NCBI RefSeq assembly: GCF_000382245.1
Contig: NZ_KB907862.1
Span: forward strand, 186,001 to 250,000
Length of the DNA stretch: 64,000 nucleotides
Direction: 5' to 3'
DNA from: Kushneria aurantia DSM 21353
Lineage (GTDB): Bacteria > Pseudomonadota > Gammaproteobacteria > Pseudomonadales > Halomonadaceae
The position numbers and the translations under genes were made by a program. Under the pieces are notes generated by a model. The model worked only from the letters and a program-made list of their open reading frames with translations. It was not told the origin of the DNA and ran no database searches. The first letter of the stretch is position 1; every line of letters begins with the position of its first letter. Below, piece by piece: positions 1 to 64,000 of this stretch.

Positions 1-1
1 T

Positions 2-226
<225 letters not shown>

Positions 227-269
227 CGACACACCGCCCGTGCAGCGCCGCCGGCACAAGGGAGCCCGT

Positions 270-929
270 ATGTCCACACGCCCGAGCACGATGATAACCC
301 ACCCGCTGCGCGCGGGGCCGGTGATCGTGCTGCTGAGCCTGATCTACGCCTTCGGCGCGCTGGGCATTGCGCTGCCGGTGCATAGCCACTTCATTCTGCT
401 GACGCCGCTGACGCTGGTCGCGTCGCTGCTGCTGACGCTCGCCTTTCATCCCGGCAGTCGCACGCGGCTGTGGGGCTACATCGCGCTGTGCTACATGGTG
501 GGTTTTGCCGCCGAGGCGGTGGGCACCGAAACCGGATTGATCTTTGGCGACTACACCTATGGCCATGTGCTGGGACCGCGGCTGTGGCACACGCCGCTGG
601 TGATCGGAGTGAACTGGGCACTGCTGCTCTACTGCCTCAACGTGGTGGTGCAGCGCCTGCTGCCGGGGGCTTCATGGCCGCTGCGCGGTCTGGCCGGCGC
701 AGTGCTGATGGTGGCGCTGGATGTGCTGATCGAGCCGGTGGCGATTCACCACGAGATGTGGACCTGGGCCGAGGTCAGCGTGCCGCTGAGCAACTATCTC
801 GGCTGGTTTGTGGTCGCACTGCCGCTGTCGCTGCTGTTTCACTATCTTTTCACAGCGCTGCGCAACCCGGTGGCGATCGCCGTGGCGCTGCTGCTGACCG
901 GCTTTTTCGCGGTGCTGAATCTGGTGTGA
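270..929 (+). CDS. cruF: Carotenoid biosynthesis membrane protein, CruF family (DUF422)
   Basis: A 219-residue, strongly hydrophobic protein with about six or seven predicted membrane helices. It resembles CruF, the carotenoid 1,2-hydratase of Deinococcus and of haloarchaeal bacterioruberin synthesis. The family-like segment with EAVGTETGLIFGDYTYG (around residues 75-92) carries polar residues in a membrane context. The ATG at 270 is chosen because AAGGGAG lies six bases upstream; a GTG at 240 is in frame but has no such site. It follows the CrtD-like desaturase directly. The pair suggests terminal hydroxylation and 3,4-desaturation of an acyclic carotenoid. This is inference from family membership; the phytoene synthase and other genes are outside the window. 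Confidence 0.8.
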   Translation: MSTRPSTMITHPLRAGPVIVLLSLIYAFGALGIALPVHSHFILLTPLTLVASLLLTLAFHPGSRTRLWGYIALCYMVGFAAEAVGTETGLIFGDYTYGHVLGPRLWHTPLVIGVNWALLLYCLNVVVQRLLPGASWPLRGLAGAVLMVALDVLIEPVAIHHEMWTWAEVSVPLSNYLGWFVVALPLSLLFHYLFTALRNPVAIAVALLLTGFFAVLNLV

Positions 930-955
930 ACTCACAGCGTATTCCGATAACCGCC

Positions 956-2173
956 CTAATCCCCGCCGAGTTCGCTTTCCCCTCGCCGCCAGTACCCCGC
1001 CACCGTCAGTGCCAGCAGCCCGCCGATCAGCCCCCAGAAGGCGGCGCCGATGCCCATCAGGGTCACCCCCGAAGCCGTTACCAGAAAGGTGATCAGCGCT
1101 GCCTCGCGCTGTGACGGCGCCTGTAGTGCCAGATGCAGGCTGTTGCCGATGGTCGGCAGCAGGGCAAGGCCCGCCAGCGCGGCCACCAGCGCCTGTGGCA
1201 GTGCCTCGAACAGCGCGCCGATGGAGCCGCCAAAGAGCCCTGCCAGCAGGTAGACGCCGCCGGCGCAGACCGCCGCCGGATAGCGCCGCTTCGGGTCGGG
1301 GTGCACGTCCGGTCCCATGCAGATCGCCGCGGTGATGGCCGCCAGGCAGACGGTATAGGCGCCGAAGGGTGCCAGCAGCAGCGTTGCCAGGCCGGTCCAG
1401 ATCATCAGCGGCGACACGGGAGCGTCGTAGCCGGCGGCGCGCAGGGTCGCCACGCCCGGTGCGTTCTGCGACGCCATGGTGACCACGAACAGCGGCACGC
1501 CCACGCTGATCAGACTGGACAGCGAAAACGTCGGCCAGATGGCGCTCGGCAGCGTCGGCGACCACTGGGTATGGGACATATCCACCTGCCCGCTGACCGT
1601 CGCCACGCCAAGTCCCACGACCAGTACCAGCAGAATGGCGTAGCGCGGCAGCCAGCGCCGGGCGAACAGACAGGTCAGTATCATCGACAGTACCAGTACC
1701 CCATCCTGCTGCAGGGAGGCGAACGCCTCCAGCCCGAAGCGCAGCAGCACGCCCGCCAGCATGGCAGCCGCGATCGACTGGGGAATGACCTGCATGAGCC
1801 AGGCAAACCAGCCGGTGAGGCCGCAGATCAGAATCAACAGGGCGCAGAACATGAAAACGCCAATGGCGTCGCTCAGCGGTACGCCGGGCAGACTGACCGC
1901 CAGCAACGCCGCGCCGGGGGTCGACCAGGCGGTCAGGATCGGCTGGCGGTAGCGCAGTGACAGGCCGATCGAGGTGACGCCCATCGCCAGCCCCAGTGCC
2001 GCCAGCCAGCCGCCGATCTGTTCGGGTGTGGCACCGGCCGCCTCGGCGGCCTGAAAGATGATGACGGCGGAGCTGGCGTAGCCCACCAGCACCGCCACAA
2101 AACCAGCACTGAGATGGGAGACGCCGAACGGCGCGCGCGCCGTTTTGGAGGGTGGCGTATCGGATGGGGACAT
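956..2173 (-). CDS. benE: BenE-family benzoate/H+ symporter-like transporter
   Basis: Encodes about 405 residues with roughly a dozen hydrophobic helices. The sequence around GFVAVLVGYASSAVIIFQAA near the N-terminus and the DAIGVFMFCALLI region follow the BenE pattern of benzoate transporters in the inner membrane. The ATG at 2173 is preferred over the longer in-frame start at 2275, because the extension would run through the operator region and AGGGA precedes 2173. The gene diverges from an XRE-cupin regulator, a common arrangement for BenE homologues. Two similar palindromes lie in the shared promoter. The real substrate is unknown; benzoate is only the family's founding example, and no aromatic-ring catabolic genes are visible nearby. 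Confidence 0.85.
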   Translation of the reverse strand: MSPSDTPPSKTARAPFGVSHLSAGFVAVLVGYASSAVIIFQAAEAAGATPEQIGGWLAALGLAMGVTSIGLSLRYRQPILTAWSTPGAALLAVSLPGVPLSDAIGVFMFCALLILICGLTGWFAWLMQVIPQSIAAAMLAGVLLRFGLEAFASLQQDGVLVLSMILTCLFARRWLPRYAILLVLVVGLGVATVSGQVDMSHTQWSPTLPSAIWPTFSLSSLISVGVPLFVVTMASQNAPGVATLRAAGYDAPVSPLMIWTGLATLLLAPFGAYTVCLAAITAAICMGPDVHPDPKRRYPAAVCAGGVYLLAGLFGGSIGALFEALPQALVAALAGLALLPTIGNSLHLALQAPSQREAALITFLVTASGVTLMGIGAAFWGLIGGLLALTVAGYWRRGESELGGD

Positions 2174-2195
2174 GGAGGAGATCCCTGTTGCACTC

Positions 2196-2219
2196 TTTTG
2201 TACGTTATAACGCACAAAA
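2196..2219. promoter_or_regulatory. Operator 1: near-perfect 24-bp palindrome in the benE / XRE promoter
   Basis: The stretch is palindromic except for one mismatched pair. Its core is GTACGTTATAACGCAC (2200-2215) flanked by TTTT and AAAA. It sits 23 bases upstream of the benE start and shares its core with a second palindrome at 2234-2249. Seen in sequence; binding by the adjacent XRE-cupin regulator is inferred. Confidence 0.7.
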
Positions 2220-2233
2220 GGTGGTGCGGCAAT

Positions 2234-2249
2234 GTGCGCGATAACGCAC
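2234..2249. promoter_or_regulatory. Operator 2: GTGCGCGATAACGCAC, related to operator 1
   Basis: This 16-mer matches the core of operator 1 at 13 of 16 positions, and both approximate the symmetric sequence GTGCG-TTATAA-CGCAC. The two centres are 34 bp apart, about three helical turns. It lies 56 bp upstream of the regulator start at 2305. The arrangement suits cooperative binding that controls both divergent genes. Confidence 0.65.
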
Positions 2250-2304
2250 GAGACGATCTCTCCCTGTCGGGTCATAATGATGGCTTTGGCACGGGAGCGG
2301 GCAT

Positions 2305-2877
2305 ATGGACGCGAAACTCGCCGCGATCGGTCGGCATCTCAAACGTCTGCGCGGTGAACGCGGCTGGAGCCTGGATCGTACGGCGCAGGCCTGTGGGGTC
2401 AGCAAGGCGATGCTGGGGCAGATCGAGCGCAGCGAGTCGACGCCGACGGTGGCAACGCTGTGGAAAATCGCCAGCGGCCTGCAGGTACCGCTGTCGTACT
2501 TTCTGCTGCCCTCGGGGGTCGAGACGCATCACGCTGCGCCCGGGGTTTACCGGGACACCGCCGGCATGCGGGTGGAGCCGCTGTTTGCCTTCGACCCCGC
2601 GCTGGGCTTCGAGATGTACGCCGTCGAACTCGAACCGGGTGCGGTGAGTGAGTCGGCCCCCCACGCCGCCGGGGTCATCGAGCATGTGGTGGTAATCGAG
2701 GGCAGCATGGAGCTCGTCGTCGATGGCACCCGGCATCCTCTGCACAGTGGCGATGCGCTGCGCTTTCCCGCCGATCAGCCACATGCCTATCGCAACCCGG
2801 CCTCCGGCGTGGCGCGCTTTCACGATCTGATCCACTATCCGGCGAATCACGCCTCGGTGGTCACGCCGGCAGAGTGA
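2305..2877 (+). CDS. XRE-family transcriptional regulator with C-terminal cupin
   Basis: A 190-residue protein. Residues about 8-62 form an XRE helix-turn-helix (LKRLRGERGWSLDRTAQACG, then a recognition helix with SKAMLGQIERSE). Residues about 105-175 form a cupin barrel with the usual second-motif pattern SGDALRFPADQPHAYRN. Such proteins are cytoplasmic repressors whose cupin domain senses a small ligand. It diverges from the BenE-type transporter, with two matching palindromic operators between them, so control of the transporter and of itself is the simplest reading. A hairpin overlaps the stop codon and may end the transcript. Confidence 0.88.
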   Translation: MDAKLAAIGRHLKRLRGERGWSLDRTAQACGVSKAMLGQIERSESTPTVATLWKIASGLQVPLSYFLLPSGVETHHAAPGVYRDTAGMRVEPLFAFDPALGFEMYAVELEPGAVSESAPHAAGVIEHVVVIEGSMELVVDGTRHPLHSGDALRFPADQPHAYRNPASGVARFHDLIHYPANHASVVTPAE

Positions 2878-2885
2878 GTCCGGCG
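2864..2885 (+). terminator. Possible terminator of the XRE-cupin gene
   Basis: CGCCGG (2864-2869) and CCGGCG (2880-2885) can pair around a 10-base loop that contains the stop codon, followed by CTTTTCC. The stem is short, so this is a modest call. Confidence 0.4.
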
Positions 2886-2910
2886 CTTTTCCTGTCACGA
2901 GTCCGCGGGA

Positions 2911-4962
2911 CTAGCCCAGCAGCGAGCGCAGTCCGGCGATCGCCTCGCGGCCGCGCTCGTGTTTCTTCTCCGGGTCCTCCTTGTCGGCGCGGCCGAACCA
3001 CTCCAGATCCTCCTCCGGCAGTTCATCAAGAAAGCGGCTCGGCGTGCAGTTCATCAGCTCGCCGTACTGCTTGCGCTGGTGCGTCAGAGTCAGGGTCAGG
3101 GTCTGACGTGCGCGGGTGATGCCCACGTAGGCGAGCCGGCGCTCCTCCTCGATGGTGTCGAGTTCGATGGCGTTGCGGTGGGGCAACAGCTCTTCTTCCA
3201 TGCCCATCACGTAGACGTGGGGAAACTCCAGCCCCTTGGAGGCGTGCAGGGTCAGTAGCTGCACCCGGTCGGTGTCGTCCTCCTGCGCCTGCTGGTCGAG
3301 AATGTCGCGCAGCACCAGCCGCGAGATGGCGGCCTCGACGTCGTCGGTCTCCTCCGAGACCTCATCGCCCTCCTCGCTGTTGCGTCCGAGCGACTTCTCC
3401 AGCTGATCGATCAGGGTCCAGACGTTGCCCATGCGCTTTTCGGCGATCACCGGCGCGCTGGCGTTCTGATAGAGCCACTGCTCGTAGTCCATCTCGGTGA
3501 ACATTGCCCGGATGGCGGCGATGGCGTCACCCTGATCCATGCGTCGACGCACCCCCTCGATGAAGTGGTTGAAGCGCCCCAGCCGCTCCACCGCGCGCTC
3601 GGTGAGAATATGGGCAAGTCCCATCTCGCTGCAGGCGGCAAACAGGCTGACGCGGCGCTCCTGAGCGTAGTTGGCGAGCTTTTCAAGTGTGCCCGGGCCG
3701 ATCTCGCGGCGCGGCACGTTGACGATGCGCAGGAAGGCGTTGTCGTCGGCCGGATTGATCAAAAGCCGCAGGTAGGCCATGGCGTCCTTGATCTCGTTGC
3801 GGGAGAAAAAGGAGGTGCCGCCGGAAAGTTTGTAGGGAATCTGATGGTGCTGCAGCTTGAGCTCCAGCAGCCGCGCCTGGAAGTTGCCCCGGTAGAGCAC
3901 CGCAAAGTCGCGCCAGGAAGCGCTCTCCTTGATACGCCGGGTGAGAATCTCGGTGGCGACCCGCTCGGTTTCGGCCTCCTCGTTGCGGTTGACGATAATG
4001 CGGATCGCCTCGCCGCGCCCCCGGTCCGACCACAGCGTCTTTTCATAGACGTGAGGATTGTTGCTGATCAGGGTATTGGCGGCGCGCAGGATCACCGAGG
4101 TGGAGCGGTAGTTCTGCTCCAGTTTGATGACGTTGAGCGAGGGAAAATCCTCCCCCAACTGCACCAGATTCTCCGGCCGCGCGCCGCGCCAGGCATAGAT
4201 CGACTGGTCGTCGTCGCCTACCACGGTGAAGGTCGCGCGCTCCGCCATCAGCATGCGCACCAGCTGATACTGGCTGGAGTTGGTGTCCTGATACTCGTCC
4301 ACCAGCATGTAGTGAATACGCCCGCGCCAGCGCTGGAGCACCTCGGGGTGACGCTCGAACATCGTCGCCGGCAGCATGATCAGGTCGTCGAAGTCGACCG
4401 CGTTGTAGGCCTTCAAATGGCGCACGTAGTGCTCGTAAATGCGCGCGCTGTAGGCGTCATCCTCGCTTTCGGCGTGAGAGAGCGCCGCGCCGGGCAGCAC
4501 CAGATCGTTTTTCCAGCTGGAAATACGGCTCTGTACGCGCTGAATCTGGTCGGCGTCGATCTGCGCATCCTTTTGCATTAGATCGCGCAGCAGTGCCCGG
4601 GCGTCCTCCGGGTCGAACAGCGAAAAACCGGGTCGCAGACCGAGGGTGTTCAGCTCCGAACGGATGATGTTGAGCCCCAGGGTGTGAAAGGTCGACACGG
4701 TCAGGCCATGTCCGCTGCGTCCGGGCAGCATTGCCTGAACGCGCTCTTTCATCTCGCGCGCCGCCTTGTTGGTGAAGGTGACCGCCGCGATACGCCGTGC
4801 GCTCATGCCGCACTCATGGACCAGATACGCGATCTTGGTAGTAATCACGCTGGTCTTGCCGGAGCCGGCGCCGGCCAGCACCAGGCAGGGGCCGTCGATA
4901 TACTTCACCGCCTCGCGCTGGCGAGGGTTGAGGTCGTTGAGCCGTTGACGAATCTCGGACAT
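2911..4962 (-). CDS. rep: ATP-dependent DNA helicase Rep (UvrD/Rep superfamily 1)
   Basis: A 683-residue helicase close to the usual 670-residue length of Rep. Walker A is AGAGSGKT at residues 30-37. The Walker B region DEYQDTNSSQY and the motif GDDDQSIYAWRGA follow, and the C-terminal LTLHASKGLEFPHVYV motif is intact. Rep is a 3'-5' helicase that moves with the replisome and clears proteins from forks. The start at 4962 gives the normal Rep N-terminus (RLNDLNPRQREAVKYIDGP). Rep is favoured over UvrD by its length and N-terminus. It converges with the XRE gene and diverges from the STN-domain gene. Confidence 0.95.
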   Translation of the reverse strand: MSEIRQRLNDLNPRQREAVKYIDGPCLVLAGAGSGKTSVITTKIAYLVHECGMSARRIAAVTFTNKAAREMKERVQAMLPGRSGHGLTVSTFHTLGLNIIRSELNTLGLRPGFSLFDPEDARALLRDLMQKDAQIDADQIQRVQSRISSWKNDLVLPGAALSHAESEDDAYSARIYEHYVRHLKAYNAVDFDDLIMLPATMFERHPEVLQRWRGRIHYMLVDEYQDTNSSQYQLVRMLMAERATFTVVGDDDQSIYAWRGARPENLVQLGEDFPSLNVIKLEQNYRSTSVILRAANTLISNNPHVYEKTLWSDRGRGEAIRIIVNRNEEAETERVATEILTRRIKESASWRDFAVLYRGNFQARLLELKLQHHQIPYKLSGGTSFFSRNEIKDAMAYLRLLINPADDNAFLRIVNVPRREIGPGTLEKLANYAQERRVSLFAACSEMGLAHILTERAVERLGRFNHFIEGVRRRMDQGDAIAAIRAMFTEMDYEQWLYQNASAPVIAEKRMGNVWTLIDQLEKSLGRNSEEGDEVSEETDDVEAAISRLVLRDILDQQAQEDDTDRVQLLTLHASKGLEFPHVYVMGMEEELLPHRNAIELDTIEEERRLAYVGITRARQTLTLTLTHQRKQYGELMNCTPSRFLDELPEEDLEWFGRADKEDPEKKHERGREAIAGLRSLLG

Positions 4963-5137
4963 GAGGAAACCTGAAAGAAAGCGAAGGACGCCAGGGCGTC
5001 ATGATACATGCTCGCTGCGAGCGTGCGCAGACCAACTGATCGAGCGCTTTGGCGGTTACAGAGCGTCACTTCCAGACCCGGGAGTTTGGTGCTTGAATAA
5101 AGGCGTCATCATCACTTCTCGGGTTTACTGCAGCACC

Positions 5138-5683
5138 ATGAAAAACATCCCTTTTACGACCGTTATCGGCGCCACTCTGTTGAGTATCGGCATGCTCTTT
5201 ACCCCCGCCGCCTGGTCGGCCTGCCAGCCGCAGGCGATGAACTACGACTATCCCGCGCAGCGTCTCGATGAAGCGCTGCAGCAGTTCGCCCATACCAGCG
5301 GCTGCTTTGTGGAGGTGGATACGCAGCAGCTCGGCGACAAGCAGGCGCAGGCGCTGTCGGGCCATTACACGCCCTCCGCGGCACTGATCCGGCTGGTACG
5401 CGGCTCGGGGCTGGAGGTACACGTCGACGGTGAGCAATACGCCGTCAATCACAACGACCGTGAGGCGATTACGCAGCAGATCGAGGCGCTGCGCGGCCGT
5501 ATCGACAGCGCGCGGCAAAACGGTCGTATCGATGAGCAGAAAGCGAGCGACATGAGCACCCAGCTCGATGCAGTGGCGCAGCAGGTGCCGCAATTGATCG
5601 AGCAGCAGGGCTTTCTCAGCGCCGCCGAGAACGCCAGCTATCAGCGCCTTTTTGCATGGATGAGCGGCGTGCTGGCGCCCTGA
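5138..5683 (+). CDS. Secreted small protein with a lone STN (secretin/TonB N-terminal) domain
   Basis: A 181-residue protein. Residues 1-27 form a signal peptide (KNIPFTTVIGATLLSIGM, cleavage after AWSA). Residues about 34-95 resemble the STN domain found at the front of FecA-type TonB receptors and secretins: YPAQRLDEALQQFAHTSGC, a TPSAALIRLVRGSGLEV segment and a closing YAVN strand. The rest is helical, glutamine-rich and probably coiled coil. No barrel or secretin domain follows, so this is a stand-alone periplasmic STN protein. The ATG at 5138 is chosen because it begins a proper signal peptide; the ORF stays open further upstream without one. No sigma or anti-sigma gene is adjacent. Function unknown. 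Confidence 0.75.
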   Translation: MKNIPFTTVIGATLLSIGMLFTPAAWSACQPQAMNYDYPAQRLDEALQQFAHTSGCFVEVDTQQLGDKQAQALSGHYTPSAALIRLVRGSGLEVHVDGEQYAVNHNDREAITQQIEALRGRIDSARQNGRIDEQKASDMSTQLDAVAQQVPQLIEQQGFLSAAENASYQRLFAWMSGVLAP

Positions 5684-5694
5684 TCGTCGGCAGG

Positions 5695-6168
5695 CTATTC
5701 GAGCGTATCGGCGCCGCCGAAGTCCAGCTGCCGCCAGGCCTCATAGACCAGCACCGCGCAGGCGTTGGAGAGGTTCAGGCTGCGGCTGTCGGTCAGCATG
5801 GGGAGTCGCAGGCGCTGCGCCGGCGGTAGTGAATCCAGCAGTGCCTGCGGCAGGCCGCGGGTTTCGGGACCGAACAGCAGGGCGTCGCCGCGGCGCCATG
5901 CGACCCGGTCGTAGCGCTGCCGGCCACGGGTCGAAACCGCCAGCAGCCGCTGCGGCGCCGCCTCTTCGATGAAATGCTCGAAGTTGCGATAGCGGCTGAG
6001 ACGCGCCCATTCGTGGTAATCGAGGCCGGCGCGGCGCAGCCGCTTGTCGTCGAGGGTGAAACCCAACGGCTCGATCAGGTGCAGGCGAAAGCCGGTGTTG
6101 GCGCACAGCCGGATGATATTGCCGGTGTTGGGGGCGATCTCCGGCTGGTAGAGCACAATGTCGAGCAT
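5695..6168 (-). CDS. trmL: tRNA (cytidine/uridine-2'-O-)-methyltransferase TrmL
   Basis: A 157-residue SPOUT-class methyltransferase of standard TrmL length. It starts [20 protein letters not shown]. The trefoil-knot motifs are [11 protein letters not shown] and the closing [18 protein letters not shown], which form the AdoMet site. TrmL methylates the ribose of nucleotide 34 in tRNA-Leu isoacceptors in the cytoplasm. It lies convergent with the STN gene (11-bp gap) and just downstream of the yfaZ-type gene, from which a strong terminator separates it, so it probably has its own promoter in the 70 bp between them. Confidence 0.95.
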
Positions 6169-6192
6169 GACGGTTTTCCGCAGTACGAATAA

Positions 6193-6219
6193 AACGGGCC
6201 CGGCGTGACCGGGCCCGTT
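6193..6219 (-). terminator. Rho-independent terminator after the yfaZ-type gene
   Basis: A perfect 11-bp GC-rich stem (arms 6193-6203 and 6209-6219, core CGGGCCCGG) with a 5-base loop. Read on the minus strand it is followed by TTTTATTCG. It lies 21 bases after the yfaZ stop. Confidence 0.85.
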
Positions 6220-6240
6220 CGACGATGCGCAGTGGCAGGC

Positions 6241-6792
6241 TCAGAAGCCGAACGACACGCCCAGCTCCGGCCCGCTGAACAGGGTCCTGTCGTCGTGGTT
6301 ATCGAAATCGACACGGTAGTAGCGATAGCCCACGAAGCCCTGCAGACCGGGGATGAACTGCGCCCGGGCGCGAGCGCCAAGCTCGCGGCTACTGTCGATA
6401 TCGCCATGGGTCAGCCCGCTCGGGGTGTAAAAACCGTAGCCGCCAACGCTGACCAGCGGGATCGGTGTATCGACATAGGCCGAGCCGCCCAGCCCCAGCC
6501 CGCCGCCGTCACCGTAGTCGCTATCGAGGTACTGATAGCGCCCGCCCAGCGATAGATCGACCCCCGGCAGCCAGGGAGAGAACATCAGCTGCCCTGACCA
6601 GGCCTTGGCGTTGCGGCCGCTGTCGTCGCTGTTGAAGTAGCCGATGCCGGTGCTCCAGCCGGGCATCAGCGACTGGCTGAGCTGCACGCTCTGAGCGTTA
6701 TCGGCAACACTGCCGGAGAGGCTGATGGCCGCGGCATTGAGACTGGTCAGCGCCAGCGCGCCGCCCAGCAGGGTAATGGCTGATTTTTTCAT
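6241..6792 (-). CDS. yfaZ: YfaZ-family outer-membrane beta-barrel protein
   Basis: A 183-residue exported protein. Residues 1-21 are a signal peptide (MKKSAITLLGGALALTSLNA). The rest alternates hydrophobic and polar residues in short strands and ends in a terminal phenylalanine (GVSFGF), the outer-membrane barrel signature. Repeated YRYY / GYR motifs and the overall pattern match the YfaZ family of unknown function. The ATG at 6792 starts the signal peptide and has GAGGAA upstream; an in-frame start at 6846 would add a non-signal leader. It ends in a strong terminator. Confidence 0.75.
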   Translation of the reverse strand: MKKSAITLLGGALALTSLNAAAISLSGSVADNAQSVQLSQSLMPGWSTGIGYFNSDDSGRNAKAWSGQLMFSPWLPGVDLSLGGRYQYLDSDYGDGGGLGLGGSAYVDTPIPLVSVGGYGFYTPSGLTHGDIDSSRELGARARAQFIPGLQGFVGYRYYRVDFDNHDDRTLFSGPELGVSFGF

Positions 6793-6918
6793 GAGGTAGT
6801 TCCTCGCTGAACGTTCCATGAAACGGCGGCTTCCGGCCGCCGCCAACGGCTTGCGTTACGTTTGCCTTCACTGACCGCAGCGCCCTGATTGAGCGCGCGA
6901 TGATAATCGCCCGGGTAT

Positions 6919-7566
6919 TCAGGCGCCGTAGCGCGCGCGATAGTCGCGGATCGCCTCGGCGTGGGGCGCCAGCTCGGCGCCGGCGTGCGCTTCGAGGTAC
7001 TCGAGCACGTGCGCCATCGTCACGATCGGCACGACCGGGATGCCGTAGCGTCTTTTTACATCCTCGATAGCGCTGATGTCACTCTGACCGCGCTCCTGGC
7101 GATCGAGCGCCACCACGACGCCGGCGGCCTCGGCCCCGGCGGCCTCGATCAGTGCCATCGACTCACCGATGGCGGTGCCGGCGGTAATGACGTCGTCGAC
7201 AATCAGCACCCGACCCTTCAATGGCGCGCCCACCAGGTTGCCGCCTTCGCCGTGATCCTTGGCCTCCTTGCGATTGAAGGCCCAGGGCAGGCTCCGGTCA
7301 TGATGGTCGGCCAGCGCCATGGCGCTGGCGCAGGCCAGCGGAATGCCCTTGTAGGCCGGGCCGAACAGCATATCGAACGCCGGCTCGGCGCGGGCGATGG
7401 CCGAGGCGTAGCTGCGTCCCAGCATCGACAGCGCTGCCCCGCTTCGGAAGTGGCCGGCGTTGAAAAACCAGGGACTGATACGCCCCGACTTGAGGGTAAA
7501 CTCGCCGAACAGAAGGGCCTGTTCGCGGATGGCGAACTCAATGAATTCACGCTGATCGTCAAACAT
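6919..7566 (-). CDS. pyrE: Orotate phosphoribosyltransferase
   Basis: A 215-residue enzyme of the usual PyrE length. It joins orotate to PRPP to make OMP in pyrimidine synthesis. The PRPP-binding motif [13 protein letters not shown] (about residues 122-134) and the [10 protein letters not shown] loop are intact. The ATG at 7566 is preceded by AAAGGG. An upstream in-frame extension to 7686 lacks family similarity. It diverges from crc, an arrangement also found in Pseudomonas. Confidence 0.97.
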
Positions 7567-7826
7567 ATCGCTACCCTTTGAGTGGTATCGGCCGTCGGCG
7601 CAGGTGCCGGGGGTGACAGGCGGGAAAATCATCGGGAACTTGCAGGCAGTACCATTCACCCCAATAACAACCTGAAAGCGCATCAAGGCGTGCCTCGATC
7701 GACAGCAGGAAAAGCCGCTGCGACACAGTTCGAACAGCGTTCGATATGGCGCCGAAAGGCATGCAGCGTTTCCCCAAAACTGTCAGGCTCGGGTATCATA
7801 CACGCGCGAAAAACAAGGGACCATGT

Positions 7827-8588
7827 ATGAAAATCGCCAGTATCAACGTCAATGGTATGCGCCGCGCCGTGGAGCTGGGCTTTCTCGACTGGCTTGCGGC
7901 GCAGGACGCCGACATCGTCTGTGTGCAGAATCTGCAGACCAAGAGTTTCGAGCTGGACGACTCGATTCTTTACCCCGAGGGCTATGAGGGCTATTTCCTC
8001 GATGCCGAGCAGGATGGCCTTGCCGGCGTGGGGATCTACTGCCGCAAAATTCCCAAGGCGATCATGTACGGTCTGGGCTTCGAGCAGTGTGATAACGAAG
8101 GGCGCTTTTTGCAGGCCGACTACGAGCGCTTCAGCGTGGCTTCCTTTCTGATGCCGGAAGACCCGCACGCTCGCCACCGCTTTATCCAGCACTACAGCGA
8201 CTATCTGAGCAAGCTGCGCCGCAAGCGTCGTCAGTACATCATCGCCGGCAGCTGGTATATCGCCCACAAGACCATCGACCTCGACCACTGGTCGGAGCAC
8301 CAGAGCACGCCGGGCTTTCGCCCCGAGGAGCGCGCCTTCATGGATCAGGTGTTCGGGCCGATGGACTTCGTCGACACCTTCCGCGAAGTGGAGCGCAACG
8401 CCGGCCACCATACCTGGTGGCAGCGTCTCGACAGTGAAGTGCCGCGCAAGCGCCAGGACGGCTGGCGGCTCGACTACCAGATTACCGGGCCGGATATCGC
8501 CCGCACCGTACAGCACGCCTGGATCGACCGTGAAGCTGACTTCAGCGAATTCGCGCCGCTGATCATCGAGTACGACCAGACGCTGTAA
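7827..8588 (+). CDS. crc: Catabolite repression control protein Crc (nuclease-dead ExoIII fold)
   Basis: A 253-residue endonuclease/exonuclease/phosphatase fold protein. It aligns from memory with Pseudomonas Crc along its length (for example KLRRKRRQYIIAGSWYIAHK and the C-terminal DYQITGP region). Compared with exonuclease III, the catalytic Glu of LQETK is Asn35 here (VQNLQTK), the GDxN motif is GSWY, and the terminal SDH is replaced by SEFAPLI. DNase activity is therefore not expected. In pseudomonads Crc works with Hfq to block translation of catabolic mRNAs; whether it does so here is inference. AAGGGA six bases upstream supports the ATG at 7827. It diverges from pyrE. Confidence 0.88.
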   Translation: MKIASINVNGMRRAVELGFLDWLAAQDADIVCVQNLQTKSFELDDSILYPEGYEGYFLDAEQDGLAGVGIYCRKIPKAIMYGLGFEQCDNEGRFLQADYERFSVASFLMPEDPHARHRFIQHYSDYLSKLRRKRRQYIIAGSWYIAHKTIDLDHWSEHQSTPGFRPEERAFMDQVFGPMDFVDTFREVERNAGHHTWWQRLDSEVPRKRQDGWRLDYQITGPDIARTVQHAWIDREADFSEFAPLIIEYDQTL

Positions 8589-8675
8589 CACACCGACCGG
8601 GCGCGGGTTGGTCCCTTCGCCGCGCCCCGCAGACGTCTCGCTACCGCTGGGTAGCGACGCCTTTCCTTCCTGCTC

Positions 8676-9398
8676 TCAGCTCGCTATGCCCAGCGCCTCG
8701 CGCTGGCGCGCGAACAGATGCGCGCAGCCGTTCTCGGCCATCTCCATCATGGCGTTGAGTTCGGCGCGGCTGAACGCCTGCTTCTCGGCAGTACCCTGCA
8801 CCTCGATGATGCCGCCATCCTCGCTCATCACCACGTTCATGTCGGTGTCGGCGCGGGAGTCCTCGGCGTAGTCCAGATCGGTGACCGCCTGGCCCTGAAA
8901 GATGCCCACCGACACCGCGCTGACCAGACCCCTGAGCGGATCGGTAGTGATCTTCTTGTCGCGCTGCAGGTAACGCATCGCATCGACAAGCGCCACGCAG
9001 CCGCCGGTAATCGCTGCGGTGCGGGTGCCGCCGTCGGCCTGCAGCACGTCGCAGTCGATGGTGATGGTGAACTCGCCGAGCTTCTTCAGATCCACTGCCG
9101 CGCGCAGGCTGCGGCCGATCAGCCGCTGAATCTCGATGGTGCGGCCGCCCTGCTTGCCGCGCGCCGCCTCGCGGCCGCCGCGGGTGTGGGTCGCGCGCGG
9201 CAGCATGCCGTACTCGGCGGTGATCCAGCCCTGGCCCTTGCCGCGCAGCCAGCGCGGCACGCCCGCCTCGACGCTGGCCGTGCACAGCACCTGGGTATCG
9301 CCGCAGGCGACCAGCACCGAGCCCTCGGCGTGGCGGGTAAAGCCGCGGGTCAGGGTAATCTCACGGGTCGCCTCGTTGGCACGTCCACTGGGTCGCAT
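8676..9398 (-). CDS. rph: Ribonuclease PH
   Basis: A 240-residue phosphorolytic 3'-5' exoribonuclease that trims tRNA 3' ends and structured RNAs. Family-typical segments are intact: [20 protein letters not shown] at the start, [17 protein letters not shown], the [17 protein letters not shown] motif and [17 protein letters not shown] with the phosphate-site residues. Length matches family members. It is divergent from yicC with a 151-bp intergenic region, an arrangement frequent in gammaproteobacteria. Confidence 0.97.
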
Positions 9399-9549
9399 TG
9401 GCCTGCTCCGCTATCAAAATGACAATCGTGAATGAAAAATCGAAAGGCGCGCATCTTACACGCATCGACGCCCTTTCACCGAATCGTTCGGGGCTGGCGC
9501 GTCATTGGGGATAGAATGGGCACACATTCACGCGCGCCGGATCGATCCC

Positions 9550-10413
9550 ATGACACGCAGCATGACCGCCTTCACTCGCCAGAGCCTCGACACCGATCAG
9601 GCCAGCCTTGCGCTGGAGCTGCGCTCGGTCAATCAGCGCTATCTGGATGTGCACTTTCGCCTGCCGGAGAGTCTGCGCGATCTGGAAACGCCTTTTCGTG
9701 AACGCCTGCGCGAGCGCCTGGCGCGTGGCAAGGTGGAGTGCACGCTGCGCCTTGAAAGCAGTGCGGCGAGCGACACGGTGGCGATCAATGGCGAGCGCGT
9801 CGAGCAGTTGATGGCGGCGCTGACGCAGCTCAGGAGCCACGCCCCCGAGGCGGCGATGCCCGATCTGATGGCGCTTTTGGGCTACCCTGGCGTGACCGAC
9901 GACCGCGGCCCGGATACCGATGCCCTGCGTCGGGCAGCGCTGGAACTGCTGACCGCGGCGCTGGATGATCTCGACGCCGGCCGTGAGCGGGAAGGCGAGC
10001 GCCTGGCCGCCCTGATTCGCGAACGCCTTGCGGGCATTCGTGGCCAGGTGGCCGAGGTGCGTGCCCACCTGCCGGACGTGCTGGCGCGCCAGCGTCGCCA
10101 GATCCTCGAACGGCTCGAGACGGTCAGGGCCGAACTCGACCCGCAGCGGCTGGAGGCCGAGATGGCGCTGCTGGCGCAGAAGGCGGACGTGGCCGAGGAG
10201 CTCGACCGGCTGGAAACCCATGTGGTTGAAGTCGAGCGTCAGCTGCAACAAAAGGGCGCGGTGGGGCGGCGGCTCGACTTCCTGATGCAGGAGCTCAACC
10301 GCGAGGCCAACACGCTCTCCTCCAAGGCGGTGGTGACCGAGACGACACGCTGCGCGGTGGAGCTGAAGGTGCTGATCGAACAGATGCGGGAGCAGATTCA
10401 GAATGTGGAGTGA
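9550..10413 (+). CDS. yicC: YicC-family endoribonuclease
   Basis: A 287-residue protein of the YicC/YloC family. It opens with MTRSMTAFTRQ and holds the conserved LRSVNQRYLDVHFRLPESLR segment. The C-terminus RRLDFLMQELNREANTLSSK plus VELKVLIEQMREQIQNVE is the family hallmark. E. coli YicC is described as an endoribonuclease involved in small-RNA turnover. The ATG at 9550 is used because family members begin exactly here; a start at 9505 would add 15 unrelated residues. It faces away from rph and is followed by a transposon-scarred gap. Confidence 0.93.
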   Translation: MTRSMTAFTRQSLDTDQASLALELRSVNQRYLDVHFRLPESLRDLETPFRERLRERLARGKVECTLRLESSAASDTVAINGERVEQLMAALTQLRSHAPEAAMPDLMALLGYPGVTDDRGPDTDALRRAALELLTAALDDLDAGREREGERLAALIRERLAGIRGQVAEVRAHLPDVLARQRRQILERLETVRAELDPQRLEAEMALLAQKADVAEELDRLETHVVEVERQLQQKGAVGRRLDFLMQELNREANTLSSKAVVTETTRCAVELKVLIEQMREQIQNVE

Positions 10414-10473
10414 TGCCTGGAAACAAAAATCCAGCTTCTGGACTCATCTTTGCGTGCAAAAAGGGGCAAAAGT

Positions 10474-10500
10474 GTAGTGGTCAAGTGATTTAGCCACTAC
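10474..10500. repeat. Inverted repeat GTAGTGG / CCACTAC downstream of yicC
   Basis: Seven-base arms (10474-10480 and 10494-10500) separated by 13 bases. It lies about 75 bases before the IS5-type remnant. It may be a residual transposon end or a weak hairpin; the sequence alone does not decide. Confidence 0.4.
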
Positions 10501-10574
10501 AACACGCCTCCCAGGCCCTGCCTGAAAAGTCATGTTTGCTACGCTGTCCCTGTTCATCGAACAGGAGACCTGTC

Positions 10575-10815
10575 ATGGCAGGCCGTTACGAGCTTTCCGA
10601 CCAGTGCTGGTAGATGGTCAAGGATATCGTTTCTCCGCCACAGACATGGACTGCCCGCGTCGAGATGATCGACACATGCTCAATGCCATTCTTTGAATTC
10701 TCTGCTCGGACCGCCCAGCGGCGCGATCTTTCGGAGCGTTGTGGTCCATGAATAACCGTCTATCAGCGCTTTAAGCAGTGGCGAGACGAGGGCACCTTCA
10801 ACCAGTTCGTTTTAT
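10575..10815 (+). pseudogene. Decayed IS5-family transposase fragment
   Basis: This is the only recognisable content of the 439-base stretch between yicC and the gluconolactonase-like gene. It begins MAGRYELSDQCW and hits a TAG stop after 12 codons. It then continues in the same frame with VKDIVSPPQTW, drifts out of frame through the next 20 codons, returns as RRDLSERCGP followed by a TGA, and resumes as ITVYQRFKQWRDEGTFNQFV. This order matches the N-terminal 80 residues of IS5-type DDE transposases (ELSD-W, PP-GRPR, WRDLPERFG-WKTVYQRF-W-DEGTF). The catalytic domain is absent. It marks an old insertion at the border of a lower-GC accessory block. Confidence 0.8.
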
Positions 10816-10852
10816 TGTTCCCCCTGACGGGGTATCTATACTGGCTGCTGCG

Positions 10853-11710
10853 CTAAGACAATACCGTTTCATAGTCCAGCGCGAGCAGGGAGCCGGACTC
10901 GGGCGCCGCTGCCAACTGAGTCGGCGTCAGTCCGAGGCGGGCGGTGGTAACGACCAGTGTCTTGCCGTCACCGAGAAACGCGCAGTGGGTGGGTCTCGGT
11001 ACTGGCAGGCGGATTAAACGCTCGAGTGTGCCGTCAGGGGCGATCCGGGCGATCGCTGCGCCGTCGAACAGCGGACTGAGCAGATGGCCATCGGTATCCA
11101 ATGTGAGACCGTCGGGCTTGCCTACCGCCGGATCCATACGAAATAAGGTTCGGCGATGGCTGATGTTGCCGGACAAAACCTCAAAGTCGTAGGCGTGGAT
11201 CTCGCCCTTGTGCGAGTCGGTGAAGTAGAACGTTTCACCATCCGCGCTCCAGGCAAGGCCGTTGGGCAGGTCGAAGCCGCTATCGGCGATGCGCCACGTG
11301 CCGTCGGGATCGAAGCGGCAAAGCAGACCGACACCTTTTTTTCCCTGGGTATTCATCAGCCCGGTCCAGAGTCGCCCTTGCTGGTCGTACTTTCCATCAT
11401 TGAAGCGAAAAGCTGGGGCCGCAAGAGGAGCAGTGGCGATGGCCTCGATCTTTCCGTCGGCGATGCAGCGGGCGAGCATACCGCCCTGGCTCAGCGTAAT
11501 CTGACCCGTAGGGCTTTCTGCCAGCAGGCCGATAGGCGCCGAAGTAGCACTGCTGGTGCTACGTCCGCTCGTGGGGTCGTAGCGGTGTAGACGCTGCCCC
11601 AGGATATCGATCCACAGCAGTTCGCCGCGGTGCGCGGACCAGACCGGGCTCTCACCGATGATGGCGTCCGCCGCGACGGCGACGTTAACGGTAGGGGTGA
11701 TGACGTTCAT
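10853..11710 (-). CDS. SMP-30/gluconolactonase/LRE-family protein
   Basis: A 285-residue six-bladed beta-propeller protein. The SMP-30 hallmarks are ESPVWSAHRGELLWIDI near the N-terminus (metal-binding Glu), FNDGKYDQQGRLWTG with the conserved Asn-Asp-Gly, and LPNGLAWSADGETFYFTDS. The family consists of cytoplasmic metal-dependent lactonases that open sugar lactones. The ATG at 11710 overlaps the upstream SDR stop by four bases (ATGA), so the two are translationally coupled. An oxidoreductase followed by a lactonase suits oxidation of a sugar to a lactone and its hydrolysis; the substrate is unknown. Confidence 0.88.
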   Translation of the reverse strand: MNVITPTVNVAVAADAIIGESPVWSAHRGELLWIDILGQRLHRYDPTSGRSTSSATSAPIGLLAESPTGQITLSQGGMLARCIADGKIEAIATAPLAAPAFRFNDGKYDQQGRLWTGLMNTQGKKGVGLLCRFDPDGTWRIADSGFDLPNGLAWSADGETFYFTDSHKGEIHAYDFEVLSGNISHRRTLFRMDPAVGKPDGLTLDTDGHLLSPLFDGAAIARIAPDGTLERLIRLPVPRPTHCAFLGDGKTLVVTTARLGLTPTQLAAAPESGSLLALDYETVLS

Positions 11711-12621
11711 GACCGTTTCCCTCTCATCGTTTGCATGTCTCCTGTCACCTGCCGCGCCTCTCGCGTCGCCAGCGCAATGTCGCCCCAACGCTCGGCCACT
11801 TCCTCGAAGGTGTTCGCGCTGACGGCGTTGAGATCGCGCGGATAGTCGACGCCGCTCGCCTCCTCGGCGCGCGAGGCATGGAACTGACCGTTCGCGGCGC
11901 GCAAAATCCAACCGCCTTCTCGGCAGAGAGACGAGGCCAGAAAAGCTACCCCTGGCGCGACATCAGTGGGCTTTAGCTCCGTTGGCTCATTGTTAATGCC
12001 CCACATACGCGTTTTGGCGACTGGGGAAACGGCGTTGACGACGATGCCATGCGCTGCGCCCTCGGCGGCGAGAACATTGACGAGGCCGACGGCGGCCATC
12101 TTGGCGGCGGTGTAGGCGGCGAGCCCTTGATGAACGTATTCCGGGAACAGTGCCCGGCATGACGTGGTGAGAACGATGCGCCCGTAGCCGGCCTGGCGCA
12201 GGCTCGACCACGCGGCCTGGGCAATCCACAGCGGCGCCTTCGCCATGACTGCCATGGCGCGGTCGAACGCGGCATCTTCGATCTGTTCAATCGATGCGTA
12301 AGCCACCCAGCCCGCGTTGTGAATGAAGGCATCCAGGTGACCGTTCACGTCGAGGCACGCTTGCACCAGCGCATGGCACTGCTCGTGGGTCTCAATGGGG
12401 GCATGAAAGGCATGAGCGTCAATGCCCTCTTCGGCGAGCTGACCTGCCGCGGCGCTGGCAACCGCAGGATCATTGCCCTCACCGTCGGTGTTGGCCCCCA
12501 CGTCATGCAGCAGTACGGTCGCGCCTAGCTGGCCTATCGTTCGGGCGTAGGCTAACCCCAGCCCGCGTCCCGCACCGGTAATGAGTACGGTCTGTCCCTC
12601 GAAATATTGCTGATCGGTCAT
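11707..12621 (-). CDS. SDR-family NAD(P)-dependent oxidoreductase
   Basis: A 304-residue short-chain dehydrogenase. The cofactor motif TGAGRGLG is near residue 16, the NAG motif is HNAGW, and the catalytic YTAAK sits near residue 168. The insertion VGANTDGEGNDPAVAS after the second strand resembles the multifunctional-enzyme/17-beta-HSD4 type of SDR, which often binds NAD. It is first in an operon with the SMP-30-like lactonase (four-base overlap). It diverges from a LysR gene that probably regulates it. Confidence 0.88.
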   Translation of the reverse strand: MTDQQYFEGQTVLITGAGRGLGLAYARTIGQLGATVLLHDVGANTDGEGNDPAVASAAAGQLAEEGIDAHAFHAPIETHEQCHALVQACLDVNGHLDAFIHNAGWVAYASIEQIEDAAFDRAMAVMAKAPLWIAQAAWSSLRQAGYGRIVLTTSCRALFPEYVHQGLAAYTAAKMAAVGLVNVLAAEGAAHGIVVNAVSPVAKTRMWGINNEPTELKPTDVAPGVAFLASSLCREGGWILRAANGQFHASRAEEASGVDYPRDLNAVSANTFEEVAERWGDIALATREARQVTGDMQTMRGKRS

Positions 12622-12655
12622 GACATCCTCCTTTGGATCGGAATAATGAAAGACC

Positions 12656-12665
12656 TATCATGATA
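12656..12665. promoter_or_regulatory. Palindrome TATCATGATA in the SDR / LysR divergent promoter
   Basis: A perfect 10-bp palindrome located 35 bases upstream of the SDR start and 70 upstream of the chosen LysR start. It is a candidate binding site for the LysR regulator; short enough that chance cannot be excluded. Confidence 0.35.
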
Positions 12666-12734
12666 TTCCCAATATCTTTTGAAGCCGGTTTTGATATGGA
12701 TGAAGTATCAAGGCAAGTTGCGCAGGGTCGGGGC

Positions 12735-13619
12735 ATGATCGATCTGCGCAAGATGGAGCAGTTTGTAGCGGTCGCAGAAGCACTGCATTTTCATCGCGCT
12801 GCCGAGCGTCTGGGGATGTCGCAGCCGCCGTTGACGGTGGCAATGCGCCGGCTTGAAGCGGATCTCGGCGTCGCACTTCTGGCACGGGAAGGCAAGCGCA
12901 TGCTCGGCCTGACAACGGCCGGCGAGGCCTTCCTGCGCGAAGCCCGAGAGACACTGCGACAAGCAGACACCGCCATCCGGACAGCACGCGAGACGGCGGC
13001 TGGCCGGTCGGGGCGCGTGCGACTGGGCTACGTCGGCAGTGCGCTCTATGGTCGACTCCCGGATAGGATTCGATCCTATCGCGCCATATATCCGAACGTA
13101 GATCTGGAGCTTCGCGAGGCCACTACTGCAGCGCAGCTGACAGGATTACAGGAAGGCTCGCTCGATGTGGGTGTCGTTATCCCACCGCTGACCGAGACCG
13201 AAGGGGTGACACTCCAGTCCTTCGACCATGACCGGCTGTGCATTGCTCTTGCGAAAGAGCACCCGCTGGCGGAGCAGGAGACGCTCGTCGTTGCCGATCT
13301 CGCTGACGAGGCATTCATCCTCTGGCCGATGCTCGAGGGTCGTGGTTTCCATCTGCAGGTCATTCGCCTCTGCACGAATGCGGGCTTTGTCCCCCGAGTG
13401 GTTCAGGAGGCACACGGTATGCATGCTGTGCTATCGCTGGTCGCCGTGGGTGCCGGAGTGGCGATCGTGCCAGAGAGTATGCAGACCTTCAGAAAGGATC
13501 GGATTCGCTACCGCTCCATCGTCGAGCCGACGGCGGCGTTTTCACTCTGTCTGGCGACACTTGCCCCTTCTCCCTCTGCTTCAGAGTTTGTGAAGATAGC
13601 GATGTCAACCGATCCATAA
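12735..13619 (+). CDS. LysR-family transcriptional regulator
   Basis: About 294 residues. Residues 1-60 form the winged helix-turn-helix (DLRKMEQFVAVAEALHFHRA, then LGMSQPPLTVAMRRLEADLG). The rest is the periplasmic-binding-like ligand domain. The ATG at 12735 is chosen because LysR proteins normally begin a few residues before the LR-xxx-F segment. In-frame starts at 12660 and 12696, or TTG at 12633, would add 13-34 residues. It is divergent from the SDR/SMP-30 operon, the usual LysR-target arrangement. Confidence 0.85.
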   Translation: MIDLRKMEQFVAVAEALHFHRAAERLGMSQPPLTVAMRRLEADLGVALLAREGKRMLGLTTAGEAFLREARETLRQADTAIRTARETAAGRSGRVRLGYVGSALYGRLPDRIRSYRAIYPNVDLELREATTAAQLTGLQEGSLDVGVVIPPLTETEGVTLQSFDHDRLCIALAKEHPLAEQETLVVADLADEAFILWPMLEGRGFHLQVIRLCTNAGFVPRVVQEAHGMHAVLSLVAVGAGVAIVPESMQTFRKDRIRYRSIVEPTAAFSLCLATLAPSPSASEFVKIAMSTDP

Positions 13620-13660
13620 GCAAATGAGTGTTGGAGCTGCTTGCAGCATCGCTCAATTCG

Positions 13661-14017
13661 CTAACTGCCTTTATCTGCACGCTCCAGATACCCCAAAATA
13701 TCGAGTCGACTTTCTTCGAGCAGGGCGATTCGGTCCTCTATCACTGAAACTTCCCGGCGCAGGGTATCGAGCAGATCGGGGCAGGGATGGAAGTCCGGTC
13801 GCTCACCAGTCACGCACGGCAGGAATCGGCGAATGACGTCCAGCTTCAGACCTGCCTCACCAAGCCGGCGGATATGCCGGACGGTTTCCTCTTCCTCGAC
13901 GCCATAGTCTCGGTAGCCTGATGCCAGGCGCGATGGTTTCAAAAGTTTTTGCTGCTCGTAGTAACGCAGCATCCGAACGCTAACTCCCGTCCTTTTGGAT
14001 AATTCACCGATCTGCAC
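13661..14017 (-). CDS. MerR-family transcriptional regulator
   Basis: A 118-residue protein with the MerR N-terminal winged helix (IGELSKRTGVSVRMLRYYEQ, then GYRDYG) and a C-terminal dimerisation helix. It lacks the cysteine pattern of mercury or SoxR sensors; a lone Cys in FLPCVTG and another in PCPDLL are seen. It starts with GTG at 14017 supported by AAGGAGA five bases upstream. It diverges from an alpha/beta hydrolase plus MFS pump whose promoter has the long spacer typical of MerR control. Confidence 0.88.
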   Translation of the reverse strand: MQIGELSKRTGVSVRMLRYYEQQKLLKPSRLASGYRDYGVEEEETVRHIRRLGEAGLKLDVIRRFLPCVTGERPDFHPCPDLLDTLRREVSVIEDRIALLEESRLDILGYLERADKGS

Positions 14018-14026
14018 GACATCTCC

Positions 14027-14058
14027 TTGACCCTGACAGCGGTGTCAGACTTTAGCAT
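14027..14058 (+). promoter_or_regulatory. MerR-type promoter with long spacer and inverted repeat
   Basis: TTGACC (14027-14032) and TAGCAT (14053-14058) are 20 bp apart. The inverted repeat CTGACA-GCGG-TGTCAG (14033-14048) fills the spacer. A lengthened spacer with the operator between -35 and -10 is characteristic of MerR-activated promoters. It reads toward the hydrolase/MFS pair. Confidence 0.65.
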
Positions 14059-14095
14059 CTCTGCCCACTCAATCCAGCATGGAGAGGGCCATCAA

Positions 14096-14902
14096 ATGCC
14101 TTATGTCGATTTCAAGAACACCAGAGTGTCTTACAGGGTAGATGGTGACGGAGAGCCGCTGATTCTTGTGCATGGCACCGGCGGAGACGCGGAGTCGAAC
14201 TGGAGTGCGCTGGTCGAGCCGCTGAGTGATGAATGGAAGTTGATTCGTCCCGATTACGCAGGTTCCGGTAAGACGATGGACGACGGCCGTCCGCTTACAG
14301 CTGACGATCTGGTTGAACAGATATTGGCCGTTGCGGATGTGGCAGGGGCGTCGAGCTTTCATCTGCTCGGCTTTTCATTGGGTGCGGCGTTGGCTGCCAG
14401 AATCGCCGGTGATCATCCTGAGAGAGTCCGTTCGCTGATCCTCGTGAATGGTTTTGCCTCGTCGGATGAGACACGGCTACAGCTCCAGTTTACGCTCTGG
14501 CGCGATCTCATCCGCACCGATCGCCCGGCCATGGCGCGTTTGATCATGCTGACAGGGTTCAGCCCCAGCGCACTTGCATCGTTCAGCGCTGAGTCGTTGC
14601 AACAGATAATCGACACCACGGTGGCAGACACCAACTGGGAAGGCATGGCACGCCAGGTCGATCTGGACTTGTCGATCAACGTTACCGAAAGCGTGGCGCG
14701 TATCATCGCGCCAACGCTGGTCATTGGATGCTCGCATGACCATATGGTGCCGCCTGGTCACGCCAGAAACCTGGCAGACACCATCGTTGGTGCACGCTAT
14801 ATGGAGCTGCCATCTGGTCATCTGGTACCAATGGAACAGCCTCGGGCCCTTACCGAGCAGGTGAGCGCCTTTCTGCGTGAACAGCGGAAATCATTACAAT
14901 GA
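14096..14902 (+). CDS. Alpha/beta-fold hydrolase
   Basis: A 268-residue protein. It has the oxyanion segment LILVHGTGGDAESNW, the nucleophile elbow LLGFSLGAA (Ser near residue 93), a late Asp in the GCSHDHMVPP segment, and the final His in LPSGHLVPME. The catalytic triad therefore appears complete. GGAGAGG eight bases before the ATG at 14096 supports the start. It overlaps the MFS gene by four bases (ATGA). The substrate is unknown; coupling to an efflux pump and a MerR-type promoter hints at detoxification. Confidence 0.85.
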   Translation: MPYVDFKNTRVSYRVDGDGEPLILVHGTGGDAESNWSALVEPLSDEWKLIRPDYAGSGKTMDDGRPLTADDLVEQILAVADVAGASSFHLLGFSLGAALAARIAGDHPERVRSLILVNGFASSDETRLQLQFTLWRDLIRTDRPAMARLIMLTGFSPSALASFSAESLQQIIDTTVADTNWEGMARQVDLDLSINVTESVARIIAPTLVIGCSHDHMVPPGHARNLADTIVGARYMELPSGHLVPMEQPRALTEQVSAFLREQRKSLQ

Positions 14903-16023
14903 TCGGGCGTCTCATACTGCTCGCGCTCGGCGCATTTGTCGCCCAGTCCAGCGAGTATCTGCCGATCAGCGTCATGTCTGCGGCCCGAGACGATCTTGGT
15001 GTTTCCGAGAGTGCTATTGGCAGCCTGGTCACGGGCTATGCATGGATCGCGGCGTTGTCAGCAGTACCGCTGACGATGTTGACGGTTCAATGGGATCGTA
15101 GAACGTTGTTCCTGATCCTGCTTGCCACGATTGCCGTGGCAGGTGGGCTTGGGGCACTGGCGCCAAACTATGGGCTGCTCGCAGCCTCTCGAGTCCTTAT
15201 GGCTCTGGCACACGGCGTTTTTTGGACGATCCTGGCGGTTTTCGCTGTGCGTCTTTCGCCCGATGTGCCTAAAACACGTGTACTGGCTATCGTCTTTGCC
15301 GGCATCTCTCTGGCAGGTATAGCGGGGATTCCATTGTCAACGACCGTCGCTCAGGCGATCGGATGGCGCTGGGCCTTCGCCGGACTTGCGCTGCTGGCGG
15401 GGATCCTGTGTCTGATGGGTATGGTTGTGCTGCCGAAAGTGCCTCCCGGATCCGCCGATGCGCCTCCCGCGCCTTCCTTTCGCAATCGTCGCTTGTGTCG
15501 GGTCGTGGTGGCGACCGCGATCATCGTGTCAAGACATTTCTGCGCATATACCTATATTGTACCTCTGCTGGAGCAGACGACCGGCATCCGTGTCGCGATC
15601 ATGCCCGGGCTTCTGTTGGTATTTGGCGTGGCGGGGGCATTCGCCCTGAGCCTCTCGGGCTGGCTTGGTCTTTCGGCTATTTCGCTTGCACTGATAGCAA
15701 CAACCGGCCTTGCGGTAGGACAGATACTTTTTGGATTTGGCGATGGCTTCGTACCCATCGCCCTGGCCTTGTCGATATGGGGTGGGGCGAGTGCAGTGCT
15801 GGTGGCAGGGCTGCAGGGCACGGCAATCGACAGCGCTCCAGGCCAAGCGGACATGGCATCGGCGCTTTACGTTTCGGCGTTTAACGTGGGGATCGGTAGC
15901 GGAGCGGTAATTGGTGGCCTGCTGACAATCGTTGCCCCCATGGCAATATTGCCCTGGACTGGTGCGGCGCTTGCTAGCGCTGGGCTTTGGCTTTTGCTCA
16001 ACAATCGAGAGCATCGCACCTAA
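14899..16023 (+). CDS. MFS transporter (DHA1/AraJ-like efflux)
   Basis: A 374-residue, 11-12 helix inner-membrane protein. The loop 2-3 region is QWDRRTLFLILL and the helix-5 antiporter-like motif region is GISLAGIAGIPLST, matching AraJ/SotB-type drug and sugar efflux proteins. It is translationally coupled to the upstream hydrolase and probably regulated by the divergent MerR gene. A hairpin lies 50 bp downstream. Confidence 0.85.
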   Translation: MIGRLILLALGAFVAQSSEYLPISVMSAARDDLGVSESAIGSLVTGYAWIAALSAVPLTMLTVQWDRRTLFLILLATIAVAGGLGALAPNYGLLAASRVLMALAHGVFWTILAVFAVRLSPDVPKTRVLAIVFAGISLAGIAGIPLSTTVAQAIGWRWAFAGLALLAGILCLMGMVVLPKVPPGSADAPPAPSFRNRRLCRVVVATAIIVSRHFCAYTYIVPLLEQTTGIRVAIMPGLLLVFGVAGAFALSLSGWLGLSAISLALIATTGLAVGQILFGFGDGFVPIALALSIWGGASAVLVAGLQGTAIDSAPGQADMASALYVSAFNVGIGSGAVIGGLLTIVAPMAILPWTGAALASAGLWLLLNNREHRT

Positions 16024-16072
16024 AGGAGGATAGAGGCATAGGCGAATTCAGTCTGGAAACTTCGTCAACGAA

Positions 16073-16092
16073 AATGGCCCCAAGGGGCCATT
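16073..16092. terminator. Hairpin AATGGCCCC-AA-GGGGCCATT
   Basis: Nine-base perfect arms with a two-base loop, 50 bases after the MFS stop. The T-rich tail (TTTTCGTT) is on the minus strand; the plus side reads TTCAGG. It may stop transcription from both sides. Confidence 0.5.
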
Positions 16093-16541
16093 CAGGAGCA
16101 CCCCACCAAGGATTTACCCGTCGCTGCTATCACTCCCATCCTGCACCCATCGGAGGCACTACCGTTGCCACCCCTGAATATCGCCGATGTCGCCGTAATG
16201 ACGCATGATTAACATCGATAATATAAGGTAAAAATAAGTTTTTACTTGCGACTAGAAGGCTTGCTTGTCAGCTAAGTAATAGTGCTTATTAGATACCTTC
16301 AATGAATGATGACGGACCGATATATTCAAACCCGTAACAATACCAATTGGATAGTAAAGTGGGTAGTCTTTGGAAAAGACTTGGAATCTATATCTACAAG
16401 CTACTGATATAAAAGTAAATACATCAAAAAATCAACATTAAGATTCAGGATGTGGAGTGAAAGAGCCGGCAGCGGTTGACTTCATGCGTGTTGGGGTTCA
16501 GAGTCTCCAGCAAATGGACAGGGAGTGCCCGGTCGGCGTCT

Positions 16542-16568
16542 AAACCTCGGTGAGTGTCATCGAGGTTT
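16542..16568. terminator. Hairpin AAACCTCG / CGAGGTTT downstream of hsdR
   Basis: Eight-base arms with an 11-base loop, 28 bases beyond the hsdR stop. The T-run (five T) follows on the plus strand; on the minus strand the arm itself ends in TTT. It is the probable terminator of the leftward hsd operon. Confidence 0.55.
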
Positions 16569-16596
16569 TTCGCTGTTTATAGGCGAAAAGCCTCTC

Positions 16597-19500
16597 CTAT
16601 CGGCTCCACTGGTTCGACAGCAGTTCAGCCTGCCTGAGAATCAACTCTATGACTTCCGGTGATTTATCCGGCGGGTACTTGTAGCGCTGCAGCGTCCGGC
16701 GCACCAGAATCCGCAGCCTGGCGCGCACGCTTTCCCGTACCTGCCAATCCACAGTGGTCGAGCTGCGAAGCTTATTGGTTACTTCTACTGCCAACGCCCT
16801 TAGCCTGTCGTCACCCAGCTCGCGTACCGCGCTTTCGTTGGTGATCAAGGCGTCGTAAAAAGCGATCTCGTCAGGGTTCAGGCCCAACGCCTCGTCGCGC
16901 TCCATATCGGCCTTGAACTGCCTGGCCATCTCAATCAGCTCTTCGATCACCTGCGCCGTTTCGATACCGCGATTGTTGTACTTGCGCAGCGTCTCCTGCA
17001 AACGATCCGAGTACTTTTTCTCCTGCACGGCGTTGGTGCGCGTTCTGGCCTTGATGTCGTCCTTGAGCAGTTTTTCCAAAAGCTCGACGGCCAGATTGCG
17101 ATGCGGCATCTGGCGCACATCTTCGAGAAACTCATCGGAGAGCAGCCCGATATTGGGCTTTTCGAGCCCGCAAAGCGCAAACACATCCGTCACATCGTCG
17201 GCCTTCACGGCGTTATCGAGAATCTGCTTGAGCGCCGAGTTCTTCTGCGCCTCGCTCAGCGAGCGGTTCGTACTGGTATGTTTGACCAGCGCCGTCTTGA
17301 TGGCCGAGAGAAACGCGATTTCCTTGTGCAGCGCTCTGGCTTCATCCAGCGTGCTGCACAGCGAATACGCCTTGGTGAGTTGCAGCATGGTATCAAGAAA
17401 GCGCTTTTTGCCATCGTCGAGGCTCAGGAGGTAGTTGGCTGCCGCCGGTAGCAGTTTGTGCGGTGCTTCTTCGAAGCCGCTGTAGTCGAAGCCTTCACGG
17501 TTGGCGCCCCTGGCAAACATGCCGTGAATAATATCGAGCTTCTCTTCCAGCACCGCGAAGGCTTCTTCGGCGCTGTAGGTGGGCTGCCCCCTGCCGCGCG
17601 AGTCGGTGTAGACCTTGAGGGCATTTTTCAGCTCGTTGGCGATGCCGATGTAGTCGACCACCAGCCCACCGGGCTTGTCCTTGAACACCCGGTTCACGCG
17701 GGCAATGGCCTGCATCAGATTGTGGCCCTTCATGGGCTTGTCGACGTACATGGTATGGCAGCATGGTGCGTCAAAACCGGTCAGCCACATATCGCGCACG
17801 ATCACCAGCTTGAGCGGGTCGGCCGGGTTCTTGAAGCGCTTCTCCAGCCGCTTTTTGGTGGCTTTGTTGTAGATATGGGGTGTCAGCAGCGCACTGTCGG
17901 CGGCCGAGCCGGTCATGATGACCTTGATCGCGCCCTTTTCCGGGTCGTCGTCGTGCCAGTCCGGGCGGAGCTTGACGATTTCGCTATAGAGCCGGGCGCA
18001 GATGCTGCGGCTCATGGCGACGATCATCGCCTTGCCCTCGATGGCCTGATTGCGCATCTCGAAGTGATCGACGAGGTCCGCGGCGATACGCTGTAGCCGT
18101 GGCTCGGCGCCCATCAGTTTTTCGAGGCGGCTCCACTCGCCCTTGGTGCGCTCCCGGGCGCCGGTATCTTCTTCATCCTTGATGAGATCGTCGACCTGCT
18201 CTGAGAGCTGGTTGATTTCCTCACGGTTGATGTCGAGCCGCGCCAGGCGGGATTCGTAGAAGATCGGCACGGTGGCGCCATCGTCGACGGCGTCCTGAAT
18301 GTCGTAGATCGAGACGTAATCGCCGAAGACGGCGCGGGTGTCCTTGTCCTCACTGGCAATCGGCGTACCGGTAAAGCCAATGAAAGAGGCGTTGGGCAGG
18401 GCATCGCGCATGTGTTTGGCGAAGCCAAAGGTGTACTGGCCGTCCTGCTTAAGCGTGGCTTTCAGGCCGTACTGGCTGCGGTGCGCCTCGTCCGAGATGA
18501 CCACAATATTGTGGCGGCCGTTGAGAATCGGGTGGCCGCGCTCGTCGTCCAGCAGGGCAAACTTCTGTACCGTGGTGAAAATAATGCCGCCGGACTCGCG
18601 CTCGGCGAGCTTCTGGCGCAGGCTCTCGCGGTCTTCGGCCTGGATAGGGTCCTGCTTGAGCAGATCGCGAGCGCTACTGAAAGTGCCGAACAACTGGCCG
18701 TCAAGGTCGTTGCGGTCGGTCACCACGATCAGCGTCGGGTTGTGCATCGCCGGTTGCTGCAACAGCTTGCCCGCGTAGCAGACCATCGAGATGCTCTTGC
18801 CCGAGCCCTGGGTGTGCCATACCACCCCGGCCTTCTTGCTGCCGGGTTCAACTTCATCACCGTAGGTCGCGCGCTTTTCACCAACGCCCGCTGCAGGCTC
18901 TTCGGCGGCAATGACGGTTGCCTTGACTGCCTCACGTACCGCGTGGAACTGGTGATACCCGGCGATCTTCTTGATGACCCGCTCGGCGTCGATCTCGAAC
19001 AGCACGAAATAGCGCAGATAGTCGAGAAACAGCGCCCGGTCGAAAAAACCCCTGACCAGCGTCTCCAATTGCCATTCGAGCAGCGGCTTGTCGTCTTCAT
19101 TCTTGATGGTGCGCCACGGCATGAAGCGCTCCTGATCCGCCGTCAGCGAACCCACCCGCGCGGTGTAGCCATCGCTGATCACCAGCGCTTCGTTAGTGAC
19201 GAACAGATCGGGGATTTCCGTCTTGTAGGTCTGTAGCTGGTTGAAGGCGCCGGTGATATCGGCGGTTTCGCTGCCAGGGCTTTTCAGCTCGATCACCGCC
19301 AACGGCAGGCCGTTGATAAAGGCAATCACATCGGGACGACGCAGTTGCTTGCCACCAGCGATAGTAAATTGATTGATGGCACGAAAGCGGTTGGCATCGA
19401 TTTGGGCAAAATCGATCAGGAAAGCATGGTCGTGCACCTCATGCTCGTCCTGCTTGTAGATGACCGGCACGCCCTCCAACAACAGTTGGTGGAAGGCCCG

Positions 19501-19752
19501 GTTGCTCACAACCGGATCGAGGCTACCTGGCTTCGCCACCAGGCTCATCACCTGCTCCACAGCAGTCTCTGGCAGTTGAGGGTTCAAGCGTCGCACGGCC
19601 GACTCCAGGTCACCCAGCAATATGACCTGACGATAGTCCGGCCGCTCCGGGACATCTCCATCTGGAGCGATATCCGGGCCGCGGCAGGATTCCCAACCAT
19701 TTTCGGCAAACCACGCCAAGCAGAGCTCTTCCAGTTGGCTCTCATTGATCAT
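16597..19752 (-). CDS. hsdR: Type I restriction endonuclease subunit R (HsdR)
   Basis: A 1051-residue motor-nuclease. The N-terminal PD-(D/E)xK nuclease has Asp141 and the ELK of residues 155-157 ([20 protein letters not shown]). Walker A TQGSGKS is at 314-320 and the DEAH box at 421-424. The later helicase motif [20 protein letters not shown] is present, followed by a helical C-terminal domain that docks on HsdM. With HsdM and HsdS it makes the ATP-dependent complex that translocates and cuts unmethylated DNA. The gene looks intact. It overlaps the upstream AlbA gene by 11 bases. A 72-codon fragment homologous to its own N-terminus lies upstream of that gene, at 21682-21900. Confidence 0.96.
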
Positions 19753-21682
19753 GGCCTGGCGCCTCCGTGATATAGGCCTGATGAGGGTGATTTGGCTTGG
19801 TTGGATATCTCAGCTTGAGCCGTCGCGCTCTGACCATGGGCTTTATGTAACGCAAACGCAGGTATTGCTCCGAACGGTTAAGCAGTTGCACCAGCTCATC
19901 CAACTTCAAAGCGCGCTGGGCACACAGCGCCAGGATAACGTTTTCCACTTCTGACTTGGAGGGTTTTGACTTATCTGCCACCGGTGCAGCAATGTCTCGT
20001 AGAGCCTCCAAAGGTACAGAATTGGCTCCCAAAGGTTCAGAGCTCGCCCCCAAAGGTTCAGAGCTCGCCCCCAAAGGTTCAGAGTTAATTAACGAATTTC
20101 CGGTATTCAGCTCCAAAGCACTAGAACCTGGATCGTCGTCCTGCGCGCTCTCCAACTCTGTGAAGATATCTTCCATATGCGCATCAGGTCGGAAATACAC
20201 AGTCCCACGCCCAGCCCCATTCCTTAGGATCAGTTTTTTCTCCACTAATCCTGACAGGAGCTGGCTCAAATCCCGGGGATGGATGTCCAAAATGGTCATC
20301 ATACGCCCGTGATCCACCGTTTTTTCGATAGAGGCCGTTACCAGGACAAGGCGCTCCTGATCTGAAAGACCGGCAAATACCTTTTCACCCAGGGAGTCGC
20401 GAAGCTTGGCCAGCACAGACTCCGGCACCAGGCTAAGCATATGCAGTTCCAGCAGTGTCTGGTCGGAAGGCGTATGCACTTCACGAAGCACGGGCTTACG
20501 CCAGTGCTGGCTTGACCAACCCTGAAAGATCTTGGGGAGCCCCGAACCTGCGTTCTCGCCCAGGCCGATATAGCGAAACATGCTCTGCACCAGCCGATTG
20601 CGGCAGTCGCTGTATCCTCCGGCCATAGCCTGATCTACCGGCACGCGCATTAGGCCGGGGTTGCGAAATCCGAACATGTCGGGTCGTTTGACTACTAGAA
20701 TCGAAGCCCGCCCGGTGTAGTCTGCATGCACGAGGGTATTGACCAAAGCCTCACGTAACGCCTTATGCACCAAGGTATCATCCTGGCGCTGATCACCCTC
20801 GAGAGCGAAAGGCACCTTGAGATCGGCAGTCAGCTTGCGAATCACTCGACGATAGAAGTCGAATACGTTGCCCGACCAGCTACCATCCAGAGTCAGCCGA
20901 TCGACCCAGCGCAGCTCCGCTTTGGGCTCAGGCCGCTCCTGATAGTCGAGCATATAGTTAGGACAGGCCTCGATAATGGCAACCTGCTGTCCGAACATCA
21001 GCAACCCGGCACGGGTAAGTCCCGAGCGTTCGGTTTCCCGATCCTTGCGCCAGCCACCGATTTGATACAGAAATGTCTGTGCATCCAATTGATTCCAGGG
21101 ATGATCCGGCTGCCGATTGGCATACAGTTGGCGATACTGATTGAAGCTGTCGAAATCCAGATCGTCCAGGCCGAAGCCCCTCAGGATCTCGTTGTCGCGG
21201 CTATCTTCGACCTGCTCGGCCAGCATGCGACGTACCTGCTCCTCACTCAGTTGATGATCGGTACTATTAAAGCGACGGTAGCTGCCGGTAAGGGGATTAC
21301 CACTTAGATATACCGGACGCTGCTTGCGAGTAGCCGCAGGGACATGGACATGCACCACAGCCTTGCCTTCAATCTCAAGGATGCGTACCCAACGTTCGCG
21401 CAGCAGGTTAACGCTAACCTTCTGAGAGTTATTAAGTCCGGTCCAGAGTTCGTCGATAACTTTCTGGGTATTGGCAACGCCGGCAAGCTCAAAATGCCCG
21501 CTGGCACGTTCCTTGACACCAAGAAAAATATCGCCGCCTTGAGTATTGGCAAAAGCACTGTAGGTCGGCCAGAACTCCCTGGGCAACGCACCCTTGCCGT
21601 CACGGCCCTGAGCCAGCTTGCACTCGACGTCCACGCTTTCACGCAGCGCGGCGATATCTTCCAGGGAATCGATTTCAAGCAT
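19742..21682 (-). CDS. AlbA/schlafen-type ATP-binding protein linked to the R-M system
   Basis: A 646-residue protein. Residues about 10-130 match the AlbA_2/schlafen-like domain ([20 protein letters not shown], then [15 protein letters not shown]). Residues about 310-390 match a GHKL-type ATPase fold ([35 protein letters not shown]). A winged-helix region follows. Near residues 550-575 there is a seven-residue repeat (EPLGASS), and a C-terminal helix-turn-helix-like domain closes the protein. Such proteins are common companions of type I R-M loci; their role is unknown, possibly regulatory or anti-phage. Its ATG shares a base with the stop of the upstream hsdR remnant (TAATG) and its end overlaps hsdR. 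Confidence 0.85.
20009..20085. repeat. 21-bp tandem repeat inside the AlbA/schlafen gene
   Basis: Copies of a 21-base unit start with CAAAGG at 20009, 20030, 20051 and 20072. The middle two are identical over CAAAGGTTCAGAGCTCGCC and the outer ones are variants. Read on the minus strand the unit encodes EPLGASS, and 21 bp keeps the frame. It forms a linker before the C-terminal winged helix. Copy number could vary by slippage. Confidence 0.85.
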
Positions 21683-21900
21683 TAAAGGCCTCGGCAGTCC
21701 ATGTCACACTCTGCCGAATCTGGCAGTTGCTGGTTTATCTTTACGATGCCCCCACCGAGATCAGCTCGCAACAGCATTTGCCGGTAGTCCTCTCGCTCCG
21801 GCGATGCGCCGTCGTGGGCGATATCCGGCCCGTGGGCGGTTTCCCAGCTGTTTTCGGTGAACCACTCAAGGCAGAGCTGCTCCAGTTGATTTTCGGTCAT
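21682..21900 (-). pseudogene. Truncated hsdR 5' remnant
   Basis: A 72-codon frame whose first 63 residues are a paralogue of the intact HsdR N-terminus. Starting from E-x-QLE, about 35 of 61 aligned residues agree, including GPDIA-DG, PER-DYRQ and QLP. Similarity stops abruptly and the frame ends after ten unrelated residues. AAGGAG precedes its ATG at 21900, so it may still be translated and couple initiation to the AlbA gene. It is best explained as the front of a former hsdR whose body was replaced by the AlbA-hsdR cassette. A longer start at 21957 is possible. Confidence 0.85.
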
Positions 21901-21980
21901 GCCCCGCTCCTTGCCACCCGCTGAACTGCCAACGTCCGTTGACACGTTTTGTGTCATCGCTATACTTCACCGTAATACGC

Positions 21981-22016
21981 CCGGCGCCTCTTCACAGTTC
22001 ACTGTGTACGCGCCGG
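21981..22016. other. Two-part hairpin between Abi gene and hsdR remnant
   Basis: CCGGCGC (21981-21987) pairs with GCGCCGG (22010-22016), and an inner CACAG-TTCA-CTGTG (21993-22006) can pair too. No T-run follows on either strand within ten bases, so a simple terminator is less likely. A second small palindrome TGACAC-GTTTT-GTGTCA lies at 21940-21956. Possible roles are an RNA element of the operon or a promoter operator. Confidence 0.5.
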
Positions 22017-22041
22017 TTCTCGTTTTGCCTTCCTGAATCGC

Positions 22042-23007
22042 TCACCTCCAGAGCGCCCACGCCTGCCAGTCGTCGATCACACCAACATCTCGAAGCGTGA
22101 CCGCACCAGACGCCGTCTGCGGGAAATCCGCCATCAGCTTACGGAAGCGCTGATGCCATCGTGAGTTCGGGCAAATGATCCGCATCAGCTTCTGCATCAA
22201 GCAGAAATAGAAAAAGGGCCGCGCATTGTTCAACGTCTGCCAATAGGCGTCGTCGGCAAGCGGGGCCGAACGCTCCAGTACGTTGATGTTCCAGAGGCGG
22301 CTGTGATGCGCCGAAACGTTACGGATGAAATTCAAACTCCGCAGCCACTCCGCCAATGCTCGGCCACTCGTCGCGCCGTATTTGGCGGCGATCCGATCCT
22401 GATCCGGTTGTTTCATGCCGGCGTAGAGCTTGGACATCATGCCGAAATCCCACACCTCGACCGCGACCCAGATCGGCAACCGGCCATACTTGCTGAGATA
22501 ATGCGCGACGAAGGGTTCACGGCGGGCGCGGTGTAAGTGCTGATGATATTTTTCCAGCCACAATTGATGTTGCGTCTTGTCCTTGGCCTTGCCTTTTTTC
22601 AGCAGTTGCTTACTGAAATGGCCATGCAGACACTGTGGATTTTCGTGGGCATGAATGTCCTGCTCACCCAGTAGGTGCGCAATATCCACCCGCAGCGCCA
22701 TTTCGATGCGCTCGAGGGCATCGAGTGCCAGCAGGCGCAGCTTCTTGTCGAACACATAGAGATCGACCACTTCGCGAAAATGGCTATCGGCCACGAAGGC
22801 GTTAAGACGGCGCTTCACCAGCCGGCCGTCGTCATCCTGTGAGATTTCCAACTGCCGGAACGGATACCAATACCCGCTGAGCCGGTAGTAGCCGATCCGT
22901 GCCAGATAGCTCAACGCCGCCTCCCGGTCATCGACCTGCAGGCCACGCTCTACCAAAATCGCGAGCTGCTCTTCAAACGATTTCCATGGCTTGGCCGCTG
23001 GGGTCAC
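22042..23007 (-). CDS. Abi-family (AbiD/AbiF, Abi_2) protein with HEPN-type motifs
   Basis: A 321-residue protein of the Abi_2 abortive-infection family. It shows the family opening KSFEEQLAILVERGL with YYRLSGYWYPFR, and two R-x4-H motifs. The first is RVDIAH at 106-111 following ALERIEMAL; the second is RNVSAH at 229-234 followed by HSRLWN. R-x4-H is the catalytic signature of HEPN ribonucleases, and Abi_2 proteins have been linked to this fold. It starts with GTG at 23007, overlapping the hsdS stop by four bases (GTGA). It is thus embedded in the hsd operon between S and R. Toxic RNase activity triggered by phage is inference. Confidence 0.85.
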   Translation of the reverse strand: MTPAAKPWKSFEEQLAILVERGLQVDDREAALSYLARIGYYRLSGYWYPFRQLEISQDDDGRLVKRRLNAFVADSHFREVVDLYVFDKKLRLLALDALERIEMALRVDIAHLLGEQDIHAHENPQCLHGHFSKQLLKKGKAKDKTQHQLWLEKYHQHLHRARREPFVAHYLSKYGRLPIWVAVEVWDFGMMSKLYAGMKQPDQDRIAAKYGATSGRALAEWLRSLNFIRNVSAHHSRLWNINVLERSAPLADDAYWQTLNNARPFFYFCLMQKLMRIICPNSRWHQRFRKLMADFPQTASGAVTLRDVGVIDDWQAWALWR

Positions 23008-24371
23008 GCCGTGACCTCTGATTGTGTTTCTTCGGCTTCCGAGGTCGTCAGCTCGCCGGAGAGGAGTCTAGGGAGGAGAGTGTCTCGCATCGCAGCAAGC
23101 GAAGCTAGCTCTTCACTATTTAACTTGATTTGCTCATCAAGAGCTTTGGCAGCCTTTTGAAAAGAAAACAGCACCTCATGAGGTGGTACAAGCTGCGAGA
23201 CATCCTTAAGATTTTTTTGATTTATAGAACCAAATACCGTTCCTTCAGAATCATACGGCGAAAGCTCATGACCAAGCTGAATGACAGAATAGTAAGTGAA
23301 AGATGAGCAGCCGGATTTATGTCTAATCGCTGCCAAGCCACGTCCAATACAGCAGTCAATTAAAGCGATGTTGGCATCACCTACAGGGGCGCGCACACTC
23401 AGAAGTGTATCGCCCTGCCTTGCCATTCGCTTAGGTTGAGTACAGTAAACTCGATTAGTCGGAAATCTATCTCCGAAATCTCTACGCCCTTGGAAGAATG
23501 GTATACCTTCTCCGGTTTCATTATAGGTATTTCCGGGTGGAGATTGGCCCATAGTCACATCAAACTCTCTGCCGACCGTTGATACCTCCCACCCCTCCGG
23601 AATCTCTCCCAGCTCACTCGGCTGCATTGCCGAGGGAAACAGCGCGGCGGTATCATACAATTCCTGGTAGCGCTCGGGCTCTTCCTCACGCAGCGCGTCG
23701 AGCTCCGCCGCCGTCTTGCCGGATATCGCCTGCATCGCAGCGCGGTTCATAATCGTTTCCAGATCGCCAACCGCGGGCGGCTCGTCCAGCTCGGCGGCGT
23801 AGTAGACTGGGGATGCGGGTTCATTGTCTGGGTGGAGCGCCCACCACCGCTCGCGCGCGGCGATCCTGGCCTTGACCGGCTCGAAATCGACAAACCAGCT
23901 TTTGAAGAGGGCCTGGGCCATCTGTTCGAGGGTTTGGTTGATTTGGTGGTTAATTTGAATTTTGTCGTCGAGATTTCCGAGTATTTCGACGATGCGATTT
24001 TGTTCTGAAAGCGGTGGCAAATTTAGCTCAAACTTAGAGCAATCTGGAACCCGTATATGACTGACTACTGATCCAGTACCGTCATGCACCCGAAACTGAT
24101 TTTGAAGATCCGCCGACAAGAAGGAATAAAGTAAGAATCTAGGGTGGAGAACGTCCTTATCGACACGGTACTGCATAATCCTTTGTCCTAAAAATACAGT
24201 ATCGCTGAAGTCAACCAAGCCCACCTCTCCCATAGGGGCTTCTCTGGTGAGCAAAATATCATCTGGTTCGACGGTGGCCCTTCTCGTCCACTTTTGGTAA
24301 GTATCCTTTTCAACGTAGCGGCAATTCGTAAGGTCTATTCGACCGTTACGAATATTAGGCGTCCGAATCAT
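23004..24371 (-). CDS. hsdS: Type I R-M specificity subunit HsdS, 5' end cut off by IS1380
   Basis: The remaining frame has 455 codons from the ATG at 24371. Two target-recognition domains are visible (about 1-120 and 260-400), with the central conserved helices LPPLSEQNRIVEILGNLDDK and the closing repeat with DTLLPRLLSGEL. Upstream of this ATG the same frame stays open and HsdS-like (ending QVSYATPYK) to the IS end, then meets a stop in the IS repeat. The authentic start ATG lies on the other side of the IS, overlapping hsdM. The protein, if made, lacks its first 35 residues and has no clear ribosome site. Loss of function or altered specificity is likely. It overlaps the Abi gene. Confidence 0.88.
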   Translation of the reverse strand: MIRTPNIRNGRIDLTNCRYVEKDTYQKWTRRATVEPDDILLTREAPMGEVGLVDFSDTVFLGQRIMQYRVDKDVLHPRFLLYSFLSADLQNQFRVHDGTGSVVSHIRVPDCSKFELNLPPLSEQNRIVEILGNLDDKIQINHQINQTLEQMAQALFKSWFVDFEPVKARIAARERWWALHPDNEPASPVYYAAELDEPPAVGDLETIMNRAAMQAISGKTAAELDALREEEPERYQELYDTAALFPSAMQPSELGEIPEGWEVSTVGREFDVTMGQSPPGNTYNETGEGIPFFQGRRDFGDRFPTNRVYCTQPKRMARQGDTLLSVRAPVGDANIALIDCCIGRGLAAIRHKSGCSSFTYYSVIQLGHELSPYDSEGTVFGSINQKNLKDVSQLVPPHEVLFSFQKAAKALDEQIKLNSEELASLAAMRDTLLPRLLSGELTTSEAEETQSEVTA

Positions 24372-24467
24372 TTTATACGGAGTTGCGTAGCTTACCTGCG
24401 GAGCGGTCTTATTGACACAGTCAATTATTAGCTCACATACATCTCTGATTTGAACTCGATTCCACTT
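24372..24467 (-). pseudogene. Stranded codons 4-35 of hsdS
   Basis: In frame with the hsdS body and free of stops, this encodes KWNRVQIRDVCELIIDC and, further on, QVSYATPYK, an HsdS-like beginning of target-recognition domain 1. No ATG, GTG or TTG codon occurs in the segment, so translation cannot restart inside it. Confidence 0.8.
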
Positions 24468-24469
24468 AG
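24466..24469. repeat. Target-site duplication TTAG (left copy)
   Basis: TTAG directly abuts the left inverted repeat of the IS and is repeated at 26028-26031 after the right inverted repeat. A four-base duplication fits the IS1380 family. Confidence 0.9.
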
Positions 24470-26027
24470 CCCGAATTTCTCACGGGGTATAAAAGAAAGC
24501 GGCTGAAAGTGCTATGATTTCAAGAACCTAACCAATCCATCAAACACCCACAGCCGCTTCCAAAATGGTACCTGAAAAACTGACCTTCTCGCCACTCTCA
24601 CGCCGCCAAATTGAAGCCGATTTCTCCGGGGGACACATCACCTCGGATGCGGGGTTGCTCCTGCTACGGAAAGTCGACAAGCAACATCGCCTGACGCACC
24701 GTCTCGCGTCGGCGCTTCATGATCCCCGGACACCGGAACAGGTTCGTCACAAGCTCGACACCCTGGTTCGTCAGCGGGTGTTCGGTGTCGCCGCTGGCTA
24801 TGAAGATTTCAACGACCATGACGCCCTGCGCTATGATCAAGCTCTTCAGACGGCGCTGGGTGAAGAGGAAACGCTGGCGGGCAAGTCGACGTTGTGCCGG
24901 ATAGAGCAGAACGCGGATCGGCAAGCGATGGTGAAGGCCCATGAGTTACTTTGGCATCACTTCATTGAACAGCATGACGAACCACCGAAAGAGATCGTGC
25001 TGGACTTTGATGGCACGGACATCCCGGTTCATGGTGAGCAACCCGGCAAGTTCTTTAACCGCTATTACGATCACCACTGCTACTTCCCGCTGTATGTCTT
25101 CTGTGGGCGCCACTTGTTGGTGAGCTATCTGCGCACCAGTGACCGCAGCGACAGCCGACATAGCTGGGCCATCCTTGCCTTGCTGGTAAGGTTTATCCGC
25201 CAGTACTGGCCCGATACACAGATCGTGTTACGGGGCGATAGCCACTTTTGTCGCCCCCGGATGCTGAACTGGTGTGATCGGCATCACGTCGACTACATCG
25301 TGGGTATCGGCAAGAACAGCCGGCTGCTCAAGGAAGTGGACGTCCCCATGATGCTGGTGCGCAAGACCCAGTGGCAGGTGGGCGGAAAAGTAGCGGGGAC
25401 GTTCCGCTTCCAGTATCAAGCCCACTCCTGGAAATACCCTCGCTGGGTGGTGGCCCGTCTGGAAGAAGGCGAACGGGGTTCCAACCCCCGGTTTATCATC
25501 AGTTCCCGTTACGACGACGGCTTCAAGCTTTACTACGAGCAGTACTGTGCTCGAGGCGACATGGAAAACCGGATCAAGGATCAACAACTGAGCCTGTTCG
25601 CTGATCGCACTTCCAGTACGCACTGGTGGGCCAATCAGTGGCGGCTGATCTTGTCGGGGTTCGCCTATACGCTGTTCGAGCGGTTACGGACTTACCTGAA
25701 GAGCACGTCCTTCGCGCGTATGAGCCCGAGTAACCTGAGGCTCAAACTCATCAAAGTGGGCGCGGTCATCATCCGTAATACGCGTCGCGTCCGAGTGCTG
25801 ATGAGTGACAGCTATCCCTATAAAACGGCGTTATCCGATCTCGTCAGACGGTTGGTACCGAGCTGAATGCACGGGCGCCCCCGGCCCGATGCAATGGGGG
25901 AAAGGGGGCAGTGTGCCTGAACGACGGGAAGTGGTTAAAAAGCAGGCAGCGTAAGTGGAGCCAAGAGGTGTTTAGCTGTGTTACAGCCTGAGCGCGGTAC
26001 TGGCTGAGGTGCTATGAGAAATTCGGG
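24470..26027 (+). mobile_element. IS1380-family insertion sequence, 1558 bp, complete
   Basis: Bounded by perfect 13-bp inverted repeats CCCGAATTTCTCA (24470-24482) and its complement (26015-26027), flanked by TTAG duplications. One transposase gene lies inside. It is inserted against the direction of the hsd operon, exactly in the 11-bp overlap between the end of hsdM and the start of hsdS. The hsdM stop codon survives because it lies in the duplicated target. Confidence 0.95.
24565..25866 (+). CDS. IS1380-family transposase
   Basis: A 433-residue DDE transposase. Recognisable segments are FSGGHITSDAGLLLLRKVD near the start, VLDFDGTDIPVHGEQPG (first Asp), IVLRGDSHFCRP (second Asp) and ARGDMENRIKDQQLSLFADR (Glu). 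All three catalytic regions and full length are present, so the element may be active. It reads opposite to the flanking hsd genes. Confidence 0.95.
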   Translation: MVPEKLTFSPLSRRQIEADFSGGHITSDAGLLLLRKVDKQHRLTHRLASALHDPRTPEQVRHKLDTLVRQRVFGVAAGYEDFNDHDALRYDQALQTALGEEETLAGKSTLCRIEQNADRQAMVKAHELLWHHFIEQHDEPPKEIVLDFDGTDIPVHGEQPGKFFNRYYDHHCYFPLYVFCGRHLLVSYLRTSDRSDSRHSWAILALLVRFIRQYWPDTQIVLRGDSHFCRPRMLNWCDRHHVDYIVGIGKNSRLLKEVDVPMMLVRKTQWQVGGKVAGTFRFQYQAHSWKYPRWVVARLEEGERGSNPRFIISSRYDDGFKLYYEQYCARGDMENRIKDQQLSLFADRTSSTHWWANQWRLILSGFAYTLFERLRTYLKSTSFARMSPSNLRLKLIKVGAVIIRNTRRVRVLMSDSYPYKTALSDLVRRLVPS

Positions 26028-26031
26028 TTAG
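26028..26031. repeat. Target-site duplication TTAG (right copy)
   Basis: Matches the left copy at 24466-24469. On the minus strand it supplies the TAA stop of hsdM. Confidence 0.9.
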
Positions 26032-27746
26032 AGCTCATACCCCAGCCCCCCAAGATTCCGCTTGATCTCCGCTTCCAGCCGGTCACTTTCCTCGAATTGC
26101 TCTTTCAACTGCGCTGTCAGCCGCGCCATCTTATCGGCGAAGGGTTCGCCGTCTTCTTCCTGCGCGGCGGCGCCCACGTAGCGCCCTGGCGTCAACACGA
26201 AATCGTGTTTTTCGATGGCGGCGAGATCGGCGGAGGCGCAGAAGCCCGGTACGTCTTCAAACGCGTCGGTGCGCTGCCAGGTATGGAAAATGTCGGTGAC
26301 TCTGGCGATATCTTCACGGGTGAAGTCGCGCAGTACGCGGTCGCGCATATAGCCCTGCTGGCGGGCGTCGATAAACAGCACCTCCCCCTTGCGACGACGC
26401 TTCTCGACACCGTTGGGTGAAAGACCACCGGTTTTGTCGCGGGTCAGAAACCAGATGCAGGCGGGAATCTGGGTGTTGGTAAAGAGCTGGCCCGGCAGGG
26501 CGACGATGCACTCGACCAGATCTTTCTCGACGAGGCGGCGGCGAATCTCACCCTCGCCGCCGCTGTTGGAACTCATCGAGCCGTTGGCGAGCAGCAGCGC
26601 CATGCTGCCCACGGGGGCAAGGTGGTGCAGCATGTGCTGCAGCCAGGCGAAGTTGGCATTGCCTTTTGGCGGGGTGCCGTACTGCCAGCGTACATCCTCG
26701 GCCAGCGACTCGTGCCACCAGTCCTTGACGTTGAACGGCGGATTGGCCATCACGAAGTCGGCGCGCAGGTCCGGGTGCTGGTCATCGAGAAAGCTGTCGG
26801 CGTTTTTCCTGCCGAAGTTGAAGTCGATGCCGCGAATGGCCATGTTCATAGCGGCCAGCCGCCAGGTGGTGGGGTTGGACTCCTGACCGTAAATGGACAC
26901 GTGCTTCTTCTGCTCGGCGGGGTCGTAGTGGTGTTCTCGGGCGTGCTCTTCGATGAACTTGTCCGACGACACAAAGAACCCCCCGGAGCCCATCGCCGGG
27001 TCATACACCCGGCCCTTGTAGGGCTCCAGCATCTCGACGATCAGCGAGACGATGCTTTTTGGCGTGTAGTACTGCCCACCCTGCTTGCCTTCAGCAAGGG
27101 CAAACTGACCGAGGAAGTACTCGTAGACGTGGCCGAGAATGTCCTTGCTGCGCAGGTTAATCGGCTTGCCATTGAGCGTCGGCTGGGTAAAAGAGGTATC
27201 CGAGAAGGAGTTGATCAACCCGATCAGCTTGTCGTTATCGACCTGAAAGCGGCTGATGCCTTCCAGCACGCCCTTGAGCTTGTCGTTGCTCTTTTCGATG
27301 GCCTCCAGGGCGTTGTCGATCAGCCAGCTCACCGAGCGCAGGCGCACGTCTTCGCCCTTGCTGTTCTGCCAGAGCACCGAGCCAATGGGTAGTGCGGCGC
27401 TCTCTTTCAGCGTGCTCCAGCGCGCCTCTTTCGGCACCCAGAACACGTTGGCCTCGCGGTAGTAATCGAGGATTTCCAGCTCATCATTGAGCGCCTGCTC
27501 GTACTCGGCGTCGCTGTCGTAATCCTCGCGCGGCAGGTAGTAGATGTTGTCGTCGGCGTCATCCTTGAACAGCGCGAGCAGCTCGCGCTGGCGTTCCTCG
27601 AAAGCATCGGAGACATACTTCAGAAAGATCAGCCCCAGCACCACGTGCTTGTAGTTGGCGGCATCCAGGTTGTTGCGCAGCTTGTCCGCGGCTTTCCAGA
27701 GCTTGTCCTCGAGCGCCGTCAGAAATTTGTGCTCAGTATCGTCCAC
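26028..27746 (-). CDS. hsdM: Type I R-M methyltransferase subunit HsdM
   Basis: About 572 residues. The N-terminal helical domain (EDKLWKAADKLRNNLDAANY) is followed by the N6-adenine methyltransferase core, with the AdoMet motif DPAMGSGG near residues 249-256 and the catalytic NPPF near 335-338. It methylates adenines at sites chosen by HsdS. The GTG at 27746 is preferred because GAGG lies five bases upstream and homologues begin near DDTEHK; an ATG at 27779 would add 11 residues. The gene is intact, its TAA lying in the IS target duplication. Without HsdS neither methylation nor restriction by this system is expected. Confidence 0.94.
   Translation of the reverse strand: MDDTEHKFLTALEDKLWKAADKLRNNLDAANYKHVVLGLIFLKYVSDAFEERQRELLALFKDDADDNIYYLPREDYDSDAEYEQALNDELEILDYYREANVFWVPKEARWSTLKESAALPIGSVLWQNSKGEDVRLRSVSWLIDNALEAIEKSNDKLKGVLEGISRFQVDNDKLIGLINSFSDTSFTQPTLNGKPINLRSKDILGHVYEYFLGQFALAEGKQGGQYYTPKSIVSLIVEMLEPYKGRVYDPAMGSGGFFVSSDKFIEEHAREHHYDPAEQKKHVSIYGQESNPTTWRLAAMNMAIRGIDFNFGRKNADSFLDDQHPDLRADFVMANPPFNVKDWWHESLAEDVRWQYGTPPKGNANFAWLQHMLHHLAPVGSMALLLANGSMSSNSGGEGEIRRRLVEKDLVECIVALPGQLFTNTQIPACIWFLTRDKTGGLSPNGVEKRRRKGEVLFIDARQQGYMRDRVLRDFTREDIARVTDIFHTWQRTDAFEDVPGFCASADLAAIEKHDFVLTPGRYVGAAAQEEDGEPFADKMARLTAQLKEQFEESDRLEAEIKRNLGGLGYEL
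26036..26038 (-). other. Severed native start codon of hsdS
   Basis: Joining the two IS flanks at the target duplication recreates ATGAGCTCTAAGTGG in frame with the stranded hsdS codons, that is M-S-S-K-W. This ATG overlaps the 3' end of hsdM by 11 bases, a normal coupling arrangement for hsdM-hsdS pairs. Confidence 0.85.
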
Positions 27747-27821
27747 ATCTACCTCACAAAATGTACAGTCCCGAAACATTCAAGGAGCTGTTTCCGATAT
27801 TATCAGTGAAGATTTTCTCGA

Positions 27822-28988
27822 TCAGTTCGTGTCGCGACTCAACAATTCGATATAGCCACGATACGCAAACACTCGATTGCGCCTGTTGCCGGTCAATTCC
27901 TGCACCATACCCAGCTGCGTCTCCAATCCTTCCAGCACCCTGCCGATGGTAGCGGGCGTCAGCCCTGTCTCACGTTGAAGCGTGGCGACGTTCGCGATCG
28001 GATGACTGAAAAGGGCCTGCAGCACCTGGTTTGCCGAGCCCGAAAGACGGCCAAGCTCGCTCAGGCGCGCCCTGTCCTGCGCCAGTAGCGCATTCAACGA
28101 CTGCGCCGTGGCAACGGCATGGCGGGCGGTATCGGCGATGGCGTCGACGAAAAAGAGCAACCAGCTTTCCCAATCGCCGGTCAGCCTCACCTGCTGCAGC
28201 TGTTCGTAGTAGGCCTGGCGGTGGCGCTTGAAAAACACCGAAAGGTAAAGCAGCGGCTCGGCAAGAATACCGGCTTGCACCAGAATCAGCGGAATCAGCA
28301 GACGCCCGAGGCGGCCGTTGCCATCCATGAAGGGGTGAATGGTTTCAAACTGAACATGCGCCAGCGCGGCCTTGATAACCGCAGAAGTGGCGACGGGTTC
28401 ATCATTGAGAAAACGCTCGAAGGCGCTCCAGCAGTCGGCAAGCTGGTTGGCCGGTGGCGGTACGAAAGCCGCCTCGTCGGTGCGATGGCCGCCAATCCAG
28501 ACCTGATTCTGGCGAAACTCGCCCGGTCGGCGGTGCGTGCCACGGCCATTGGTCATCAGTTCCTGATGCAGTTCCAATACCAGGCGAAAGGTGATCGGGT
28601 GACCTTCGCGAATGCGCTGCACCCCCAGGTTGAGCGCGCGCACGTAGCAGGAGACCTCCTGTACGTCGTCCATCGGCACGCCGGGAATGCCGTCCATCTC
28701 GTAGACCATGAGATCGCTTAGCGAGGATTGGGTGCCCTCGATCTGCGAGGACATCACGGCTTCCTTGCGCACATAGCTGTAGAGGAAAAGCTGCGTATCC
28801 GGCAGCAGTGTCGAGATACCGTCCAGTCGCCCCAGCGCGACGAGCGCCTGCGAAAGACGCTCCTGCAGCTTGTTGTCCAGCAAAAGCGGCGGATCGGGCG
28901 GTAGCGGTGCCGGCACGAAGGCGCGGCAGCTTACGCCACCGGCGATGCCGGGAAGGTAATGGCCTGTCACCCCACGCTGCATGGGCAT
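27822..28988 (-). CDS. Fic-family protein with C-terminal winged helix
   Basis: A 388-residue protein. The AMP-transferase motif HPFMDGNGRLGR is complete at 218-229. An inhibitory-helix motif SSQIEG (80-85, with Glu84) lies on the N-terminal side, as in class II Fic proteins that keep themselves inactive. Residues about 335-388 look like a winged helix-turn-helix (NVATLQRETGLTPATIGRVL). Fic enzymes transfer AMP or similar groups to target proteins. It is the first gene of the leftward defence block, 75 bp before hsdM. Two tandem inverted repeats sit immediately upstream, suggesting autoregulation through its own DNA-binding domain. Confidence 0.9.
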   Translation of the reverse strand: MPMQRGVTGHYLPGIAGGVSCRAFVPAPLPPDPPLLLDNKLQERLSQALVALGRLDGISTLLPDTQLFLYSYVRKEAVMSSQIEGTQSSLSDLMVYEMDGIPGVPMDDVQEVSCYVRALNLGVQRIREGHPITFRLVLELHQELMTNGRGTHRRPGEFRQNQVWIGGHRTDEAAFVPPPANQLADCWSAFERFLNDEPVATSAVIKAALAHVQFETIHPFMDGNGRLGRLLIPLILVQAGILAEPLLYLSVFFKRHRQAYYEQLQQVRLTGDWESWLLFFVDAIADTARHAVATAQSLNALLAQDRARLSELGRLSGSANQVLQALFSHPIANVATLQRETGLTPATIGRVLEGLETQLGMVQELTGNRRNRVFAYRGYIELLSRDTN

Positions 28989-28998
28989 ACCCGCAAAT

Positions 28999-29023
28999 TG
29001 AAATAGTGCCCAAGACTATTTCA
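28999..29023. promoter_or_regulatory. fic operator 1: TGAAATAGT-N7-ACTATTTCA
   Basis: Perfect nine-base arms with a seven-base spacer, beginning 11 bases upstream of the fic start, so binding would cover the leader or promoter. It shares AAATAG / CTATTT with operator 2. Confidence 0.75.
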
Positions 29024-29037
29024 TTTTTCGCCATTTT

Positions 29038-29064
29038 TTAAAATAGCGGCAGCGGCTATTTTAA
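29038..29064. promoter_or_regulatory. fic operator 2: TTAAAATAGC-N7-GCTATTTTAA
   Basis: Perfect ten-base arms with the same seven-base spacer as operator 1; the two centres are 40 bp apart, close to four helical turns. No other gene starts within 150 bp, so these sites are assigned to fic. Confidence 0.75.
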
Positions 29065-29154
29065 CTTCTCTCGAAATCGATCCGAGCCGCCGGCCATGGC
29101 GATGGGGGATAACGCCGTTATGTACGGCAGGGAGGGAACACAGCAGAAGGCGGC

Positions 29155-29440
29155 TCAGTCGCTGTGGTTTGCCACCAGCCAGTGGCGCAGCACACCACGC
29201 CGTCCTCGAACACCTCGCTGGCGATCAGTTCGAACGGGGCCAGTGCCGCCATGCCCTGCGGACCCTGATAGTCGCAGATGGCGGGAATGCTGGTGGCGCC
29301 GTCGATCACCGGGCAGAGCAGGATACTGACCTCATCGATCAGCCCCGCCGCAATAGAGGCGCCGTTGAGAACACCACCGCCAGCTCGCGCTCGCCCCGCT
29401 CGCCCTGAAAGGGGGGCGGCGAGGCGGCGCCGTCGGGGCG
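29155..29440 (-). pseudogene. Remnant of a dihydrofolate reductase/RibD-C-type reductase
   Basis: The only recognisable coding content of the gap between fic and the cupin gene, apart from the fic operators. On the minus strand one frame reads GGGVLNGASIAAGLIDEVS and ILLCPVIDG, then PFELIASEVFEDGVV, which matches the C-terminal half of RibD_C/DHFR-family proteins. A one-base loss just after GVV shifts the frame; restoring it gives WLRHWLVANHSD and a stop at 29155-29157. The 5' part is frameshifted too and no proper start remains. Confidence 0.7.
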
Positions 29441-29485
29441 GGTCTCGGCGGTATCCTGACGCGCTCTGGCCGTTGTCCCCGAGCC

Positions 29486-29887
29486 TTACTTCCTGCCCTG
29501 GTACTCGTCGTCGGTGACCTTCTCCATCCAGCTGACCGGTGAGCCGTCGATCGACTCCTGGATGGCGATGTGGGTCATGGCGACTTCGGGCGAGGCGCCG
29601 TGCCAGTGCACTTCGTCGGCGGGAAACCAGACCACGTCACCGGGGCGGATCTCTTCGATGGGCCCGCCCTTGCGCTGTACGAGACCCAGCCCGGCTGTCA
29701 CGATAAGCGTCTGGCCGGCCGGGTGAGTGTGCCAGGCCGTGCGTGCGCCCGGCTCGAAGGTGACGGCGGCGCCGCTGGTGCGCCCCGGCGCTTCGGCGGC
29801 GAAAAGCGGGTCGAGCCGCACGGTGCCGGTAAAGTACTCTTCGGGCGGCTGAGCGGAAGGCTTGGAGCCTGCGCGACTGATATCCAT
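29486..29887 (-). CDS. Cytosolic cupin-domain protein
   Basis: A 133-residue single cupin without a signal peptide. The first motif has [17 protein letters not shown] and the second [17 protein letters not shown], so the metal-binding histidines (WHTH and later His) are present. It ends DDEYQGRK, closely mirrored by the exported cupin at 31242-31721 (DEQYNGQ). Such small cupins often accompany carboxymuconolactone-decarboxylase-like proteins and oxidoreductases. It diverges from a LysR gene, with an inverted repeat between them. Substrate unknown. Confidence 0.85.
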
Positions 29888-29931
29888 TGGGTGCTCTCCT
29901 GATCCAGGTTTTCAGGTTGACTTCAACAAGA

Positions 29932-29960
29932 GCATAGCAGTCCGAGACCCGCTGCTATGC
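29932..29960. promoter_or_regulatory. Inverted repeat GCATAGCAG-N11-CTGCTATGC between cupin and LysR
   Basis: Perfect nine-base arms with an 11-base spacer, 45 bases from the cupin start and 39 from the LysR start. Its size and position suit a LysR regulator binding site controlling both genes. Confidence 0.65.
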
Positions 29961-29998
29961 GTGTAATATCTTTTAGCACCCATGCAAAGAGTTCATAA

Positions 29999-30895
29999 AT
30001 GCTAAGAGAGAACATGACCGGCCTTGTCGCCTTTGCCAGTGTTGCCCGCGCCGGCACCTTTACCCGAGCGGCGGCGCAGCTGGGCGTGTCGCAGTCGGCG
30101 CTCAGCCACAGCGTGCGCGATCTCGAGGAGCGGCTGGGCATTCGGGTGCTGGCACGCACCACGCGCAAACTGGCGCCAACGGCAGAGGGCCAGCAGCTGC
30201 TGGACAGGGTAGGCCCTCTTCTGCAGGAGATCGAACACGAGCTGTGGTCGCTGATGGAGCAGCGCGACAAGCCAGCCGGCAAATTCCGCATTACCGCCAC
30301 CGACTACGCCGCCGATACGCTGCTGTGGCCCAGGTTGCGCCATGTTTTGCAGCAGTATCCGGAAATAAAGGTGGAGATCGTCAGCGACTATGAGCTGACC
30401 GATATTGTCGGCGACCAATTCGACGCCGGCGTGCGGCTCGGCGAGCAGGTCAGCGAGGGCATGATTGCGGTGCGCATTGGCCCCGATTTCGCCATGCGCG
30501 CGGTCGCCTCGCCGGACTACTTCAACGCCAACGGCCGGCCGCAAAATCCGCAGGAGCTGACCGGGCACAACTGTATCAATCTGCGCCTGCCTACCCACGG
30601 CGGCATCTATGCGTGGGAGTTCGAAAAGGACGGGCGCGAGATCAACGTCAAGGTCAACGGTCAGCTGACCTTTAACACCATCACGCCGATACTGAAGGCG
30701 GCCATCGACGGCTACGGTATCGGCTATGTACCGGAAGGGCTGGCGCAGGAGGCGATAGAGGCGGGGCAGCTGGAGGCGGTTCTGGAGGACTGGTCGCCCC
30801 CTTTCCCCGGCTATTTTCTCTATTATCCTCACCGGCGGCAGTCATCACCGGCCTTCTCGATTCTGGTAAAAGCGTTAAGTATGACGCAAGATTAA
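29999..30895 (+). CDS. LysR-family transcriptional regulator
   Basis: A 298-residue LysR protein. The winged helix is at residues about 6-64 (GLVAFASVARAGTFTRAA, LGVSQSALSHSVRDLEERLG), followed by RTTRKLAPTAEGQQLL and an effector domain. It resembles the group of single-target LysR regulators that sit beside reductases and cupins. The start may be the ATG at 29999 or, with AGAGAG upstream, the one at 30014. It probably regulates the divergent cupin and perhaps the exported cupin/CMD genes downstream. Confidence 0.88.
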   Translation: MLRENMTGLVAFASVARAGTFTRAAAQLGVSQSALSHSVRDLEERLGIRVLARTTRKLAPTAEGQQLLDRVGPLLQEIEHELWSLMEQRDKPAGKFRITATDYAADTLLWPRLRHVLQQYPEIKVEIVSDYELTDIVGDQFDAGVRLGEQVSEGMIAVRIGPDFAMRAVASPDYFNANGRPQNPQELTGHNCINLRLPTHGGIYAWEFEKDGREINVKVNGQLTFNTITPILKAAIDGYGIGYVPEGLAQEAIEAGQLEAVLEDWSPPFPGYFLYYPHRRQSSPAFSILVKALSMTQD

Positions 30896-31045
30896 ATGGC
30901 CTGATGCATGACCCTGTTTTTGATTTTTATGGCGCCTTGTACGATGTTGAAAAAATAAAATCTCTGGCCATTTTCTGATTTAAAACTTAATATTGGGAGG
31001 GCTTGCAGACCTCTCTTTCTCTTTCCCGAGCGTAAAATCTCGATC

Positions 31046-31072
31046 ATGAAAACACCTCATAAGTGTTTTCAT
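31046..31072. promoter_or_regulatory. Inverted repeat ATGAAAACAC-N7-GTGTTTTCAT
   Basis: Perfect ten-base arms and a seven-base spacer, in a long untranslated region upstream of the exported cupin. It is either an operator or a hairpin ending the LysR transcript. No T-run follows, which favours an operator. Confidence 0.55.
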
Positions 31073-31080
31073 ATCTCCTG

Positions 31081-31096
31081 CATGGCATCTGCCATG
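31081..31096. repeat. Palindrome CATGGCA-TC-TGCCATG
   Basis: Seven-base perfect arms with a two-base centre, nine bases after the previous inverted repeat. It may belong to the same regulatory region. Confidence 0.5.
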
Positions 31097-31241
31097 ATGT
31101 TGTGAAATTGTGTTTCGGCAATGCCGTAATATCGTTTAACGAGCAATTCGTCGCTTCTGTATTGAGGCGCTATAGCCGTCGATAGTGCAGTTTCCTGCGC
31201 CGAATGTCGTCAACGGCAACATCACTCAAGGGAGAAATGTC

Positions 31242-31721
31242 ATGAAAAAGGGAACGTTGATCGCCGCGCTGAGCAGCGTACTGCTGATCGGTACCGCGCA
31301 GGCACAGGAATCCGGCCAGCAGACGCAGATCACCCCTGCCGCCGAGCGCGATTCGCAGGTGGGTGGTGACGATATCTTTACCGGCCACGCTCTGATCAAT
31401 CCGCTGTTCGGCAGCAAGCAAGCCACTCGCGCCACTGCCGGCGAAGTGGTCTTTTCTCCCGGTGCGCGTTCCAACTGGCACACTCATCCCGCCGGTCAGA
31501 CGCTGGTGGTCACTTCGGGTACCGGCTGGGTGCAGGAAGAAGGTGGCGAGAAGCGTGAAATGAACGCCGGCGATGTCATCTGGGTACCGCCCGGCGTCAA
31601 GCACTGGCATGGCGCTACGGCGACCCATTCGGTCACCCATCTGGCCATCCAGGAAGAGGTTGACGGTAGCGCCGTGGAGTGGCTGGAAGCGGTCAGCGAC
31701 GAGCAGTATAACGGCCAGTAA
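31242..31721 (+). CDS. Exported cupin-domain protein
   Basis: A 159-residue protein with a signal peptide (residues 1-22, [17 protein letters not shown], then AQA and cleavage). The mature cupin has [19 protein letters not shown] and [17 protein letters not shown] with the metal-site histidines. The mature part is closely similar to the cytosolic cupin at 29486-29887. AAGGGAG upstream of the ATG at 31242 fixes the start. A hairpin and then the CMD lipoprotein follow on the same strand, so the two are probably co-transcribed and act together in the periplasm. Substrate unknown. Confidence 0.86.
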
Positions 31722-31728
31722 TGGCCCG

Positions 31729-31756
31729 CTCGGTAATCGCCATGGCGGTTACCGAG
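31729..31756. other. Intergenic hairpin between exported cupin and CMD lipoprotein
   Basis: CTCGGTAA (31729-31736) pairs with TTACCGAG (31749-31756) and the inner CGCC-AT-GGCG extends the stem. No T-run follows. It may tune relative expression of the two genes. Confidence 0.55.
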
Positions 31757-31823
31757 GCGATCAGCCATCGCCGTTCATCATCCTGTTGTCGTCCATAAGT
31801 CGTCTATAAAAGGATCGATTACC

Positions 31824-32642
31824 ATGCGCTCCGGATATCTATTTGCCCTGCTGCCCATCGCTGCGCTCGTTTCGGCATGCAGCAGCACCCCCAGCGACTC
31901 CTCTTCGCAACGCTATACGCCCAGCCCTTCGCAGGCCGAAATGCGTCAGACGTCGCCGGCCTTTGCCCACTATACCCAGGATGTCGTCCTTGATGATCTC
32001 TGGAACCGGCCGGGGCTGAATCAGCGTGACCGCAGTATTGTCACCCTCTCCGCGCTGATCGCGCAGAACCAGACCATCGAGCTGCCGTTTCACTTCCGCC
32101 GCGCGCTGGATAACGGCGTCACGCCGCTGGAACTCTCCGAGCTGATTACCCATCTGGCTTTCTACAGCGGCTGGGCCAACGCCACTTCGGCGACGGCGAT
32201 TCTCAACGAGGTGTTCGACGAGCGCGGCATCAGCAATGCCGACACGCCGGCGATGCCCGAACAGCGCCTGCCGCTGGACGAGGAGGCCGAGCAGCAGCGC
32301 CAGAACATCGTGCAGGAGACTTACGGTGGCGTCTCGCCGGGCGTTTTGCACTACACCACCGACGTGCTCTTCCTCGATCTGTGGCTGCGTCCCGGGCTGG
32401 TACCGCGCGACCGTAGCCTGGTGACCGTCAGTGCGCTGGTCGCCACCGGCCAGGCGGAGCAGGTGACCTTCCACCTCAATCGGGCGATGGATAACGGCCT
32501 GAGCAAGGCGCAGGCGTCGGAAGTGCTGACCCAGCTGGCCTTCTATGCCGGCTGGCCGCGGGTCTTCTCCGCCATGCCGGTGTTCAAGTCGGTGTTTGAG
32601 GAGCGCGGCGTGCTGAATCAACCGGCAAACGACGCCTCGTGA
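31824..32642 (+). CDS. Carboxymuconolactone-decarboxylase-family lipoprotein (two CMD domains)
   Basis: A 272-residue protein. A lipobox LVSAC gives lipidated Cys19, so the protein is anchored in a membrane facing the periplasm. Two CMD-like repeats follow (about 45-130 and 170-255). Both contain the pattern LW-RPGL-RDRS-VT-SAL-A and later HF/HL-RA-DNG with LAFY-GW. The CxxC pair of AhpD peroxidases is absent, so alkylhydroperoxidase chemistry is unlikely. It follows the exported cupin. Export of a double CMD protein is unusual, and its substrate is unknown. Confidence 0.85.
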   Translation: MRSGYLFALLPIAALVSACSSTPSDSSSQRYTPSPSQAEMRQTSPAFAHYTQDVVLDDLWNRPGLNQRDRSIVTLSALIAQNQTIELPFHFRRALDNGVTPLELSELITHLAFYSGWANATSATAILNEVFDERGISNADTPAMPEQRLPLDEEAEQQRQNIVQETYGGVSPGVLHYTTDVLFLDLWLRPGLVPRDRSLVTVSALVATGQAEQVTFHLNRAMDNGLSKAQASEVLTQLAFYAGWPRVFSAMPVFKSVFEERGVLNQPANDAS

Positions 32643-32665
32643 TGAGCGCTTTTGCCTGACCCTCC

Positions 32666-32696
32666 CAACGCGGCGCCCCTTGAAGGCGCCGCGTTG
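32666..32696 (+). terminator. Strong hairpin after the CMD lipoprotein
   Basis: Perfect 12-bp arms CAACGCGGCGCC and GGCGCCGCGTTG (32666-32677 and 32685-32696) with a seven-base loop. The following sequence (TGGTTGG) is poor in T, so termination may be partial. Confidence 0.65.
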
Positions 32697-32855
32697 TGGT
32701 TGGGGCAGCGTCCGCAGCTTTTTGATCCCTCGCGCGCGAGGGATTCATGAACTGAGCTCCGGAGTGCTATCGCCCGGTCGCTGTTATCAATGGCCGTGCC
32801 CTGATCTAGCCTGATGGGCATGGATGACAGAGGTGAAGATCAGGGAGATGAGCCA

Positions 32856-33617
32856 ATGAGTGACTATTTCGCAGACAGGGTGGCACTGGTCACCGGCGCT
32901 GCCATGGGCATGGGGTTTGCGACCGCCAGGGCTTTTGCACAGGAAGGCGCCAGGGTGGTGCTCTCCGATATCGATCGCGATGAGCTCGAAAAGAGCGTGC
33001 AGCGCCTGCGCGACGAGGGTTTCGAAGTGACCGGGATTGGCTGCGACGTCACCCGCGAGGAGCAGGTCGCCAGCCTCGTCGCGCAGACCGTGGCCACCTA
33101 TGGACGGCTGGATGCCGCCTTCAACAATGCCGGCGTGCAGAGCGATGCCGCCGAGACCGCCGACGCCACCAGCGAGGAGTTCCATCGCGTCAATGCGATC
33201 AATCTGTTCGGCGTCTGGTGCTGCATGAAGTACGAACTGGCGCAGATGCGCGAGCAGGGTAGCGGCGCCATCGTTAATTGCTCGTCGCTGGGTGGCCTGG
33301 TGGGACTGCCGGGGCGCTCGATCTATCACGGCACCAAGCACGGCGTGGTCGGCATGACCAAAAGTACCGCGCTGGAGTACGCCTCGCGCGGTATTCGGGT
33401 CAACGCCGTCTGCCCCGGCACCATCGATACCCCCATGGTGTCGAGAATGGTGGAAAGCGGCGATCTGCCACTGGACGAGATCCTCAAGGAGCAGCCGATC
33501 GGCCGTCTCGGTCGGCCCGAGGAGATCGCCAGCGCCGTGGTATGGCTGTGCGGGCCGGGCTCGACCTTCGTGATCGGTCATTCCCTGCCGGTCGATGGTG
33601 GCTTTACCGCCCACTGA
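32856..33617 (+). CDS. SDR-family oxidoreductase
   Basis: A 253-residue classical SDR. The cofactor motif TGAAMGMG is near residue 14, the NNAGV motif is FNNAGV, and the catalytic Ser and YHGTK are present (SSLGGL, then YHGTK). The C-terminal LPVDGGFTAH is typical. The ATG at 32856 has GGGAG upstream and begins a normal SDR N-terminus; an in-frame ATG at 32814 lacks this. An acidic residue after the second strand (LSDIDRD) suggests NAD rather than NADP. Substrate unknown. Confidence 0.9.
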   Translation: MSDYFADRVALVTGAAMGMGFATARAFAQEGARVVLSDIDRDELEKSVQRLRDEGFEVTGIGCDVTREEQVASLVAQTVATYGRLDAAFNNAGVQSDAAETADATSEEFHRVNAINLFGVWCCMKYELAQMREQGSGAIVNCSSLGGLVGLPGRSIYHGTKHGVVGMTKSTALEYASRGIRVNAVCPGTIDTPMVSRMVESGDLPLDEILKEQPIGRLGRPEEIASAVVWLCGPGSTFVIGHSLPVDGGFTAH

Positions 33618-33678
33618 CAAAAGCCGAGGCCGCGACGCCCGCCGCGGTCCATTGCGTGATGCCGGGAGGTCGCACGAT

Positions 33679-34140
33679 ATGATCAGTGTACGTCATCTGC
33701 TGTATGGGGCCTGCCTGCTGGCCGCTCTGCCGAGCGTCACGGTGCAGGCCGCAGCGCCATCCGATGAAAGAGGAGCCAACGCCATGGAGATCGTCTTTAC
33801 CGTCGACGACCAGTCCATAACCGCGTCCATCGACGATACCGCGGCCGGACGGGCTTTTGTCGACATGCTGCCGCTGGAGCTCGAGCTTACCGACTACGGC
33901 AACGGCACCGAGAAGGTCGCCGATCTGCCCGGCAGTCTCCCCGGCGACGACGCGCCGGCCGGCTATCAGCCCGGCGTGGGGGATATCACCCTGTTTGCGC
34001 CCTGGGGTAATCTGGCCATCTTCCGCAAGGATTTCGGCTATGCCCGCGGGCTGGTCAAGCTGGGCCGATTCACCGCATCGTTCGATGCCATCGACCGTGA
34101 TGGCCCGGTGCCGGTGCGTATCAGCAGGGCCTCGCCATAA
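33679..34140 (+). CDS. Exported cyclophilin-like domain protein
   Basis: A 153-residue protein. A signal peptide (VRHLLYGACLLAALPSVTVQ) precedes a cyclophilin-like fold domain. The family-like segments are LPLELELTDYGNGTEK, PAGYQPGVGDITLFAPWGNL and FGYARGLVKLGRF. Proteins of this family are uncharacterised and not proven peptidyl-prolyl isomerases. GGGAGG upstream supports the ATG at 33679. It is preceded by the SDR gene and followed closely by a Bcr/CflA pump on the same strand. Confidence 0.8.
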   Translation: MISVRHLLYGACLLAALPSVTVQAAAPSDERGANAMEIVFTVDDQSITASIDDTAAGRAFVDMLPLELELTDYGNGTEKVADLPGSLPGDDAPAGYQPGVGDITLFAPWGNLAIFRKDFGYARGLVKLGRFTASFDAIDRDGPVPVRISRASP

Positions 34141-34185
34141 CGCCTCTTTCGCCATCACGATGACCACAATGCCGGTGGACTCAGC

Positions 34186-35406
34186 ATGACCGACCGCAAC
34201 GCTCACCCACAGCAGACCGCCGAAGCGCCGCGCGGCTGGCGCCTGATGGCCGTGCTGGGGCTGCTGATGGGGTTTGCCTCCATCTCGACCGATCTCTATC
34301 TGCCCGCCATGCCGGCCATGAGTCGTGCGCTGGGGGCGGATAACGGCATGATCGAGCTGACCGTCAGCGGTTATTTGGTCGGCTTCAGCCTTGCGCAACT
34401 GCTGTGGGGGCCGATCAGCGACCGCTTCGGCCGTCGCATGCCGGTCGCCGTCGGTCTGGTGCTGTTCATCGTCGGCTCGGCCGGCTGCGCGCTGGCCGAC
34501 AGCACGCCGACACTGATCATTTGGCGGCTGCTGCAGGCCATCGGCGCCTGCGCCAGCGTAGCGCTGTCGCGGGCCATGGTGCGCGACCTGCATGACGGCG
34601 CGCGCGCTGCACAGATGATGTCGACGCTGATGACCGTGATGGCCATCGCCCCGCTGCTGGGGCCGCTGGTGGGCGGACAGATCGCCGCCATTGCCGGCTG
34701 GCGCGCCATCTTCTGGGTGCTGGTGGCGATCGGCGTACTGGCCCTGCTGGCGCTGATGACGCTGCCCGAAACCCTGCCCCGGGCGCGGCGCAGCGACGAC
34801 GCCCTGCGCCGTGCGCTGCGCCACTACATGATGCTGGTGAGCCAGCCCCGCCTGCTCGGCTACGTGGGCGTGGGGGCCTTTTTCTACGCCGGCATGTTCG
34901 CCTATGTGGCCGGCACGCCGCTGGCCTATATCGACTACTACGGCGTCCCCTCACAGCTCTACGGCCTGCTGTTCGGCGCCGGCGTGGTGGGTATCATGGC
35001 GACCAATATGCTCAACGCCCGGCTGGTCGGGCGCTTCGGTGTCGACCGCCTGCTGCTGGGCGGGGCGTTGAGCACCATGCTGTGGGCACTGATGGCCGCC
35101 ATCAACGCCTACACCGACTGGTTCGGTCTGTGGGGCATTGCCCTGCCGCTGTTTCTGTTCGTGGCGATGGCCGGTTTCATCATCGCCAACGCCATCTCCG
35201 GCGCCCTGCAGGACTTTCCCGATCACGCCGGCGCGGTGTCGGCGCTGGTCGGTGCCACCCAGTATGGCGGCGGCGTACTGGGTTCGGCGCTGGTGGGGCT
35301 ATGGTCGGACGGCACGCCTGCCGCGCTCGGGCTGGTGGTCGCGCTGGGCGCCGCCGGCTGCCTGCTCAGCGCGGTTGCCGTGGTGCGTTCGCGCCGGCCG
35401 GGCTGA
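34186..35406 (+). CDS. Bcr/CflA-family multidrug efflux MFS transporter
   Basis: A 406-residue, 12-helix inner-membrane drug/H+ antiporter. Motif A is WGPISDRFGRRMPV in loop 2-3. The helix-1 segment STDLYLPAMPAM and the motif C-like LLGPLVGGQI are diagnostic of Bcr/CflA exporters. Exports a drug or metabolite using the proton gradient; the substrate cannot be read from sequence. Confidence 0.92.
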   Translation: MTDRNAHPQQTAEAPRGWRLMAVLGLLMGFASISTDLYLPAMPAMSRALGADNGMIELTVSGYLVGFSLAQLLWGPISDRFGRRMPVAVGLVLFIVGSAGCALADSTPTLIIWRLLQAIGACASVALSRAMVRDLHDGARAAQMMSTLMTVMAIAPLLGPLVGGQIAAIAGWRAIFWVLVAIGVLALLALMTLPETLPRARRSDDALRRALRHYMMLVSQPRLLGYVGVGAFFYAGMFAYVAGTPLAYIDYYGVPSQLYGLLFGAGVVGIMATNMLNARLVGRFGVDRLLLGGALSTMLWALMAAINAYTDWFGLWGIALPLFLFVAMAGFIIANAISGALQDFPDHAGAVSALVGATQYGGGVLGSALVGLWSDGTPAALGLVVALGAAGCLLSAVAVVRSRRPG

Positions 35407-35430
35407 GCGCCGCGGCCGGATCGATCGTGT

Positions 35431-37140
35431 TTACTCTGTGACGCCGTGCTCCTGACGGATGACGATACGATCCCGCCCCGCTTCCTTGGCGGCGTAGAGC
35501 ATCTCGTCGGCGCGGGCCATCAGCGTCTGCCACTGCTGATGAGTGTCGGCGCAGACCACGCCGAAACTGACCGAGAAGTGTACCCACTCGCCGTTCCTGG
35601 TCCTGACGGCGGCGGAGCGGATTGCCGACTGCAGGCGGCGCACCGCCTCCATCACTGCCGCCCGGCTCTCGGCCTGCAGCAGCAGAGCGAACTCCTCGCC
35701 GCCGAGGCGGGCAACCGGATCGTTGGCGCGTACGCCGGTCTGCAGAATATGCGCAAGCTTCACCAGCACATCGTCGCCCACCGGATGCCCGTGGGTATCG
35801 TTGATCGCCTTGAAGTGGTCGATATCGAGCATGATCAGGTAGATCACGCCCTCGCCCCGGGCGCTCATCAGTTGTTCGCCGGCACGCTCGAAGGCGCTGC
35901 GGTTGAGCAGCCCGGTGAGGCCGTCGGTGTCGGCCTGGCGCTTCAGATCACGCATGATGCGCGTGCGTTCGTCCAGCCGGGCTTCCAGCAGATCGATAGC
36001 GGCGAACAGCGGATCGAGCGTGGCATCATGCGACACACGTCCGCGTCTGCGCTGGCGGCCGTCGGCGAGGCGGATCACATCCTCACTGGCGCGCAAAAGC
36101 GGCAGCTGCAGGCGGCGATAGACACGCACCAGGGTCAGGGCAGTCAGCGCAATCGCCGCCCCGGCCAGCAGCGTCAACAGCAAAAAGCGAACCAGCGCCT
36201 GACGCTCGAGGTGCCGATAGCGCTGGCGCAGTTGGTCAATAAAGCGCTCACGCCACTCCCCAAGAGGTTGCATGGCGGCCACATAGCGATCGCTGAAGGT
36301 GGTGGCATCAAGGGTTGGCCGGCCTGCCCGGCTGTCGCGGATAACCTCATCGACCAGCGCCAGTCCGCGAACCATGTAGCGCTCCCGGGCCTGCTCGCGC
36401 AGCGCCTCGAGCTCGCCCCCGAACGCTATCCCGGCGGAGGTTTCCAGACCCAGCAGATACCAGTTGGCCTGTAGATAGCCGATCAGGCGGTTGATCTCGT
36501 CCAGCGTACTGTCAGGCAGCGGCACCTGCATGGTCAGCGGCGCGATGACCGCCGAGCCGAGCTGACCGGCGTGGTCGCGCAGCGTGCTCAGCGAGATCGC
36601 AAAACCGACCCGGCCATCCAGCTCGGGGGCCCGGTCGATGATCCGCGAACCGCTTTGCTGTATCCGCATCTTGAGGTGCGTGCTGACGCCGATCATGGCG
36701 TCGATCGCCTGCTGCAGCGCGGCGAAGCTGCGCTGTGCCGGCGGCGTGGCGATCACCGCATCGACGCGCTGGCGTGCCTGCGCGAGTGCTTCTTCGATGG
36801 CGGCGGCATCGAACGACGGCGGCAGTGCGGCCAGTGCCTCGTCGGTCGCGTTGCGGGCCGCGGCAAGTACCTCCTGCGCCGCTGGCTGCTGGTCGCTGCC
36901 GGAGGCCATCGCCACATTGGCCGGGCCACGCTCGGCGCTCAGCATCTGGGCGCTTTTCAGTACCTGATGCAGCTCCTCGATCAGTACCCGGTTGCGCCCG
37001 GCGCGTTCGTACTCGGTATAGAAATGCCAGCACAACCCAATGGCCAGCATCATCGACAGCATCAGGCCGGTTGCCGCACCGCTCAGAAGTCGCAATGCCG
37101 GTCCCGGGTGGCGCAGTCTTTTCAGTGCCGCTTTGCTCAT
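35431..37140 (-). CDS. Membrane diguanylate cyclase (GGDEF)
   Basis: A 569-residue signalling protein. A transmembrane helix near residues 18-40 and another near 325-345 bracket a helical periplasmic sensor of about 280 residues (nitrate-sensor-like by pattern, uncertain). The C-terminal GGDEF domain has DTDGLTGLLNRSAFE and an active-site GGEEF, with a product-inhibition RxxD site (RAND) five residues before it. It should make cyclic di-GMP with feedback inhibition. No EAL domain is present. It converges with the Bcr/CflA gene. Confidence 0.92.
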   Translation of the reverse strand: MSKAALKRLRHPGPALRLLSGAATGLMLSMMLAIGLCWHFYTEYERAGRNRVLIEELHQVLKSAQMLSAERGPANVAMASGSDQQPAAQEVLAAARNATDEALAALPPSFDAAAIEEALAQARQRVDAVIATPPAQRSFAALQQAIDAMIGVSTHLKMRIQQSGSRIIDRAPELDGRVGFAISLSTLRDHAGQLGSAVIAPLTMQVPLPDSTLDEINRLIGYLQANWYLLGLETSAGIAFGGELEALREQARERYMVRGLALVDEVIRDSRAGRPTLDATTFSDRYVAAMQPLGEWRERFIDQLRQRYRHLERQALVRFLLLTLLAGAAIALTALTLVRVYRRLQLPLLRASEDVIRLADGRQRRRGRVSHDATLDPLFAAIDLLEARLDERTRIMRDLKRQADTDGLTGLLNRSAFERAGEQLMSARGEGVIYLIMLDIDHFKAINDTHGHPVGDDVLVKLAHILQTGVRANDPVARLGGEEFALLLQAESRAAVMEAVRRLQSAIRSAAVRTRNGEWVHFSVSFGVVCADTHQQWQTLMARADEMLYAAKEAGRDRIVIRQEHGVTE

Positions 37141-37332
37141 GATGCATGCTCTTTGCCGTATTGCCGTTGCCGATCACGACAGTGACGATCGACAAACCGA
37201 TGCCTGAAATCGTCAGGAGCGTTGCAGCGCTGCACGACTCGAAAGTGGTCCCTGCCGGCATTATGCTGATTCAGGCTGCCATATACTGCCTGCTATCCGA
37301 ACCAGGCCTGTTTGAAACCTCCAGGAGAGATC

Positions 37333-38166
37333 ATGAATATAGCCGAAGACGCTGCGCGCCAGTTGATCGACATCGTACGCCGCGCCGCGCGCGAGGAAAT
37401 ATTGCCGCGCTTTCGTATGCTCGATCCGCAGGCGATCGAGGCCAAGAGCGCTCCTGACGATCTGGTCACCATTGCCGATAAAAACGCTGAAGCGCTGATG
37501 ACCCGCGAGGTGGCAAAGTGCTTTCCGAACGCGACCGTCATCGGCGAGGAGGCGGTCGCCGAGAACGCCTCACTGCTCGATCGCATTCAGGATGCCGAGA
37601 TGGCGGTGATCATCGACCCGGTCGACGGCACCTGGAACTTTGCCCGCAATCTCAATCAATTCGGCGTGATTATGGCCGTGGTCAGCGGCGGCGAGACGGT
37701 TTTCGGCCTGCTCTATGACCCGCTGATGGATGACTGGGTTACCGCCAGCCGCGGTGAAGGCGCCTGGTATGGCCGTGCCGACGGCACTCGGCGCCGGCTG
37801 CAGGTGTCGGATACCACCCGTGTCGCGAAGATGGTCGGCTCCACCTCGCTGCGTCTCTTTCCGCAGGATACCCAGTACGAGCTGGCCGGACTGCTTCCCG
37901 ATTTCGGCCGCATGATGTTCTTTGGCTGCGCCTGCCACGAGTACCGCACCATGGCATTCGGCTTTGTCGACTTCATGCTGACCGCCAAACTGATGCCCTG
38001 GGATCACGCCGCGGGCGTGCTGATCCATCAGGAAGCGGGGGGCTATGCCGCGCTGCTGGATGGTTCACCCTATCGGCCGACTTTGCAACAGGGGCGCATG
38101 ATTGCGGCAAATAGTCGCGAAAGCTGGGAAGTTCTGCGGGAAAAACTCGATTTTCTGGCGCCCTGA
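37333..38166 (+). CDS. Inositol-monophosphatase-family phosphatase
   Basis: A 277-residue metal-dependent sugar-phosphatase-like protein. The three signatures are present: GEEAVAEN (Glu), DPVDGTWNFARN (the DPIDGT motif) and the late WDHAAGVLIHQEAGG. Homologues hydrolyse inositol phosphates, bisphosphorylated sugars or histidinol phosphate; this one is not assigned. AGGAGAG before the ATG at 37333 sets the start. It stands alone. Confidence 0.9.
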   Translation: MNIAEDAARQLIDIVRRAAREEILPRFRMLDPQAIEAKSAPDDLVTIADKNAEALMTREVAKCFPNATVIGEEAVAENASLLDRIQDAEMAVIIDPVDGTWNFARNLNQFGVIMAVVSGGETVFGLLYDPLMDDWVTASRGEGAWYGRADGTRRRLQVSDTTRVAKMVGSTSLRLFPQDTQYELAGLLPDFGRMMFFGCACHEYRTMAFGFVDFMLTAKLMPWDHAAGVLIHQEAGGYAALLDGSPYRPTLQQGRMIAANSRESWEVLREKLDFLAP

Positions 38167-38363
38167 GCGCATGCTCGAAATCCGATAACGGACGCACTGG
38201 GCGATAAGGTATACGCAATGTTACAAATGAATGGGTAATCACTCTCGTCATATCGCCCTTTGTTCGATAAGGTCTTAAGAATACTAAAAGATTGGTTGCC
38301 TGTAGTCGCTCCCGGTGGCGACCGATGACGGATAACCCAACAGCCTATAATGGCAACGAGCCT

Positions 38364-38831
38364 ATGACCTCCGACGCTGGCAAGACTCAGCAGCATGATG
38401 CCAATCCTCTCGAGCTGGAAGAGCAGCTCTGCTTTGCCCTGTATACCTCTCAGCTGGCGATGAGCAAGCTCTACCGGCGTTTGCTGGGCGATCTGGATCT
38501 GACCTACTCCCAGTACCTTGTCATGCTGGTGCTGTGGGAGGAGGACCGGCGTACCGTTTCAGGCATCGGCGAGCGGCTGGCGCTCGACTCCGCCACCCTG
38601 ACACCGCTGCTCAAGCGCCTCGAGGCCGCGGGACTGGTAACGCGCCGCCGTTCCCGGCAGGACGAGCGTCAGGTCGAAGTGGCGCTGACCGATGAAGGCA
38701 GGGTAATGAGCGACCGCGCTCGCAATGTCGCCTTTGCGGCGCGCAGGGCGACCGGCCTGAGCCGCGAGGAGTTTTGTCAGTTGCGTGATAGCCTGCGGTC
38801 TCTCAAGCATCACCTGAACGAGAACGTCTGA
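38364..38831 (+). CDS. ohrR: OhrR-type organic-peroxide-sensing MarR regulator
   Basis: A 155-residue MarR protein closely resembling OhrR. The N-terminal [20 protein letters not shown] carries the sensing cysteine at Cys23, and [14 protein letters not shown] matches OhrR helix 2. The DNA-binding wing is [13 protein letters not shown]. OhrR represses ohr until organic hydroperoxides oxidise the cysteine. No ohr gene is visible adjacent, so the target lies elsewhere. The start at 38364 is preferred; 38325 and 38292 are in frame. A TATAAT lies at 38346-38351. Confidence 0.88.
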
Positions 38832-38837
38832 GCCCGG

Positions 38838-39401
38838 CTAATCCGCCGGCTCTGGAGGGACTGGTTGGCGTACAGGGCCTTCACCTCGCCCCAGTGCGCG
38901 CTGCATCACCACCACGTCCACCCAGCGACCGAATTTGAAACCCACCGCCTGCAGTATGCCGCAGCGCCTGAATCCGAGGCGCTCGTGCAGCGCGATCGAG
39001 CCGGCGTTGTCGCTGTCGCCGACCAGCGCGATCATCTGCTGCCAGGGGCCCGCCGCGCAGCGCTCGAGCAGTGCCGCCAGCAGCGCGCTGCCCACGCCGC
39101 GCCCGCCGGCATCCTGGCGTACATAGACTGAATCCTCGAGGCAGAAACGCCAGCCGGAGCGGCTATGATAGTAACCGGCGTAGGCGTAGCCCACCACCGC
39201 ATCGTCGAACGTTGCCACCAGCCACGGTAGCCCGCTCCCGGTCACCCTGCGCCAGCGGGCGGTCATCTCCGCCACGTCCGGCGGCGTCTCCTCGAAGGAG
39301 CCCAGCCCGCGCTCGACGTGGTGGGCATAGATCGCCTGCACCGCCGCCATATCCTCTTGCGCGGCGGCGCGAATCAGTGGCTTGTCGTGATTGGCGGTCA
39401 T
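38838..39401 (-). CDS. GNAT-family N-acetyltransferase (phosphinothricin acetyltransferase-like)
   Basis: A 187-residue acetyltransferase. The start IRAAAQEDMAAVQAIYAHHV and the SFEETPPD segment follow the Pat/Bar/YwnH subgroup. The acetyl-CoA loop is VRQDAGGRGVGSALLAALLE. It acetylates an amino group of a small molecule, perhaps a phosphinothricin-like or methionine-derivative substrate. The ATG at 39401 has AGGGGAT upstream; the longer frame to 39701 would overlap the LysE gene. It lies 26 bp downstream of that LysE exporter on the same strand, so the pair is probably an operon. Confidence 0.9.
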   Translation of the reverse strand: MTANHDKPLIRAAAQEDMAAVQAIYAHHVERGLGSFEETPPDVAEMTARWRRVTGSGLPWLVATFDDAVVGYAYAGYYHSRSGWRFCLEDSVYVRQDAGGRGVGSALLAALLERCAAGPWQQMIALVGDSDNAGSIALHERLGFRRCGILQAVGFKFGRWVDVVVMQRALGRGEGPVRQPVPPEPAD

Positions 39402-39427
39402 GGTGAAGATCCCCTCGGCCAAAAGCC

Positions 39428-40030
39428 CTATCCTACAATGAAGAGCACGCAGGCGGCGGTCATCGATCCCATGACGACGTTGAAGATGCGCCACGCCCGG
39501 GGCGTCTCCAGAAAGCGGGCGATCACCGTGCCGAAGCCGGCCCACATCGAGATGCAGGGAAAGGCGACCAGTTCGATCAGAAAGGCCAGCATCAGGGCGT
39601 TGAGCAACGGTGACCCCTCGCTGGGCAGAAAGCCCGCCATCAGCGCCAGCCCCATGACCCACACCTTGGGGTTGACGAACTGAAACAGCGCCGCCTGCCA
39701 TAGCGTCAGCGGCTTTGCGTCACCCTGGTGCTCAAGCTGCGGCGGCGGCGCGCTGGCGATTTTCCACGCGAGATAGAGCAGATAGAGGGCGCCTGCCACT
39801 TTCAGAATGTTCTGCACGGCAGGATAGCGCTCGAACAGCACTCCCAGCCCCAGCGCCAGGGCGGTAAACAGCACCAGCCCGCCGAGCAGAATGCCGAAGA
39901 TGTGGGGCAGGGTGCGGCGATAGCCGTAGCGCGCGCCCGAAGCAGTCAGCATAACGTTGTTGGGGCCGGGCGTGCCGGTTGCGGAGATGGCGAAAAGGAT
40001 GACGGACAGCAGCCAGCCGGAAGAGAGCAT
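39428..40030 (-). CDS. LysE-family amino-acid exporter
   Basis: A 200-residue, six-helix inner-membrane protein. The LysE/RhtB signature TGTPGPNNVMLTASG lies at about residues 17-31, and the conserved FQFVNPKVWVMGLALM occurs mid-protein. It should export an amino acid or derivative. It diverges from a MocR-type regulator and precedes an acetyltransferase. Confidence 0.92.
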   Translation of the reverse strand: MLSSGWLLSVILFAISATGTPGPNNVMLTASGARYGYRRTLPHIFGILLGGLVLFTALALGLGVLFERYPAVQNILKVAGALYLLYLAWKIASAPPPQLEHQGDAKPLTLWQAALFQFVNPKVWVMGLALMAGFLPSEGSPLLNALMLAFLIELVAFPCISMWAGFGTVIARFLETPRAWRIFNVVMGSMTAACVLFIVG

Positions 40031-40050
40031 CGGACCTCCTTTGTATGGGT

Positions 40051-40088
40051 TACAATTATTGCTTTGGGAAACAATTTATAGATACAAT
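40051..40088. promoter_or_regulatory. Direct ACAAT repeats in the lysE-like / mocR-like promoter
   Basis: TACAAT occurs at 40051-40056 and 40083-40088 and ACAATT at 40052-40057 and 40071-40076, within an AT-rich divergent promoter. MocR regulators commonly bind direct repeats, so these are candidates for the divergent regulator. Confidence 0.45.
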
Positions 40089-40135
40089 GCAAGAATAAAG
40101 GCACTGAAGAGGGCGTCAATCGCTTTATTGATACC

Positions 40136-41533
40136 ATGACAATCTGGACACCCCGACTCGCCGACAAGGGGCCACGCTACCGGGCGCTGGCCGAGGCGAT
40201 CGAAGCGGCCATCGCCGACGGCGAGCTGGCGGCAGGCACCAGACTGCCGCCACAGCGCCGGCTGGCCGATGCGCTGTCGGTCACGGTGGGCACCGTGACG
40301 CGCGCCTACGCGCTGGTCGAACAGAAGGGGCTGGTCGAGGCGCGGGTGGGCAGTGGCACCTATGTGCGCGAGGCTGCCAGCGAGGCGTCGCCCTTTGTGC
40401 CCTCGGCCGGCTCGTCGCTGGAAGAGGATACAATCGATCTCGCCCTGTCGCTGCCGCCCCCCTCGCCGCGCCGTCAGGCGGCACTGGCGAGCGCACTGGG
40501 CGCTATCGCCGGTGACGGCGCCGCGCTGGACCGTGCCGTTAATTACCCACTGGGTGGCGCGCCGGCGCCGCATCGCAATATTTACGCGCGCTGGCTGGCA
40601 CGGCTGGGGTTGCCCGTCGAGGCCGACGAGCTGTTGATCGATCAGGGCGGGATGAACGGTATCTCGCTGGCGCTGGGCGCGCTGCTGTCGCCCGGCGAGC
40701 GACTGGCCGCCGAGGCGCTGAGCTATCCGGGGCTGATCAGTGCCGCCCGCGAGCGCGATCTGCGTACCGTGGCGCTTCCCTTTGACGATGACGGCATCGA
40801 TGTCGAAACGCTGGCGGCGCGCTTTGACCGCCAGCCGTTTCGCGCCCTCTACCTGATGCCCGATCACCACAACCCCACCACCGCGCGGCTGTGTGAGTCG
40901 CGTCGCGAGGCGCTGGTCGCGCTGGCTCGGCAGCGCGACTTCTGGTTGATCGAGGATGGCGTCATGCTGCTGCCGCAGGAGGAGCGCGGCACGCCGCTCT
41001 ACCGGCTGGCGCCGGAGCGCACCCTGTTTCTCTTCTCGGTGGCGAAGATTCTCGGCGGTGGGCTGCGCGCCGGGGTGATGCGCGCGCCGCCGGCGCTGCA
41101 CGAACGGCTGGCGGCGGTGCAGCGCCACCAGGTATGGGCGCCGCCGGCGCTCACCGCCCTGGCGGTCGATCACTGGCTGGCCAGCGGTGCCGCGGACGAA
41201 CTGCTCGACTGGCAGTTCGAGGAGCTGGCGGCGCGCGAGTCGATCGTGCGGGAGCAACTGGGCGATTTCGATATCCGCCTGCGCCGTGGCGGCTTCTACG
41301 TCTGGCTGACACTGCCCGGCGAAATGCGCGCGGCGCCGCTGATCGAGCACCTGGCGCGCCGCGGCGTACGGGTCACACCGGGCGAGGCGTTCTGCGTCGG
41401 CAGCACCGCCGCGCCCCAGGCGATCCGCCTGTGTTTCAGCGCTGCCGGCTCGCGCGAGCAGTTGGCCCACGCGCTGGAGATCGTGCGCGAGGCGCTGTCG
41501 CGCCCGGCGCCGGCGCTGTGGCAGACGCTTTGA
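40136..41533 (+). CDS. MocR-type regulator (GntR HTH fused to aminotransferase-like domain)
   Basis: A 465-residue protein. Residues about 10-75 form a GntR winged helix (LPPQRRLADALSVTVGTVTRAY). The rest resembles fold-type I aminotransferases, with the PLP-site motif FLFSVAKILGGGLRAGVM carrying the Schiff-base lysine. MocR proteins sense an amine or amino-acid metabolite through PLP and control adjacent genes. It diverges from the LysE-type exporter and acetyltransferase, its likely targets. Confidence 0.92.
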   Translation: MTIWTPRLADKGPRYRALAEAIEAAIADGELAAGTRLPPQRRLADALSVTVGTVTRAYALVEQKGLVEARVGSGTYVREAASEASPFVPSAGSSLEEDTIDLALSLPPPSPRRQAALASALGAIAGDGAALDRAVNYPLGGAPAPHRNIYARWLARLGLPVEADELLIDQGGMNGISLALGALLSPGERLAAEALSYPGLISAARERDLRTVALPFDDDGIDVETLAARFDRQPFRALYLMPDHHNPTTARLCESRREALVALARQRDFWLIEDGVMLLPQEERGTPLYRLAPERTLFLFSVAKILGGGLRAGVMRAPPALHERLAAVQRHQVWAPPALTALAVDHWLASGAADELLDWQFEELAARESIVREQLGDFDIRLRRGGFYVWLTLPGEMRAAPLIEHLARRGVRVTPGEAFCVGSTAAPQAIRLCFSAAGSREQLAHALEIVREALSRPAPALWQTL

Positions 41534-41623
41534 AGGCACGCTCGCCTGTTGGCGCAGCGCCGCCTATGCTGAAAAGTGGAGCGGTGAGGGGTGATTCAAC
41601 GCACCGCCCACTGCGAGGAGACC

Positions 41624-42346
41624 ATGGACTACGAACTCTACTACTGGCCGGGCTTTCCCGGGCGCGGTGAATTTATCCGTCTGGCGCTGGAGGCCGGCGA
41701 CGCCGACTATATCGATATCGGCAACGCCTCTCCGGAAGGCGCCGAGGCGGTCGTTGCCCTGCTGCAGGGCGGGCAGGACGGCCATCCCCACTTTGCCCCG
41801 CCGCTTCTGAAGGCGGGCGGGCTGACCCTCTCCCACGTTGCCAACATCCTCTTCTGGCTCGGCCCGCGCCTCAATCTGGTGCCCGACGATGATGAAAGCC
41901 GCCAGTGGGCCAACGGCCTGCAGCTCACCGTGACCGACTTCACCGCCGAAGTACACGACCTGCACCACCCCCTCGGCCCGAGCCTCTATTACGAAGAGCA
42001 GAAGGCGGAGGCCAGACGCCGCGCCGACGCCTTTATCGACGCCCGGCTGCCGAGGTTTCTGCACTACTTCGAGCAGGCGCTGACGCACAATGCGAAAAAT
42101 GGCGACTACCTGGTGGGCAGGCGGCTCTCCTATGTCGATCTGTCGCTGTTTCACATGGTGCAGGGGCTGCGCTATGCACTGCCCAATGCCATGGCCGCCA
42201 GCGAGGCGAGCGTTCCTCGCGTGATCGCGCTGCACGACAGCGTACGCGAACTGCCGCTGATCGATGAGTACCTGACCTCCGAACGGCGCCTGCCGTTCGG
42301 TGAAACGGGCATTTTCAGACACTATCCGGCGCTGGACATGGCCTGA
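41624..42346 (+). CDS. Glutathione S-transferase family protein
   Basis: A 240-residue protein with a thioredoxin-like N-terminal domain (DYELYYWPGFPGRGEFIRLA) and a helical C-terminal domain. The FPGRGE segment sits where the Tyr/Ser/Cys catalytic residue of GSTs normally lies, and Tyr7 is a candidate. The DYLVGRRLSYVDLSLFHMV segment is the usual N-capping box region. AGGAG upstream of the ATG at 41624 fixes the start. Substrate unknown. Confidence 0.85.
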   Translation: MDYELYYWPGFPGRGEFIRLALEAGDADYIDIGNASPEGAEAVVALLQGGQDGHPHFAPPLLKAGGLTLSHVANILFWLGPRLNLVPDDDESRQWANGLQLTVTDFTAEVHDLHHPLGPSLYYEEQKAEARRRADAFIDARLPRFLHYFEQALTHNAKNGDYLVGRRLSYVDLSLFHMVQGLRYALPNAMAASEASVPRVIALHDSVRELPLIDEYLTSERRLPFGETGIFRHYPALDMA

Positions 42347-42403
42347 TCGCGCGCCGGTATCGCGCAAGAGAGGCGTTTGCGCTGTATTGACCCACGCCAG
42401 GTA

Positions 42404-42422
42404 ACGAATGATAATCGTTTTC
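42404..42422. promoter_or_regulatory. Fur box upstream of the siderophore-binding protein gene
   Basis: ACGAATGATAATCGTTTTC agrees with the 19-bp Fur consensus at 14 of 19 positions, including the central ATGATAATC. It is 30 bases before the start at 42452 and predicts iron repression of the binding protein, and perhaps of the receptor gene behind it. Confidence 0.8.
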
Positions 42423-42451
42423 TTTCGAGAGCGGTTCGGGTGGGCTTTGAC

Positions 42452-43585
42452 ATGCGATGCAAGGGTTATCTGCTGCTGTGGGTGTTATGCGCCACGGCTC
42501 TGTTCCCGCCCTTGCCTGCGGCGGCGGCGACTTTCCCCCTCGAGGTGACCGATCTCGCCGGCCGTGAGGTCACCTTCGACAGGCCGCCGCAGCGTATTTT
42601 CCTCGACAATCCGCGCCATCTGTTCGCGCTGGCGGCGCTGCTCGACGATCCGGTGGCACGACTGAGCGGCTGGCGCGACACGCTCGACGGCTTCGATCAC
42701 GAGGCACAGGCGCGTTTTGATGCCGCCTTCCCCGCTCTCGCTTCCCTGCCCACGCCGGGCAGCGCGTCGGCGCCGCTCGACCCGGAAGCGCTGGTGGCAC
42801 TCGACCCCGACCTGGTGCTGTTCGATCTGGCTCGCCGCGGCGAGCTGGAACAGTCGTCGCTGACAGCGCTGCTGGCGGCGCTGGACATCCCCGTACTCTA
42901 TATCGACTTCCGCGAGCACCCGCTGCGCGATACGCCCCCTTCGCTGCGGCTGCTGGGGCGGGTACTGGATGCCGAGCCGCGCGCCGCGCGTCTTGTCGCG
43001 GCGATCGCCCAGCGCCGGCAGCGTGTCGAACACTGCGCCGCCCGCGCCCCCGAGCGACCGCGGGTGCTGATCGATATTGCACCCGGTCTCAAGGTTGCCT
43101 GCTGTCGCAGCAATTTCGACTCGGGGCTGGCCGACCTGGTGAAGGCGGCCGGCGGTGACAATATCGCGGCCGGGCTGAGTCCCGGGCGGGAGAATCTGCT
43201 CAATCCCGAATATATCCTGTCGCATCCGCCCGACGTGATCGTGGCGACCGCCGCCCAGTGGCCGCGCGGCGGCTCGATTCGCGCCGGCTTTGGCGTCGAC
43301 TCCGCCGTGACGCTGGCCGACATGGCCGCCGTGGTGGCGCGCCGACCGGGATGGGCGGATCTCGAGGCGGTACAGCAGGGACGTTTTCACGCCCTCTGGC
43401 ACGGCCACCACCAGGGGCCTTTCGCCATTGTCGCACTGGAAGCGCTGGCCGGTTGGTTACACCCGCGCCAGTGTGGTGCGCTCGACCCCGAGCGCACCCT
43501 CACCACCCTCTACCGGCAGTTCATGCCGATCGCCGCCGACGGCACCTTCGAGGCCACCCTGCCGGCGGTAGAAGCGCCGCCGTAG
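42452..43585 (+). CDS. Iron-siderophore ABC transporter substrate-binding protein
   Basis: A 377-residue periplasmic binding protein of the FepB/FhuD/BtuF class. A signal peptide (LLWVLCATALFPPLPAAAA) precedes FPLEVTDLAGREVTFDRPPQ, which opens most such proteins. Two lobes joined by a long helix are suggested, with DPDLVLFDLARRGE and HPPDVIVATAAQWP at the lobe strands. It carries a ferric chelate across the periplasm; no ABC permease gene is adjacent. A Fur box lies upstream and a TonB receptor downstream. Confidence 0.85.
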   Translation: MRCKGYLLLWVLCATALFPPLPAAAATFPLEVTDLAGREVTFDRPPQRIFLDNPRHLFALAALLDDPVARLSGWRDTLDGFDHEAQARFDAAFPALASLPTPGSASAPLDPEALVALDPDLVLFDLARRGELEQSSLTALLAALDIPVLYIDFREHPLRDTPPSLRLLGRVLDAEPRAARLVAAIAQRRQRVEHCAARAPERPRVLIDIAPGLKVACCRSNFDSGLADLVKAAGGDNIAAGLSPGRENLLNPEYILSHPPDVIVATAAQWPRGGSIRAGFGVDSAVTLADMAAVVARRPGWADLEAVQQGRFHALWHGHHQGPFAIVALEALAGWLHPRQCGALDPERTLTTLYRQFMPIAADGTFEATLPAVEAPP

Positions 43586-43610
43586 GCGCGGCCCCGGCCC
43601 CTGCAGCGCT

Positions 43611-43625
43611 CGGTACGTCGTACCG
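43611..43625. repeat. 15-bp palindrome CGGTACGTCGTACCG
   Basis: Perfect seven-base arms around one central base, between the binding-protein and receptor genes. It may be an operator or a small hairpin; nothing else supports a role. Confidence 0.4.
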
Positions 43626-43676
43626 TGCTTTTCCTTCCCGGCCATCGCGCCGCGCCAACAACAAGAGGATTGTTCC

Positions 43677-45773
43677 ATGCGTATTCGCATTGCCTCCGTC
43701 GCCCTGCTGCCGAACCTGCTGTTGGCGCCCATGGCGCTTGCCGATGCCGGCACGAGCGAGCTCGAGACAATGACCGTCGTCGCCGATCGGCCGCAGGAGA
43801 GCCGCTATCTGCCGGCGCCCACCCGCATCGCCACCGGCCAGCAGATCGACTTTCTCGACAGCGCCCGCAGTGTCGAGCAACTGAGCCGCCAGCAGATCGA
43901 CGATAGTGGCGCCAACAGCCTCACCGAGGCACTGCAGTGGCTGCCCGGCATCACCCTGAGCAATACCATGGGGGGCACCGAGGCGGGGTTCATCAAGCGC
44001 GGTTTCGGCAGCAACAGCGATGGCTCGATTCTGCGCGACGGCATTCGTCAGCCGCGCAATACCTTCCCGCTTTTCACCGCCGAGCGCATCGAGGTGCTCA
44101 AGGGGCCGAGCTCCTTTCGCTACGGTATTCAGGAGCCGGGCGGCGTGGTCAATATCGTCAGCAAAAAGCCCCGCTATCAGCCGCAGCGCCTGATCAGCGG
44201 CGAAGGCAGCTCGTTCGGCGGTGGCCGCACCAGTATCGATGTCACCGGGCCGCTGGGCGACAGCGGCACGGCCTATCGTGTCATCGTTGGCCGCCAGAAT
44301 GAGGACTACTGGCGCAACTTCGGCGAGAACCGGCAGACCGTGATTGCCCCCTCGCTGGCCTGGCAGGACGAGGATACCCGGCTGTGGCTGGCCTACGAAT
44401 ATCGCGACTACGACCTGACGCTGGATCGCGGTACCGCCTTCGTCGACGGCGACCCCCTCGATCTTCCGCGCAAGCGGCGTCTGGATGAAGACTGGTCGCG
44501 GGTGACCGGCCATGACCAGGCGGTTACGGCGAGCTGGGAGCAGGACCTCGACGCCGACTGGAGCAGCCGTCTTGTCTACGGCTGGAACCGTCGCCAGTAC
44601 GATGACGGCCAGCCTCGCGTATTGAGCGTCGACGAGGACGGGCTGTTGACCCGCCGCGCCGACGCCAACCTCGGCTTCGACCGCCGCGTGATCTACACCG
44701 CCGGCGAACTGCTGGGCGACGTCGAACTGGCCGGCCTGCGCCATGAGCTGACACTGGGCGCCGACCACGAGCGGCGCCGCGACTATCTGGCCGATCGCTA
44801 TCGCGGCGAGACCGACCGGCAGTCGATCGACAACCTGGATTACGGCCGCCTGGAACCGCCCCGGGGCGCCGATCACTACCTCGACTCGCGCAGCCATCGT
44901 CTCGACGAGCTGCACAACAGCGCTCTCTATTTCGATGACCGCATTCACTTCGGCGAGCGCTGGATACTGGGGCTGGGCGGGCGCTATCAGTACAGCGAGC
45001 AGTACGGCATCGAGGGTGTTCAGCCCGTGATCCAGGCCGATATCGACGACACCTACTTTCTGCCTCATGCCAACCTGCTCTATCGGCTCGACGCCATGAC
45101 CTCGGTGTACGCCAGCTACAGCGAATCCTTCGTGCCCAACGAGCCGGACAGTGACAGCGGCCAGCGCTTTGACCCCGAAGAGGGGCGCGGTTGGGAGGTT
45201 GGCCTCAAGCGGCGTCTGCTCGACGACCGGCTGGCGGCCTCGCTGGTCTACTTCGATATCGACAAGGACAACATCGTGGTCAGCGACAACGGCGTCGCGC
45301 GGGCCATCGGCAGCAGCGGCTCGCGGGGGGTAGAGCTGTCGCTGGAGGGCGAGCTGAGCGACCGGCTGTCGCTGTTGGCCAACTACGCCTGGACCGACGC
45401 CGAGGTCAAAAGCGACGGCGACAGTGGCCTCGTCGGTAATGAGCTGCCCAACGTTGCCCGCCACACCGCGGCGCTGCTGCTGGCCCGCGAACTGGCCGTC
45501 GACCCGGCCAGCGGGCTGTGGCGGGTGGGTGGCGGGGTGCGCTACGTGGGTGAACGCGAAGGCGATGCCGATAACAGCTTCACGCTTGATGACTACAGCG
45601 TGGTGGATGCCTTTGCGCGCTGGACGCCGCCCGGCTGGGACGAACGCAGCGGCTTTGAGCTGCGCGTTGACAATCTGTTCGACATCACCTGGTATACCGC
45701 CAGCGGTGGCGATACCAGGGTCATGATCGGCGAGCCGCTGGCGGTCAGGCTGAGCGCCAGCCTGAGTTTCTGA
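43677..45773 (+). CDS. TonB-dependent siderophore receptor
   Basis: A 698-residue outer-membrane receptor. After a signal peptide (1-22) comes a TonB box (ETMTVVAD, about 29-37), a plug domain with QIDDSGANSLTEALQWLPGI and RIEVLKGPSSFRYGIQEPGG, and a 22-strand barrel ending in a terminal phenylalanine (LSASLSF). It imports a ferric siderophore using TonB energy. The chelate is not identifiable. It lies 91 bp after the periplasmic binding protein and probably shares its Fur control. Confidence 0.93.
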   Translation: MRIRIASVALLPNLLLAPMALADAGTSELETMTVVADRPQESRYLPAPTRIATGQQIDFLDSARSVEQLSRQQIDDSGANSLTEALQWLPGITLSNTMGGTEAGFIKRGFGSNSDGSILRDGIRQPRNTFPLFTAERIEVLKGPSSFRYGIQEPGGVVNIVSKKPRYQPQRLISGEGSSFGGGRTSIDVTGPLGDSGTAYRVIVGRQNEDYWRNFGENRQTVIAPSLAWQDEDTRLWLAYEYRDYDLTLDRGTAFVDGDPLDLPRKRRLDEDWSRVTGHDQAVTASWEQDLDADWSSRLVYGWNRRQYDDGQPRVLSVDEDGLLTRRADANLGFDRRVIYTAGELLGDVELAGLRHELTLGADHERRRDYLADRYRGETDRQSIDNLDYGRLEPPRGADHYLDSRSHRLDELHNSALYFDDRIHFGERWILGLGGRYQYSEQYGIEGVQPVIQADIDDTYFLPHANLLYRLDAMTSVYASYSESFVPNEPDSDSGQRFDPEEGRGWEVGLKRRLLDDRLAASLVYFDIDKDNIVVSDNGVARAIGSSGSRGVELSLEGELSDRLSLLANYAWTDAEVKSDGDSGLVGNELPNVARHTAALLLARELAVDPASGLWRVGGGVRYVGEREGDADNSFTLDDYSVVDAFARWTPPGWDERSGFELRVDNLFDITWYTASGGDTRVMIGEPLAVRLSASLSF

Positions 45774-45934
45774 GACGAGCGCGCCATTTTCCGCTGGCGG
45801 CGGTGCCGCTGCACGGCGAAGAGACGGTCTGAAGCGGGGGACGGCGATACCCGCCGTCCCGTGCAACCATGGTGCACGTTGTCATCGGCACTGTGCCATA
45901 ATGGCCCGCTTCGCAGCCATCCGGACCGTTTTTT

Positions 45935-46567
45935 ATGTCGACGGGCACGCTCTATATCGTCTCCGCCCCCTCCGGCGCCGGCAAGACCAGCCTGGTGCGC
46001 GAGCTGATTCAGCGCACGCCGGGGCTGGGTGTGTCGGTATCGCACACCACGCGCAGCATGCGCCCGGGCGAGACCGACGGGCTCAACTATCACTTCGTCG
46101 CGCTGAGCGCATTCGAGCGCATGGTCGAGGTCGGTGAGTTCTTCGAGCACGCCTGGGTGTTTGATCGCTACTACGGCACCTCGCGCGTGGAGATCGAAAA
46201 GCGCATGGCGCTGGGCGAGGACGTGATTCTCGAGATCGACTGGCAGGGCGCCCGCCAGGTGCGGGCGCAGCGCCCGGATGCGGTGTCGATCTTCATCCTG
46301 CCACCCTCGCGCACGGCCCTTCACGAGCGTCTTGCCGGCCGCGGCCAGGACGATACCGAGACCATCGCGCGGCGCATGCGCGATGCGGTCAGCGAGATGT
46401 CGCACTTCGAGGAGTACGACTACCTGGTGGTCAACGACGATTTCAATGCCGCCGTGGGCCAGCTGGAGGCGCTGATCGGCGCCGAACGTCTGCGAACGAA
46501 ACGCGTACAGGCGGAGAATCCGGGGCTTATCGAGGGGCTCTTGTCAGCACAGCCGCCCCTCCGGTAG
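45935..46567 (+). CDS. gmk: Guanylate kinase
   Basis: A 210-residue enzyme that phosphorylates GMP to GDP with ATP. The P-loop [11 protein letters not shown] is at about residues 10-20. The GMP site has [19 protein letters not shown], and the lid holds [20 protein letters not shown]. Length and motifs are standard. It is first in the conserved gmk-rpoZ-spoT-ridA cluster. Confidence 0.97.
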
Positions 46568-46587
46568 ACTCGATTCCCCCTTCCGGA

Positions 46588-46625
46588 ACGCTGCGGTCGG
46601 CCGCCCCGGCGGCTGGCCGCAGCGT
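46588..46625. other. Long hairpin between gmk and rpoZ
   Basis: ACGCTGCGG (46588-46596) pairs perfectly with CCGCAGCGT (46617-46625), and the enclosed CGCC-CC-GGCG region extends the pairing. No T-run follows; it could reduce read-through into rpoZ or be a processing site. Confidence 0.6.
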
Positions 46626-46707
46626 CATTCGGGGAAGCGGCGGGTCGAGCGAAAGGTCGTCGCCCACCGTAAAACCCCTCAGCATCAAACCATTCAGGAG
46701 CCGTTTC

Positions 46708-46962
46708 ATGGCACGAGTAACGGTTGAAGATTGCCTCGACCACGTCGATAACCGCTTCCAGCTGGTCATGGTGGCGACCCATCGCGCACGCCAGCTTGCG
46801 CGCGGTTCGCGCAACGCCGAGCTGGCATGGGAAAACGACAAGCCCACTGTCATGGCGCTGCGTGAAATCGCTGCCCAGAAGGTCGACCGCAGCGTGCTCG
46901 ACGAACCGATCGAAGCGATGGTACCGCAGCGCCCGCGCTACGAACCCGACACCGAGGCCTGA
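46708..46962 (+). CDS. rpoZ: RNA polymerase omega subunit
   Basis: An 84-residue protein starting [20 protein letters not shown], with [11 protein letters not shown] and LREIA following the omega consensus. Omega helps fold and assemble the beta-prime subunit and is part of a ppGpp site. AGGAG precedes the ATG. It sits between gmk and spoT as usual. Confidence 0.97.
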
Positions 46963-46991
46963 GCCGACTGTCTACCGTACCCTGACCCGCC

Positions 46992-49133
46992 ATGTTCACG
47001 ATCGACGATCTTTCCGACCGTCTCGACGGCTATCTGACTGCTGACGAGATCGCCCGGGTCAGGCGCGCCTTCTACTACGCCGAGCAGGCCCACGACGGCC
47101 AGAGCCGCCGCTCCGGCGAGCCCTACGTGACCCATCCGCTGGCGGTCGCCAACATCCTCGCCAACATGCACATGGACTATCAAAGCCTGATGGCCGCGAT
47201 GCTGCATGACGTGATCGAGGATACCGGCATCACCAAGGAGGCGCTGTCGCGCCAGTTCGGCGAGGAGGTCGCCGAGCTGGTCGACGGTGTCTCCAAGCTG
47301 ACCCAGATCACCTTCGAGGACAAGGCGGTCGCCCAGGCGGAGAACTTCCAGAAGATGGTACTGGCGATGTCGCGCGATATCCGCGTGATCATCGTCAAGC
47401 TCGCCGACCGCCTGCACAACATGCGTACCCTGGGGGCGCTGCGTCCCGACAAAAAGCGCCGCATTGCCCGCGAGACGCTGGAGATCTACTCGCGCATCGC
47501 CGGTCGGCTGGGGATCAACACCATCCGCATGGAGCTGGAGGACCTCTCCTTCCAGGCGATCTACCCGATGCGCGCCGAGCGCATTCAGCGCGCGGTGGTC
47601 AGGGCGCGCGGCAACCGCCGCTCGATGGTGCGTCACGTGCAGAGCACGCTGCAGAGCACGCTCGACAATGACGAGCTGCCCGGCACGGTGATGGGGCGTC
47701 AGAAACACCTGCTGTCGATCTATCGCAAGATGCGCGATCAGCGCAAGCCGTTCAACGAGCTGATGGATGTGTTCGGCTTTCGCATCGTCACCGACCGGGT
47801 CGACACCTGCTACCGCATTCTCGGCGCGGTGCACAACCTCTATAAACCGGTGCCGGGGCGCTTCAAGGACTACATCGCCATCCCCAAGGCGAACGGTTAT
47901 CAGAGCCTGCACACGACGCTTTTCGGCCCCAACGGCCTGCCCATCGAGGTGCAGATTCGCACCCGCGAGATGGAGGCGATGGCCAACAACGGTATCGCCG
48001 CCCACTGGCTCTACAAGGCGGGCCAGACCGACCGGCCGATCGCCATGGGCAGCCACGCCCGCGCCCGCGAGTGGGTGCGCGGGCTGCTGGAGATGCAGCG
48101 CCACGCCGGCAACTCGCTGGAGTTCATCGAGCACGTCAAGAACGATCTGTTCCCCGATGACGCCTATGTGTTCACCCCCAAGGGCGACATCATGGAGCTG
48201 CCGCGCGGCGCCACCGCGATCGACTTCGCCTACGCGGTGCACACCGATATCGGCAACAGCTGCATCGCCTGTCGCATCGACCGCCACCTGGCGCCGCTGT
48301 CGTCACGGCTGGAGAGCGGTCAGACGGTAGAGATCATCACCGCCCCGGGGGCTCACCCCAATCTGGCCTGGCTCTCCTTCACGGTGACCTCCAGGGCGCG
48401 CTCGGCGGTGCGCCACGCGCTCAAGCATCAGCAGCGCAACGACTCCATCGCGCTGGGCCGCCGACTCCTCGATCAGGCGCTGGCGGACTCCGAATACGCG
48501 CTGGACAGGCTGTCGAAAAAGCAGACCAGAGCGCTGCTGGCGGCCTTCGAGGTCGACAGCCTGGATGACCTGCTGGAGGAGATCGGCCTGGGCAACCGGG
48601 TCGCCTGGAGCGTGGCGCGGCGGCTTACTGACGCTTCCACGGCGCCGACCGAGCACCGCGATGAGCCGTTGGCGCACAGCGACAGCCAGGGGGCGATTGC
48701 CATCAGCGGCGGTCACAACATGGTGATCAGTTTCGCCCGCTGCTGCTATCCGCTGCCGGGCGATGTCATCGTCGGCAAGCTCAGCGCCGGGCGCGGTATC
48801 GTGGTACACCGCATCGAGTGCGGCAACCTCGACGACTGTCGGGATGACCCGGAAAAGAGCTTTCCGCTACAGTGGTCGGCTTGCGTCGAGGATGATTTTC
48901 CGGCGGGGCTGCGGCTCGAGGTTGAAACCCGTCGCGGTCTGGTGGCGGAGCTGGCGAGTCTGGTCAACGACGCCGAGGCCAATATCGAGCGCATCAATAT
49001 CGAGGAGCGCGATGCCAGGCTGTCGATCGTCAATCTGACCCTGTCGGTCAGAAATCGCGTCCATCTGGCCCGTATCATCAAGCGCATACGCAACATAGCC
49101 GACGTAGGTCGCGTGTCGCGCGTGTGTAGCTGA
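46992..49133 (+). CDS. spoT: Bifunctional (p)ppGpp synthetase/hydrolase SpoT
   Basis: A 713-residue RelA/SpoT protein. The hydrolase HD motif is LHDVIEDT (His72-Asp73), so hydrolysis is expected. The synthetase region includes [22 protein letters not shown] (about 244-265) and [10 protein letters not shown] (319-328). A TGS domain (about 395-455) and a C-terminal ACT domain (about 635-713) follow. It balances the stringent alarmone and partners with the ppGpp-binding omega subunit encoded just upstream. Confidence 0.97.
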
Positions 49134-49188
49134 GCGGTACCGCCCGTACCCCGAATCGATAACCCTACGGAGCATACAAGAGGTTTCC

Positions 49189-49578
49189 ATGAGCAATCGC
49201 GCTGCCATTCATACCGACCGCGCCCCGGCGGCGATCGGCCCCTACTCCCAGGCGATCAAGACGGGCAACACGGTCTATCTCTCCGGCCAGATTCCCCTCG
49301 ACCCGCAGACCATGGAGCTGGTCGGCGGCGACGTCGAGCTGCAGGCGCGCCAGGTCTTTGAAAACCTCAAGGCGGTATGCGAGGCGGCCTCCGGCTCGCT
49401 GGCCGACATCGCCAAGCTCAACATCTACCTGACCGATCTGGAGACTTTCTCGCGGGTCAATCAGGTGATGGAGGAGTACTTCCAGCCGCCTTACCCGGCG
49501 CGCGCCGCGGTCGGCGTCAAGCAGCTGCCGCGTGGCAGCCAGGTAGAGGCGGAAGGCATCATGGTGGTGGGCGACTGA
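49189..49578 (+). CDS. ridA: RidA-family enamine/imine deaminase
   Basis: A 129-residue RidA/YjgF/TdcF trimer subunit. It includes [20 protein letters not shown] near the start, the conserved [17 protein letters not shown] with the catalytic Arg, and [10 protein letters not shown] at the end. It destroys reactive enamine and imine intermediates released by PLP enzymes. It is the last gene of the gmk-rpoZ-spoT cluster, 55 bp after spoT. Confidence 0.96.
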
Positions 49579-49612
49579 CGGCGTCCGGCGATGCACGCTG
49601 CCGATTAGAGCG

Positions 49613-49629
49613 CGCCGGTTGAACCGGCG
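49613..49629. terminator. Hairpin CGCCGG-TTGAA-CCGGCG between convergent genes
   Basis: Six-base arms with a five-base loop between ridA and the convergent epimerase-like gene; short tails lacking long T-runs. Possible two-way terminator. Confidence 0.5.
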
Positions 49630-49645
49630 TTCGCCTTTCAGCCTT

Positions 49646-50521
49646 TCAGGCTTGTTCGGCGGTTTTGATCCCCGCCTCGCGCATGACCTGGGCATAGCCC
49701 TCGCGAAAGGTGGGATATTCGAACCGATAGCCCGCCTCGACCAGCCGCGTACTGTCGCAGCGCTTGCTGGCGCGGCGGCGCAGCGGGGACTGAATCGGCG
49801 TATCGGGCTTCACCCCCAGTTTTTGCGCCAGCCACAGCATGACGTCGTGCAGCGGCGTCGGCTCGCTGTCGCTGCCCAGATAGACCGCTGCCAGCGTTTC
49901 GCCCGCCAGCGCCTTCTCGATCAGAAAATCGAGCACGCCGGCGCAGTCGTCACGGTGGATGCGGTTGGAGTACATGGGCGGCGTTTCGGGCGCGATGCGA
50001 CCCTCCTGCACCTGGCCAATCAGCCGCTCGCGGCCGGGGCCGTAGATACCCGAAAAGCGTACCGTGGTACCCTTGAGCGAACTGGTCGCCAGTCGCTGCT
50101 CGGCCTCGACCAAAAGCCGCCCGGAGAAACTCGCCGGGGAAAGCTCGCTCTCCTCGTCGACCCGTTCACCCTCCTGCTGACCGTAGACCGAGGTGGAGGA
50201 GACGAAAAAGAAGTGCGCCGGCGGCGTGCGGCGATTTTCAAAATGCGTCAGTACCTGCGACAGGCCGTCGACATAGGCGGCCTGATAGGCGCTCTCCTCG
50301 AAGCGGTCGGCGCTGATGGCGTAGACTACAATGTCGGCGTCGGGCAGGGTATCGAGGGCGTGTTCGTCGTTGACATCCATCGACAGCGCTTCGATGCCGG
50401 TGTCGGCCAGCGCCTGCACACTGCGGCGCACGCCGACCACGCGATAGCCGCGGGCCAGCTGGCGCTGCCCCAGGGCGGTACCGACATCACCACATCCCAG
50501 GATGAGGACTGTTTTATTCAA
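49646..50521 (-). CDS. NAD(P)-dependent oxidoreductase/epimerase-like protein (YeeZ-like)
   Basis: A 291-residue extended-SDR protein. It begins with a GxGxxG-type nucleotide motif (ILGCGDVGTALG) and has SSTSVYG with a later Ser/Tyr region. It resembles YeeZ and other atypical epimerases. The reaction is not known. It converges with ridA and diverges from oxyR across 173 bp. Confidence 0.85.
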   Translation of the reverse strand: MNKTVLILGCGDVGTALGQRQLARGYRVVGVRRSVQALADTGIEALSMDVNDEHALDTLPDADIVVYAISADRFEESAYQAAYVDGLSQVLTHFENRRTPPAHFFFVSSTSVYGQQEGERVDEESELSPASFSGRLLVEAEQRLATSSLKGTTVRFSGIYGPGRERLIGQVQEGRIAPETPPMYSNRIHRDDCAGVLDFLIEKALAGETLAAVYLGSDSEPTPLHDVMLWLAQKLGVKPDTPIQSPLRRRASKRCDSTRLVEAGYRFEYPTFREGYAQVMREAGIKTAEQA

Positions 50522-50694
50522 GCGTCAGGCTCCTTGCATGATGGGGCCGACGAGGAAACACTTGGTAGCGGCCCGCGCGAATGGCTCGCCCGGTGCCGGC
50601 AGCAGGTGCTTCGCTGTGTCGACTTCCCGTGTTGAACCGTCGCGCGGGGCGACAATTCCCTGTTCCACGTCCACGTGCTGGATCGGTCTGCAAC

Positions 50695-51624
50695 ATGACT
50701 CTAACAGAACTTCGCTATATCGTGACCCTCGCCCATGAGCGTCACTTCGGACGCGCCGCCGAGCGCTGCTTTGTCTCTCAGCCGACGCTGTCGGTGGCCG
50801 TCAAGAAACTGGAAGAAGAGCTGGGCGTAGCCCTTTTCGAGCGCAGCAAGTCCACCGTTCAGGTCACCCCGCTGGGGGACAAGATCGTCGCCCAGGCCAG
50901 CCGCGTGCTGGAGCAGGCAGGCGCCATTCGCGAGATGGCCAACGAGGGCAAGGATCAGCTCTCCAGCCCGCTGCGGGTGGGAGCGATCCAGACACTGGGG
51001 CCCTATCTTTTCCCCCACCTGATTCCCGAGCTGGCGCGCGAGGCGCCGCAGATGCCGCTCTACATCGAGGAGAATCTGACCGATCAGCTGCGCCGCAAGC
51101 TGCGCTCCGGCGAGCTGGATGTGATTCTCGTTGCGCTGCCCTTCAACGAGCCCGATGTGTTGACCAAGGCGCTCTATGAAGAGCCCTTCGAGGTGCTGCT
51201 GCCGGCCGATCACCCCTGGCTTGCCTATGACGAAATCGACCCCAATGCGGTCGATGACGAAAAGATGCTGATGCTGGGCGAAGGCCACTGCTTCCGCGAC
51301 CAGGTGCTGGAGGCTTGCCCCACCATCAAGGAGCACATGCAGCAGCCCGGCAGCCCCATGGTCGCCGAGGGCGGTTCATTGGAGACCATCCGCCACATGG
51401 TGGCCTCGAAGCTGGGGATCAGCGTGGTGCCGCAGTCGGCGGTGGGCACCGGCTACTACGTCAGCGGGCTGCTGGAGACGCGCCCCTTCCGCGCGCCGTC
51501 GCCCAGCCGTAACATCGCGCTGGCATGGCGCGCCAGCTTTCCCCGGCCACGAGCGATCGACGCCCTGACCCGGGCCATTTACGCCTGCCGCCGGGCCAGC
51601 CAGCCCGAGGCCGAAGCCGGTTAG
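50695..51624 (+). CDS. oxyR: Hydrogen-peroxide-sensing regulator OxyR
   Basis: A 309-residue LysR regulator. The winged helix (TLTELRYIVTLAHERHFGRA, FVSQPTLSVAVKKLEEELG) is OxyR-type. The redox pair is in GHCFRDQVLEAC, with Cys199 and Cys208 exactly at the E. coli positions. Peroxide forms the disulfide and activates defence genes. The ATG at 50695 gives the standard OxyR N-terminus. It is followed 14 bp later by recG, the same pair as in pseudomonads. Confidence 0.95.
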   Translation: MTLTELRYIVTLAHERHFGRAAERCFVSQPTLSVAVKKLEEELGVALFERSKSTVQVTPLGDKIVAQASRVLEQAGAIREMANEGKDQLSSPLRVGAIQTLGPYLFPHLIPELAREAPQMPLYIEENLTDQLRRKLRSGELDVILVALPFNEPDVLTKALYEEPFEVLLPADHPWLAYDEIDPNAVDDEKMLMLGEGHCFRDQVLEACPTIKEHMQQPGSPMVAEGGSLETIRHMVASKLGISVVPQSAVGTGYYVSGLLETRPFRAPSPSRNIALAWRASFPRPRAIDALTRAIYACRRASQPEAEAG

Positions 51625-51638
51625 GCGGCAGGGCGCCC

Positions 51639-53717
51639 ATGTCGATCACGCCTCTCGACAGCCTCGCCGGCGTCGGCCCCGCCATGGCGGAGCGGCTGGC
51701 GCGCCTGCAGCTGGCCGGTGTCGAGGATCTGCTCTTTCACCTGCCGCTGCGCTATCAGGACCGCACTCGCGTGACCCCCATCGCTACCCTGAAGCCGGGG
51801 CGCGAGGCGGTGATCGAGGGCGAAGTGACCGCCGCCGATATTGTTCAGGGGCGTCGGCGCAGCCTGCTGGTGCGCCTGCGTGACGGCTCCGGCATCGCCT
51901 CGCTGCGTTTTTTCCACTTCTCGCCGGCGCAGAAGGGGCAGTTCAGCCGCGGCACCCGGCTCAGGCTGTTCGGCGAGGCACGCACCGGCAGCACCGGGCT
52001 TGAGTTCTACCACCCCGAGTACCGGCTTTTACGCGATGACGCCGCGGCCGAGGTGGAGGAGACGCTGACACCGATCTATCCGACCACCGAAGGGCTTGCC
52101 CAGCCGCGCCTGCGCGCGCTGATCGTGCAGGCTTTCGAGCGTCTCGACAGCGGTGACATCAGCGTCGAGGAGCGGCTGCCCGACGGCCTGCGCAGCCGCT
52201 TTCGCCTGCCGGCGCTGCGCGAATGTCTCGACTACCTGCACTTTCCGCCGCCGGATGCACCGCTGGAGACCCTGGCCGAGGGAGCCCATCCGGCACAGCG
52301 GCGGCTGGCGCTGGAGGAGCTGCTGGCCCACCAGCTGAGCCTGCATCGGGTGCGGCTCGATATTCAGCGCGACGCCGCGCCCGAGCTCAACGCCAGCAAC
52401 GGCCTCGCCAGCCGCTTTTTGACTCGTCTGCCGTTCTCGCTGACCGGTGCCCAGCGCCGCGTGCTGACCGAGATCGGCGGTGATCTGGCGCGCGCTACGC
52501 CGATGCTGCGGCTGGTACAGGGCGATGTCGGCTCGGGCAAGACGGTGGTGGCCGCCATGGCGATGCTGGCGGCGGTCGCCGGGGGCTATCAGGCGGCGCT
52601 GATGGCGCCTACCGAACTGCTCGCCGAGCAGCACTACCGAAGCCTCAAGGGCTGGTTCGAACCGCTCGGCATCGACGTAGCCTGGCTCTCCGGCAAGCTC
52701 AAGGGCAAGGCGCGCCTCGATGCCAAAGCGCGCCTCAGCGAGGGACGCGCGCAGGTGGCGGTGGGCACCCACGCCCTGTTTCAGGAGGACGTGCACTTCC
52801 ACCGCCTGGCGCTGGCAGTCATCGACGAGCAGCATCGCTTCGGCGTGCATCAGCGCCTCGCCCTGCGTCAGAAGGGCGAGACCGGCACTACCACGCCGCA
52901 TCAGCTGATCATGACCGCCACCCCCATCCCGCGCACCCTGGCGATGAGCGCCTACGCCGATCTCGATGTGTCGATGATCGACGAGCTGCCGCCGGGGCGC
53001 ACGCCGGTGAAGACCGTGGCGGTCGCCGATGAACGCCGCAGCGAGGTCACCGAGCGCATCCGCAACGCCTGCCTCGAGGGGCGCCAGGCCTACTGGGTCT
53101 GTACCCTGATCGAGGAGTCCGAGGCGCTCACCTGCCAGGCCGCCGAGGTGACCCGCGACACCCTCACCGAGGCGCTGCCGGAGTTCGCCGTGGGGCTGGT
53201 GCACGGGCGCATGAAGTCCGCCGAAAAGGCTGAGGTGATGGCCGCCTTTCGCGACGGCGAGCTGGACCTGCTGGTCGCCACCACGGTGATCGAGGTGGGC
53301 GTCGATGTGCCCAACGCCAGCCTGATGATTATCGAAAACCCCGAGCGCCTCGGGCTGGCCCAACTGCATCAGCTCAGAGGCCGGGTGGGGCGCGGCTCGG
53401 TAGAGAGCTTCTGCGTGCTGCTCTACCATCCGCCGCTCTCCGACAGTTCGCGGGAGCGGCTGGGGGTGCTGCGCGAATCCAGTGACGGCTTTCGCATCGC
53501 CGAGCGCGATCTCGAACTGCGCGGCCCCGGCGAGGTGCTTGGCACCCGCCAGACCGGCCTGGTGGGGATGAAAATCGCCGATCTGAGCCGCGACCGCGAC
53601 CTCCTCGAGCGCGTGCGTGAGCTGTCACGGGCGCTGCTTGAAGAAGCCCCGGAGGCTGCCGAGCCGCTGGTTCAGCGCTGGCTGGGCGACGCCGCGGGTC
53701 GCTATGGGCAGGTTTAG
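51639..53717 (+). CDS. recG: ATP-dependent DNA helicase RecG
   Basis: A 692-residue fork-reversal helicase. The N-terminal wedge/OB domain is followed by Walker A GDVGSGKTVVA, the DEQHRFGVHQR motif typical of RecG, LIMTATPIPRTLAMSAY and the C-terminal motor with GRVGRGSVESFC. It branch-migrates stalled forks and Holliday structures. Start at 51639, 14 bp after oxyR, suggests co-transcription with peroxide defence. Confidence 0.96.
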   Translation: MSITPLDSLAGVGPAMAERLARLQLAGVEDLLFHLPLRYQDRTRVTPIATLKPGREAVIEGEVTAADIVQGRRRSLLVRLRDGSGIASLRFFHFSPAQKGQFSRGTRLRLFGEARTGSTGLEFYHPEYRLLRDDAAAEVEETLTPIYPTTEGLAQPRLRALIVQAFERLDSGDISVEERLPDGLRSRFRLPALRECLDYLHFPPPDAPLETLAEGAHPAQRRLALEELLAHQLSLHRVRLDIQRDAAPELNASNGLASRFLTRLPFSLTGAQRRVLTEIGGDLARATPMLRLVQGDVGSGKTVVAAMAMLAAVAGGYQAALMAPTELLAEQHYRSLKGWFEPLGIDVAWLSGKLKGKARLDAKARLSEGRAQVAVGTHALFQEDVHFHRLALAVIDEQHRFGVHQRLALRQKGETGTTTPHQLIMTATPIPRTLAMSAYADLDVSMIDELPPGRTPVKTVAVADERRSEVTERIRNACLEGRQAYWVCTLIEESEALTCQAAEVTRDTLTEALPEFAVGLVHGRMKSAEKAEVMAAFRDGELDLLVATTVIEVGVDVPNASLMIIENPERLGLAQLHQLRGRVGRGSVESFCVLLYHPPLSDSSRERLGVLRESSDGFRIAERDLELRGPGEVLGTRQTGLVGMKIADLSRDRDLLERVRELSRALLEEAPEAAEPLVQRWLGDAAGRYGQV

Positions 53718-53949
53718 GGTGCTGCGCTTACTGCTCGGCTTCAGCCGCGCCCTGCTCCGGTGATCATCCTCTGGGGAGCGCTGGCGCCGCGGCTGGCGCG
53801 ATACAAGCCGCAATGGCGGCGCGGTCATATCAACCCGCGCACCCGGACGCTGCCCGAGATGGTATCGGGCAAGGCCTGGTCGCAGGCGATCCGTGAAGGG
53901 GTACCGGGATGGAAAGGGCGGCGCCCTGACAGCGACGTAGGCCTTGGGC

Positions 53950-54840
53950 TCAGCTGTCGGCAGGTACGCGGGCGTGGCCCCGCTCTCCCTTCAACTGGTC
54001 GATCTTCAGCATGCGAGCAATCACCTTGTCGAGCTCGGACTGATCGAAAATCTTCTTCCAGTCCGGTCGCAGGATGGTTTCGCGTCCATATTCGATAGCC
54101 ACCATGCAGGCATCGGAGAAAGGATTGGTACTGCGGAAGGCCACTGCCAGAGCAATCTGTATATGGCCATATAGCATCGCCTCGGCTGCCTCGCGCGCGA
54201 CACCGGTACGCTCGACCGTCTCTTCCAGCGCCTCCTTCATGAAGGTGCCCAGCATGCAGGTGACTGTCTCGACGAGAGTTGGCTCTAAATAGGCCAGCTG
54301 GGTGACGGTCATCCAGTAGACGTTATCTACCGGGGCGTACATGCAACGAATAACGTCCGTCAGCGGCTTGCGCTGAGCGTCATCGCCGGCCTGCAGTGCC
54401 GCGGCGACCGACTGAGTGGCAGCACTGCCACCAAAGGAGTCGGCCCACTCGTCATTGCTGCGCCGCTGCAGAAAAATGGAGGGGTGGCAGGGGTGGGCGA
54501 CCGCATAGTGTAGATCGTCGCGCTGCTGCAAGAGCCCTGCGTAGGCAGCGGCTGGGTCGAGAGTCAAAAGCGTAGCACCGGCTGTCATGCTGGGCACTAG
54601 GGCTTCGGAGACGTTTCCCAGAACGGTATCCGGAACGGCCAGGATCACCAGCTCGCAGTGTTCGATAACCTCCTCGATGGCGCTGACCTCGCGACCTTCG
54701 GCGTGAATTCGCTGCTGTGCCTCTGGGGCATTTTCGCAGTAGTAGACGTGATAATCACTGCGCTGCAAATTGGCGGAAATGCGCATCCCCATCTTGCCGC
54801 CGGCGCCTACTAGCGCGATGTTGCGGTAACTTCTATCCAT
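53950..54840 (-). CDS. ApnO-like D-apionate oxidoisomerase (PGDH C-terminal-domain family)
   Basis: A 296-residue protein. The N-terminal Rossmann motif is VGAGGKMGMRI, with VILAVPDTVLG, followed by an all-helical domain with HPCHPSIF and APVDNVYWMTVTQLAYLEP. This layout matches the family with a phosphogluconate-dehydrogenase-like C-terminal domain, to which ApnO (D-apionate oxidoisomerase) belongs. It would oxidise a branched or linear sugar acid with NAD. Its start overlaps the TIM-barrel gene end by eight bases. The specific substrate is inference; kinase and decarboxylase partners of the known pathway are not all visible. Confidence 0.78.
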   Translation of the reverse strand: MDRSYRNIALVGAGGKMGMRISANLQRSDYHVYYCENAPEAQQRIHAEGREVSAIEEVIEHCELVILAVPDTVLGNVSEALVPSMTAGATLLTLDPAAAYAGLLQQRDDLHYAVAHPCHPSIFLQRRSNDEWADSFGGSAATQSVAAALQAGDDAQRKPLTDVIRCMYAPVDNVYWMTVTQLAYLEPTLVETVTCMLGTFMKEALEETVERTGVAREAAEAMLYGHIQIALAVAFRSTNPFSDACMVAIEYGRETILRPDWKKIFDQSELDKVIARMLKIDQLKGERGHARVPADS

Positions 54841-55633
54841 GTCGATTCCTCAAAAGGTTGATGCCGTGGCGCGTCCAGCGCGTTTCGGTGTCATGGGTGG
54901 TCACACTATCGTGCTGCCAGGGTAGCCAGTGTTCGATAATGCAGTTGATGCGGCGTGCCGCTGGCTGGAGGCGTGCCATCATGTCGTCAAACGGCAAGAG
55001 TCCCTCGCCCAGCGGTGCGCCTATCAGTTGAAAGCCGACCCAGGCCGGGGATCGGGTAAAGGCGAAATCCTTGATATGCAGATTGACCACTCGCTCGGCG
55101 CTGCGCTCGATCACCTGTTGTGGAATCTCCAGTGCGGCCACGCAGTTGGCCGGATCGAGGCATATGCCGAGATGGGGACTGTCGACGGTCTCGATCACGT
55201 TCATCAGTCTGTTGAGCGGTATCTGCTCATAGGTCTCGAGTGCCAGCACCACCCCCTGGTTCTCCAGTTGCGGCAGCAGCGCTTCGATGCGGCGGATCGC
55301 ATCGGCGTCATCGGGGTGGTCTTCGCCGCTATGGCACATACTTCTCAGCATGCTGACGCCCAGCCTTTCGGCGATCTGCAGATAGCGCTCGATATGCGCG
55401 AGATTCAGGCCGCGCGTACCTAGTTCGAGCGTGATGCCAAGCGCCTTGGCATGGCGTGAAAGCTCAGTCAGGCGGGCGTCGTCAAACGTTTCGACAGCGG
55501 CATAGTCGCAGATCTGCAAGACCGCTCCACCCAGTTCGGCAGTCTCCTCAAGCATATCCTCCAGCGTCATGGGCGTTTGCATGCGTGTAGAACCACGCCA
55601 GAAAAAGGCGTAAGTACTCAAACCGATAGCCAT
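54833..55633 (-). CDS. Sugar-phosphate isomerase/epimerase-like TIM-barrel enzyme
   Basis: A 266-residue xylose-isomerase-like TIM barrel. Metal ligands are suggested by ALETYEQIP (Glu), GICLDPAN (Asp), LHIKDF (His) and IIEHWLP (Glu). Beside an ApnO-like enzyme it may be a 3-oxo-isoapionate decarboxylase-like (OiaC) or isomerase step; this is inference. GGAGAG precedes the ATG at 55633; the longer frame to 55909 runs through the regulatory region. It is first in the leftward pair with the ApnO-like gene. Confidence 0.8.
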   Translation of the reverse strand: MAIGLSTYAFFWRGSTRMQTPMTLEDMLEETAELGGAVLQICDYAAVETFDDARLTELSRHAKALGITLELGTRGLNLAHIERYLQIAERLGVSMLRSMCHSGEDHPDDADAIRRIEALLPQLENQGVVLALETYEQIPLNRLMNVIETVDSPHLGICLDPANCVAALEIPQQVIERSAERVVNLHIKDFAFTRSPAWVGFQLIGAPLGEGLLPFDDMMARLQPAARRINCIIEHWLPWQHDSVTTHDTETRWTRHGINLLRNRHG

Positions 55634-55721
55634 GTGCTCTCCACTGTCATGGTGCCGAATATCGCAACTCCGGAGGCGTTTTCCGACAACCGGGGCGAGA
55701 TATCCCTGCTTTTCCAGATTG

Positions 55722-55740
55722 ATCATCATGTCATCATACC
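55722..55740. promoter_or_regulatory. Operator site A: ATCATCATGTCATCATACC
   Basis: It lies 89 bases upstream of the TIM-barrel gene and matches site B (56781-56799) at 17 of 19 positions. A further TGTATGAGGA, 18 bases on, resembles its half-site in inverse orientation. Likely bound by the GntR/FCD regulator encoded between the two sites. Confidence 0.7.
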
Positions 55741-55896
55741 AATAAAGCAATACAACCTCTGTATGAGGACCGCCTGAGCACTTTCGTGCACGTCGATATG
55801 CAGGACGCAGCAATGTATGCCGCCAAAAGCGCAAGGGGGAGGACGAAGTATCCGTTCGTGGCACAATGGTGGGATTGCCAATAGCGGGACAACAGT

Positions 55897-56616
55897 ATGG
55901 ATGCGACACCCAACGAACCCATTCGGCGCCGCAAACTGTCTGACGAGGTGCTGGATCGTCTACTTGATCAACTGCGCAGTGGCGCCCTGCAACCGGGCGA
56001 CCAATTGCCGCCGGAGCGCGAGTTGATGGCGCAGTTCGGTGTGGGCCGGCCTGCCGTACGGGAGGCTATGCAGAGTCTGGCGTCGATGGGGCTGATTACC
56101 ATCTCGCATGGAGAGCGGGCCCGCGTGAGTTCGCTCACCGTTAGTGCCATGATTGACCGTTTTGACGCCACGGCCCGTTTACTGCTCTCTGCCTCGACGG
56201 AAAATATCGACCACTTGGTACAGGCGCGACTTTTCTTCGAAACCGGCATGGTGCGCATGGCCGCGGCTAGGTCGACGCCGGAAGATATCGCCCATCTTGA
56301 GAATTTGATCAATGACATGGAGCGCCAGCAGACCGGGGCCGACTTCATCGCAAGCGACATGGCATTTCATTACGCCATTGCTGACATGACCGGCAATCCC
56401 ATCTTCGCCGCCGCCGCGAGGGGTATGCTGCACTGGCTCAAGGACTATCATGTGGCGATTGTCAGCTTTCAGGGCGCGGAAGATGTCACCCTTCGCGAGC
56501 ATCGCGAAATCACCCGCTATCTGTCATTGCACGACGTAGAGGGCGCTGCACGGGCCATGGGCAACCATCTGACCCGGGCCAGCGAGCTCTACCGACTTCG
56601 TCCGGCTCAGCGCTGA
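55897..56616 (+). CDS. GntR/FadR-family (FCD) transcriptional regulator
   Basis: A 239-residue regulator. The winged helix holds LPPERELMAQFGVGRPAVREAM (residues about 38-60), and the FCD effector domain has the metal-type residues spread through ARLFFETGMVRMAA, DMAFHYAIADMTGN and REHREITRYL. Such regulators sense sugar acids or other carboxylates. It sits between the TIM-barrel/ApnO pair and the TRAP genes, and two near-identical operators flank it, so it most likely controls both units. Confidence 0.9.
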   Translation: MDATPNEPIRRRKLSDEVLDRLLDQLRSGALQPGDQLPPERELMAQFGVGRPAVREAMQSLASMGLITISHGERARVSSLTVSAMIDRFDATARLLLSASTENIDHLVQARLFFETGMVRMAAARSTPEDIAHLENLINDMERQQTGADFIASDMAFHYAIADMTGNPIFAAAARGMLHWLKDYHVAIVSFQGAEDVTLREHREITRYLSLHDVEGAARAMGNHLTRASELYRLRPAQR

Positions 56617-56780
56617 CCGCCGGTACGCGCCCGCCCGTTTTTTTGCTCGCCTGAGAGGATCGTTCCATGGCTGCCGCCATTGCCGGACGGTCCCGATCGA
56701 TAGGGTGTTCGAGACAGACTCTCTCGATTTCTGTGTACGACCAGTGGCTATAAGACCCATGGGTAATATCGCGAAGGGTC

Positions 56781-56799
56781 ATCATCACCTCATCATACC
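56781..56799. promoter_or_regulatory. Operator site B: ATCATCACCTCATCATACC
   Basis: It lies 78 bases upstream of the TRAP binding-protein gene and is 17 of 19 identical to site A, same strand orientation. The shared core TCATCATACC is identical. Confidence 0.7.
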
Positions 56800-56876
56800 T
56801 CTTCGTGCTCGGTGCTTTGAAAAATGCGCACGAAATAAAGCGAACCCCGCTTTTATTCCTGTCTCTGGAGGAACCC

Positions 56877-57851
56877 ATGAAAAAGATCGCTCTATTGATC
56901 ACAGTGCTGACTGGCGCCACCCTGGCCGGCAACGTCCTCGCACAGCGCAATATGAATCTTGCCTTCACGCCGCCGTTGGACTCCCACTACGGTGACGCGG
57001 GGCGTGCCTTCGCCGACAGGATCGAATCGCTATCAGACGGGGAGATCCGGATCTCTATCAAGCCCTCCGGAGCGTTGGGGGGCGAGCGTGATGTGGTAGA
57101 GGGTATGCAGATCGGTACCGTGGAGCTTTCGATCTCTTCCACCGGACCGATCGGTAACTTTGTGCCGGAAGTCTATGCGCTGGATTTTCCGTTTCTGTTC
57201 AAAAGCTATGAAAGCGCCCACAAGGTGCTTGATGGCAACATCGGCCAGGATATTCTGGAGGCTTTCCAGCCGGCCGGTCTGATCGGCCTGGCTTGGGCGG
57301 AAAACGGATTTCGTCACGTCACCAACTCGGTGCGGCCGATTGAAGATCCCGAGGATTTCCAAGGGCTGAAGCTGCGCACCATGGAAAACGAAGTGCACAT
57401 CGCCGCGTTCAGAGCGTTGGGCGCCTCCCCTACGCCAATGAGTTGGACAGAGGTGCTGACTTCACTGCAGCAGGGCACGATCGATGGACAGGAAAATCCC
57501 ATACCGATTATCACCGCCAACAACATGTGGGAGATCCAGCAATACGCCACGCTCACCGGGCATGCCTACTCGCCGGCAGCGGTGGTGATGTCCGAGATTC
57601 ACTGGAACCGGCTCAATGAAGAAGAGCAGGCGTGGTTCCGTGAAGCCGCCCGGGCCGCCGCTGAGGCCTCCCGGCAGACCGTTGCCAATAACGAACAGGC
57701 GGGTATCGAAGAGATGAAGGCCAACGGTATGTCGGTGGTGGAAGAGGTCGATAAGCAGGCCTTCGAAGCGGCGGTTCAGCCTGTGTACGATCAGTACGCC
57801 GAGCGCTATGCCCCTGAACTAATCGAGCGCATTCGCGCCGCTCAGCAGTAA
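56877..57851 (+). CDS. dctP: TRAP transporter solute-binding protein DctP
   Basis: A 324-residue periplasmic receptor. A signal peptide (KKIALLITVLTGATLAGNVL, then A) is followed by MNLAFTPPLDSHYGDAG. The carboxylate-clamping arginine lies in GLKLRTMEN near residue 170, and the partner segment is IDGQENPIP. It captures an organic acid. GGAGGA before the ATG at 56877 fixes the start. It opens the dctPQM operon. Confidence 0.94.
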   Translation: MKKIALLITVLTGATLAGNVLAQRNMNLAFTPPLDSHYGDAGRAFADRIESLSDGEIRISIKPSGALGGERDVVEGMQIGTVELSISSTGPIGNFVPEVYALDFPFLFKSYESAHKVLDGNIGQDILEAFQPAGLIGLAWAENGFRHVTNSVRPIEDPEDFQGLKLRTMENEVHIAAFRALGASPTPMSWTEVLTSLQQGTIDGQENPIPIITANNMWEIQQYATLTGHAYSPAAVVMSEIHWNRLNEEEQAWFREAARAAAEASRQTVANNEQAGIEEMKANGMSVVEEVDKQAFEAAVQPVYDQYAERYAPELIERIRAAQQ

Positions 57852-57916
57852 ACATGCCGATCAATGCCATGGGCCCCGGCGCTTGGCGAGGCCTCGGTCA
57901 GCGGAGAGTTCGCATC

Positions 57917-58408
57917 ATGTCTTTTCTTGAGCGCGTAGGGGAAGCCGCCGTACGGCTGGCCCACAATCTAGCGGCGGCACTGCTGGCAATAGCAACGGCG
58001 CTGGTGTTTTTTCAGGTGGTGACGCGTTTTGTGTTGGGTGATGCTGCCGTCTGGTCGGAGGTCACGGCGCGCGGCATTATTATCTGGTCCACCTTTCTGG
58101 TCGCAGGGGCCGGCTTTCGACAGGGAGCGATGATCCCCATCGATTTTCTGCGTGAAAAGTTGCCGGCGCAGGGGCAGATAATGGTCCTGCGGCTGGTCAC
58201 CCTGCTGATTTTGATTTTTCTGTTGGTGCTGGTCTGGCAGGGCTGGGCCATGACGGAAAGGGTCGCCTCCCAGCGTATCGCCATGCTGGGGTTCTCCATG
58301 AGCTACTTCTACGCGGCGCTGCCGGCAGGAGCGCTGACGGCGATCCCCGGCGTCCTGCTGCGTCAGTTGCAGGCGGAGCGTGAAGACGCCCGAGGAAATT
58401 CTGAATGA
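57917..58408 (+). CDS. dctQ: TRAP transporter small membrane subunit DctQ
   Basis: A 163-residue, four-helix membrane protein. FFQVVTRFVLGDAAVWSEV is the conserved DctQ region. It anchors the DctM permease. ATG at 57917 (with GGAGAG upstream) is preferred; an in-frame ATG at 57854 would add 21 residues. Its end overlaps dctM by four bases. Confidence 0.9.
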   Translation: MSFLERVGEAAVRLAHNLAAALLAIATALVFFQVVTRFVLGDAAVWSEVTARGIIIWSTFLVAGAGFRQGAMIPIDFLREKLPAQGQIMVLRLVTLLILIFLLVLVWQGWAMTERVASQRIAMLGFSMSYFYAALPAGALTAIPGVLLRQLQAEREDARGNSE

Positions 58409-59682
58409 ACGTGCTGCTGTCGCTTTCTCTGCTTGTCCTGTTCGCCATCTCCGTACCGGTTGCGGTATCGATCGCGCTGGCTGCAGTCCTGTCGATCACC
58501 TTCGCCTCACCGCTGCCCCTGATGGTGGTGCCACAGAAGATGTTCACCGGGCTGGACAGCTTCCCGCTGATGGCCGTGCCTTTTTTCATCTTGGCGGGCG
58601 TTATCATGACCCATGGCGGCATTTCACATCGTCTGGTCGAGTTTGCGCGTGCCTTGGCCGGGGGGATACAGGGGGGGTTGGCCTGCTCCTGTGTACTGAC
58701 CTGTATGGTATTTGCCGCGATATCCGGCTCCTCGGTGGCCACAACCTTTGCGGTCGGTAGCATTTTGATTCCTGCCATGGCGCGATACGGTTATCCGAAC
58801 ACATTAGCCGCATCGATTCAGGCCTCGGCAGCTGGACTGGGGGTCATCATTCCGCCATCGGTACCGCTTATTCTGTACGCCGTATCTACCGAAACCTCGA
58901 TCACCCAGCTTTTCATGGCCGGATTGGGGCCGGGTCTGCTGGTTGTGTTAAGCCTGCTGCTCATGGTGCAGGTCTGGTGTCGCCTCAAGGGGCATGGTCT
59001 TCGCGATGGCGAAGGTCGCAGGCCACTCTGGCAGAGCACTCGCGACGCATTCTGGGCGCTTCTGATGCCGATCATTATCATCGGCGGCATATATGGTGGG
59101 ATTTTTACACCGACCGAGGCCGCTGCCGTATCGGTCGTCTATGCGCTGACTCTTGGCCTTTTTGTCTACCGTCGGATCCGTCTCCGGGACCTGCCCGAAC
59201 TCTTTCGCGAAGCGGCGGTGGCTTCCGGTGTAGTCATGCTGATCATTTCGGCTGCCTCTCTTTTCAGCTTTCTGATCAGCCTTTCCGATCTGCCTGCCGC
59301 TATCGGCAACTGGGCCGAGATATATCTGGGTTCGGCACTAACCTTTCTGCTGGGTGTAAATATTCTGCTGCTTTTCGTCGGAATGTTTGTCGAGACCGCC
59401 GCCGCCATTCTAGTGCTGGCACCCATATTGACACCGGTGGCTGTCGGATTCGGTATTAACCCTGTGCATTTCGGTGTCATCATGGTGGTTAATCTTGCAC
59501 TGGGCATGTTCACCCCGCCGCTGGGGGTCAACATGTTTGCCGCCGCCTCAGTAGCCGGCATTCCGGTTCAGCGTCTCTTCTTGCCTCTTATGTTGCCTAT
59601 CGCTTGCATGTTGACAGCGTTGTTGCTGATCACCTATGTTCCCATGCTGTCGCTGGGGCTGAATCAGCTTCTCGGCACCTGA
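58405..59682 (+). CDS. dctM: TRAP transporter large permease DctM
   Basis: A 425-residue permease with 12 or more helices. DctM hallmarks are GLDSFPLMAVPFFILAG near residue 50, ISGSSVATTFAVGSI and the C-terminal GLGMFTPPLGVN-like segment (ALGMFTPPLGVNMF). It imports the substrate delivered by DctP using a sodium or proton gradient. Translationally coupled to dctQ (ATGA). Confidence 0.95.
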   Translation: MNVLLSLSLLVLFAISVPVAVSIALAAVLSITFASPLPLMVVPQKMFTGLDSFPLMAVPFFILAGVIMTHGGISHRLVEFARALAGGIQGGLACSCVLTCMVFAAISGSSVATTFAVGSILIPAMARYGYPNTLAASIQASAAGLGVIIPPSVPLILYAVSTETSITQLFMAGLGPGLLVVLSLLLMVQVWCRLKGHGLRDGEGRRPLWQSTRDAFWALLMPIIIIGGIYGGIFTPTEAAAVSVVYALTLGLFVYRRIRLRDLPELFREAAVASGVVMLIISAASLFSFLISLSDLPAAIGNWAEIYLGSALTFLLGVNILLLFVGMFVETAAAILVLAPILTPVAVGFGINPVHFGVIMVVNLALGMFTPPLGVNMFAAASVAGIPVQRLFLPLMLPIACMLTALLLITYVPMLSLGLNQLLGT

Positions 59683-59852
59683 CTCTCACGCGGTTCCATG
59701 CCTCTTGCCGAGCTTGCATTCGCCCGGACAGCGCGGGTTCGGGGCAAGACGGCGGGGCGTTACGGGCAGATGTAGTACTCTGCGTTATCCGATTTTCTCT
59801 ATACTGAAAGCTTGCGAACCTCTTCGATCTTCGGCTGCCCTCACCTGACGCA

Positions 59853-60695
59853 ATGACCACCTACCTGCGCGATGCCATGGTGCAGCGTCTCGGCGAGACG
59901 CGCAGCCACGAAAACCCGGGCCCCTTTCCCCGTGACGGTCTGGTCAGGAACATCCACGGCGATTTCACACCGATGATGTGCGGTGGCATCAGTGCGCTCC
60001 TCTTGCAGATGCTGCATCCACTGGCGCTGGCGGGCATATGGGACCACTCCGGTTTTCGCCGCGATATGATCGGCCGCCTGCGCCGCACCAGTGATTTTAT
60101 CGCCACCACCAGCTTTGGCACCTTCGAGCAGGCCGAGCAGGCGATCGATCGGGTGCGTCGGGTGCATGCGCAGGTGCGCGGTCACGCCGCCGATGGTCGC
60201 CCCTATGCCGCCGCCGACCCCGATCTGCTGGTGTGGGTTCACGTCGCCGAGATGAGCCGCTTCATGGCGGGCCAGCTGCGCTACCGCAACTCCGGCCTGA
60301 GCCGCGCCGAACAGGACCGCTACTTCTTCGAGACCGCCTGCATTGCCGAGGCACTCGGTGCACGCAACGTGCCCGACAGCCGCGCGGCGGTGGATGACTA
60401 CCTGCACCACATGCGCGGCGAGCTGGTGTGTGACGAGCGCACGCGTGACGTGGTGCGGGTGCTGCTCGAGGCGCCGCCGCGCAATCTGCTGCTGCGCCCT
60501 GCCGGGGCGCTCTACATGCGCGCCGGTATCGATCTGTTGCCCGATTGGGCGGCGCAGATGCTCGATTTGCGCATGTCGAACCTTCAGCGCCAGGCGGTGC
60601 GTGCCGGTATCAAGGGCGCCATGCCGCTGGTCAGCCGTGCAGTGCGCAGCGGCGCCTATCGTCGTGCACTGGAGCGGCTGCAGGCCAAACGCTGA
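59853..60695 (+). CDS. MpaB-family oxygenase (DUF2236)
   Basis: A 280-residue protein of the DUF2236/MpaB family. It shows the conserved SALLLQMLHPLALAGIWDHS region with a likely heme-ligand His, then FGTFEQAEQAIDRVRRVHA and LLVWVHVAEMSRF. Members include the rubber oxygenase Lcp and MpaB fatty-acyl cleaving enzyme; the substrate here is unknown. A TATACT-like -10 lies some 50 bases upstream. It stands alone. Confidence 0.87.
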   Translation: MTTYLRDAMVQRLGETRSHENPGPFPRDGLVRNIHGDFTPMMCGGISALLLQMLHPLALAGIWDHSGFRRDMIGRLRRTSDFIATTSFGTFEQAEQAIDRVRRVHAQVRGHAADGRPYAAADPDLLVWVHVAEMSRFMAGQLRYRNSGLSRAEQDRYFFETACIAEALGARNVPDSRAAVDDYLHHMRGELVCDERTRDVVRVLLEAPPRNLLLRPAGALYMRAGIDLLPDWAAQMLDLRMSNLQRQAVRAGIKGAMPLVSRAVRSGAYRRALERLQAKR

Positions 60696-60716
60696 CGCCG
60701 TATGCCACCGCCCGCG

Positions 60717-61619
60717 TCATGATGTTGCCAGTTCCTCCCTGAGCCACTGCGCCAGCTGCTCGCCGCCGCGCTCGGCGCTCTCCCGGGGCATCTGCAAGCA
60801 GAGCCTTGCGCCGGTATCGACAAATCCCCAGGGAGCGATCAGCCGACCGCTGGCCAGTTCGCCGGCGATCACCAGTCGCGGTGCGATCGCCATGCCCAGT
60901 CCGGCCAGCGCCGCTTCCAGCAGGTAGTAGAGGTGCTCGAAACTCTGACCCTCACGGCGTGCCCGGGCCAGCTGCTCGTCGTCGAGCCCCATCGCCGCGG
61001 CCCACTGCGGCCAGGCCTGGGGGCGCGAGGTGGTATCCAGCAGGGTAGCGTCGAACAGCGCTGCGGGCGGGCGACCTTCCAGCGGCGCGGTGATCGTGGG
61101 GGTGGCGACGGCTCCGATGGTCTCCTCGGCCAGCTCGATTACCCGCATGCCGGCCGGCCAGGGCGGCGAAATAAAGGCGAGCGAAGCGCTGACGTCGTCG
61201 CGTCCGGGGTCGAGCCCGCCCTCGCTGGCGAAAACGTTGAGGCGCAGCTCGGGTAGCGCCCGCTGCAGCCGGTCGAGGCGCGGGATCAGCCAGCGCGCCA
61301 GCAGGCTGCCGGGGCAGGCGAGGGTGAAGGGCGCGCCCTCGATCTCGGCGGCCAGCCCGTGGCAGCTCTCGCTCAGCGCGGTGAAGGCGTCGCCCACTCC
61401 GGCGTGCAGCCGGCGGCCGTGACGAGTGAGCACCAGGCCGCGCCCGGCGCGGTCAAAAAGCGTGGTGGCGAAGTGTGCCTCCAGCGCACGAATCTGGCGG
61501 CTCACCGCGCCATGGGTGACGCTCAGTTCCTCGGCGGCGGCAGTGACGCTGCCCAGCCGTGCGGTAGCCTCGAAGGCGCGCAGGGCGTTAAGAGGCGGCA
61601 GTGAACGGGGCGTGCTCAT
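60717..61619 (-). CDS. trpI: TrpI-type LysR activator of trpBA
   Basis: A 300-residue LysR protein. It resembles Pseudomonas TrpI along its length, for example [50 protein letters not shown] and [14 protein letters not shown]. TrpI binds indoleglycerol phosphate and activates trpBA. The ATG at 61619 has GAGGA upstream. It is directly divergent from trpB over 104 bp, the exact arrangement seen in pseudomonads. Confidence 0.93.
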
Positions 61620-61723
61620 GTGAGTTTTCCTCAATCTTTTGCGCGATTTTATCGATTTTTTTGCGCCCCGGGGAGTGCCAGGATGGCGGCATCATTCGGA
61701 ACCTGTTGTACAGGAGAGTCCCC
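61620..61723. promoter_or_regulatory. trpI / trpBA divergent promoter region
   Basis: A 104-base region rich in T-runs near trpI. It should hold the TrpI activator sites and both promoters by analogy with Pseudomonas; no exact site could be assigned by eye. CAGGAGAG precedes trpB. Confidence 0.55.
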
Positions 61724-63061
61724 ATGTCCTCGACACTTGCCGAGCAGTTCACCAAAGGGCGTTTCACCGCCGGTCCCGACGCCGACGGTTTCTACGGCGA
61801 TTTTGGCGGCCGCTTCGTCGCCGAAACCCTGATGCCGCTGATTCTCGAACTCGAGCAGGCGTGGGAGTGGTCGCGCACCGATGAGAACTTCCGCCGCGAG
61901 CTGGCCGAGTATCAGCGCGACTTCATCGGCCGTGCCACGCCGCTCTACTACGCCGAGCGGCTCACCGAAGCGTTCGGCGGTGCGAAGATCTACTTCAAGC
62001 GCGAGGATTTGAACCACACCGGCGCGCACAAGATCAACAACTGCATCGGCCAGATTCTGCTGGCGCGCAAGATGGGCAAGAAGCGCATCATCGCCGAGAC
62101 CGGCGCCGGCATGCACGGCGTGGCCACCGCCACCGTGGCGGCGCGCTTCGGCATGGATTGCGTGATCTACATGGGCGCCACCGATATCGAGCGCCAGCAG
62201 CCCAACGTTTTTCGCATGAAGCTGTTGGGCGCCGAGGTGATTCCGGTCGAGTCCGGTACCGGCACCCTCAAGGACGCCATGAACGAGGCGCTGCGCGACT
62301 GGGTGACCAACGTCGACTCCACTTTCTACCTGATCGGCACGGTGGCCGGCCCGCACCCCTATCCGGCGCTGGTGCGCGACTTCCAGTCGGTGATCGGCCG
62401 CGAAACCCGCGCCCAGATGCTGGAGCGCGAAGGGCGCCTGCCGGACACCCTGATGGCCTGTATCGGCGGCGGCTCCAACGCCATGGGGCTCTTTCATCCC
62501 ATGCTGGACGACGAATCGGTACAGATGATCGGCGTCGAGGCCGCCGGGCACGGCATCGAAACCGGCGAGCATGCCGCCAGCCTCAACGGCGGCCAGCCGG
62601 GAGTGCTGCACGGCAACCGCACCTTCCTGCTGCAGAGCGATGACGGCCAGATCATCGATGCTCATTCGGTGTCGGCGGGGCTCGACTACCCCGGTATCGG
62701 TCCCGAGCACGCCTGGCTACACGTCCAGAAGCGGGTCAATTACGTCGCCGTCACCGACCGCGAGGCGATCGAGGCGTTCAAGCTGTGCTGCGAGCTGGAG
62801 GGCATTATCCCGGCGCTGGAGTCGGCCCACTCGCTGGCGCACCTTGCGAAAATCGCCGGCGACCTGCCGCACGATCATATCGTGGTGCTTAACATGAGCG
62901 GGCGCGGTGACAAGGACATGGCCAGCGTTGCCAACTGGCTCGAGGAGCACGGTGATACCGACAAGCTGCCCGATACCACCGTGGCGGCGGCCGAGCCGGG
63001 CAGCGTGGATGACATGCAGCCGCCGCACGACGTCGCAAAAAAGACCGGGGAGAGCGAATAA
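61724..63061 (+). CDS. trpB: Tryptophan synthase beta subunit
   Basis: A 445-residue PLP enzyme that joins indole and serine. The PLP lysine is Lys103 in [23 protein letters not shown] and [10 protein letters not shown] are the phosphate and cofactor loops. It is longer than the usual 400 residues by an acidic C-terminal tail of about 40 residues. Its stop overlaps trpA by one base (TAATG). Confidence 0.97.
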
Positions 63062-63873
63062 TGGCGACACGTATCAGCCGCCGCTTCGAAGCGCTCAAAG
63101 AGGAAAACCGCGCGGCGCTGGTGACCTTCACCATCGCCGGCGATCCGAACTATGAGGCCTCGCTGGCCACCCTCAGGGGGTTGCCCGAGGCGGGGGCCGA
63201 CATCATCGAGCTGGGCATGCCCTTCACCGACCCGATGGCCGACGGCCCTGCTATCCAGAAGGCCGGCCAGCGCGCCCTGCGCGCCGGTCAGAACCAGCGC
63301 AAAACGCTGCAGATGGTGCGCGAGTTTCGCCAGCACGATCAGGACACGCCGATCGTACTGATGGGCTACTACAACCCCATCTACCGCTACGGCGTCGAGG
63401 CCTTTTTAAAGGACGCCTCGGAGGCCGGTATCGACGGCCTGATCGTGGTCGACCTGCCCCCCGAGCACGACCGCGAGCTGTGTTCGCCGGCGATGGCCGC
63501 GGGGCTCGACTTTGTTCGCCTGGCGACGCCCACCACCGATGAGCGACGCCTGCCGCGGGTGCTGGAGAACAGCTCCGGCTTTATCTACTACGTCTCGGTG
63601 GCCGGCGTGACCGGTGGCCGGGCGCCCACTCCGGATGAGGTCGAACACGCCATCGGCCGCATTCGCGAGAAAAGCCGGTTGCCGGTGGCGGTGGGCTTTG
63701 GTATTCGCAGTGCCGACCAGGCCGCCGCCATTGGCCGCTTCGCCGATGCGGTGGTGGTGGGCTCGGCGCTGGTCGACTGTATCGACAAAGCCGACAGCAG
63801 TGACGCCGGTACCCGCGCGGTTCATGAGCTGACCCGCGAACTGGCCGGCGGCGTGCGTAGCGCGCGAGGCTGA
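63061..63873 (+). CDS. trpA: Tryptophan synthase alpha subunit
   Basis: A 270-residue TIM barrel that cleaves indoleglycerol phosphate and channels indole to TrpB. The catalytic residues are Glu50 in IIELGMPF and Asp61 in [10 protein letters not shown], matching E. coli Glu49 and Asp60. The phosphate loop includes [12 protein letters not shown]. Translationally coupled to trpB. Confidence 0.97.
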
Positions 63874-63933
63874 GCGCCACCGGACACCCGTGACACCGGG
63901 CGCCGGCGGCATCAAAAGCGGCGTACCCAACAG

Positions 63934-63961
63934 CACCGGCTGCCCCCTGGGGCAGCCGGTG
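63934..63961 (+). terminator. Rho-independent terminator of trpBA
   Basis: CACCGGCTGCCCC and GGGGCAGCCGGTG form a 12-13 bp stem with a tiny loop, followed by ATTTTTA. It lies 60 bases after the trpA stop. Confidence 0.92.
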
Positions 63962-64000
63962 ATTTTTACAAGCAACGAAAAGGTGCCGAGCGTTCTCAAG

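Follow-up and report, generated by a model that had tools for sequence, protein, structure and literature searches.

The hsd locus and its features

The window, that is the whole stretch of 64,000 nucleotides of Kushneria aurantia DSM 21353 analysed here, carries hsdR, hsdM and hsdS side by side, and domain and family profiles together identify them as a type I restriction-modification (R-M) system. An insertion sequence (IS) with its own transposase gene separates the end of hsdM from most of hsdS. The features are as follows (positions of the window):

16597..19752, minus strand, hsdR, 1051 amino acids, frame intact, 5′ part apparently replaced
23004..24467, minus strand, hsdS from its fourth codon on; the first of ATG, GTG or TTG is at 24371, giving an open reading frame of 455 amino acids (23004-24371)
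24466..24469, left copy of the TTAG target duplication, a YTAR site
24470..26027, plus strand, IS1380-family insertion sequence of 1,558 bp with 13-bp terminal inverted repeats at 24470-24482 and 26015-26027
24565..25866, plus strand, IS1380 transposase, 433 amino acids, frame intact
26028..26031, right copy of the TTAG target duplication, containing the hsdM stop codon (26028-26030)
26028..26038, minus strand, stretch of 11 bp shared by hsdM and hsdS, in which the original hsdS ATG (26036-26038) lies
26028..27779, minus strand, hsdM, 583 amino acids, intact, TAA stop within the right TTAG copy

HsdR scores 612.6 bits against TIGR00348 (cut-off 284.55). HsdM contains the domains N6_Mtase (367.5 bits) and HsdM_N (79.6 bits), and its score against TIGR00497 is only 148.4 bits, under the cut-off of 242.75. 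Two matches to Methylase_S (PF01420) lie within hsdS. In its present form the gene falls short of a complete HsdS with a start of its own and two recognition domains, the start and the first 35 codons being severed.

The inserted element

The two terminal repeats of the IS are identical, and its termini CCCGAATTTCTCA together with the TTAG duplication fit the pattern of CC..GG ends and a 4-bp duplication given for the IS1380 family (PMC10045372, excerpt). The transposase is matched by the NCBIfam profile NF033539 'IS1380 family transposase' with 391.5 bits (cut-off 180) and by Pfam PF13701 (DDE_Tnp_1_4) with 522 bits, above the Pfam cut-off. An IS1380 element inside the hsdM/hsdS overlap, with 13-bp repeats and TTAG duplications, had been proposed in the first-pass annotation, and both the ends as read out and the family profiles bear this out. 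The interval 24372-26038 given there contains the IS but is too wide, the remainder consisting of severed hsdS codons and the overlap.

One full-length copy is present in the assembly of 61 contigs, in which further copies may have been collapsed, and contig C5 holds a relic of 149 bp with 91 % identity. The nearest full-length copies in the host family are 86–90 % identical over the IS; a search of 275 genomes of the family gave no copy of at least 95 % identity, short end fragments aside. Presumably the element is a new named IS under the usual naming rule. Relatives of the transposase were found at eight loci in viral contigs when an alignment served as query and at none when the single sequence was used. 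A sequence search for solved structures of the transposase gave none at E up to 1.

The insertion site and the severed hsdS gene

The element has inserted at the YTAR word TTAG, of which the hsdM stop codon is part, within the 11 bp shared by the two genes. Because the four target bases were duplicated, hsdM retains its stop, in agreement with the earlier description of an intact HsdM ending in the target duplication. The original hsdS ATG (26038) is also still present; it stayed with hsdM, separated by about 1.6 kb from the remainder of the gene, and its frame now runs for eight codons before a stop within the IS. The remaining hsdS frame is bounded on its upstream side by a TGA in the IS at 24480-24482. 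Between this TGA and position 24371 there is no ATG, GTG or TTG in the hsdS frame, and rarer start codons (e.g. ATT, ATC, ATA) do occur. The first ordinary start is thus codon 36, 35 codons late, and no Shine-Dalgarno-like motif was seen by eye just upstream of it. Reading of the frame and inspection by eye therefore lead to the same result as reported before, namely that hsdS could only start 35 codons later at 24371, with no ribosome site.

An uninterrupted allele in the same genus

The hsdS start region was searched against 97 genomes, the own genome included. Three other genomes match. Two of them belong to other families and match over 85 and 27 bases only, while the third, G008, is of the same genus and matches over 270 of 271 bases at 91 %. 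There hsdM is joined directly to hsdS with the same 11-bp overlap (hsdM end at L091:10397, hsdS ATG at L091:10407). When the flanks of the IS in the window are joined end to end, they align with G008 over 2,598 gapless bases at 89.7 % identity; this match and the common overlap show that the reconstruction is not due to chance. The duplication, the uninterrupted site and the natural hsdS start are hence confirmed by an independent genome: the start predicted from the joined flanks is the ATG at which the hsdS gene of G008 begins, and the IS-free allele whose search in close relatives had been recommended exists in a member of the same genus.

The shared part of hsdS includes recognition domain 1 and differs from G008 by dN 0.058 and dS 0.483 (hsdM: dN 0.027, dS 0.432). 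The low dN/dS of hsdS is mostly a record of the period that preceded the insertion. Farther on, in the second half of hsdS and the genes beyond it, the two genomes differ.

Comparison of hsdR with G008 reveals a step near codon 150. In blocks of 25 codons the first 150 codons are 56–71 % identical and later blocks 80–99 %, with 89 % identity beyond base 1600. A relic of a G008-like hsdR 5′ end lies at 21784-22020 (87 %), and a SLFN_AlbA_2 gene is located between this relic and hsdR. The gene has 16 other matches in the family, and at six of seven loci examined hsdR-like sequence adjoins it in the same direction. Probably the SLFN_AlbA_2 gene and the hsdR 5′ end arrived together, in a single imported block. 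To judge from these alignments, the type I operon shows recombination besides the IS insertion.

Start of homologous hsdS genes

Among the best 80 of 576 relatives of hsdS, an in-frame start codon precedes the equivalent of the methionine at 24371 by 20 codons or more at 76 loci; this equivalent was placed by an ungapped estimate, and the presence of a start codon does not prove its use. At the other four (L023, L032, L042 and L069) the match begins at residue 110 or later, which makes them uninformative. At 41 of the same 80 loci the gene overlaps by 11 bp with an upstream frame that is open for 200 codons or more. Homologous genes starting naturally at the ATG at 24371 had been named as evidence against a severed start, and the 76 informative loci do not appear to be of this kind.

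The profiles point to the same conclusion. The PADLOC profile Specificity_I (PDLC03086) matches the truncated reading frame only from position 40 of 458, and Methylase_S of Pfam only from 49 of 168, while for the whole frame the match begins at 3 of 168. The open hsdS frame of the window itself was modelled with AlphaFold from an alignment of 40 sequences (pLDDT 91.2), and the model matches solved HsdS chains in Foldseek, with 5ybb, 3okg and 1yf2 among the first four. The model has strands at residues 3–6, 11–14 and 32–34, and the methionine at 24371 is residue 33. According to the model, recognition domain 1 of an HsdS begun at 24371 would be without its first two strands and the following loop.

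A shortened HsdS might nevertheless be produced from 24371 or from a rare start codon and be functional, in which case the system would be active, perhaps with altered specificity. The remaining frame is indeed open for 455 codons, and the minus strand of 24300-26200 showed no terminator-like site. However, the lack of a visible ribosome site, the loss of two strands from recognition domain 1 and the upstream starts at 76 of the 80 best homologous loci (of 576) make this very improbable. Weak initiation at ATT, ATC, ATA or 24371, or partial function of the shortened protein, may occur.

State of the type I system

A type I system requires HsdS for methylation as well as for restriction. A search of the whole genome with Methylase_S gave two matches, both within the hsdS gene described here, and therefore no second hsdS acting in trans was found in the 61 contigs; one may have been missed in an assembly gap. 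A second match to N6_Mtase lies on contig C45 (22.9 bits) in a frame of 1,198 amino acids.

The most probable course of events, to which we assign a probability of about 0.87, is a recent loss-of-function insertion of an IS1380 element in the hsdM/hsdS overlap by which hsdS is switched off, and which could possibly be reversed by precise excision. No working HsdS would then be made, given a first ordinary start without visible ribosome site and a product whose recognition domain 1 would lack two strands. As the only hsdS found in the genome would be disabled, HsdM and HsdR would be left without a specificity subunit, and methylation and restriction would be lost together. The type I system thus most likely neither methylates nor restricts, as far as can be told from the sequence. 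Such a joint loss would protect the cell against restriction of its own DNA.

The IS may in addition weaken transcription of downstream genes, and transcription from hsdM may continue leftward through it. ISPme1 and ISEcp1 are reported to have outward promoters (PMC9330008, excerpt). An outward promoter directed toward hsdS was considered for this IS as well and dropped, since a consensus scan of 24300-26200 found no promoter-like site on either strand. ISPme1 also mobilises DNA adjoining its 3′ end (PMC9330008, excerpt); the 3′ end of the present IS faces hsdM.

The locus is a clean example of how a type I system could be lost in one step without self-cutting, the shared specificity subunit going first.

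Target choice of the element

Target sites were read from the ends of this IS and of related copies in the loci L001, L002 and L098–L126 and in further stretches, L145 and many weaker matches being left out. Altogether 69 ends were read, and 57 distinct ends remained after removal of 12 repeats. A YTAR word abuts 51 of these 57 (CTAG 31, CTAA 11, TTAG 8, TTAA 1); the other six abut CTGA, CCAC, TGAG, TTAT, ACTA and TTCA. The target rule for this subgroup of the IS1380 family is accordingly YTAR, most often CTAG, and the hsdM stop is a site which fits this preference. Since the hsdS stretch contains 16 YTAR words and hsdM two, the overlap was one target among several.

The position of the insertion might also suggest that the IS prefers stop codons, thereby sparing upstream genes, and that this preference explains the hit in the hsdM stop. 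Each YTAR word holds TAA or TAG on both strands, and the related copy L101 abuts the TAA of a frame of 71 codons, at a site of which uninterrupted relatives exist. However, only 6 of the 57 distinct ends adjoin the stop of a frame with 50 codons or more, compared with 106 of 1,437 strand-sites (7.4 %) for background YTAR words in the flanks. Without a clear enrichment, stop-codon targeting is very improbable and was dropped.

Unequal target duplications at some copies were also considered as a possible sign of unusual repair. For L101 the mismatch vanished, as a second right end 39 bp further out gives CTAA on both sides, in agreement with the uninterrupted relatives. Unequal duplications remain at L102, L103 (repeated as L104), L106 and L129; the flank of L102 is absent from the other 81 genomes of its genus that were searched.

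An open-access literature search revealed no earlier report of YTAR targeting by IS1380, and none related to ISMaq4, ISPa33 or IS1380-family elements with CTAG. The open-access papers found on IS target sites at stop codons, CTAG or YTAR deal, by their titles, mostly with IS5.

Age and possible reversibility of the insertion

The insertion looks recent, because the repeats are identical, the transposase is intact, the remaining hsdS frame is open and one full-length copy is present in the assembly. The first-pass annotation had proposed a recent event, which these features support, and an on/off switch, which is not supported: a single allele is visible in the genome, no excision product was seen, and G008 displays the uninterrupted state rather than a reversal.

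Set out in full, the switch would consist of a bacterial relative of piggyBac with YTAR specificity that excises from the hsdM/hsdS overlap without footprint. Populations would be mixtures of cells with the IS in (R-M off) and out (R-M on), methylation and restriction would toggle together, and HsdM would never be damaged as the duplicated target carries its stop. The IS1380 family and piggyBac are described as distantly related, with 4-bp duplications and CC..GG termini in common (PMC10045372, excerpt). The excision of piggyBac is seamless because hairpin and target are the same four bases (PMC7351741, excerpt), and TTAG or CTAA duplications are reported for animal piggyBac elements (PMC10813416, excerpt). 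This kinship makes a precise excision of the IS plausible by analogy, and the identical 4-bp duplications and repeats, the intact transposase and the open hsdS remainder are in line with it. On the other hand, no empty site exists in this genome. The structural model of the transposase is also poor (pLDDT 59.3), and a structural search with it ranks Tn5 first and piggyBat only eighth (E 0.003). Moreover, the members of the IS1380 family are not all alike, as IS1247 is listed with 5-bp duplications (PMC3281130, excerpt). A two-state switch is for these reasons improbable, and a loss-of-function insertion is the preferred reading. A description of hsdS switching by precise excision was not found in titles and abstract openings of open-access papers. 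The locus makes it testable whether bacterial IS1380 elements share the seamless excision of piggyBac.

Comparison with known systems

The IS resembles ISMaq4-/ISPa33-like plasmid elements in transposase family, length and ends but differs from them in sequence: the best match in the plasmid collection is 87.4 % identical, and none reaches 95 % save short end fragments. With piggyBac it has in common a 4-bp target centred on TA (TTAA, itself a YTAR word) and CCC..GGG ends (PMC7351741, PMC10813416, excerpts); however, piggyBac is eukaryotic, whereas this IS is bacterial and has YTAR as target, with CTAG the commonest word.

A type I system altered by a genetic change in hsdS is also known from the pneumococcal SpnIV tvr locus (PMC6265443, excerpt). 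In loci of that type recombination changes the specificity, whereas in K. aurantia one insertion has taken the start away from the only hsdS, and a second state was not observed. Another parallel is Staphylococcus epidermidis BPH0736, in which, according to an excerpt of the report, hsdR is interrupted by IS elements and methylation is kept (PMC6918075). The two cases share the inactivation of one type I gene by an IS; in K. aurantia, in contrast, hsdS is hit, and methylation and restriction should go together. An earlier report of an IS1380 insertion in hsdS was not found in the open-access literature, judged by titles and abstract openings. The interruption of type I genes by IS elements as such is already known, and the present case is ordinary in kind and cleanly documented in sequence.

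Gene content around hsdS and hsdR

The recognition domain 1 is common to the hsdS of the window (23004-24371) and the hsdS of the congeneric genome G008 with the uninterrupted site (L091:8941-10407), and recognition domain 2 is unlike between the same two genes. The interval between hsdS and hsdR also differs in gene content, as it carries an Abi_2 gene in the window whereas 223- and 391-aa ORFs are found in G008. Three features of the window belong to this neighbourhood:

22042-23007, Abi_2/AbiD-like gene, immediately after hsdS with a 4-base overlap
21784-22020, remnant left by the 5' end of the resident hsdR
27822-28988, SoFic-type gene with a Fic domain, just upstream of hsdM (PADLOC SoFic, 393 bits)

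The Abi_2/AbiD-like gene is possibly silenced by the IS element upstream of it. The Fic-domain gene scores under the NCBIfam cut-off.

In the hsdR 5' region (19742-22020), the initial 150 codons of hsdR are foreign, and a SLFN_AlbA_2 gene precedes hsdR. A relative of this gene adjoins hsdR in six of the seven loci examined. This arrangement looks like the result of a two-gene block having been imported via recombination within hsdR.

Related IS1380 copies

One relic of a related IS1380 element is present in the window's own genome:

C5:110940-111088 (L002), left-end relic, 149 bp, 91 % identity

This relic abuts CTAG. A further related copy (L101) possesses two right ends with about 39 bp between them; when the outer one is taken, the duplication reads CTAA on both sides.

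The hsdS overlap in other taxa

Among the best 80 of 576 relatives (L011-L090), an 11-bp overlap of hsdS with a long upstream frame exists at 41 loci, which span widely different taxa and in which the overlapping stop is mostly TGA.
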